Positions 1-34,430 of a DNA stretch of 34,430 nt are shown here, piece after piece. Position numbers and translations under genes: made by a program. Location of the stretch: contig NW_020169342.1 in assembly GCF_000988165.1 (NCBI RefSeq), positions 1 to 34,430 of the forward strand, read 5' to 3'. This DNA comes from Vairimorpha ceranae. Its lineage: Eukaryota > Microsporidia > Nosematidae. Below the pieces are notes generated by a model. The model did no database searches. It was not told the DNA's origin and worked only from the letters and a program-made list of their open reading frames with translations. Within the stretch, counting starts at the first letter, position 1. The number at the start of each line of letters is the position of its first letter.

Positions 1-1
1 G

Positions 2-232
2 AACACTTCAGTAGCTGCATCGATAGCAAATAAGTATGACATAAAAGATTCACAAATCAAATATGTCATACAGAAAGTTAACAATTGAAAGATTAGAACG
101 TATACTAGATTAAGATGTAATCTAGTTAAGTGGTCACAACGCATAACAACTTCTAACAGAATTTCAATGGTTTATAGAAGTAAATGCTTCCTGTGTGAGG
201 GGCCATTAGAAGATTTAGAACATTGCTTGGGT
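2..232 (+). pseudogene. LINE (non-LTR retrotransposon) reverse-transcriptase C-terminal fragment, 5' part outside window
   Basis: Frame 2 is open from the left edge except for one stop (TGA near 83) until a TAA at 230. It reads as the region downstream of a reverse transcriptase. Its most telling part is a CCHC-type knuckle, KCFLCEGPLEDLEHC, at about 182-223. This C-x2-C-x8-H-x-C style motif sits between the RT and the restriction-like endonuclease in R2/R4/CRE-type LINEs (established family layout). The reading frame ends where a Merlin-type element begins (241). It resumes in the same frame at 2711 when that element and one copy of its target duplication are skipped. Family assignment is inferred from the knuckle and from the related fragment near 33 kb; the RT core itself is outside the window. 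Confidence 0.5.
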
Positions 233-240
233 TAATACAA

Positions 241-335
241 CCCAGATCGACAAATAAAGTAGGTCCTAAAATTTTTCATTTTTTCAAAAAAATAAAATTC
301 AGAAGATTGAAAACAAAAGAGTTACAAAAAATATT
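241..335 (+). repeat. Left terminal inverted repeat of the Merlin-type element
   Basis: The segment beginning CCCAGATC aligns, as reverse complement, with about 2605-2702. The best block is GGTCCTAAAATTTTT followed by C/T and ATTTTTT (261-284 against the right copy). A second block, AGATTGA-A/G-AACA, lies at about 303-314. Identity falls off inside 335. Confidence 0.65.
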
Positions 336-689
336 TTAAACAAATTGTTTTGCCCTAGAAAGTAACATTCTTGTTTCAAATATTTTTCAACAATACTTTT
401 AGTTTCAGTAATATTATATTTATTATTTTTTTTCTTATATGTTGCACGCCTTACTTCTGCTCTGGGCTGTCTAGCAAAATTATGATTACAATTTTTGTTT
501 TCCATTTCTTTTTTCTTTTTAGCCTTCCATTAAAATTTTTTATTTAGGGTTGGTTATTTTGCTTCTTGCGATTGCGGAAACTTAAAGTTTTAGTTTTAAA
601 ACAACTTATTAAAGTTTATTGTCATAGGACGGCTAAGACACAAATATAGAATTATATACGGATCATGTGTAATTTTGCACAGAAACCGT

Positions 690-1560
690 TTTAATTAAAA
701 AAAAAGTTTGAATATGTAAGATGTCAGAGTAAAATTTGTTCTAGATACAGAAAAAAAATATCAATTTGGAAGAATCAAATTTTGCTGAAGTTTAAATTTC
801 AAAAATAACGCTGTTACCTCTTTATTTCCTAAAGGTAATGGTTGGATTACAGAAGACTTAGATTTCTTATTAAACATTATTTATTTTAATTCTGCTTAAA
901 TACTTTTATTTTCATCCTAAACACTTTGTGTCTCAGAGTTTTGTTTTATATTTGATCGTTTTACTTTAAGCGTGAATATTGGGTAATTTTCTATCAGCAG
1001 TGACAAACGTTTTTTAAAATAGTAAAGCTGTGGTTAGCAAATCTAATTAAATTGCTTTTATATTGCGATCCTCAAGAAATTGTGCTTATAAGGTTTTTAA
1101 GGCGGTTTTAAAGAAATTAGTGACAAAATTTTATTCTAATTCAAATTGCATAGGAAACGAAAGTGAAATCATTAAAATCGACGAATTAAAATTGGAAAAG
1201 GAAAATATAATAAAGGACATCTGAGAAGGTGTTTGGATTTTTGGGATGGTTAAATGAGCACATAACAATAGAGTCTTATTATTTCAGGTTAATGACAAAA
1301 TTAAATTGATCTTTAGATTGCATTTAAGTAAATGCGTAGCATAAATTTGATATTAATTAGCGATTGCTGAAAAGGGTACACCAATTTACAAAAGATTGGT
1401 GTAAGGCACTCAACAGTTGATCATTATAGATATTTTAAATATCTAAATACAGTAGTTAACATCAATACAATAAAAGGATGTTGGTCTGCTTGAAAAAAAT
1501 AATACATTAGGCGTAGGACCAGAAAGCTGATTAGTCCTTATTTGATTCGATCTATACTGT
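690..1560 (+). pseudogene. ISXO2/IS1595-like (Merlin) transposase, degenerate
   Basis: Reading across frames recovers the whole ISXO2-like domain. An N-terminal Cys-bearing segment (YVRCQSKICSRYRKK) lies at about 710-760. ESEIIKIDELKLEKENII carries the first catalytic Asp (codon 1180-1182), followed by EGVWIFGMVK. A segment like SDCWKGY carries the second Asp (codon 1362-1364), then HSTVDH, then NTIKGCWSA (about 1464-1490). The third acidic residue should be Glu but is Lys here (AAA 1473-1475). A frameshift separates the first Asp from the later motifs, and there are several in-frame stops. The family match rests on motif order and spacing recognised by eye. Confidence 0.65.
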
Positions 1561-1640
1561 TAAAAATTACAAAATTAACCCTTATATAGTTGTTTAGGTT
1601 TTTTTTAAATCCAATTTAGAAGATTGAATTTTTATGAAAT

Positions 1641-2600
1641 ACTAGCTTGCGCTATCCCCCTGATAACGGGACTCAAACTCGATACGTGCTTTCTTTGTTT
1701 AAATTATGTGTATATGTCTTTGTGCATGTATGTATTGTTTATTATTGAACATTGCACATTTTAATTATAAAATGACAATAGTGCGTATTTTACAATTTAG
1801 ATAATTGAATAAAACTAAAGGAAAAATATATTAGAAAAATTAAGCTTTATATAATATAATCAACTATGAAAGATTGTTATTTATTTAAAAAACGTTTTCC
1901 AAAATTTGAAAAAAAAGGATAAAAAATAAAAAAATGTTCAGATTCAAACTTTTTATATATAGACTAGATAACGCTATCCCGTTTGAAACGGGATTATAAA
2001 TAAATAATATTCTTATTTTCCATTGTGTAACATGTCTTTAGGCTTGTGCGCATTGTTTAAAGTACAAAATGTCTTACATTGTAAAGTAAAATTTGCAATA
2101 GTTACCATTTTGCAATTACAAAAAAATTGAAAAAAACTTAATAAAATACACGAAACCTCGTAATATCTTTTTAGTAACAATTCTATAAAAATCTCTAAGT
2201 TGTATTTTGGTGCTTTTAAATGAAAAATTAAAGCAGAACTTCACAATTTTAAAAAAAGGTGGGTTAAAAAATAAAAAAATGTTAAGATTCAAACTTTTTA
2301 TAATGATAGATAGACTAGCTTACGCTATCCCGTTAAAAACGGGATTTCGAAGTTATACTAGTTTATGTAATTTTTTTTAAATGTACAGTATGTCATTGTA
2401 ATAACTCTTTTTGTAATAAATTTAAATTTTAAAATTGGCTTTTACAGTGTCTATATACATAAAAGTTTGATTATAAATATGACAAAAAGGAAAAGGATAC
2501 AATAAATAAAACTTTACCTTAACGTTACTGCCTACAAAAAAAATATTGCATAAATTTTAAAAAAGAAGGGTTAAAAAATAAATAAATATTCCGATTAAAA
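1641..2600 (+). repeat. Degenerate ~320-350 bp tandem repeats carrying a short perfect palindrome
   Basis: Three units start at 1641, 1961 and 2312. Each begins with ACTAG followed by GCTATCCC. Units 2 and 3 hold near-perfect inverted repeats, ATCCCGTTT/AAACGGGAT around 1976-1994 and ATCCCGTT/AACGGGAT around 2327-2345. Unit 1 has a decayed form (ATCCCCCTGATAACGGGAC). A conserved A-rich leader ending in GATTCAAACTTTTTA precedes units 2 and 3 (about 1922-1954 and 2266-2300), and a weaker copy without the palindrome lies at 2571-2605. The short arm CTAGCttacGCTA next to the palindrome makes a second hairpin in unit 3. No coding potential is seen. Confidence 0.6.
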
Positions 2601-2604
2601 GTTT

Positions 2605-2702
2605 TTGTATATATTGATTTTTTACTGTTCTCAATCTTTTAAATTTCACTTTCTGGGGTAAAAAATAAAAAATTTTAGGACCCACATTTTTATATGATCT
2701 GG
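2605..2702 (-). repeat. Right terminal inverted repeat of the Merlin-type element
   Basis: This is the reverse-complement partner of 241-335. It shares the CCAGATC end, the GGTCCTAAAATTTTT core and the AGATTGA block. It lies directly downstream of the last degenerate copy of the internal repeat. Confidence 0.65.
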
Positions 2703-2710
2703 ATTACAAA

Positions 2711-2971
2711 CTCCTAAATTCAACCCTAAGAAAGAAGAAGCAGATAAAGCAATTTAGTAAAGGAATGAAAAATAATTATAAGGCGAACAGTAACATTCAG
2801 AGAAAATTATTTAGCATCGGGTCGAAAAATCTATTAATTAAAAAATATTTGGAATTATATTATAAACTTAGTTTTATTCCCAGTATTAATTTCAATTATG
2901 CAACATTTTTTAAAAAAAATCCTAATTTCATAATAACATCAATAAGATCTAATAATAGAACAAATGAATAG
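2711..2971 (+). pseudogene. LINE fragment continuing the left-edge LINE after the Merlin insertion
   Basis: Skipping 241-2709 puts the frame of the LINE knuckle (codon 239-240 plus 2710) directly into an open frame. That frame runs from 2711 through an ATG at 2765 to a stop at 2969-2971. The translation is Lys/Asn-rich with no recognised domain. This is the position of the linker between the CCHC knuckle and the endonuclease in RLE-type LINEs. The endonuclease itself is not visible downstream; 2972-3190 shows only short frames with stops. The call depends on the frame continuity. Confidence 0.4.
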
Positions 2972-3194
2972 TTAAAACCTAGATGAAATAAAAAATTGAA
3001 TGGATTGGTGCCAATAAATTGGTATATTGTGGTGCAATTTACGCAGAGTTTTTGATAAAAATAGGGATGTCGTAAGATTATTAAACAGACTGTAGTAAAA
3101 AAAATATAAACCATTCACTTAGCAATATGTTCCAAGTTTTATACCAGTATTTTTAAATTTTATATTTTTATCGAAAACAAGTCTTTTGGAAAAA

Positions 3195-3780
3195 ATTAAT
3201 TAACGTTTTAAAATCGTAAGTGTTGACATTTTTCGCTTTATAAGTTTTTCAAAAAACTTCTATGTTTTGTATGTAGATTTACGCATCATTTAAGTTAACA
3301 AAATGCAAACAGTGATTTACTACCGAGTGGTTGCATTTAAGCAAACTCAAATCAGCATAGCCACGTCAACTATCTATCATAATTTTTGTTCTAACGCTAC
3401 TACCGTCTAAAACAAAACGTTCACAGATCGATTTTGTATGTTGCCTCACAATTTTAATTACGATTTGTTTTGTTTTACGACTAAAACAGCTGATAGCCCG
3501 ATAGCGCTCGCCTGCTAAAATTTGCCTATGACCATTGCGCCGAAAACTGATGTGCGTTTCGTCATTTCAACAACGTCTTTTTCACCCAACACTTTTGGAA
3601 ACCATAAAGATGACTTTGCATTATCGACTTTTGCATGAACTATACCAATAATTCGATACACACATTTTTCTTAGGTTTCGCATTCACTGACGACGTCTAT
3701 CCCCTTTGCCCTAAACAGTGGTGTCGTGCCCTTGGGGAAGAATGTCGAACTTAAAATAGTTTTCTAAAAGACTTTTGATT
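3195..3780 (-). pseudogene. Second Merlin/IS1595-like transposase relic
   Basis: On the minus strand a segment reading KCVYRIIGIVHAKV (about 3665) is followed, after a frameshift, by a long frame with DETHISFRRN. The first catalytic Asp codon lies at 3561-3563. Next come SRKTKQIVIKIVRQ, a stop where family members have SDGW, and then RGYADL. NHSVVNHCLHFVN follows, with NIEVF carrying the final Glu near 3256-3261. These are the D-D-E landmarks of ISXO2-like transposases, in order. Only three stops interrupt about 300 bp of the catalytic frame, so this copy is less decayed than the one at 690-1560. It keeps the Glu that the other copy lost. No terminal repeats were found for it. Confidence 0.6.
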
Positions 3781-4054
3781 GTAAACACTTTATTTCAAGA
3801 CCGTTTTTCTTTAAGCCGGTCATAAGAGAATTTTCGTAATTCTTCTCGTTTATTTATTCGTATTGGGGCTAAAAAAACTAAACTATTTATAAGAACAAAT
3901 TAATAAAAATTCTAGGCATGTAGTAAGAATACTACGAGTGAATATATATAATTTGCAGCACGATAGATATTTTAGCTTTTGCATAATAAAAAATTGTACC
4001 TGTATACAAAGCTTCCGTTTTTTTGCAAAATGTTGATTACAGCGAAATCAGCCT

Positions 4055-4220
4055 TCAACATTATGGCATAGCTCGACCTTTTTCATGCGCATTATACTTC
4101 CCACAGCTACATACTTTAGAAGATATGTTGATTGGCCGGGTATCTACACCCAATTAAAGGAGCTTTCTTATGTTTCTGTTCTTTTTGCAGGTTCAAAAAG
4201 ATTTATCATGAAGGGCAAAA
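4055..4220 (+). pseudogene. Ty3/gypsy-type integrase zinc-binding fragment
   Basis: HYGIARPF (from 4059) is followed, one frameshift later, by RRYVDWPGIYTQLKELSYV and then FAGSKRF (about 4115-4205). This resembles the H-x-G-I-x-K-T / YWPGM / C-x2-C-x3-K order of the HHCC domain at the N-terminus of Ty3/gypsy integrases. Both Cys of the CxxC are gone (Ser and Phe in their places). Upstream and downstream sequence shows no protease, RT or catalytic integrase domain, so only a scrap survives. Confidence 0.45.
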
Positions 4221-4279
4221 AATTTGTTAAAAATTCTGTCTCCCTGAATCAAAAGGAATTATTAAAAAAACAATAATTT

Positions 4280-4596
4280 TTAGAAAATGTTCTAAATTTG
4301 TTAAAAATAAAAACTATTTATTAAAAAAACTTGATTTATCAATTAAGATAAACAAAAACTACACATTTAATTATTAACTCAAGCAGTTTAGGCTACTGTT
4401 GTTAAATAAATTAACATTCTTAGTATGCAATTTATTTGTTTAATTATCGTTTTTTAATTTATAAAAAAATATACATTTTTTATCTACTTAAAGTTTTGTA
4501 AATATGATTTAAGATTTAAATTTCTCTAACAGCTACTGATTTATATCAAAATGATAAATTGTTTATAAATTATTTTTACAGACCCTTTATACTGCA
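4280..4596. other. AT-rich intergenic stretch
   Basis: This separates the integrase scrap from the first intact gene. I see no coding frame, RNA gene or repeat. Its last bases hold the CCC start signal of the next gene. Confidence 0.5.
4583..4585 (+). promoter_or_regulatory. CCC start-site signal of the 4597 gene
   Basis: The triplet lies in GACCCTTTATACTGCAATG, 11 bases before the ATG, in otherwise A/T-dominated DNA. CCC-like motifs just upstream of start codons are a known feature of microsporidian genes. Confidence 0.4.
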
Positions 4597-6273
4597 ATGA
4601 AAATTACATTATTAGTGATATTTTTTGCTCATTTAAAATCTAGTAAAAATATTTATGACAATCTATTAGACATTGTTAAGCAGAAAATTAAAACTAAAGA
4701 ATATTATTTAATTGATTTAGAAAAAAGATATCATGTCTTCGAAGTCAGGATTTATGATAACAAGATTAATTTTTTAGAATATATAAAGGAAGCATATGGA
4801 TCGAAGTTTAGTTACGCAATAACACGCAAAGTTAAGTATAATACTCCAGATGAAGCAATTAAAGCGATTTGTGATTATCATCTTTCAAGCAATTTAAATA
4901 TATCAAAGAAAATTACACTTATTTCTAAATTTAATTTTTGTACTTCTAGGCATGAAATTAAGTTTAATCTTGAGAATTTTTTTTATAATGGGGTTGAACC
5001 CGACTTTTTTGCTAGATTATATGATAATAACAAACAAAAACAAATAAGAGAGCTTTGTTTAAGTTTTATCAGAAACAAAACAGTAGATCTTAATTTATGC
5101 TTTTTTGTTGGAAAATATTCGATTAACGACACTATCCAATGCTTTGAAGAAGAAAACAAGATACAAATTTCTTTTCCTGTAAAATTAAGAAATTTAATGC
5201 TTTTTTTTAAAATTGACGTCAAAGATTTGTACACTGTAGAAGAACAATATACAAGTGAATTAATAAAGTTACATAAAAATAACAGTAACAATAATATTTG
5301 TACAGAGATATGCACTTTAATTACTAAAATTTTTACATTTTCTGATTTTGTGTCACACTTTAAATTATTAAATGAGGTAAACGATGATGCTGAGAAAAAA
5401 AAACTTAGAGAAATGTTATCACGTAATATTGAGAAGAAACTTTTTACCGTTATGTTTTTAGAAAAAGATATATTTTTTAAAAATTCAGGTACATTGTTTT
5501 GTTATTCTTATGATAATCCCTTAGAGATTAAGGGAAATTGTCAGCACATTTCAAAAGAAGCATATCAAGATTGCATTGAAATTTTAAAATTATCTACGGA
5601 AGCTAAGGCCTTTGATTTTGTACAATACAAAATTATTTTTCATAAATTTAAAAATGAAAATCTACTAAATCATCTACTATATAAAATTTGTGAACGTCCG
5701 GGTTCTGGTTCTTATATTATATTAATGCAAATTTTAGGCCATTATAAGATTTTAAACGAAAGTGAAGTTATTTTTTTTACACGAAGTATAAATGAGAATA
5801 ATAGAGAGCAAATGATTGCGTTTCTGCAAAATTTTTTTACTAAAGAAAAACTTTCTAAGATTCATTTTATGATGACTGCGGTGAGTGAAAAAGTTAATAA
5901 TTTGTTATATACTCTTATTTATAAAGAAGCTGAGGAATATTTTAGTATTTATAAAAAGAGTGATATTTTTAATATTGAATTTTTTAATGATATACGAAAG
6001 TTTTCTGATTTATATTTATGTCTGAATAATAAAACGTTATATGATTTTTATAGCATCTTAATTGGGAATTCACGATCTATAATTACATTGGGTGCAAAAA
6101 CATTGTCACAATTATTTGAAAGTATAGCATTATTAACCAATTTAGACGTTAGATACCGCATAGGAGGAAAGCATGTTTATTTTTTTAAAGTAGAGGCTGA
6201 GAAAATGTTTCAAATCTTAAATATTGACAATCCCGAGAATTTAGAAAATTACGTTGAAAGTTTAATTAAATGA
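4597..6273 (+). CDS. Predicted secreted protein, unknown function (558 aa)
   Basis: I do not recognise a family. The N-terminus (MKITLLVIFFAHLKSS) looks like a short signal peptide, so the product may enter the secretory route or be exported to the host cell. The remainder is rich in Lys, Asn, Phe and Ile, mostly predicted helical by composition. Cys are scattered (for example in the NICTEIC segment near residues 233-239), and there is no further clear membrane segment. The start is the first ATG and has CCC 11 bases upstream. The frame is long and uninterrupted, so it is very likely a real gene. It is bounded upstream by transposon relics and downstream by about 1.6 kb without a convincing gene. 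Confidence 0.85.
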   Translation: MKITLLVIFFAHLKSSKNIYDNLLDIVKQKIKTKEYYLIDLEKRYHVFEVRIYDNKINFLEYIKEAYGSKFSYAITRKVKYNTPDEAIKAICDYHLSSNLNISKKITLISKFNFCTSRHEIKFNLENFFYNGVEPDFFARLYDNNKQKQIRELCLSFIRNKTVDLNLCFFVGKYSINDTIQCFEEENKIQISFPVKLRNLMLFFKIDVKDLYTVEEQYTSELIKLHKNNSNNNICTEICTLITKIFTFSDFVSHFKLLNEVNDDAEKKKLREMLSRNIEKKLFTVMFLEKDIFFKNSGTLFCYSYDNPLEIKGNCQHISKEAYQDCIEILKLSTEAKAFDFVQYKIIFHKFKNENLLNHLLYKICERPGSGSYIILMQILGHYKILNESEVIFFTRSINENNREQMIAFLQNFFTKEKLSKIHFMMTAVSEKVNNLLYTLIYKEAEEYFSIYKKSDIFNIEFFNDIRKFSDLYLCLNNKTLYDFYSILIGNSRSIITLGAKTLSQLFESIALLTNLDVRYRIGGKHVYFFKVEAEKMFQILNIDNPENLENYVESLIK

Positions 6274-7841
6274 TTTTAATTTATAAAACTGTAGATTTTA
6301 TACATTTAGATTTCACAGTAGTTTTAGTCGTTGTTGTTAAATATATTTTTTTTTGTATTTACAACAGTACTCTTAAGTTTAAAATTTTAGATAACTTGCT
6401 TCTTGTTAACTTTTATTAGTCACAAATACGAGTTTGTTGCATTTTATTGTTACTCTTTCAATTAATTTGTTAATTATTTATGGATATAAATGCATATACA
6501 ATTTGTATATTTCAACACACTTTGTTTTTTTCGCTTCACACATTATGTATTCAGTTATCAAAAAAATTTTATTAAATATATATCATTTTTTTTATTTACT
6601 TATCTCAGACATGTGAAATTTTAAATGTAAAATAATCAATTTTTATGAGATAATAAAAAATTTGAGCGAAAAGATTATAATGATTCTTAGTTTTTATATT
6701 ACCAGGTATGAGCTCGACGCGATTTAATTTTTGAGTAAATTATCTGTCCTCAGATTTTAAAAAGTGTCAAATTTTTTTCGTTTGGCCTAGCGAAATATTT
6801 TCTATAGTATAAAAATGGTTTTTATAATATCATTAAAGTTTTTTTGTAATAATAAATAACATCACAACATGCATTAAACTTATATCGTTTTGATTTAATT
6901 TATTGAAAACATTAGATTTCAATTCAGTTCAACTGACTGTTCTCCAAAAGAATTGTTTCTATTTTTTTCATTACAATACATTTATATTCTTTTTTTTAAT
7001 ATTTAATACAGCTCTGTTACAAGTTTTGTAAATTGTATTATATCGTTATTGTCAAAATATATTATTTTATTTCAATATTATTAGTATTTACAATCCACAA
7101 AAATCTTTTTTAATACTTTCTTTCTTATTTTGTTTATACACAAAATTAATGCTTGCTCCTTTAGATGTTTTTTGTTTAGTAATATTCTTATATCTTCATT
7201 TGTTGCAGGTATATTTGTATGTTAGAGACTTTTCTCATTTAAAAACTTTTGTGATATACTTCACAATTTTGATTTATTTTTGTAAATTTATGCTATATTG
7301 TTGTGTAAATATAAAAACTTTAAATAAAAATTTTAACCTCAAGGAAGATACAGACATGTAAAAATCTATTATTGGAGACGATTAGAATGGAGTATAGGTG
7401 GGGATCATTGCTTTAAATCATTATGTGAATAAACAACACTTTAGCAACATATTTCCACTTTGAATATCTCAATTTACTTTGTACAACTAGTTTCTGCATC
7501 AAAAAAATACAAAAAAGATAGAATTAATTTTCCACTCAAGAATAAGGGATTTATAAATTAAAATATAAATTATTACATTTTACCATTTTAAACTTCTTCG
7601 TTAATATCATCACATAGTTAACTTACCAATGCACTATAAACCTTTTTAATTCAATATTAAAATTTTAAATTATTGTACTTATTTAAAAAACTTGGATTTT
7701 TCTAAAGCGCAAAATAAATTAATTTTTGCTTAAATATAATAATTTGTTTGGATATATAAAATCTATAAGTTAAATTTCTAATATTGTTATGTAATATTTT
7801 ATATTAGAATAGAAAATTTTTATAAATTTTAAAAAATAAAA
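6274..7841. other. Long AT-rich intergenic region without a supported gene
   Basis: Only short hydrophobic frames occur here, of 60-70 codons at 6434-6616 and 7149-7361, with composition expected from T-rich DNA. I see no tRNA, recognisable transposon motif or tandem repeat. A slightly GC-richer patch near 6705-6800 and another at 7360-7440 may be old repeat material, but I cannot assign them. Confidence 0.5.
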
Positions 7842-8996
7842 ATGCCCATGAACAAATTTAATGTAATAAATTTGATATCTTTAATTTATTCGTTACAAAT
7901 AATTCCAGCCGACTCACAAATATATAAAATGTATGAAATCGATTTGCGAAGTTTTGGATCAACAAAATATGATTTTTTTATCAAAAATTTTGTCTCATCA
8001 GATGGTAATAATAAATTTATAACTGAAGTTCAATCACCGCGATCTAATATCACAGGATTTGTTTGTATTCATGCCAGTTCAACAACCACTGATTATATTA
8101 AAAACTTATATTGTTTTTATGGAAATTTTACCAACACTGATCAGATATTTTACCAATTTTATTTTAATACAATTCTAGGACAAAACAATATTCTTAACAT
8201 ACAAATCCCTACAATACTATTAAATAATGCACTAGAATCTCAGTATGATATTATAGTCAAAAAAATTTCCGATAATAGGAGCGATATAAATTCAAACATA
8301 AAAAGTATTTTTGTAGAATTTGTAGTGTCTAATAAGGCTAAAATAATTTCGTTGTCTATTCAACTTCTCAATGATTTAATAAACAATCCTGTATCAAAGA
8401 TTATTCATTCTTTAGAAAACAAAGATTATATTTTAGCTTTTTTTGAAAGAGATTATAATAAGATAATTAATTTCTTAGAAGAATTTATTTCGTTATTACA
8501 AGAAGATAATTCATTTATACGCTATGATTTATTATTATTTTTGATAAATTTTACAAAAAATAATTTAAGTAATTTTTGGAAAAATGAACTTAGGCTCTCC
8601 GGTATGAATTTTGATAGTTTTAAAGATATTCACTTGTTGAATTGCCTTTATTCAGATATAAGTAACTTATTTTGTTTAATTGAGGATCCAAATTGCAAAT
8701 TTGAACTTTTTGATTACGATCAAAATTGTGGATTGATTTTTGGTCATCTTTATATTACCGTTGCAATTTACTTCCAAGAAGATATAGAAGAAAAAAATTT
8801 AGAGTGCTTTGCTTACGACATGAATAAAAACGAACTAAACTTTAAACATGTGATTGATATAAATAAGAGATTTATTTTTTTTATGTTTGAACCACTTTAT
8901 TTGAAAGAATCTAATATTACACAAATAGATTGCATAGTTCAAACCCCCAAAAAACACTATGAATCGCTTAATATTAATTTAATTAATTACTTATAA
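7842..8996 (+). CDS. Predicted secreted protein, unknown function (384 aa)
   Basis: No family is recognised. The N-terminus (NKFNVINLISLIYSLQIIPADS) has a hydrophobic core followed by a plausible signal-peptidase site around ADSQ, indicating secretion. The mature part has about 10 Cys, many in the C-terminal half (LNCLYSDISNLFCLIEDPNCKFELF, given here as positions roughly 264-288, and QNCGLIFG). That pattern would fit disulfide-bonded extracellular folding. Two in-frame ATGs compete: 7842 and 7848. CCC (7845-7847) lies directly before the second, so translation from 7848 (382 aa) is quite possible. The gene shares secretory signals and isolation with the gene at 4597 but no obvious sequence similarity. 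Confidence 0.85.
   Translation: MPMNKFNVINLISLIYSLQIIPADSQIYKMYEIDLRSFGSTKYDFFIKNFVSSDGNNKFITEVQSPRSNITGFVCIHASSTTTDYIKNLYCFYGNFTNTDQIFYQFYFNTILGQNNILNIQIPTILLNNALESQYDIIVKKISDNRSDINSNIKSIFVEFVVSNKAKIISLSIQLLNDLINNPVSKIIHSLENKDYILAFFERDYNKIINFLEEFISLLQEDNSFIRYDLLLFLINFTKNNLSNFWKNELRLSGMNFDSFKDIHLLNCLYSDISNLFCLIEDPNCKFELFDYDQNCGLIFGHLYITVAIYFQEDIEEKNLECFAYDMNKNELNFKHVIDINKRFIFFMFEPLYLKESNITQIDCIVQTPKKHYESLNINLINYL
7845..7847 (+). promoter_or_regulatory. CCC signal immediately before the alternative ATG at 7848
   Basis: AATGCCCATG places a CCC between two in-frame ATGs. If it marks the transcript start, as in other microsporidian genes, the first ATG would not be in the mRNA and 7848 would be the start. 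Confidence 0.4.
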
Positions 8997-9184
8997 TAAA
9001 ATTTTAGTAATATTCCTTCTTAAATTTTTTACATTAAAAATTTTTTTGTGCCATCAAACTTTTAATATAAAGTTTTATTAAAAAAATAATGGTTTTTACC
9101 AAAAATATTACTATTTTAATTAATTCTTAAAAATAATAGATTATTGTACCTTGTCTATTAGTTTAATTTAATCAACTTTTTAAC

Positions 9185-9612
9185 TGTTCAAAAAGCAGCT
9201 TATTTGAAGCCCGAATGTATTTCAACTTAAGAGGCCGTGGTGATATTATATTACCGCATGTTTCTTCTTTTATGTTTGTTTGTTTTGTCAACAAATAAAA
9301 CTATAATAGAAATTTATCTTTAATACTATGTATGCACACGGAGATAACCAACGAGTTAATCATTCCAAAAGAACGAGAGAAGATAGAACCCGAATAGCAT
9401 TCCGGGAGAATGTAAATAAACATTATTCTAGTAACACTATTTCTCATTCTAACTTTAAATCTCGAGGAACGTCAGGAACAGGCTTACGTATACTTAGTGT
9501 AATCGAGATCTATCTCTCCACTGGCCGCATTCTGACAGTTACTACAGAGGTAAAAACAAGTATTAATATTAAATATAAGCAAAAAATTGTTAGTCGGGTT
9601 TTTACTTTATAA
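9185..9612 (+). repeat. GC-richer island, possible solo LTR or repeat relic
   Basis: Base composition changes abruptly here, for example AGAGGCCGTGGTGAT near 9230, ACGAGAGAAGATAGAACCCG near 9372 and CCACTGGCCGCATTC near 9519. A segment from TG at 9216 to CA at 9545 (330 bp) would fit an LTR that begins TGTA and ends TACA, but I see no target duplication. It contains a 94-codon frame (9328-9612) rich in Arg, Ser and Thr and without any known domain. I regard that frame as incidental to the repeat rather than a gene. Confidence 0.25.
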
Positions 9613-10196
9613 AAGTTAAAAAGTAATGCGCATTATTGAAAGATAATATGACTCGATTTGGAACACACAATAACAATAAATTAATTTTTAAATTTAATTT
9701 TTTGTCACAATCTTTTGACTTTGAATAAGATACAGCTCTTAATTTTAATTTTCGTATTATCCAATAATTCGTTTTAAAAAAAATAAATATACAATTTTGA
9801 AGAAATTATTTTCTAACATAATACTAATATAAAGGACTTCATTTTCTAACATCTGAATTATATACGGATAAGAAAAAAAAAAATTTATAATTTAATCTGC
9901 CTTTGTTGGAATTTTGTTAAATTATGTATTACCTTTTTTATAAAAGCATTAACATTATTATTAAGTTTTATATGAACAAAATAGTATTTATTTGCATTTT
10001 TAATTTGTAAATAATTTTATTTTCATAAAGTGTATCTCATTCAAAATTTTATTTTTAAGTAAGAAAGAGAATTTATAAAATTTAAAAATAAAGACATAAG
10101 TAAAAGACATAACATATTTTTAAAAATTCTATCATTTAAAATGCCTTTAAATAGACAAAATAAGCCATATAATTATTAAAAAGATCTTGATGTCAG
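9613..10196. other. AT-rich intergenic stretch upstream of the tRNA
   Basis: I find no coding frame, repeat or RNA gene here; the sequence is nearly pure A/T with short homopolymer runs. Confidence 0.5.
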
Positions 10197-10212
10197 GCTT
10201 CTGTAGCGCAAT

Positions 10213-10245
<33 letters not shown>

Positions 10246-10269
10246 AGAGTTCGAGTCTCTCCAGAAGCG
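10197..10269 (+). tRNA. tRNA-Asn (anticodon GTT)
   Basis: A complete 73-nt cloverleaf without intron. The acceptor stem is GCTTCTG/CAGAAGC with discriminator G at 10269. The D stem is GCGC/GCGC around AATGGTTA. The anticodon stem is TTCGG/CCGAA with loop CTGTTAA, giving GTT at 10230-10232. The T stem is GAGAG/CTCTC with loop TTCGAGT. All stems pair perfectly. The internal A and B boxes are therefore intact, and a T run for Pol III termination follows at once. CCA is not encoded, as expected in a eukaryote. Confidence 0.97.
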
Positions 10270-10276
10270 TTTTTTT
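10270..10276 (+). terminator. Pol III T-run terminator of tRNA-Asn
   Basis: Seven consecutive T follow the discriminator base directly, the standard RNA polymerase III stop. Confidence 0.8.
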
Positions 10277-10438
10277 GTATCCTGTAAATATGGAAAAGTT
10301 ATTAGTAAAGTAGATTAATTTACCATGCTTTTTATAATGTATTCTACTTTTACATTTTAGATGTATAAAAAATTACTAATTTGTACGCTCTTTTAGACAA
10401 ATAAACATTTATATAAGGCTTTATAAGAGAAAAAAACT

Positions 10439-12172
10439 TTATTTACCTAATTTGTATGATAAAAAATATTGTAAATTTGTAGAAAACTTTTTTTGTCCTT
10501 CAATATCATTTTTATAGACTTCTATATTATTTTCATCAATGTAAATTATTTTATCAAATTTATTAATAAGTTCTAGATTATGAATTATCATCAAAACTGT
10601 TCGATCTTCCTGTTGTAAAATTATCTCTAAAATCTTTTTTTCAGACTCCTTATCAAGTGCTGCAGTGGGTTCATCTAATGCCATTATCTCCTTGTTTCTT
10701 AACATAGTACGCATTAATAAAATCTTTTGCTTTTCTCCACCACTTAATAACCTTCCTCTTTCTCCTACATTCGTATCAAAACCATTTTCGAGGTTCATGA
10801 AAACGTCATATAATCCAAACTCTTTACACAATGCAAAAATATCCTCGTCTGAAATACCAAAAGATCCGTATTTAATATTATATTTTACAGATTCATTAAA
10901 CAAAAATGTATTCTGTGGTATGTAACCTAATAAATTCCTATAAAATTCGTCTTTGATTTTTTTAATATCAATGTCATCTATTAAAATGCTACCTTTGTAA
11001 TCTTCATCAAATTTAAGCAGTAGTTTTAGTAATGTTGATTTACCACTACCATTTTTACCTATAATTGCTACTTTTTCTCCTTTGTATATTTCTAGATTTA
11101 TTTTATTAAAAATTTGTCTACTTTCATAACCAAATGACAAATTATTAAACTTAATACTTTCTTTAAATTCTGTAATCTTAAACTTATTATTCTCTTTTTT
11201 TATATCTAACATTGTATCATAAGTAGATCTTGCATTAATTATTGCTTGTGTATATCTAGTGTATAAGTAACCCAAGTTACTTAAATTAATAGTAACCGTA
11301 GATGTAATGGACATTAAATAAATGAGTTGGTTAGATGACATATTTTGAGATAATATTCCTGATATTCCTGCATAAATAATAAAAAAACTTTGTAAGAGAA
11401 AAATTGCTCTCTGAGATAAATTTAAAATGTACAGTGCTCTCCATAATCTGTTACTATTAGATGCATTAATTTTTAGAAAATGATCATATTCATCTACTTC
11501 AAGATCTGTAGTCCCAAAGGAGACGATTGTTTCATGATTATTTAATCCATCTTGTAGTTTATTACTAGATCTATTTTCAGAGTTATTAAGTTCTCTTCTA
11601 ATATTAGATCTCCATTGTGCTATCAATATAGTCACAGTCGCATAGCAAGAAACACAAACAAACATTATGAAGCCCGCAAGACCTCCCATATTTTTTATAA
11701 CTGCAATAAGGGCAAATAAAAGTTTAAGGCATATTGGAAGCAAGCTTGTAAGAAACACTTCAATAAGTTCACTTGCAGATTTTGATTTTCTATCTATTAT
11801 TGTTTGAATTTCTCCGCCACCTATGGTACTAAAATTTTTAGGTGAAAGAGAAATGAAGCCTTTGAATGTAGATTTTGCCGTATTTCTATAAATATATTGC
11901 ACTACACCTGTAAAAATAAATCCATTAAGTTCGGTCAATACAGCCACTAAGAGTGACTGTAACACAAATCTTTCAAGTGCTGTGTGTTCACCTTTTCGAT
12001 TTGCGATAGATTGATTAAGATTCTTTACTAATGTACTTATTTTTATCTCTAAAACAGTGTAAAATATAGTTAAAAATATTATTGGTACAATAACATATCG
12101 CAACATTCTTATTTTTAATAAATCATTGTAAATAATTTCTTTGATAATTTTTCTATTCGAAATTTTTTTCAT
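10439..12172 (-). CDS. ATM1-like mitosomal-type ABC half-transporter, copy 1 (577 aa)
   Basis: A half-size ABC exporter: an N-terminal membrane domain (about residues 20-320) is followed by one nucleotide-binding domain. Visible motifs are Walker A GKNGSGKST (G372-), signature LSGGEKQ (L476-), Walker B IMALDEPT (D500, E501) and the H-loop His in IIHNLEL. ATM1/ABCB7-type transporters work as homodimers in the mitochondrial inner membrane and export a sulfur-containing product needed for cytosolic Fe-S assembly. Microsporidia keep such proteins with their mitosomes. The segment GGGEIQTIIDRKSKS before the coupling region is shared, slightly changed, with the two other copies in this window. No cleavable targeting peptide is evident. 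It lies in tandem with copy 2 on the minus strand, 398 bp apart. Location in mitosome or another membrane is inference. Confidence 0.9.
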   Translation of the reverse strand: MKKISNRKIIKEIIYNDLLKIRMLRYVIVPIIFLTIFYTVLEIKISTLVKNLNQSIANRKGEHTALERFVLQSLLVAVLTELNGFIFTGVVQYIYRNTAKSTFKGFISLSPKNFSTIGGGEIQTIIDRKSKSASELIEVFLTSLLPICLKLLFALIAVIKNMGGLAGFIMFVCVSCYATVTILIAQWRSNIRRELNNSENRSSNKLQDGLNNHETIVSFGTTDLEVDEYDHFLKINASNSNRLWRALYILNLSQRAIFLLQSFFIIYAGISGILSQNMSSNQLIYLMSITSTVTINLSNLGYLYTRYTQAIINARSTYDTMLDIKKENNKFKITEFKESIKFNNLSFGYESRQIFNKINLEIYKGEKVAIIGKNGSGKSTLLKLLLKFDEDYKGSILIDDIDIKKIKDEFYRNLLGYIPQNTFLFNESVKYNIKYGSFGISDEDIFALCKEFGLYDVFMNLENGFDTNVGERGRLLSGGEKQKILLMRTMLRNKEIMALDEPTAALDKESEKKILEIILQQEDRTVLMIIHNLELINKFDKIIYIDENNIEVYKNDIEGQKKFSTNLQYFLSYKLGK

Positions 12173-12570
12173 CCTATGGTTGTTTTGAATTTTAAAATAT
12201 TTATATGTTTGAATAAAACAAAAAAAAAATAAATAGTTTTAAAAAATGTGATGCATAACATAAGCATAAAATTTTGCAAATTTATATAATAAAAAACATA
12301 TTAATTTTATTTAATTTTCTGTCTGTGAAATATAAACATATCAGTTTAGTAATCTTGTTTAAAAAAACTTAATTATTTTTTAATAAATAAATTAAAGATA
12401 TAAATTACAGGATTTTAAAATTTATGGTGTTCACTAAAAATTAAAATATTTAAATAAAGTAAAAACCTAATCAATTGAAAATCATCATAAAACAAATACA
12501 AATTTTGATGTTTGTTAAAATAAAACTTATTGTTAGATTGTTTTGTTAATATAACTTTTTATTCACAAAT
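12173..12570. other. AT-rich intergenic stretch between ABC copies 1 and 2
   Basis: No gene or repeat is seen. It must contain the promoter of copy 1 (upstream of 12172); copy 1 lacks the CCC signal found for many neighbours. Confidence 0.5.
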
Positions 12571-14292
12571 TTATTCGTTGTTTAAAATATCTGCAAAATA
12601 CTTTGAATTTTCTTCAAGTTTTTTGTTAATGTCTTCTATCATTGTTACCTCATTACCATTTACAAATAAAATTTTATCAAACAAAGCCAATAATTCTAGA
12701 TTGTGTACAATTATTACAAAAGTATGGTACTTAAATTCATTAAAAATATATGTCATAGTTTCTAGTTCACTCTTTTTATCTAGTGCTGAGGTTGGCTCGT
12801 CTAATAAAACGATCTCTGAATTTTTAAGCAATGCACGCATCAGCATAATTTTTTGCCTTTCACCACCAGATAAAAATCTTCCGCGTTCACCGACCGATGT
12901 GCTAAACCCATCTTTAAATTCCTGTATAGACTCTAATACACCTATTTTTTTGGCTAATTCTAAAACTTCTTTTTCTGTTACGTTTTTAGTCCCGTAAAAT
13001 ATATTGTATGTCACAGTATTATCGAATAAGAACGTGTTTTGTGTTGCATATGATATTAAACTTCTGTAACTTCTATCCGAAATATTATCTATTTCTGTAT
13101 CATCAATTAATATATCTCCATCATATTTATAAAATTTCATTAACAATTTTATTATTGTACTTTTACCTGTTCCATTTTTTCCTATAATAGCAACACGCTC
13201 CCCTTTATTAATAACGAAATTGGCATTCAGTAAAATAGGCTTATTTAAATAACTAAAAGATACATTTCTAAATTCTAGCTTTTCATTAAAATCTATCAGT
13301 CTTATTTTATCAGTTTGTGTATCCTCTTTAAACTCGTAATATCCAGACTTTGCATTTAAAAATCCTTGTACATATCTTGTGTATAGCATTCCCATTTCGC
13401 TCAACGAATTTGTCAACGTTTTACTAATCGAAATATAAAAGACTAACTGTTGAGAGGATAATTTAATCGGAAAATATCCAAAAGATCCTAATGTGATAAT
13501 AATAATTGCCTGTATCGCAAATGTCATTTTTTGTATATATAAAAGAGAGAACAAAATTCTGTGAGACTTTACCCCAAAATATTCTACCGGTTTTTGATTT
13601 TCATCAAAATATGTAATAGTTTCTTCTTCCATATTATAGGCTTTAATTGTTTCATGATTAGCTAAAAAATCTTGTAATTTATTCGATAATTTATCCTGTG
13701 ACTTATTATATTGTCTTCTAATATTGTTTCTCCATATTGAAAATACAAATGTAAAATACACATACAAGGCACTTGTAGCCAACATTACGTAGAGTGCATC
13801 TCTTCCCAAATTTTTATATACTGAGAAAAACGACATAATAACTACAATACAGGTTGGTACGGCCGAGAGAGTAGTTAGTTCTAGTATGTCACCATATGCT
13901 CTACTTTTCCGCTCTATAATCATTTGTATCTCTCCACTTCCTATTTTGTTAAAATTTTCTAAGTTTAATGAAATGTAATGATAAAATGCTTCAACTCCAA
14001 CAATTTTATATAAAAATTGTATTGGCCCGCTAAACACAATATCATTAATTTGTCTTAATACTATTGATGAAGTTAAAAATAAAATATATTTAAATATACT
14101 TTTTCCTGCATTTATTTTATTTTCAAAATCTTCTGCAATTCTTTTTGATATGTTACTTGCCTGAACTTCGAGATAACAAGCTATAATTGTAGACAGTAAT
14201 ATGGGAAACATTACGTACCTTATATAGGAAATATTGTAACAATATTTTACAAATGTATCATATAAAATTTCATAATTGGTTTTTTCCTTCAT
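12571..14292 (-). CDS. ATM1-like ABC half-transporter, copy 2 (573 aa)
   Basis: It has the same architecture as copy 1: an N-terminal six-helix-type membrane domain and a C-terminal ATPase. Walker A is GKNGTGKST (G371-), the signature LSGGERQ (L474-), and Walker B IVLLDEPTSALD (D498, E499). His in IIVHNLELL is the H-loop. The family motif appears as GSGEIQMIIERKSRA and the intracellular-loop segment as NHETIKAYN, as in the other copies. All catalytic residues are present, so an active transporter is expected. I chose ATG 14292 (MKEKTNYEILYD). The frame extends 12 codons upstream without another ATG, and AACCCTAATG puts the CCC signal 2 bases before this start. The shared features with 10439-12172 and 20061-21770 indicate ancient duplicates, already much diverged. 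Confidence 0.9.
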   Translation of the reverse strand: MKEKTNYEILYDTFVKYCYNISYIRYVMFPILLSTIIACYLEVQASNISKRIAEDFENKINAGKSIFKYILFLTSSIVLRQINDIVFSGPIQFLYKIVGVEAFYHYISLNLENFNKIGSGEIQMIIERKSRAYGDILELTTLSAVPTCIVVIMSFFSVYKNLGRDALYVMLATSALYVYFTFVFSIWRNNIRRQYNKSQDKLSNKLQDFLANHETIKAYNMEEETITYFDENQKPVEYFGVKSHRILFSLLYIQKMTFAIQAIIIITLGSFGYFPIKLSSQQLVFYISISKTLTNSLSEMGMLYTRYVQGFLNAKSGYYEFKEDTQTDKIRLIDFNEKLEFRNVSFSYLNKPILLNANFVINKGERVAIIGKNGTGKSTIIKLLMKFYKYDGDILIDDTEIDNISDRSYRSLISYATQNTFLFDNTVTYNIFYGTKNVTEKEVLELAKKIGVLESIQEFKDGFSTSVGERGRFLSGGERQKIMLMRALLKNSEIVLLDEPTSALDKKSELETMTYIFNEFKYHTFVIIVHNLELLALFDKILFVNGNEVTMIEDINKKLEENSKYFADILNNE

Positions 14293-14294
14293 TA

Positions 14295-14297
14295 GGG
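14295..14297 (-). promoter_or_regulatory. CCC start signal of ABC copy 2
   Basis: Minus strand AACCCTAATG: CCC ends two bases before the ATG at 14292. This supports 14292 rather than a start further upstream. Confidence 0.5.
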
Positions 14298-14842
14298 TTT
14301 TTTTAAAAAAACAAATAATAACAAACAAAAAAATCTTAAATTAAATAAAAATTTATTTTCTTATAATTAAAATATTTGACAAATAAAACTTATTATAGCT
14401 CTAAATAAAGAAAACGAAATATTTTTTGCAATTTTATTTCCTTGCTTTTGTATCTAAAACTAAAATTGCAGTTTTTCTAATATCTACAACTTATTTTCAA
14501 ATCTAAATTTTTATCTATGTAAATGTGTTTTAATACACTTCTCGCAGCAACGTATTAATTTATAGTTATATCGTTTCTACAGAGTCATAAATTAAATTAG
14601 TAAAAGCACCTTAAAATTTATCGAAAAAAACGTTAAATTTTTAAATAAACAATTTTAATTAAATAATATCAAGACATAAAGGATTATATTTACATGTGTT
14701 GACAAATCTTTTTAGACTTCATTGTGTAGCTAAGTCTAAAATGTAATTCCTGGCTATTCTAAATCTACTATTACATTTTATCTTGCATGCTTTTTACTTT
14801 AACAGAATCAATAGAGAAGCATAGATATAGATTAGTAAACTA
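14298..14842. other. AT-rich intergenic stretch
   Basis: This lies between the start of ABC copy 2 and the 3' end of PMS1. I see no gene, repeat or RNA structure that can be supported. Confidence 0.5.
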
Positions 14843-16939
14843 TTAAACCAAATCAATTTCTTCAACTACCATAAAGGTTGGTCTACCATGTGGACATTTC
14901 CAGGGTTTTTCTAAGTCCTTCAATCTTTTTACAATTTTCTCTAGTTTAGCTTTATTTAATGAGTCACCCACCATTACACTCATTCTACAGGCTTTTGATG
15001 CCATAATTTTCTGAATTTTAGTCAGGCCCTCTCCCCCATTTTTAAAATTATCTAATAGCTCATAAAAATCATTTAAATTAAATTCTTCTCCTTTAAAAAC
15101 CGGCACAGTTAGCAGTTTCATATTTTCTATGTCAAATCCATAGATGGAAAAACTTACAATATTTTCTTCTACAAACAGTTTGTCTATCGGCGACAACTTT
15201 AATTCAATTGGCACTAAAACTTTTTGTTTTAATATTTTTGTATTTTTCTTTATATTTTCATAATTAAATATTTCATCTGCCGCATGTTGATCAACAATTA
15301 TCAAGTATATTTTATCATTCTTAACCAATCGCGTAATAATAAATCCTTTGTTGAACTGTCCAATAATTTCCATGTCAAAAAAATCATTTTTTTTTAGAAC
15401 TAAAGAAATTTCGCATTGTTGCACTTGCTTGATAAAATCATATGCTGTTTCTTGTAAGCAGATTGTTTTTCCACTGCTTTCGATGTTAAAATTTTCATTT
15501 GAAGGAGAAACTGGTACTTCATAAATAGGCTTTACTTCCGTTTCCTTGACTTCAAATTCTTTGTTTTCATAACTGAGTGAAGATTTAAATTTTTTTGTCG
15601 TTGGCGAATTAACGTAAGAACTTTTACAATTTATATCAGAAAAAGGAGATGACAACACATTTTGCTTTACATCCATTATTTTATTATCTACTAAATCTAC
15701 CACAACCGCCTTATTTTCCTGTACCATTAATGAATTATTTGGCTGAGAGACTAAATTTGTGTCACTTATATATTCTTCCTCCAACAAAGCTTCTGTTTCA
15801 TTTTCCAGAGATTTATTAATTTCTTCTGCTATGTAATTATCCAGCATCTCTTGTGTACTATCGTTTGTATCTTGTAACGATACAACATTAATGATTTTCT
15901 CTTGAGGCCTAAAATTTGATACATCCTGTTTGTTTTCAACCTTGATTAATCTCCCATTTTCAGATATTTTTTTATTTGTTGTGTGATTGTTCTTAAAGAC
16001 CATTTGATTACTTAAAAAGTTAGTTATCTCTTTTTTAATTTTACCAATTATCTCATCTTCATTTTCAAATAAAATTTCGCTTTTAGTAGGAGATATATTA
16101 AAATCAATTGGACATTTTAAAACCAAATAAAACAGCGGCAACCCTTCCTGAAATAAATTGTAAGTACTTTTTATCTCTTTTGATATTTTTTTTGAGGTAA
16201 CAAATCTTTTACCAAAATAAACTGTTGATTCTTCCTTGTCTTGATTATTTGGAAACATAAAGATAAAAAAATCAGGCATATCCTTTATTAAACATTCATC
16301 ATAAATGTTGTTAAACTTTGATTTACAATATTCTAGAATATTTTTATATCCACATCCATTAAAAATAGTCGTACCTTTAAATTTAACTTGAAAATGTACA
16401 TCATATACTTTAACATAAGCCTCTACCAATTTAATTATTTGTTTAACATCCTTCGTTAAAGATTTTTTATTAAGCTTTTTTCTTAATATACAATTATTGA
16501 ATATATTTGTAACATCTACCGTTGTACCTATTTCTCTTGGGCAAACAGATATATGTCCTGTGTTTATATTTTTTTTATAACCAATTAAATTGTTTTTATG
16601 TCTTGAGGTTATTTCTAAACTACACATGTTTTTAATAGAACATAAGGCCAGTCCTCTGTATCCACAATAAATATTTGTAGAATCGGTGTTTAATCCCAAT
16701 ACAAAATACGTAGTTAGTTCTTTGGATGTATATCCTTCATTTCCTACATCTTTAAGGTCCAGTATACCTGTTCCATTATCTTCAACTCTGATCAATTCAT
16801 CGTCTACAAAGATCTTTATTTCCGTGGCATTTGAATCTAAGGAATTTTCTATCAGTTCCTTCACTATTGTATATGTATTTTGAATATACTGTTGTGACTT
16901 TATAAGTTCAGAAGTTTTTTGATCTAAATTTTTTATCAT
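14843..16939 (-). CDS. PMS1: PMS1-type MutL homologue, mismatch-repair endonuclease (698 aa)
   Basis: It partners MLH1 in MutL alpha and nicks DNA during mismatch repair in the nucleus. The N-terminal GHKL ATPase shows VKELIENSLDSNA (Glu28, Asn32), DNGTGI (D54-) and GYRGLAL (G93-). The last is the GFRGEAL box with its Glu replaced by Leu. A long Asn/Glu/Ser-rich linker follows. The C-terminal domain has the endonuclease motif DQHAADEIFNYE (D550-), matching DQHA-x2-E-x4-E, then ACRMSVMVGD and CPHGRPT (C682-). These mark it as PMS1/PMS2-type rather than MLH1. The first real ATG is 16939; the frame extends upstream only through a TTG. It is transcribed divergently from SPC25, with a possible E2F-type site in the shared promoter. 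Confidence 0.93.
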   Translation of the reverse strand: MIKNLDQKTSELIKSQQYIQNTYTIVKELIENSLDSNATEIKIFVDDELIRVEDNGTGILDLKDVGNEGYTSKELTTYFVLGLNTDSTNIYCGYRGLALCSIKNMCSLEITSRHKNNLIGYKKNINTGHISVCPREIGTTVDVTNIFNNCILRKKLNKKSLTKDVKQIIKLVEAYVKVYDVHFQVKFKGTTIFNGCGYKNILEYCKSKFNNIYDECLIKDMPDFFIFMFPNNQDKEESTVYFGKRFVTSKKISKEIKSTYNLFQEGLPLFYLVLKCPIDFNISPTKSEILFENEDEIIGKIKKEITNFLSNQMVFKNNHTTNKKISENGRLIKVENKQDVSNFRPQEKIINVVSLQDTNDSTQEMLDNYIAEEINKSLENETEALLEEEYISDTNLVSQPNNSLMVQENKAVVVDLVDNKIMDVKQNVLSSPFSDINCKSSYVNSPTTKKFKSSLSYENKEFEVKETEVKPIYEVPVSPSNENFNIESSGKTICLQETAYDFIKQVQQCEISLVLKKNDFFDMEIIGQFNKGFIITRLVKNDKIYLIIVDQHAADEIFNYENIKKNTKILKQKVLVPIELKLSPIDKLFVEENIVSFSIYGFDIENMKLLTVPVFKGEEFNLNDFYELLDNFKNGGEGLTKIQKIMASKACRMSVMVGDSLNKAKLEKIVKRLKDLEKPWKCPHGRPTFMVVEEIDLV

Positions 16940-16974
16940 AATTAATTTATAAGGCAAAGCTTTTAAATAAATTG

Positions 16975-16983
16975 GGCGGGAAA
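16975..16983 (-). promoter_or_regulatory. Perfect E2F-type consensus (TTTCCCGCC) in the PMS1/SPC25 divergent promoter
   Basis: The plus strand reads TTGGGCGGGAAAAG at 16972-16985; the minus strand is TTTCCCGC, which fits TTTSSCGC. It lies 36 bp upstream of the PMS1 ATG and 189 bp upstream of the SPC25 ATG. A run of eight G/C-dominated bases is conspicuous in this DNA. E2F/DP factors drive S-phase genes in most eukaryotes. Whether this organism has one cannot be seen here. The CCC inside could also simply be a transcription-start signal. Confidence 0.35.
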
Positions 16984-17171
16984 AGATGATTTGAGAGGGA
17001 AAATTAAACGTTTATATTATACAGTTAAAGCAAATTATTGCTAAACTCTAGATATTTAATTTATCAAATTTTTAAATAATGATTTTATCAGTGTCAAGTT
17101 TTTAAGAGCATTTTTAGCAAAAAAGATTTGAAAATTATTTGTTTATTTTTTTTTTTTTAAACCTTCTTCTT

Positions 17172-17879
17172 ATGCATAAATTATCTGAAGAAATGAATAA
17201 CATAGAAAAAATTAAAAACATTATTAACGACATAGAATATGAATTTGAAACACAGAAAAATGAAATAGAAAAAGCGATTACATCTTTAAAAGATTTAATA
17301 AAAAATGAAAGATTTGATTTCGAAAATAAAAAGTTAAAATCAAATAAAAAATACGCAAATTTAAAAGAATTGTACAACAAGTTATTAGATGAAAAAAATT
17401 ATAACTTAACACTTATTAATAATGATCAAAATGACTTACTAGCAATTGAAAATGAAAATTTCGATTTGAGAGGGCAGATAGAAAAACAAGAAATAAATAA
17501 TGCAGAGCTGCGTAGATCTCTTGAACATAAAAAAGTATCGGCAATTGATAGCAAAAAGAAATTAGATTTATTATACAAAAGTAATCAGACAAAAGAATCA
17601 AAATTAATTAGTAAAGTTAGTGAGTGTAAAAAATATTTAGGATTGGATTTTAATGTAGTGGAGGGGAATAAGATTAAGGTTTTATTTAATAAATTTTGTA
17701 AAGATGAAACATTTGAATGTTATGTAGTTTTAGATTTAAGTGATGGATATAATATAATTGATATTTATCCAAAGGTAATAAACATAGAAAGATATTCTAC
17801 TAATCTAAAGGACAAAACAAGGTTTTTCGAGTTGATTCAAGATGTTAGGAAAATATTTGTTAAAGAATATTGTAAATGA
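17172..17879 (+). CDS. SPC25: SPC25, kinetochore NDC80-complex subunit (235 aa)
   Basis: Residues about 5-150 form a Lys/Glu/Asn-rich coiled coil. Residues about 155-235 form a small globular domain (KKYLGLDFNVVEGNKIKVLF through RFFELIQDVRKIFVKEY). Its pattern (LGL at the start, hydrophobic strands, final FxxLIxDVRKxF helix) matches the Spc25 C-terminal domain. With SPC24 it anchors NDC80-NUF2 to the inner kinetochore. The frame can be read from a TTG at 17139, but that adds an implausible poly-Phe/Leu leader encoded by a T run. The first ATG is 17172. Its 3' end faces TAF8 46 bp away. Confidence 0.82.
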   Translation: MHKLSEEMNNIEKIKNIINDIEYEFETQKNEIEKAITSLKDLIKNERFDFENKKLKSNKKYANLKELYNKLLDEKNYNLTLINNDQNDLLAIENENFDLRGQIEKQEINNAELRRSLEHKKVSAIDSKKKLDLLYKSNQTKESKLISKVSECKKYLGLDFNVVEGNKIKVLFNKFCKDETFECYVVLDLSDGYNIIDIYPKVINIERYSTNLKDKTRFFELIQDVRKIFVKEYCK

Positions 17880-17925
17880 ATAAAGTAATTTTTATTGTAA
17901 ACTTAAAGGAACGAAAAATAAATGA

Positions 17926-18438
17926 TCATTTTTTATGCAAATAATTTACAAATGAAGGTAAGGATCCCGAGCCTTTGATAAGCCTTAGTAAATTTTTTTC
18001 TGCTCTTAAACTCTGCTCCAGTCTTGTTTTAACTTTTTGAGATCTGTCTTCTTTCTCTTTATTTTTAATATACGTTTGCCTAAATGTATGTGTAGGCGGA
18101 AAAGAAGGCATAAAATCGTAGATGTGAATATATCTTTCTAGATATGTAGAGAGTGGACTTTTAAATTCTTCAATATTATTTTTTTGTACAGAAGGATACA
18201 ACACAGGTTTGATGTTGTTTTCAATTTTTAGATTTTTAAAATTCAACAAACTTACAAAGTCCCAAATATTAGCACATTGTTTTCTAGAATGAAATGTATG
18301 AGAATTAAGGATTTTGAGAATGCTAGATATATACAAATCTAATGCTTCATTTATAAGCAAAACTGCCTTTTTATCAGCCAGATCAAATCCATTGCAGTTT
18401 AGAAACTTTACAATTATGTGATTTATAATTTCTTTCAT
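17926..18438 (-). CDS. TAF8: TAF8-like TFIID subunit (170 aa)
   Basis: The N-terminal histone-fold-type helices (residues about 1-70, including GFDLADKKAVLLINEALDLY) fit the bromodomain-associated fold. They are followed by IYDFMPSFPPTHTFRQTYI (about 106-124), which is the diagnostic TAF8 C-terminal motif (F-x-P-x-F-P-x-x-H-T-[FY]). TAF8 pairs with TAF10 in TFIID, the general transcription factor of RNA polymerase II. At 170 aa it is much shorter than animal or yeast TAF8, keeping little beyond the two conserved blocks. The start is ATG 18438: upstream the frame has only a TTG, and TACCCTAAAATG places CCC 4 bases before it. It precedes TFG1 in the same direction, so two basal transcription genes are neighbours. 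Confidence 0.8.
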   Translation of the reverse strand: MKEIINHIIVKFLNCNGFDLADKKAVLLINEALDLYISSILKILNSHTFHSRKQCANIWDFVSLLNFKNLKIENNIKPVLYPSVQKNNIEEFKSPLSTYLERYIHIYDFMPSFPPTHTFRQTYIKNKEKEDRSQKVKTRLEQSLRAEKNLLRLIKGSGSLPSFVNYLHKK

Positions 18439-18442
18439 TTTA

Positions 18443-18445
18443 GGG
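18443..18445 (-). promoter_or_regulatory. CCC start signal of TAF8
   Basis: Minus strand TACCCTAAAATG supports the ATG at 18438. Confidence 0.45.
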
Positions 18446-18650
18446 TAATTTTTTGAAGAAAAAGACAAACATTTTTAAGTTTTTTTAATAAAATAATTGT
18501 TTACAGTGGATGTAACATTTTTTAGTCCTTAGCTATCCAATTTAATATTTAACAATAATAAATTTTAGATTTATAAATAATTTACTATTTAAGGACAAAA
18601 ATAATGGCAATGCGAAATATCATTTTATACTTTTAAAGCATGTTTATTGT

Positions 18651-19499
18651 TTATCTTTTCAATTTAAGTTGTTTCTCTCCAGTTAATTTGTCTATTTCAA
18701 AGACACAAGATTCATTTATAAATTTTTTTAGTAGTATTTTTTCATCATTATCTAAATGAAAACTAGTTTTAAGTTTCCTTATTAACTCTTTAACAGACAT
18801 TAATGGCGTAACAAAGCACTCTCTTATTTTTTCATCGGTCAGAACATTTTTGACTCGTTGCTTTGTTTCAATTTTAATAACATCTTCTTTAACATGTTCT
18901 TCATATGCTTCATCTTCCCCTTTTTCAAGGTTATCAACTAGATTTCTTAATTTTTTACCTTCTGTAGTCAATTTCTTCTGCTTTTGAACTTCAAAATTAT
19001 ACTCTTCGCCATCATCATCTTGAAATTGATCATCAAAATCAATTTCTTCTCTGTCAGATTCATTAGAACCATCGTGTATTACTTTTTCAGATATTACTTT
19101 AGTTATTTCATCTTCATTTACACTCTCCTTAAGTGGTATTTTTTGAGTAAATCTGTACCATTTATTAATAGGTGTAATATAAACAGTGTTGCCTTCTCTT
19201 ATAAAAGTAAAATAACAAGAACTATTAGAACCAAGATCTTGCAGTTTTCCTAAAAATGACAACGAATCAGCATCTTCTACCAATATTGGACAAGATTCTT
19301 TTTTTTTCAATTTTAAATATTCTTCGGCCTCATATTCAACAACTTCACTCCTTTTTCTAGCATTAAAAACAACATCTTCTTCTAAAGGCTTTTCTCTAGA
19401 GATTGTAATTGGTGATGAAAGCTTTTTTAAATTTATGTTTGTAAATATACAGTTTTTTTTACCATCTTGTGGAAGATAAACAAGTTTAAATTTTGACAT
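18651..19499 (-). CDS. TFG1: TFIIF alpha subunit (TFG1/RAP74-like, 282 aa)
   Basis: The N-terminal third contains SCYFTFIREGNTVYITPINKWYRFTQK-type sequence (residues about 92-118). This is the conserved dimerisation-domain strand and KWY-F motif of TFIIF alpha. A strongly acidic, charged middle (about 130-215) precedes a C-terminal winged helix (about 228-282, MSVKELIRKLKTSFHLDND onwards) that in other species contacts the Pol II CTD phosphatase. TFIIF recruits Pol II to the preinitiation complex. The length is far below yeast or human homologues, through loss of linker rather than of either end domain. CCC ends three bases before the ATG (ATCCCTTATG). Confidence 0.8.
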   Translation of the reverse strand: MSKFKLVYLPQDGKKNCIFTNINLKKLSSPITISREKPLEEDVVFNARKRSEVVEYEAEEYLKLKKKESCPILVEDADSLSFLGKLQDLGSNSSCYFTFIREGNTVYITPINKWYRFTQKIPLKESVNEDEITKVISEKVIHDGSNESDREEIDFDDQFQDDDGEEYNFEVQKQKKLTTEGKKLRNLVDNLEKGEDEAYEEHVKEDVIKIETKQRVKNVLTDEKIRECFVTPLMSVKELIRKLKTSFHLDNDEKILLKKFINESCVFEIDKLTGEKQLKLKR

Positions 19500-19501
19500 A
19501 A

Positions 19502-19504
19502 GGG
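19502..19504 (-). promoter_or_regulatory. CCC start signal of TFG1
   Basis: Minus strand ATCCCTTATG: CCC two bases before the ATG at 19499. Confidence 0.5.
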
Positions 19505-20044
19505 ATAAAATATAAATTAATTTATTACTTTAAAAGAAGCACTTATTTATTCTATTTGATTGTCAAAACATTTAATAAGAAGAACTTTAAATTAAATATG
19601 TTGAAATTTAACATATAGTAGATTTATTTATTATAAAAATATTTGCATATGAAGATGGTTGTAAAAGGAACATGATAATATACAACCCTTACATTGAAGA
19701 TATTAGTAAATATTTTTCATACTTTTAACAAAGCTAGTATATAAATTTGAATTGACATCATGCAATAAAATTTATGTCTACAAATTTTAAAAACTTTAAA
19801 TCTTTAAACAAATTCAATAAATTAAGTATAATTTAAGAGAGGAAGAAATCGAAATATATTAATTTTGGTTAAATTTTAATTTTTACACAGATTAGAAATT
19901 AGAACTAGAATTTTAATTTTTTAAAAAGTTTTAATAAAGAATTTAATACCTTTTAATTTAAATTGTTGTTGCAATAAAGTTGTTCTATGATCAAAATCTT
20001 TTTGTTTGTTTATAAAAAAACAATAAAATTTTTAAGCTTAAATG
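19505..20044. other. AT-rich divergent promoter region between TFG1 and ABC copy 3
   Basis: No gene or repeat is seen. It should hold the promoters for both flanking genes, which are transcribed away from each other. No motif other than the two CCC signals at its edges stands out. Confidence 0.5.
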
Positions 20045-20047
20045 CCC
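20045..20047 (+). promoter_or_regulatory. CCC start signal of ABC copy 3
   Basis: AATGCCCTTATTAAAAG lies 13 bases before ATG 20061. The ATG at 20042 that precedes it is out of frame with the gene. Confidence 0.4.
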
Positions 20048-20060
20048 TTATTAAAAGTTA

Positions 20061-21770
20061 ATGTTAGAAAAAAAATCTATTTATGGTAGTGATATTAGTA
20101 TTATGAAAGACCTGATTGTAGAATATGTTATTTCAAAGCCCTTTATTCGAACATTTGTCATTTACATAATTTTTGGGACATTTGCAGTTTGTACATTTAA
20201 TGTTTTAACAGTTGAAGCTACCCGGAAATTGACTAGTGATATTACAGATAATAAAGATCTTAGTCAAAGTCTTTTGTATTTTGCAGTTTTGACAATTGTA
20301 TCAATTACAATGTCAGAACTTAACAATTTTATATTTGTTACACCCGTTCAACATGTATTCAGACTGACAGGAAAAAATTCATTTAAAAATTTTATAAATA
20401 TGGAACTTAGTAGATACAATAAAATAGGATGCGGTGAAATACAAACAATAATAGACCGAGAAAGTAAAGCAATAAGTGAATTGATCGAAGTTTTATTTGT
20501 TAATATCATAAATATTTTTTTTACAGTTATATTGGCGTGTTCGTCAATTTATACAAATTTAGGGTTGACAAATATGTTTATTATTTTAATCACATTATTA
20601 GTTTACATCCTTGCAACTGCGAAAATAGTTCATTGGCGTACAGGAATAAGAAAAGAATATAATTGCGCACAACAAAGATGCTCAAATCATTTACATGATT
20701 CTTTAATTAATCATGAGACTATACTAGCATATAAAACAGAAGAAGAAGAATCGCTTAAATATGAAAAATATGTTTCTGAAGTAGAATCAGAATGTAACAG
20801 AATCTGGAGATCTCTTAGTTTTTTATACCTTGTAAATAAGATAATTTTTGCTTTACAGTGTTTTATAGTTATAACATTAGGAAACTATGGAATATTAACA
20901 GCAAAACTAAGTGCCAGGGATGTTGTATTTTATATTGGCATTAATAGAACATTGTATTCAAGTTTTGGACAATTAGGGTTCTTTTACTCACGATATACAC
21001 AAGCAATCTTAAATATAAGAACATCTTTTAAACCAGAGCTTATAAAAGAAGAACCAAATTTAGTAGATGTTAATGAATTTAATAATGATATAAGATTAGA
21101 AAATGCATCATTTAATTATTACTCCAAAAAAATTTTAACGGACATAAATATTTTAATTAAAAAAGGTGAAAAAGTAGCTATTATTGGAAAAAATGGATCG
21201 GGAAAAACATCTCTTATAAAGATGATTATGAGATTTGAAAATTATGGGGGAAATATTTATCTAGATAATCGAGACATAAAAGAAATTTCTAATAGTTCAT
21301 ATAGATCACTTATATCATTTGCACCACAAACCTCATTTTTGTTTAACGAAACGGTTTATTATAATTTAACATATGGAAAAGAAATATTTGATAAAGAAGA
21401 AGTTATAAAAATCAGTAAAAAACTTTGTGTACACGATTCTATAAACAACCTAGAGGATGAATACAACACACATGTTGGAGATAAGGGACATAAGCTTAGT
21501 GGTGGAGAAAGACAAAAAGTAATTTTGTTAAGGTCGGCACTAAAAAATTCTCCTATTATAATTTTAGATGAGCCAACGGCCGCATTGGACAAAAAAGCTG
21601 AATATGAAATTCTTAAAAGTCTAATCTCCAACAACTTAGAGAAGACAATAATTATTGTTTTACATAATTTAGATTTACTCCACTTATTTGATAAAGTGCT
21701 AAGTATTAAAAACAAAACTGTATCATTACATAAGATAGAAGAAAATATTATTTCTACATTAAACTTATAA
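20061..21770 (+). CDS. ATM1-like ABC half-transporter, copy 3 (569 aa)
   Basis: The membrane domain (about residues 20-325) is followed by an ATPase domain. Motifs are Walker A GKNGSGKTS (G376-), signature LSGGERQ (L479-), Walker B IIILDEPTAALD (D503, E504) and the H-loop in IVLHNLDLL. The family segment GCGEIQTIIDRESKA and the loop segment NHETILAYK match copies 1 and 2. An intact ATPase site suggests function. It could form homodimers or heterodimers with its paralogues, which cannot be decided from sequence. The first ATG is used; a second ATG at 20103 would remove 14 residues. It lies on the opposite strand from copies 1 and 2 and 5.8 kb away, so this is a dispersed cluster, not a fresh tandem array. 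Confidence 0.9.
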   Translation: MLEKKSIYGSDISIMKDLIVEYVISKPFIRTFVIYIIFGTFAVCTFNVLTVEATRKLTSDITDNKDLSQSLLYFAVLTIVSITMSELNNFIFVTPVQHVFRLTGKNSFKNFINMELSRYNKIGCGEIQTIIDRESKAISELIEVLFVNIINIFFTVILACSSIYTNLGLTNMFIILITLLVYILATAKIVHWRTGIRKEYNCAQQRCSNHLHDSLINHETILAYKTEEEESLKYEKYVSEVESECNRIWRSLSFLYLVNKIIFALQCFIVITLGNYGILTAKLSARDVVFYIGINRTLYSSFGQLGFFYSRYTQAILNIRTSFKPELIKEEPNLVDVNEFNNDIRLENASFNYYSKKILTDINILIKKGEKVAIIGKNGSGKTSLIKMIMRFENYGGNIYLDNRDIKEISNSSYRSLISFAPQTSFLFNETVYYNLTYGKEIFDKEEVIKISKKLCVHDSINNLEDEYNTHVGDKGHKLSGGERQKVILLRSALKNSPIIILDEPTAALDKKAEYEILKSLISNNLEKTIIIVLHNLDLLHLFDKVLSIKNKTVSLHKIEENIISTLNL

Positions 21771-22229
21771 TAAAACCTTTACTTTTAAAAGTTAATTTTC
21801 AAAGAGTTGAAAATGTTCAGCTTTTTATTCACACATTCTTTTAATAGTCTACGCAAAAGCTATAGTTTTTTTAAACTTAAACTACACGTATTAAAAGGGT
21901 ATAAATTTTGTGTTAAATCAAAATTGGTATTACTAACTTTAAAAAGATCTAATTTAAAACATAAGGTAAAAGCTCATAGGTAAAATGTAAGTCAAAATAT
22001 TTTATATAGTAAAATAAAACATTAACTAAGTATAACTTTGTTGTCTTTTTGTTTTTAATAGTTATCAGCTGTAATTTATTTTTTTAATATACAATTTGCA
22101 AAAAAAAAAACTCAAATATCTTACAAATAGATGCCGCAAAGCAAAAAGAGGAAGTTACAAACTATTATTTTGTTTGTAGATTTGTCCTATGTTTGTTAAA
22201 TAGCCTTTTTGTTGTATAAATTAAAAATT
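21771..22229. other. AT-rich intergenic stretch
   Basis: Between ABC copy 3 and the Tc1 relic nothing codes for a recognisable protein. A possible outer end of the Tc1 element could lie here, but I found no inverted repeat. Confidence 0.45.
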
Positions 22230-23250
22230 GTAAAAAATAATGCAACTTTTTTATTAATACTTTGTATAAAGACCTCCTGTCCTATAAATTAAAAAAATAC
22301 GATTTTAAAACTCATGTACAACTTCTCGCATGTTTCTTTAGAGATAGATTCCAAGCTGTGCGTATATTCTTTTTTGATCGTTTTTATTTTTTGGCATTAA
22401 AGAAGCAGCTTTTTGCTTGAAAATGGCCCAAAGTGTTTCAATTGGGTTCAAGTCAGGCGATTGTGAAGGCCACAGGAGCACAGAAAACTTTTAATCTTCG
22501 AAACATGCCTTTGCAAGCCTCGAAATGTACTTTGGATAATTATCTTGCTGAAAAATATCCCACCCCATACTCATTATCTCCGCCATTTCTAAAGGTTGTT
22601 CGCTAACATATTTACATATAGTGCGGAATTCATTTTTTCATCAATAAACATCAACCTCCTTGTGCCATGGTCGACCCCCTTCCGAATTTTACACTTGGTA
22701 TTAAGTTTTTTTTTAAAGAAGACCTGTACCGGCCTTTCTCCATACACTGACCCGTCCATCAGAGTAAAACCTATTAAATTTACTCTCATCTGTAAAGATT
22801 ATAGACTTTATATCATTGTCAGACAAGACCAACACCTTAGTGGTTTTTTCTCTCCTAAGCAAAATATGCCTTTTTATCAAAAGAGGCTTGTTAATTGAAG
22901 TATATGCATATACATTATTATCATTTAGTGTGTTCTTAATGGTCGTGTGAAATATAGTCTTTCCTAGATGTTTGAAAATCTTGTAGTTGCACTTATACAA
23001 TGAGCTTTTGGATTTTTCATTAAAATTTTCTCTATCTCAACAAAATCCCCGTTTTCAGTTAATTAAGTCCTTCCAATTTTTTTTAGATAATTAAAAGCAC
23101 CATGTTTATTATTCTTGCGAGGGTTCTACTGACTGTAGTCCTGTGTACACCAAGTTTTTAAGAAATTTGAAACCGAAAGTAATTTTACCTCATAAAGTGT
23201 TACTTTTTGAGACTGAGTTTAAAAGGGAAAGTCATGAATGAGGGATATTA
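22230..23250 (-). pseudogene. Tc1-type (DD34E) transposase pseudogene
   Basis: On the minus strand a helix-turn-helix-like piece (GVHRTTVSRTLAR, about 23130) is followed by IIFTDESKFNRFYSDGRV with the first Asp (codon 22788-22790). Next come RRLMFIDEKMNSALYVNML, then FQQDNYPK with the second Asp (22542-22544), and SPDLNPIETLW with the Glu (22437-22439). Exactly 34 residues separate the last two, the Tc1 spacing. The C-terminal ESISKETCEKLY block ends near 22320. Several frameshifts (one close to 22730) and stops break the frame. The order is that of a complete Tc1 transposase, so the copy is full length but decayed. Terminal repeats were not recognised. Confidence 0.85.
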
Positions 23251-23299
23251 AATTTCATTTAAAACATCGTTTTGTAAAGAAAACAAAAATGTCTCGTAG

Positions 23300-23753
23300 A
23301 GACTATTTAAAATGTCATTGTCGTAAAGTGCTACAAAGGACTTTTTTACACTATCATTTAATCACTAATAAATTATGTATTCTAATCTATAATTATTTTA
23401 TTTTGAGTAATAAGGTTTACATCATTTTTTTACAAACTGTAAAATAGTAATTTTTTGTTTTAAATCAATAAATTATATAAGTTAAAAAGGTAAAGTTAAC
23501 TAAGCCAAATAATTCATAAGATAGGCATAATTTAGTACAAAGCATGTAAGAATTTGCAAAATTGTATCTTATACCAATTAGTATGTATATTGAATTTGTA
23601 AACCGTCTTTTTAAAATATTCTAATGAGTCTAAATATAGCAATAATTAAAACAGAAATTGCAATCATTTCGCATAAAGCGTAAGTTTAATCTTAAACATA
23701 AAATTATAATTCTTAAAACATATTTTTATAAAATTAATTTTTAACCGCTTGAA
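23300..23753. other. AT-rich intergenic stretch
   Basis: No supported gene. The short frame starting at 23238 overlaps the transposase relic and is Lys/Arg-rich without a domain; I do not count it as a gene. Confidence 0.5.
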
Positions 23754-24494
23754 ATGAATAACGAGACATGTACGTTGTGTAAAAATATTCCAGCCATTAA
23801 AATAAACATTTTGAATTATTGTAAAATGTGTTTTGAAAAACAGTTAGAAAGTAAAGTTCTTAGAAACTTGAATAATCTCCCATATAAAAGCAAGATATTA
23901 ATTGTGTTACATGAAGATGTATATGACAATATTTTATTATATTTTCTCAATAGGTTAAAAAATAAAAAGATGCATGAATTTATAATTTTTAATCCTCAAA
24001 ATAAAGATTTCGGTAGCTATAATTTTTTTCAAGTAATAACACAAAACTCAATTGACAATCTACCTAATCTTGACATTAATAACCAGACGACAAAATTTAA
24101 TATAGATATATTGAATATGTTGCAAAAATCTCATTTATCATTTCACAAGATTTTAATTAATTATAAAATTAATGTTGTACTATATTGTAAATCAATGGAG
24201 GACATTTGTACAGATCTAATTATAAAAGTATCTAGTGGGGTTGTGCTTGATAAAACAGATGTATGTGATTATATTTTTCAAGATTCTTGTACATTCATTA
24301 ACATGTTTAAAGACATAAAAAATAAGGAAATACAATACATGTCTTATTTACAAAGTTATAAATTTAATTGTACGGGAATAAAAAATAAAAAATATAAATC
24401 TATTAATAAATTCATTAATGAGATAAATAAAAACAATCCGTTGGCATTATACAATATTATTAATGTAGTGAAAAAGATTAATAAACGGATATAG
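23754..24494 (+). CDS. CTU2: CTU2/NCS2-like cytoplasmic tRNA 2-thiolation subunit (246 aa)
   Basis: The N-terminus has C6-x2-C9, then an IKINILNYCKMCF block with C23-x2-C26, followed by a basic helix (KQLESKVLRNL) and a hydrophobic strand (KILIVLHEDVYDNILLYFL). This is the layout of the CTU2/NCS2 start, where the PP-loop SGG signature is lost. CTU2 works with CTU1/NCS6 to thiolate the wobble uridine of Lys, Glu and Gln tRNAs. A further block (VSSGVVLDKTDVCDYIFQ) is plausible for the family. The length is about half that of the yeast protein and the C-terminal Cys motif is not evident. The call is moderate; the Cys motifs are directly visible, the rest is weak similarity. Confidence 0.6.
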   Translation: MNNETCTLCKNIPAIKINILNYCKMCFEKQLESKVLRNLNNLPYKSKILIVLHEDVYDNILLYFLNRLKNKKMHEFIIFNPQNKDFGSYNFFQVITQNSIDNLPNLDINNQTTKFNIDILNMLQKSHLSFHKILINYKINVVLYCKSMEDICTDLIIKVSSGVVLDKTDVCDYIFQDSCTFINMFKDIKNKEIQYMSYLQSYKFNCTGIKNKKYKSINKFINEINKNNPLALYNIINVVKKINKRI

Positions 24495-24602
24495 TTTTAA
24501 TATAAAATTTAATAATTATTTTTTTATTTTAATACACGTTTCAGTTATAAAACAACGTTTCATCAAAATTATATAAAATTAAAGAAAATAAATTAAAAAC
24601 AA

Positions 24603-25457
24603 ATGATTAAAATGTATGCACTACATTTCCTATGTTACTCCTTAATTTATGCAAGGAGGGAGGCGACAAGTACAGATGACTTTGTAAATCATAATACTAG
24701 TGGAAATGATATTTATGAAGATGAATATGGGCTATTTCCTGAATATGCTTTGACTAAAAAAGATTCTGAGCCTTTGGATGACACACTTAGATGCGCAAAA
24801 ACGGATAATACATTTATTATTGCGCTTAATGTTCACTTACAGAAATATGCAGTGGAGTCGATTGAGAGTGCATCGAAATCTAAATTAAATATGATTTTGC
24901 CCCCAAAAGAATCTATACTGAGTTATATTGGTACTATTGTAAATGAGATAAATAGTGATTTAATAAGGTATGGTGTACAAATGGTAACATTATTACAAAG
25001 ATACAAAACAGAGGATTTTGTAGTGACTGATTCGTTTGACTCGTCATGCGAAATTAAAGATCCTGTAAGCGACAGGCTTGATGAAAGTCATAATCAATTG
25101 AAAGATGTTTATCAAGACAATATGGGACTACACTTGTTTGTATGGACATGTCCACAGGATAATAAAGATTTTTTGACGATAAAAATTAATGAAAATGAAA
25201 GATGTGGAAGAACAATTGGTGTGTTATGGCAGGGAATAGAACTTACAAGAATTAATATCAAATCTTCTATAATGGAAGCAATTACAGGAATACCAAATTT
25301 ATATTTAGATGGTAAATTTCCAGCGGAAAAGGTAATTTCGAATATTTGTAAATTTGTAGGTGATTGTATTGGATCAGAACCAGGTGTCGTAGGTTGGAAA
25401 AATCAAGCCCTAGTACAAGTAATTCATGCTATTCCGGACAACTCACATGAGGAATAA
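24603..25457 (+). CDS. Predicted secreted protein, unknown function (284 aa)
   Basis: Hydrophobic residues 4-16 (MYALHFLCYSLIYA) look like a signal peptide ending near AREA. The mature part begins with an acidic stretch, then a mixed fold with FIIALNVHLQKYAVES and SYIGTIVNEINSDL. It contains seven Cys: TLRCAKTD, SSCEIKD, WTCPQD, ERCGRT, NICKFVGDC and one in the leader. The strand-helix pattern with VNEIN recalls the start of ADAM-type metalloprotease domains, but there is no HExxH zinc motif, so I do not assign that. ATG 24612 is an alternative start three codons in. Codon use and composition are less A/T-extreme than in the neighbouring CTU2-like gene. Confidence 0.82.
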   Translation: MIKMYALHFLCYSLIYARREATSTDDFVNHNTSGNDIYEDEYGLFPEYALTKKDSEPLDDTLRCAKTDNTFIIALNVHLQKYAVESIESASKSKLNMILPPKESILSYIGTIVNEINSDLIRYGVQMVTLLQRYKTEDFVVTDSFDSSCEIKDPVSDRLDESHNQLKDVYQDNMGLHLFVWTCPQDNKDFLTIKINENERCGRTIGVLWQGIELTRINIKSSIMEAITGIPNLYLDGKFPAEKVISNICKFVGDCIGSEPGVVGWKNQALVQVIHAIPDNSHEE

Positions 25458-25520
25458 AATTTTAATTTATAGAAGTTATACTTTTTAATAAATAAGCATA
25501 AAGTACTTGTAATATAAAAT

Positions 25521-25661
25521 TTATTTATCTACTTTTGCATCATATAATGCATTAGCAAGTTTTATGTTAATAGTAATACATTTACTTTCTTTTTCTAGCA
25601 TTCTTAATAGTATGTCACATTCACTTAGATTTTTTTTCAATTCTTGAATTATTTTTTTCAT
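25521..25661 (-). CDS. Small conserved-looking protein, 46 aa, unknown function
   Basis: An intact 47-codon frame, ATG 25661 to TAA 25521, beginning MKKIIQELKKNLSECDILL and ending ALYDAKVDK. It has an amphipathic, heptad-like first half. Three things support it. ATCCCATATG places the CCC start signal two bases before the ATG. It fills the gap between a convergent gene end (64 bp) and the divergent RVB2-like start (31 bp) as compact microsporidian genes do. And its composition is balanced rather than T-rich. It could be a short coiled-coil subunit of some complex; I cannot name one. Confidence 0.5.
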   Translation of the reverse strand: MKKIIQELKKNLSECDILLRMLEKESKCITINIKLANALYDAKVDK

Positions 25662-25663
25662 AT

Positions 25664-25666
25664 GGG
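25664..25666 (-). promoter_or_regulatory. CCC start signal of the 46-aa gene
   Basis: Minus strand AATCCCATATG, inside the short divergent promoter shared with the RVB2-like gene. Confidence 0.45.
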
Positions 25667-25692
25667 ATTTAAAAATTTATTTTTCTGTCCTT

Positions 25693-26880
25693 ATGAATAC
25701 CTTTAGTAAAAAGTTAGAAAGAGATAGAATACATTCACATGTCTTAAAAAAGGATACATTGGATTTATTAAACCAAAAAAATTATAAAGAAGCATTATTA
25801 AATATAGTAAATCTTCTTAAGCTAAATAAACCAGGTCAGACTTTTTTAATAAGAGGACCTAGTGGGTGCGGTAAAACAGCTTTGATTGCAGATTTATATA
25901 AAGAACAATATTTAATAAATTCTATCAGTGCTGTAGAACTACAAAGCTTTAATCTTAGTAAGGCAGAAGCAGTTACACAGGCTGTTCGTAAATCAATAAG
26001 ATTACGTATTAAAGAAATTATTAAGGTAATAGAAGGTGAAATAACAAATCTTACGTCTTCTAAATTAAGCCTTAAGACTTTAGATATGGAATCGACTTTC
26101 GAGATTGGCGATAAAATGTTACAAGAAATACAAAAAGAAAAAATTGTCATAGGTGATGTAGTTCGTATAATAAAAGAGAGAGGAAAGATAATCAAATTGG
26201 GTATTAGTGCATCAAAAATGGATTCAGAATTTATTGGCGATATTCTTTCGGTGCCATGTCCTGAAGGTGAAATGTTTAAAACAATTGAAGATGTCCAATT
26301 AATGACTTTACACGATATTGATTGTTTAAACAATAAAACACATGGTTATTTAGAAATTTACAATGGCGAAACGGGTGAAATTAGTAGTGAAGTAAGAAAA
26401 GAAGTTAATAAAAGAGTAAAAAAGTGGATATTAGAAGAAAAAGTAGTGCTTGAGAGAGGATTATTGATTATAGATAATGTTCAAATTCTTCATAAAGATT
26501 ATTTTTACTTATTTAATAATTCCATTGAATTTACTTTTGATCCTGTAATTCTTATGATCGAGAATGTTACAGACACTTTACAGAGTTCAACTGGTTTATT
26601 AAGTTCAGCCTTTGTTATAAATGTAGACCAAATAAATGATAATGATTTAAAAGATGTTATACGGGCACATATCGAAACAGAAAATGTTGATTTTGACTCA
26701 AATGTTCTTGACTATTTAAATGATCTCGCATTGTCATATGGCATTAATTATGCTATTAATATTATTGATCTATATGTTGTAAAGAGTCTTAAACAAGCAA
26801 ATACTAAAATTGCATTAGAGGAAGTTAAAACATTAGTTAGCTTGTTTCTTGATGTAAATCGTGCTTGTGATACTAATTAA
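25693..26880 (+). CDS. RVB2: RVB2/reptin-like AAA+ protein with lost catalytic residues (395 aa)
   Basis: Alignment by eye to RuvB-like proteins is continuous. Walker A is GPSGCGKTAL (G55-). SKAEAVTQAVRKSIRLRIKE and EVIEGE-type sequence lead into the OB-fold insertion (about 110-215), followed by VQLMTLHDIDCLNNKTHGYL. This last fits RVB2 rather than RVB1. In the ATPase core, Walker B reads LLIIDNVQIL (D261, N262), so the catalytic Glu is Asn. The arginine-finger segment DLLDR has become GLLSS (Ser305). The sensor-2 LRYAI reads INYAI (Asn352). Walker A and the sensor-1 Asn (N291) remain. RVB1/RVB2 rings serve INO80/SWR1-type remodellers, R2TP and snoRNP assembly. Here ATP binding without hydrolysis is likely. 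The frame is intact with a normal C-terminal LFLDVNRA, so it is not a pseudogene. The usual family length is about 450 or more. Confidence 0.85.
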   Translation: MNTFSKKLERDRIHSHVLKKDTLDLLNQKNYKEALLNIVNLLKLNKPGQTFLIRGPSGCGKTALIADLYKEQYLINSISAVELQSFNLSKAEAVTQAVRKSIRLRIKEIIKVIEGEITNLTSSKLSLKTLDMESTFEIGDKMLQEIQKEKIVIGDVVRIIKERGKIIKLGISASKMDSEFIGDILSVPCPEGEMFKTIEDVQLMTLHDIDCLNNKTHGYLEIYNGETGEISSEVRKEVNKRVKKWILEEKVVLERGLLIIDNVQILHKDYFYLFNNSIEFTFDPVILMIENVTDTLQSSTGLLSSAFVINVDQINDNDLKDVIRAHIETENVDFDSNVLDYLNDLALSYGINYAINIIDLYVVKSLKQANTKIALEEVKTLVSLFLDVNRACDTN

Positions 26881-27579
26881 ATACTTTTTTTACTTTACTA
26901 ATTTTAACAGTATTCTTATAATTAATAAATTTTTTGTAGATACTTGTAACTTTTATAAAAATCTTTAAAAATATTGTTTTTTAATTTTAAACTAAAAGAT
27001 TAACCTCTTTAATTATCTTTATACTTACTTATCAATGTTTAATATTTATAAATGACACTTTAACAAAAAGTACTTTTCTATGCCTAATATGCTACTTTAT
27101 TATTTACCAAAGATATTAAAATTACTTTAATACAAATAAATAGCACAAATGTAAGTAAAACGTTATATATTGAATAGTTTAAAATTAAAAAAATTTAATA
27201 AATATAATATGCCTGTCAATAAAACATAATTACTCCTCCCTTCTTTTTGCATGAGCTTAAACTACAAAATATTTAAATTATTCTTTAAAAGATAATTAGT
27301 TCTTAACATAGCTTGTATATGAATTTTAATAGAGATTGCATAAAAAGATGTGGCTAAAATAAAAATTTAGTCGTTATAATATTTATTTATAAAATATTTA
27401 ACATTATAAATTATTTAATAATGTTTAATTCTACCTTAATATCATCAAAGTAAACAAAAAATAGTAATTTATATTTTAAATTAACATAATTTTGCTTTAA
27501 ATATTCTAATTATTAAATTTACCTTTGCATAATAAAAGCATTCTACGCACTGTAAATTTATTAAAAAAATATTTAAGAA
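26881..27579. other. Long AT-rich intergenic region before the V-ATPase gene
   Basis: About 700 bp of A/T-dominated DNA with no frame of note, no recognisable RNA and no clear repeat. A short C-rich patch (ACTCCTCCCTTC, near 27232) is the only compositional anomaly. Confidence 0.5.
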
Positions 27580-27582
27580 GGG
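27580..27582 (+). promoter_or_regulatory. GGG start signal of VMA1
   Basis: AAGAAGGGCATG: a GGG one base before the ATG at 27584. GGG-like variants of the start signal are known in microsporidia. Confidence 0.4.
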
Positions 27583-27583
27583 C

Positions 27584-29416
27584 ATGAATGAAATAAACAT
27601 TGTAGAAAAAATTTTTAAGGATTTGGATTTAAGTGAAATAAAAGAAAGTGAAGAAGGAAGAATTTACTCAATTAGTGGACCAGTTGTAATTGGTAGAAAT
27701 ATGTCAGGATGTGCCATGTATGAATTGGTCAAAGTAGGAGAAGAAGGTTTGATAGGTGAGATTATAAAAATAGAAAATGATAAAGTCACTATACAAGTTT
27801 ATGAAGAAACAAGCGGTCTTTGTGTCAATGATATAATTGTTAGAACTGGGAAACCTCTTTGCGCAGAACTGGGCCCAGGTATGTTTGAAAATATATATGA
27901 TGGTATACAAAGACCTTTAAAGGATATACATCATGTCACAAATAATATTTATATTCCACGTGGGATTGATGTACCGGCTCTTGATAGGAAAAGAGAGTAT
28001 GATTTTATTCCTACTGTTGAAGAGGGGCAGATTGTTTTTGGTGGTGACATTATCGGTGAGACATTTGAAAATTCGCTGATTAAAACTAAAATATTAGTGC
28101 CACCAAAAATGACAGGAAAAATAATTTACATAGCATCTAAAGGTGTTTATACACTGCAAGATGTTGTAGCAGAAATAGAAAGTAATGGAATAAAAAAAGA
28201 AATTTTTATGTTTCATAGTTGGCCTGTTAGAATACCAAGACCTATTAAGGATAAAATAAATGCATCACATCCTTTGTTTACCGGGCAAAGAATCCTTGAC
28301 TCTTTGTTTCCATGTGTACAGGGTGGTACTACTGCCATTCCAGGTGCATTTGGATGTGGTAAAACTGTAATATCACAATCATTATCTAAGTATTCAAATT
28401 CTGATGCTATTGTTTATGTTGGATGTGGAGAAAGAGGAAATGAAATGAGTGAAGTTCTTATGGAATTTCCAAAACTAACAGTAGAAGGAAAAACAGATAG
28501 TATTATGAAAAGAACTGTTTTAGTAGCAAATACTTCAAATATGCCTGTGGCTGCAAGAGAAGCTTCTATTTATACTGGAATTACTATATCAGAATTTATT
28601 AGAGATCAAGGTATGAATGTTTCAATGATGGCAGATTCTTCTTCTAGATGGGCCGAAGCTTTAAGAGAAATAAGTGGTAGATTAGCAGAAATGCCAGCAG
28701 ATAGTGGTTATCCTGCATATCTAGCTGCTAAGCTTGCATTTTTTTATGAAAGGGCTGGTGCTGTTACTTGTTTAGGTTCACCTAATCGAACAGGATCTGT
28801 TACAATAGTAGGTGCCGTATCTCCACCTGGTGGGGATTTTAGTGATCCTGTTACATCTGCAACCTTAGGAATTGTTCAAGTATTCTGGGGATTAGATAAA
28901 AAACTTGCACAAAGAAAGCATTTTCCTTCTATAAATTGGAATTTAAGTTATTCTAAATATTTTTCTAGTTTAAAACCATATTATGAAAAGATAGATCCTA
29001 ACTTCATTAGACATCGTACTAAATGCAAAGAAATTTTGCAAATGGATGATGATTTATGTGAAATTGTTCAACTAGTAGGAAAAAATGCATTATCTGAAAC
29101 AGAAAAATTGATTTTAGATATTTCAAAATTAATAAAAGAAGATTTTTTGCAACAAAATGGATATTCTGATTACGACAGGTATTGCCCATTCTTAAAAACA
29201 AGATTAATGCTAAAAAATATTATTGAATATTTTGAAAAAGCCCAAAAAATAATTGCTGGAAGTAAACACACTTGGGCTGACATAAAAAAACAGACTGAAG
29301 ACATTTTTTACCAATTAATGAAAATGAAATTTTTGATGCCTGATCAATACTTAGAAAAAAAACTTGATGAGTTGTATTTAGAAATAACAAAAAGTTTTAA
29401 TGAGTTTTCTAAATAA
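27584..29416 (+). CDS. VMA1: V-type ATPase catalytic subunit A (610 aa)
   Basis: The ATP-hydrolysing subunit of the V1 sector, which acidifies organelles with the V0 proton channel. Features in order: an N-terminal beta barrel ([22 protein letters not shown]); the non-homologous insertion with [18 protein letters not shown]; the P-loop GAFGCGKT (residues 254-261); the catalytic-Glu block [47 protein letters not shown]; and ERAGAV. The C-terminal helical domain is complete. Length agrees with the family (about 610-620). There is no intein in the P-loop region, unlike the baker's yeast gene. The high conservation contrasts with the fast-evolving neighbours. Its 3' end lies 21 bp from the 3' end of the opposite-strand gene. 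Confidence 0.98.
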
Positions 29417-29437
29417 AAGATTATAGCTAATTATTTA

Positions 29438-31522
29438 TTAAAAAAACCCGGCATCAAGATTTTTATCGTTAGTTGCATTTTCAACTCCCATCTCTTTGCT
29501 TAAACTGTTCTTGTTTTTTTTCAGCTCCTTGTTTAAACCACTAATCGAAGACTTTAATAATTTAAGTTCTGGACTTTCTACTTGTTTTATTTTTTTCGAA
29601 GTGGTTTTCTGATTCGGAACTACATAATATTCTTTGTTAAATATTTCATCTAACGTATCTTCAGGCAGAACCTCATCGTCAAATAAATTATTAGAAGAAT
29701 TTGTTGGGACATTACTAGTAGTTGGTTCATCAATCTCTCTTATTTCATTACTAGTTTCATTAATAACTAAAGGCATTTTTTTCTCTTCCTTAGAGTCAAG
29801 TTTTTCATTTTTATCATCATTATTTAAAATTTTTTCCTTCGTAACAGATTCATGTTCTTTTTTACTTGTGGAATTGTTTTGCTCTTGTCTTTTATCTGTT
29901 GTTTCATTGTTTTTTAAGATCTCTTTATCTGACATTAATGATTGTAAGTTCCTATTTATTTCTGGTTTGTAGGCTTCTTCATTTTTATCTGCTACTAACT
30001 CGTTATTTTTTGTTTCTTCATTCATCCTCTCTTCTATAATTGTTGGTAACTTTTTATTGTTAATTCGTTTATACTTTTCAGAGCGATTATTATTTTTATC
30101 GATTCTTATAGGAGAAGTGTTAGATGTAAAAATTAATTCTTTTTTACTTTTATTTATGTCTTTATAGTTAGCTAATTTATCTTTAGATTTTATAGTTATT
30201 TTACTTGTATCATTTAACATCTTATCATCCATTATAAGTTGTTCATGCTTGGTACTTTTTGTAATATCTCCTAAAACATCATTGTCGTCTTGCTTTGTCT
30301 GCACAACTTTAGATGTTGAAGAAGGTACACTTTCAAAAATACTGTCTATAGCTTCTGTTATAGCTTTTGTGTCCTCTTTTGATATTTTTGGTTTTATTAA
30401 AATTTCTGATTTTATTAATGCATCATCTACCTTGTTTTTTTTATCTTTTTTTATAGCTCTATCAGAACTAAAAATGGTTTTGTTTTCGTCATTCATAACT
30501 TTTACAGAGATTTCCGTAATTGAACTGGGTAACGATTTATTTATTATTTCTTTCTTTTTTTCTGTAAAAAATATAGGTCGATAATTAGCATCGTGTGAAG
30601 AAAAATCTGTTAGATTGGGAATATTATCGACAGGAATAATGGCTTCATCTACAGATTTTTGAATAAACCCTGTTGTTTTGGGTTTTTTGTTTTCAATAGA
30701 GACTTTCTCTTTTGTTTGTACTTCTTGTTTACTGTTTGCTGCCTTTTTTTCTGGTAAACTTGAAAATGTTATCAAACTTTCGTTTGATTTAATTGCTAAA
30801 GAATTATCCATGCTCTTTAAGGTTGGAGCTAAATTTGTTAATTCTCTGCCAAACAAATTATTTTTTTCTTTACTACTACTGACAGATGAAGATGATTTAT
30901 TAACTTCTCTTTCATTCGAATTTCTGTCTAAAGGCCAGCTCTCAAAGTTGAGATGAAAGGTATTCATATAATTATCTGTATCTCCATTATGTAATTCTTT
31001 ATTACTTGGAAGTTTCGCGCCTGAAAACAAATTATAGCTACTAAAAGTTGGCGCCTGAGAGATTTCTTTAATCATTGTCTCATCCTTTTTCTTTTGTAAT
31101 AAGCTATTCTCTCCTTTTAGATTAAAGCTTTCTTTTGTTCTAATCTTTGGATTTAAAATTTGTTTACTAAAAGCATCATCTTTTTTTCTGTCATTTGAGT
31201 TATTATCCGATAATTTATCTTTGTATGTGCCAAATTTAGTATAATTTTGAACAATTGCTTCCTCGTTTGCTTTACTTTTTTTTTCAGTCTTACTTAGTAA
31301 ACTATTAATCTTTTCTTCAAGCTTTTCGATTTTTTTGTTTATCAAAGCCAAGAAGTGTAAATCTGAAGTCTTAGAAGAAATATCTGATTTCTTTTGATCT
31401 TTAGTTAAAAGATGATTACTCAAAGAATTTCTTCTCTTTGATATTATATCAAAACTAAGTAAAAAAATTACTAGCCCTGTTATAGTGGTACCAACTAAAA
31501 GACTGCATGTTGTACTTTTCAT
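29438..31522 (-). CDS. Large low-complexity protein with N-terminal membrane anchor, unknown function (694 aa)
   Basis: Residues about 7-25 (SLLVGTTITGLVIFLLSF) form one hydrophobic segment, a signal anchor or uncleaved signal peptide. Residues 26-30 are basic, and the remaining 660 residues are hydrophilic and rich in Lys, Ser, Asn, Glu and Thr with almost no Cys. Residues about 50-75 (FLALINKKIEKLEEKINSLL) and the C-terminal SPELKLLKSSISGLNKELKK segment look like short coiled coils. An acidic patch (LFDDEVLPEDTLDEIFNKEY) lies at about 620-640. Such disordered, anchored proteins are common on microsporidian surfaces or in the secretory path, but the function is unknown. The frame is intact over 2 kb. 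No CCC signal is seen before the ATG. Confidence 0.85.
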   Translation of the reverse strand: MKSTTCSLLVGTTITGLVIFLLSFDIISKRRNSLSNHLLTKDQKKSDISSKTSDLHFLALINKKIEKLEEKINSLLSKTEKKSKANEEAIVQNYTKFGTYKDKLSDNNSNDRKKDDAFSKQILNPKIRTKESFNLKGENSLLQKKKDETMIKEISQAPTFSSYNLFSGAKLPSNKELHNGDTDNYMNTFHLNFESWPLDRNSNEREVNKSSSSVSSSKEKNNLFGRELTNLAPTLKSMDNSLAIKSNESLITFSSLPEKKAANSKQEVQTKEKVSIENKKPKTTGFIQKSVDEAIIPVDNIPNLTDFSSHDANYRPIFFTEKKKEIINKSLPSSITEISVKVMNDENKTIFSSDRAIKKDKKNKVDDALIKSEILIKPKISKEDTKAITEAIDSIFESVPSSTSKVVQTKQDDNDVLGDITKSTKHEQLIMDDKMLNDTSKITIKSKDKLANYKDINKSKKELIFTSNTSPIRIDKNNNRSEKYKRINNKKLPTIIEERMNEETKNNELVADKNEEAYKPEINRNLQSLMSDKEILKNNETTDKRQEQNNSTSKKEHESVTKEKILNNDDKNEKLDSKEEKKMPLVINETSNEIREIDEPTTSNVPTNSSNNLFDDEVLPEDTLDEIFNKEYYVVPNQKTTSKKIKQVESPELKLLKSSISGLNKELKKNKNSLSKEMGVENATNDKNLDAGFF

Positions 31523-31705
31523 TGCATAAACAAAAATTTTAAATTTATAATTTTTTTTGAAACTTTGTTTTAAAATAATTTATTTAAATGTTAGAAGTGT
31601 AAAGTTGCTATAAAATAAAAATTTCTGAACTTTTCTGAATAAAATTATATTTATTTGTCTAAAACATTGTTTCAAAAGTTTATTTGTTTTAAGGTTGGTT
31701 TTTAC

Positions 31706-32557
31706 TCAAGTTAAAATTTTATATACCATCTTCTTAGCAGATTGTACAGCATCACTTATATTTCCAAATGGAATGTCACACCACCCTATTTTATAAACAG
31801 GTTTATCTGTATTGATTTTTAATTGATTTGCTTTAAATCCAAAGCTAGTAATAATAGAGTCATATTTATGTTCACATCCATTATTAAATTCTACAACATA
31901 TTTACCATTAATTTTTGTTACTTTTTTTATAGATGTATCAAAAAATAAATTGATATTATTCTTAGTTTTATCAATTTTAATGTTATTATTATTTAATAAA
32001 TTATATCTTCTATTTTCTTTAAGGTTAGAAGGTAAAGATATGTTGTGTCCTTTAAAATTTGCTAGATTTAATATTTCTCGCATTACATTATTTCCAAATT
32101 TACTTATATACAATCCACCTCTTGAAATAATATCAATTTCATTAACTTTCGTAATTATTTTTCTACAGACGTCTAATGCTACATTCCCCATTCCAATTAT
32201 GCACACTTTTTTACCTAAGCTATTAATGGAAACTTTGTTTTTTATAATATCAAGTGCATTAATGTAACTTGAATTTTCATTAAAATTTGGAACACCACCT
32301 ATAGCAAGCACAAATTTATCATAATAAGGCTCTATTGTCTTAAAATTTGATTCGGTTATTTCAAAGTTTGGTTTAAAGTCTATATTCTTAGTATTTAAGA
32401 TATTTTTAAAAATATTAAGTTTTGGGTTGTAGGAGTAATTATACATTCCTCCAAATGTACCAGATTTTTCATATATTGTAATTGAATTGGCGTGTTTTGA
32501 TAAATATTTTGCTAAAAATAAACCAGATGGCCCTCCTCCAATGATCGCAACTTTCAT
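31706..32557 (-). CDS. ARH1: Adrenodoxin-type ferredoxin-NADP reductase, shortened (ARH1-like, 283 aa)
   Basis: The N-terminal FAD-binding fold has VAIIGGGPSGL (G7-x-G9-x2-G12), then IYEKSGTFGGMYNY (FAD ribose Glu at 30). The central segment CIIGMGNVALDVCRKI (about 119-134) is the NADP-binding and family-diagnostic GNGNVALDxxR block. FGNNVMREI resembles the conserved helix that follows. The C-terminal IGWCDIPFGNISDA (about 257-270) matches the GW-x3-GP-x-G-x-I FAD site. ARH1 passes electrons from NADPH to mitochondrial ferredoxin for Fe-S cluster synthesis; in microsporidia this belongs to the mitosome. Usual length is about 450-480, so roughly 40% is missing, mainly between the two nucleotide folds. 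No targeting peptide is visible: the fold starts at residue 2. Confidence 0.78.
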   Translation of the reverse strand: MKVAIIGGGPSGLFLAKYLSKHANSITIYEKSGTFGGMYNYSYNPKLNIFKNILNTKNIDFKPNFEITESNFKTIEPYYDKFVLAIGGVPNFNENSSYINALDIIKNKVSINSLGKKVCIIGMGNVALDVCRKIITKVNEIDIISRGGLYISKFGNNVMREILNLANFKGHNISLPSNLKENRRYNLLNNNNIKIDKTKNNINLFFDTSIKKVTKINGKYVVEFNNGCEHKYDSIITSFGFKANQLKINTDKPVYKIGWCDIPFGNISDAVQSAKKMVYKILT

Positions 32558-32815
32558 TCAGCGGAAAATAAGATCAAAAAAATATATTTTTTCAATGAAG
32601 TAAGACTGAAAGTTTTAGTATTAAGTGTTAATAACTATATTTTCATTTAATTAAATAATTAACATTTATGATGTACTAATTATTAAATTTTATGTAAAAA
32701 ATTACCAAACTTATAAAAAAATAATTTTTTTCTAGCTTGTGTCGCTTTTTGACTTTAAGTTATTTTTTACTTTGGTAAACAGAATATGTTTAATAACTGT
32801 AATAAATAAATTTAT

Positions 32816-33345
32816 TTAGGTTCTAAAAAGTTTTCTATTAATTTTAAAAGGTTCGATTTCGACTAGATTCTCGAATAGCTTTTGTTCTCTCTGCATTTCA
32901 ACCTTCACTTCTTCTATGTTTTCTATAGAAGTTAAGCATTCTCTGTGGCTTTCCATGGTCAAGATTTCTATTGCCATTTTAAGCACTTTTGATTGTAAAT
33001 AAGCCTGTATTCGGTTATCTAGTCGAATCCAATATCAGTTTGTACTGTTTATAAAATTTCGTTAATATAACATCTCATGTCGTCCACGTACGAGATAATT
33101 CATGCGTTGTATTTATAAAAAGATCTGTACGGTTGGCTAACAAATTGTACTTATGCTTTTTCTCACACTCTACTGTTCTTAAACTTTTGAAGGAAGTTAT
33201 TCAACTTCGATTAAAAAAAGGATTTTTTTTCTATTTTTTCTGGTACAAATACATCTGGTTTATCGTAAATAACTGTACATGTTTTTAACTATCGATCTGC
33301 TATTAAGAGAACCTTTGATTGGAACTTTACTCAAAAATGCTGTTC
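32816..33345 (-). pseudogene. LINE 3' fragment with restriction-like endonuclease domain
   Basis: Minus-strand reading across frames gives VLLIADR, then VIYDKPDVFVPEKIEKK (Asp codon at 33253-33255), then FLIEVE (Glu codon at 33206-33208). These are followed by SFKSLRTVECEKKHKYNLLA, a TW-DVILTKFYKQY segment, and finally LDNRIQAYLQSKVLKMAIEI leading to a TAA at 32816. PD-x(n)-E-x-V followed by K-x3-Y-x-L-L is the PD-(D/E)xK-type endonuclease of R2/R4/CRE-like LINEs. Several frameshifts and stops break it. A 53-codon frame (32816-32977) is the intact C-terminal tail. This is the downstream part that the left-edge LINE fragment lacks, possibly the same family. Confidence 0.6.
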
Positions 33346-34342
33346 AATTTAATAACTTAATTATAAATAGCAGAAGCATAACATTTTAATAAATAATTTT
33401 ATATAGTAATTAATGCATTAATATATTTAGGAGTAATTTACAGTTTAAATACTTTAATGCATTTAGGTAAAATGTTATGCTGTTTAACCTATTTATTAAT
33501 AATTTTATTAAAAAAGTCAATTCTAACATCTCAATACTTGTATCAAAACCTGATGGATTAAAAACTTTAAATTCTAAAATTATGTTTTAAAAATACGAAT
33601 AACAATATATATAAGAAAAAAAGAAATATAAAATTTGTATTTTGACGCAGATTTATTCTACTTTCGTAAGCTTAGCATCCTTAGACATAAAAACATGACC
33701 TTTGCATGTATTCAAAGAATTATTCAAATTTGTAAAAATAAAACACAAAAACAAAAACTTTCTATATCTTCTAAATACAACATGTAGTATAATTAAAAGC
33801 TTTTTTATACATCAATTGTAATTTAGAGTCATTAAATTTATTTTAATAAAAATACTTAATAGTGTATAAGCGTTATTAGTTGCTATCACTTAAAGATTTA
33901 TCTTAAAATGATGCAAAATATGCCTTAAATTTTTTGAATAAAACAAATGAGACATTAAACTAACAATAATACTTATTAAAAAGATAAACTTGCATTTAGT
34001 GTAATATTAATACAAAAATTATAGAATTTTCACCAATCATTTTAAACTTCAAAATGAGTTCAAAACGTAGATTTAATATAAAAAACATTCTTTATTGGCT
34101 TTTTCTATTAAAATAATAAAAACATACTTTTTTAGATTCATACAACTCTAATCAGTTAATAATATAAATTAATGAATATTTTATCTTATAGCAATTAATG
34201 TTTAAGATAAATTGTACGGAAAATTATTATTAATTTAAAAGATTTATGAAAGATAATTTTTATTTTTATTCGAACAAAACATTAAAAGTTTAAAAAAAAA
34301 ATGAATAAATTTTTAAAATAAAAGATAAAAAAAGCGTTTGTA
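33346..34342. other. AT-rich region with imperfect palindromes, no supported gene
   Basis: Nearly 1 kb without a credible coding frame. At 33369-33484 inverted copies of GCATAACATTTTA and TAAAATGTTATGC flank an inner perfect palindrome ATTAATGCATTAAT (about 33410) and a TTAATGCATTTA. The remainder is A/T runs. Confidence 0.4.
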
Positions 34343-34430
34343 TTATAAATTAAAATCTATTTTAATCAATATCTTCCCAAAAATACATTTATTTAACCCA
34401 TACATGGGCATCACTGGCTTGCTACCAATT
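34343..34430 (-). CDS. Possible C-terminal end of a gene running off the right border
   Basis: One minus-strand frame is open from the border to a TAA at 34343-34345 (28 codons), ending IGSKPVMPMYGLNKCIFGKI followed by about 8 residues. The last 35 bases of the window are clearly richer in G/C than the preceding 1 kb, which suggests a boundary with a gene or another mobile element. Too short to assign. Confidence 0.25.
   Translation of the reverse strand, partial: IGSKPVMPMYGLNKCIFGKILIKIDFNL

Follow-up and report, generated by a model that had tools for sequence, protein, structure and literature searches.

The RVB ring of the honey-bee microsporidian Vairimorpha ceranae is probably a ring that binds nucleotide, is defective in its hydrolysis and serves mainly as the stator of INO80. 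Its RVB2 gene is located on contig NW_020169342.1, in a window of 34,430 nucleotides (the whole stretch of DNA that was analyzed). The gene and its relevant parts are the following:

25693..26880, + strand: RVB2 (RuvB-like 2, reptin) gene, 395 aa with an ATG start, predicted to be hydrolysis-defective
25732..25740, + strand: N-terminal His-x-His (H14, H16), nucleotide-holding (role of the histidines according to a passage of PMC7707835), kept
25855..25878, + strand: Walker A P-loop GPSGCGKT, residues 55-62, kept
26020..26253, + strand: Domain II (insertion region), about residues 110-187 (boundaries set here by analogy), mean pairwise identity of 0.70 in the degenerate clade
26473..26478, + strand: Walker B D261-N262, with the Asp kept and the catalytic Glu replaced by Asn
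26563..26565, + strand: sensor-1 Asn291, kept, with the conserved loop following Asn291 shortened
26605..26607, + strand: arginine-finger position, occupied by Ser305 according to the alignments
26746..26748, + strand: sensor-2 position, occupied by Asn352, which opens a predicted helix (residues 351-368) according to the alignments and the structure model

The original prediction of an intact 395-codon frame was exact, and a stop-free run of this length would occur by chance with a probability of 8e-18 given the composition of the gene or 4e-16 given that of the window. Its assignment to the RVB2 family also held: the encoded protein passes the Pfam cut-offs for TIP49 (206 bits, cut-off 23.8) and TIP49_C (30.8 bits, cut-off 24.5), its closest PDB match is RVB2 (209 bits for the yeast protein, versus 111 bits for RVB1), and its structure model, in which residues 1-25 are of low confidence, matches RVB chains. 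The ORF is RVB2 by descent and, judging by its sequence, should not be an active ATPase.

The other genes of the window are listed below; three half-size ABC transporters are found within these 34 kb.

10197-10269, + strand: tRNA-Asn
10439-12172, - strand: half-size ABC transporter (membrane and ATPase domains)
12571-14328, - strand: half-size ABC transporter (membrane and ATPase domains)
14843-16957, - strand: MutL-type mismatch repair protein
17139-17879, + strand: Spc25
17926-18468, - strand: TAF8 C-terminal domain protein
20061-21770, + strand: half-size ABC transporter (membrane and ATPase domains)
27584-29416, + strand: V-type ATPase A-subunit-like protein

The HMMER pairwise alignments with RVB2 from yeast and human and a MAFFT alignment of 54 rows agree that N262 replaces the Walker-B Glu, S305 the arginine finger and N352 the sensor-2 Arg, exactly as had been predicted. 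In human RUVBL2, PMC6137109 places Walker B at D299-H302, sensor 1 at M326-N329, the trans-Arg finger at R353 and sensor 2 at T397-A402, in the part of that article concerned with these motifs. K61, T62, D261 and N291 are kept together with H14 and H16, so that the persistence of the P-loop and of the sensor-1 Asn is also borne out, and in neither alignment do other acidic or Arg residues fall at the catalytic positions, an outcome that had been named as fatal to the prediction. A sequencing or assembly error, a wrong alignment or a paralogue whose true RVB2 counterpart is absent from the assembly could in principle produce the same picture, all the more as the assembly (4.56 Mb in 116 contigs) may be incomplete. 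However, none of the three codons (AAT, TCA and AAT) can be turned into a Glu or Arg codon by fewer than two base changes, and single base errors therefore do not account for N262, S305 and N352. The three residues are also found in all 14 near-identical protein variants (the target and 13 others, 99-100% identity), losses at these sites are also seen in V. necatrix and further lineages, the two alignment methods concur and no other RVB2 reaches the cut-off in the genome. We thus regard an artefact as extremely improbable. With three catalytic residues replaced, this RVB2 is probably unable to hydrolyze ATP, as the original prediction proposed. Statistics on this single sequence were dropped as proof, since its hydrolysis residues (2/5 kept) do not differ significantly from the other outgroup-invariant columns (41/63 kept, p=0.35) and differ from the binding columns with p=0.061 only; the signal lies in the contrast between binding and hydrolysis, in the partner RVB1 and in the relatives, not in RVB2 alone.

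Only two TIP49 genes reach the cut-off in the genome, the target RVB2 and the following one:

contig C49 (locus L001): RVB1, 400 aa

The profile search of the genome found no second canonical RVB2, its two weaker TIP49 matches (22.7 and 19.8 bits) being below the cut-off, and this candidate explanation was set aside. In RVB1, Glu274-Asp275 is found where the Walker-B Asp-Glu is expected, Lys324 occupies the finger position and Thr369 that of sensor 2; H10, H12, K68, T69 and the sensor-1 N304 are retained. An RVB1 variant of V. ceranae (P0041) carries the substitution G67D inside its P-loop. The RVB1 locus matches exactly (L001 1665-1689 and 1964-1987) the primers that PMC4320070 lists for a "ruvb-like 1 DNA helicase" of N. 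ceranae, and the predicted amplicon of 323 bases is as long as the published one; the genome is thus very probably that of N. ceranae.

The distribution of these losses was surveyed on 174 rows, i.e. 173 proteins retrieved by protein searches (for RVB1, the best 120 of 3228) and the RVB1 of the genome itself. The five sites read D-E-N-R-R in 124 of these 174 rows, the RVB1 part being the best 120 of 3228. The 50 others include 23 RVB2 from Nosema/Vairimorpha (14 near-identical variants and nine others), 14 full-length RVB1 from Nosema/Vairimorpha (eight from V. ceranae and six others) and two truncated ones (P0042 and P0058), eight archaeal or archaeal-like proteins, and three fragments or chimeric models (P0050, P0068 and P0165). 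P0058 bears the label Papilio xuthus, shares 98% identity with the RVB1 P0047 and probably reflects microsporidian contamination of a butterfly assembly; P0050, an RVB1 model from Pistacia vera, contains a repeated internal block and seems to be a chimera.

The Nosema/Vairimorpha rows, which share a shortened loop between sensor 1 and the finger, fall into two sister groups that we call here Vairimorpha-type and Nosema-type (names coined for this analysis; P0047 belongs to the latter). In the Vairimorpha-type clade, hydrolysis residues are lost in 8/8 RVB2 and 5/5 RVB1 rows. The eight strongly degenerate RVB2 rows form one clade (support of 100/99) adjoining P0020-P0022 in a tree of 27 rows from which P0030 (truncated) and P0011 (a near-duplicate) were omitted; likewise, the five degenerate RVB1 rows form one clade (100/100) adjoining P0047-P0049 in a tree of 24 rows that omits P0035. 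Sister lineages have thus lost the same sites as V. ceranae RVB2, as the original prediction asked to be checked: this concerns RVB2 of V. necatrix (P0015) and of the lineages P0016-P0019, P0023 and P0026. P0001 and P0015 have in common Asp-Asn at Walker B and Asn at sensor 2, whereas the replacements vary among the degenerate RVB2 lineages (Ser, Thr, Asn or Tyr at the finger; Asn, Thr, Lys or Ser at sensor 2) and P0026 retains an acidic Glu-Glu pair at Walker B. Within the Nosema-type group, RVB2 (P0020) and RVB1 (P0048) of N. granulosis each keep 5/5 hydrolysis residues, as do the canonical Encephalitozoon rows, and partial losses are found in the remaining rows (P0021 and P0022 for RVB2, P0047 and P0049 for RVB1). 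Parsimony requires a minimum of two changes of the intact/degenerate state per tree, one of which would be a regain in N. granulosis; in our reading of the trees, excluding this regain gives three losses. RVB1 and RVB2 rows were paired into species only for the V. ceranae genome, V. necatrix and N. granulosis; the pairings P0021 with P0049 and P0022 with P0047 are guesses from tree position and were not counted.

According to the original prediction, RVB1 might do all the hydrolysis, RVB2 being a nucleotide-holding subunit of an asymmetric ring, and one of the checks proposed was whether RVB1 keeps its residues. It does not, given the Glu-Asp, Lys and Thr of the only RVB1 found. Furthermore, the RVB arginine finger works in trans, as described in a section of PMC6137109, so that in an alternating ring the RVB1 pocket would meet RVB2 Ser305 and the RVB2 pocket RVB1 Lys324. 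Since RVB1 is degenerate and would receive a Ser as its trans finger, it is unlikely to do all the hydrolysis. RVB1 as the only working ATPase was thus set aside as a main reading and retained as a rival, in the form of a slow turnover for which its acidic Walker-B residues leave room. This rival draws on the two acidic Walker-B residues of RVB1 (E274, D275), on sensor-1 Asn304 and on the basic K324 at the finger, as well as on RVB2 replacements that are less conservative than those of RVB1. It also draws on the Asp present at the Walker-B Glu position in the eight archaeal or archaeal-like TIP49 rows (P0033, P0034, P0166-P0170 and P0173; three are named as archaea and the others were judged by likeness), which carry the finger Arg in 8/8 cases and the sensor-2 Arg in 7/8 (gap in P0173). 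As Asp occurs there naturally, a Glu-to-Asp change alone is not proof of death, and we dropped it as such. However, RVB1 lacks its own sensor-2 Arg and the Walker-B order, the trans finger offered to its pocket is Ser (Thr, Asn or Tyr in relatives), and its Walker-B pairs vary among relatives (ED, EE, DD, DK, DN). Overall, a ring in which RVB1 slowly does all the hydrolysis seems unlikely.

For each paralogue, the contrast between binding and hydrolysis residues was scored cell by cell with 16 outgroup rows as the reference. In RVB2, the eight degenerate rows retain 48/48 binding cells, 10/40 hydrolysis cells and 336/504 other invariant cells, a count that omits the Nosema-type P0020 (hydrolysis 5/5), P0021 (3/5) and P0022 (3/5, with binding 5/6). 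Seven RVB1 rows, including the Nosema-type P0047 and P0049 and omitting P0048 (5/5), keep 41/42 binding cells (the odd one being Thr to Ser), 14/35 hydrolysis cells and 515/714 other invariant cells. Pooled p-values are indicative only, since the rows share ancestry; RVB1 and RVB2 of V. ceranae taken together keep 12/12 binding, 3/10 hydrolysis and 114/165 other residues (p=0.0007 for hydrolysis versus binding, p=0.016 for hydrolysis versus others). Constraint is also unevenly spread along the protein. The similarity to four Encephalitozoon-group rows is the same for degenerate RVB2s and for N. granulosis in Domain II (0.50 and 0.49), whereas it drops to 0.35 for the former versus 0.58 for the latter between Walker B and the finger. 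Among the degenerate RVB2s, identity is highest in Domain II (0.70) and residues 188-250 (0.68), lower in residues 1-109 (0.44) and between Walker B and the finger (0.41), and lowest in the lid (0.30); the same but weaker order is found within the RVB1 clade (0.66 in Domain II, 0.50 between Walker B and the finger). Domain II recruits partners, as stated in a passage of PMC7707835. A protein kept for partner binding and for a nucleotide-dependent shape, not for turnover, would look like this, and the retained binding residues are consistent with the nucleotide-binding and scaffolding role that had been proposed for RVB2.

Another interpretation is relaxed decay, both RVB genes being on their way out of a shrinking genome with no important function left. 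The long branches of the clade and the change of about one third of the otherwise invariant columns go in this direction. However, RVB2 frames are full-length in all eight lineages, 14/14 near-identical variants are equal in length, all 48 binding cells are kept and Domain II keeps its identity across long branches. Furthermore, PMC4320070 reports that N. ceranae RVB1 mRNA is detected by RT-PCR in infected cultured cells as early as 5 minutes after infection and throughout the 72 h of observation. Decay therefore appears very improbable. Substitute residues (Lys finger, Glu-Asp swap, residues elsewhere) might also still hydrolyze ATP, perhaps only when driven by a partner. Some replacements are indeed conservative (Arg to Lys, Asp to Glu) and the nucleotide-binding residues are strictly kept, but most RVB2 replacements, at the finger as well as at sensor 2, are non-conservative and differ from lineage to lineage. 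As such variation is more readily explained by loss than by a new and fixed mechanism, rewired catalysis seems improbable.

The likely client of the hydrolysis-defective scaffold that we favor is INO80. The INO80 ATPase of this genome (858 aa) scores 642 bits to INO80 versus 428 to the next family, with a DBINO match of 75.8 bits, and its motor motifs (P-loop, DEAQ box and arginine-bearing motif) are intact. Residues 538-687 (about 150) are unaligned between the two motor blocks, which is where the RVB-binding insertion is located in other INO80 proteins. Arp5 (best PDB match of 76 bits) and Ies6 (best PDB match of 30 bits; YL1_C 44 bits) are present, and the genome also contains actin, a further actin-related frame and seven histone-fold matches. 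In the profile searches of the genome, no PAPA-1 match (Ies2) was found, the prokaryotic controls being without any match either; no PIH1 (R2TP) match was found at E<=1, a search in which one of the prokaryotic controls matched below the cut-off and a divergent gene could be missed; no zf-HIT match passed the cut-off; and HSA and YL1 gave no match, again with prokaryotic controls, none of which matched YL1. The absences of PIH1, HSA, YL1 and PAPA-1/Ies2 are weaker than the presences, the control genomes being prokaryotes. No SWR1 ATPase was detected, as there is no further INO80/SWR1-type ATPase among at least seven SNF2 matches. The other SNF2-profile matches include a CHD1-like protein with a chromodomain, XPB, a RING-containing protein and two proteins without telling domains, which we take to be of Mot1 and SMARCAL type. 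No clear ISWI or SWI/SNF ATPase was seen among these at least seven matches, and the remodeller set looks reduced. A Tra1-like protein (contig C21, locus L036) is present, which leaves room for other RVB-linked complexes; since it is the only FAT-domain match in the genome, few other PIKK-type proteins may be present.

Starting from the observed loss pattern, its spread over the clade and the INO80 genes, we propose that the sole detectable RVB2 still assembles with the sole RVB1 into an alternating ring, in which the conserved His pair and P-loop would still retain nucleotide. In this ring, the RVB2 pocket would combine Asp-Asn with RVB1 Lys324 as trans finger, and the RVB1 pocket would combine Glu-Asp and the sensor-2 Thr with RVB2 Ser305 as trans finger. 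As neither kind of pocket would have a normal hydrolysis apparatus, the ring may be stabilized by nucleotide and essentially non-cycling, and may act within INO80, its presumed main client, as the immobile support of the Ino80 motor and of Arp5. The uses thought to need an ATP cycle, such as R2TP-type assembly and SWR1, may be reduced or lost. A passage of PMC7707835 suggests that hydrolysis frees the RVB ring from its partners; if few clients are left, the ring need not be recycled and hydrolysis could be lost. A more complete version of this proposal holds that the whole ring is hydrolysis-free, that nucleotide is a structural cofactor only, that the ring is a permanent INO80 stator and that the losses occurred in parallel in both paralogues and were partly repeated in the Nosema-type clade; here, we see the case as evenly balanced.

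Several observations go against the scaffold reading. In RVB1, both Walker-B positions still bear a carboxylate, and the finger position a Lys. According to a passage of PMC7707835, no RVB activity reported in cells can do without ATP binding or hydrolysis, and the section of PMC5573869 on the INO80 complex indicates that the RVB ATPase is needed for RAD51 foci with INO80/YY1. Furthermore, INO80 is annotated in Encephalitozoon, as far as the relevant part of PMC10158259 goes, and coexists there with canonical RVBs, so that retention of INO80 alone does not explain the loss.

If true, the proposed scaffold would be a natural separation of the scaffold function of the nearly universal RVB ring from its ATPase function, and a natural experiment on why this ring splits ATP. 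A clade that has lost hydrolysis residues in both subunits but keeps the binding residues and the partner-binding domain would show which function can be dispensed with, and with which clients; the intact INO80 motor in this argument was found in the V. ceranae genome. These proteins also offer evolution-tested sequences for separating nucleotide binding from hydrolysis, in a graded series going from N. granulosis (intact) through P0021, P0022, P0047 and P0049 (partial) to the Vairimorpha-type rows (advanced). No report of a loss of RVB hydrolysis in microsporidia was found in the open-licence literature, among the matches listed.

The V. ceranae ring is a variant of the known RVB machine, not a new kind of machine. 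In several AAA+ rings, such as those of ORC, dynein and RFC, some subunits bind nucleotide without hydrolyzing it, and these rings are known to keep at least one active subunit. By contrast, both kinds of subunits are degenerate in the V. ceranae RVB ring. Compared to yeast and human RVB2, that of V. ceranae lacks the catalytic Glu, the arginine finger and the sensor-2 Arg, and has a shorter loop after sensor 1 and a short C-terminus. RVB1 and RVB2 of N. granulosis and Encephalitozoon belong to the same family and are also short microsporidian proteins, but they possess the five hydrolysis residues. Another close counterpart is the recombinant yeast INO80 with RVB hydrolysis mutants, which keeps its positioning activity according to the results concerned in PMC8163841 and likewise contains an RVB ring without ATP hydrolysis inside INO80. 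However, these yeast mutants were engineered and studied in vitro, whereas the predicted loss of hydrolysis in V. ceranae is natural, concerns both subunits and extends over a whole clade.
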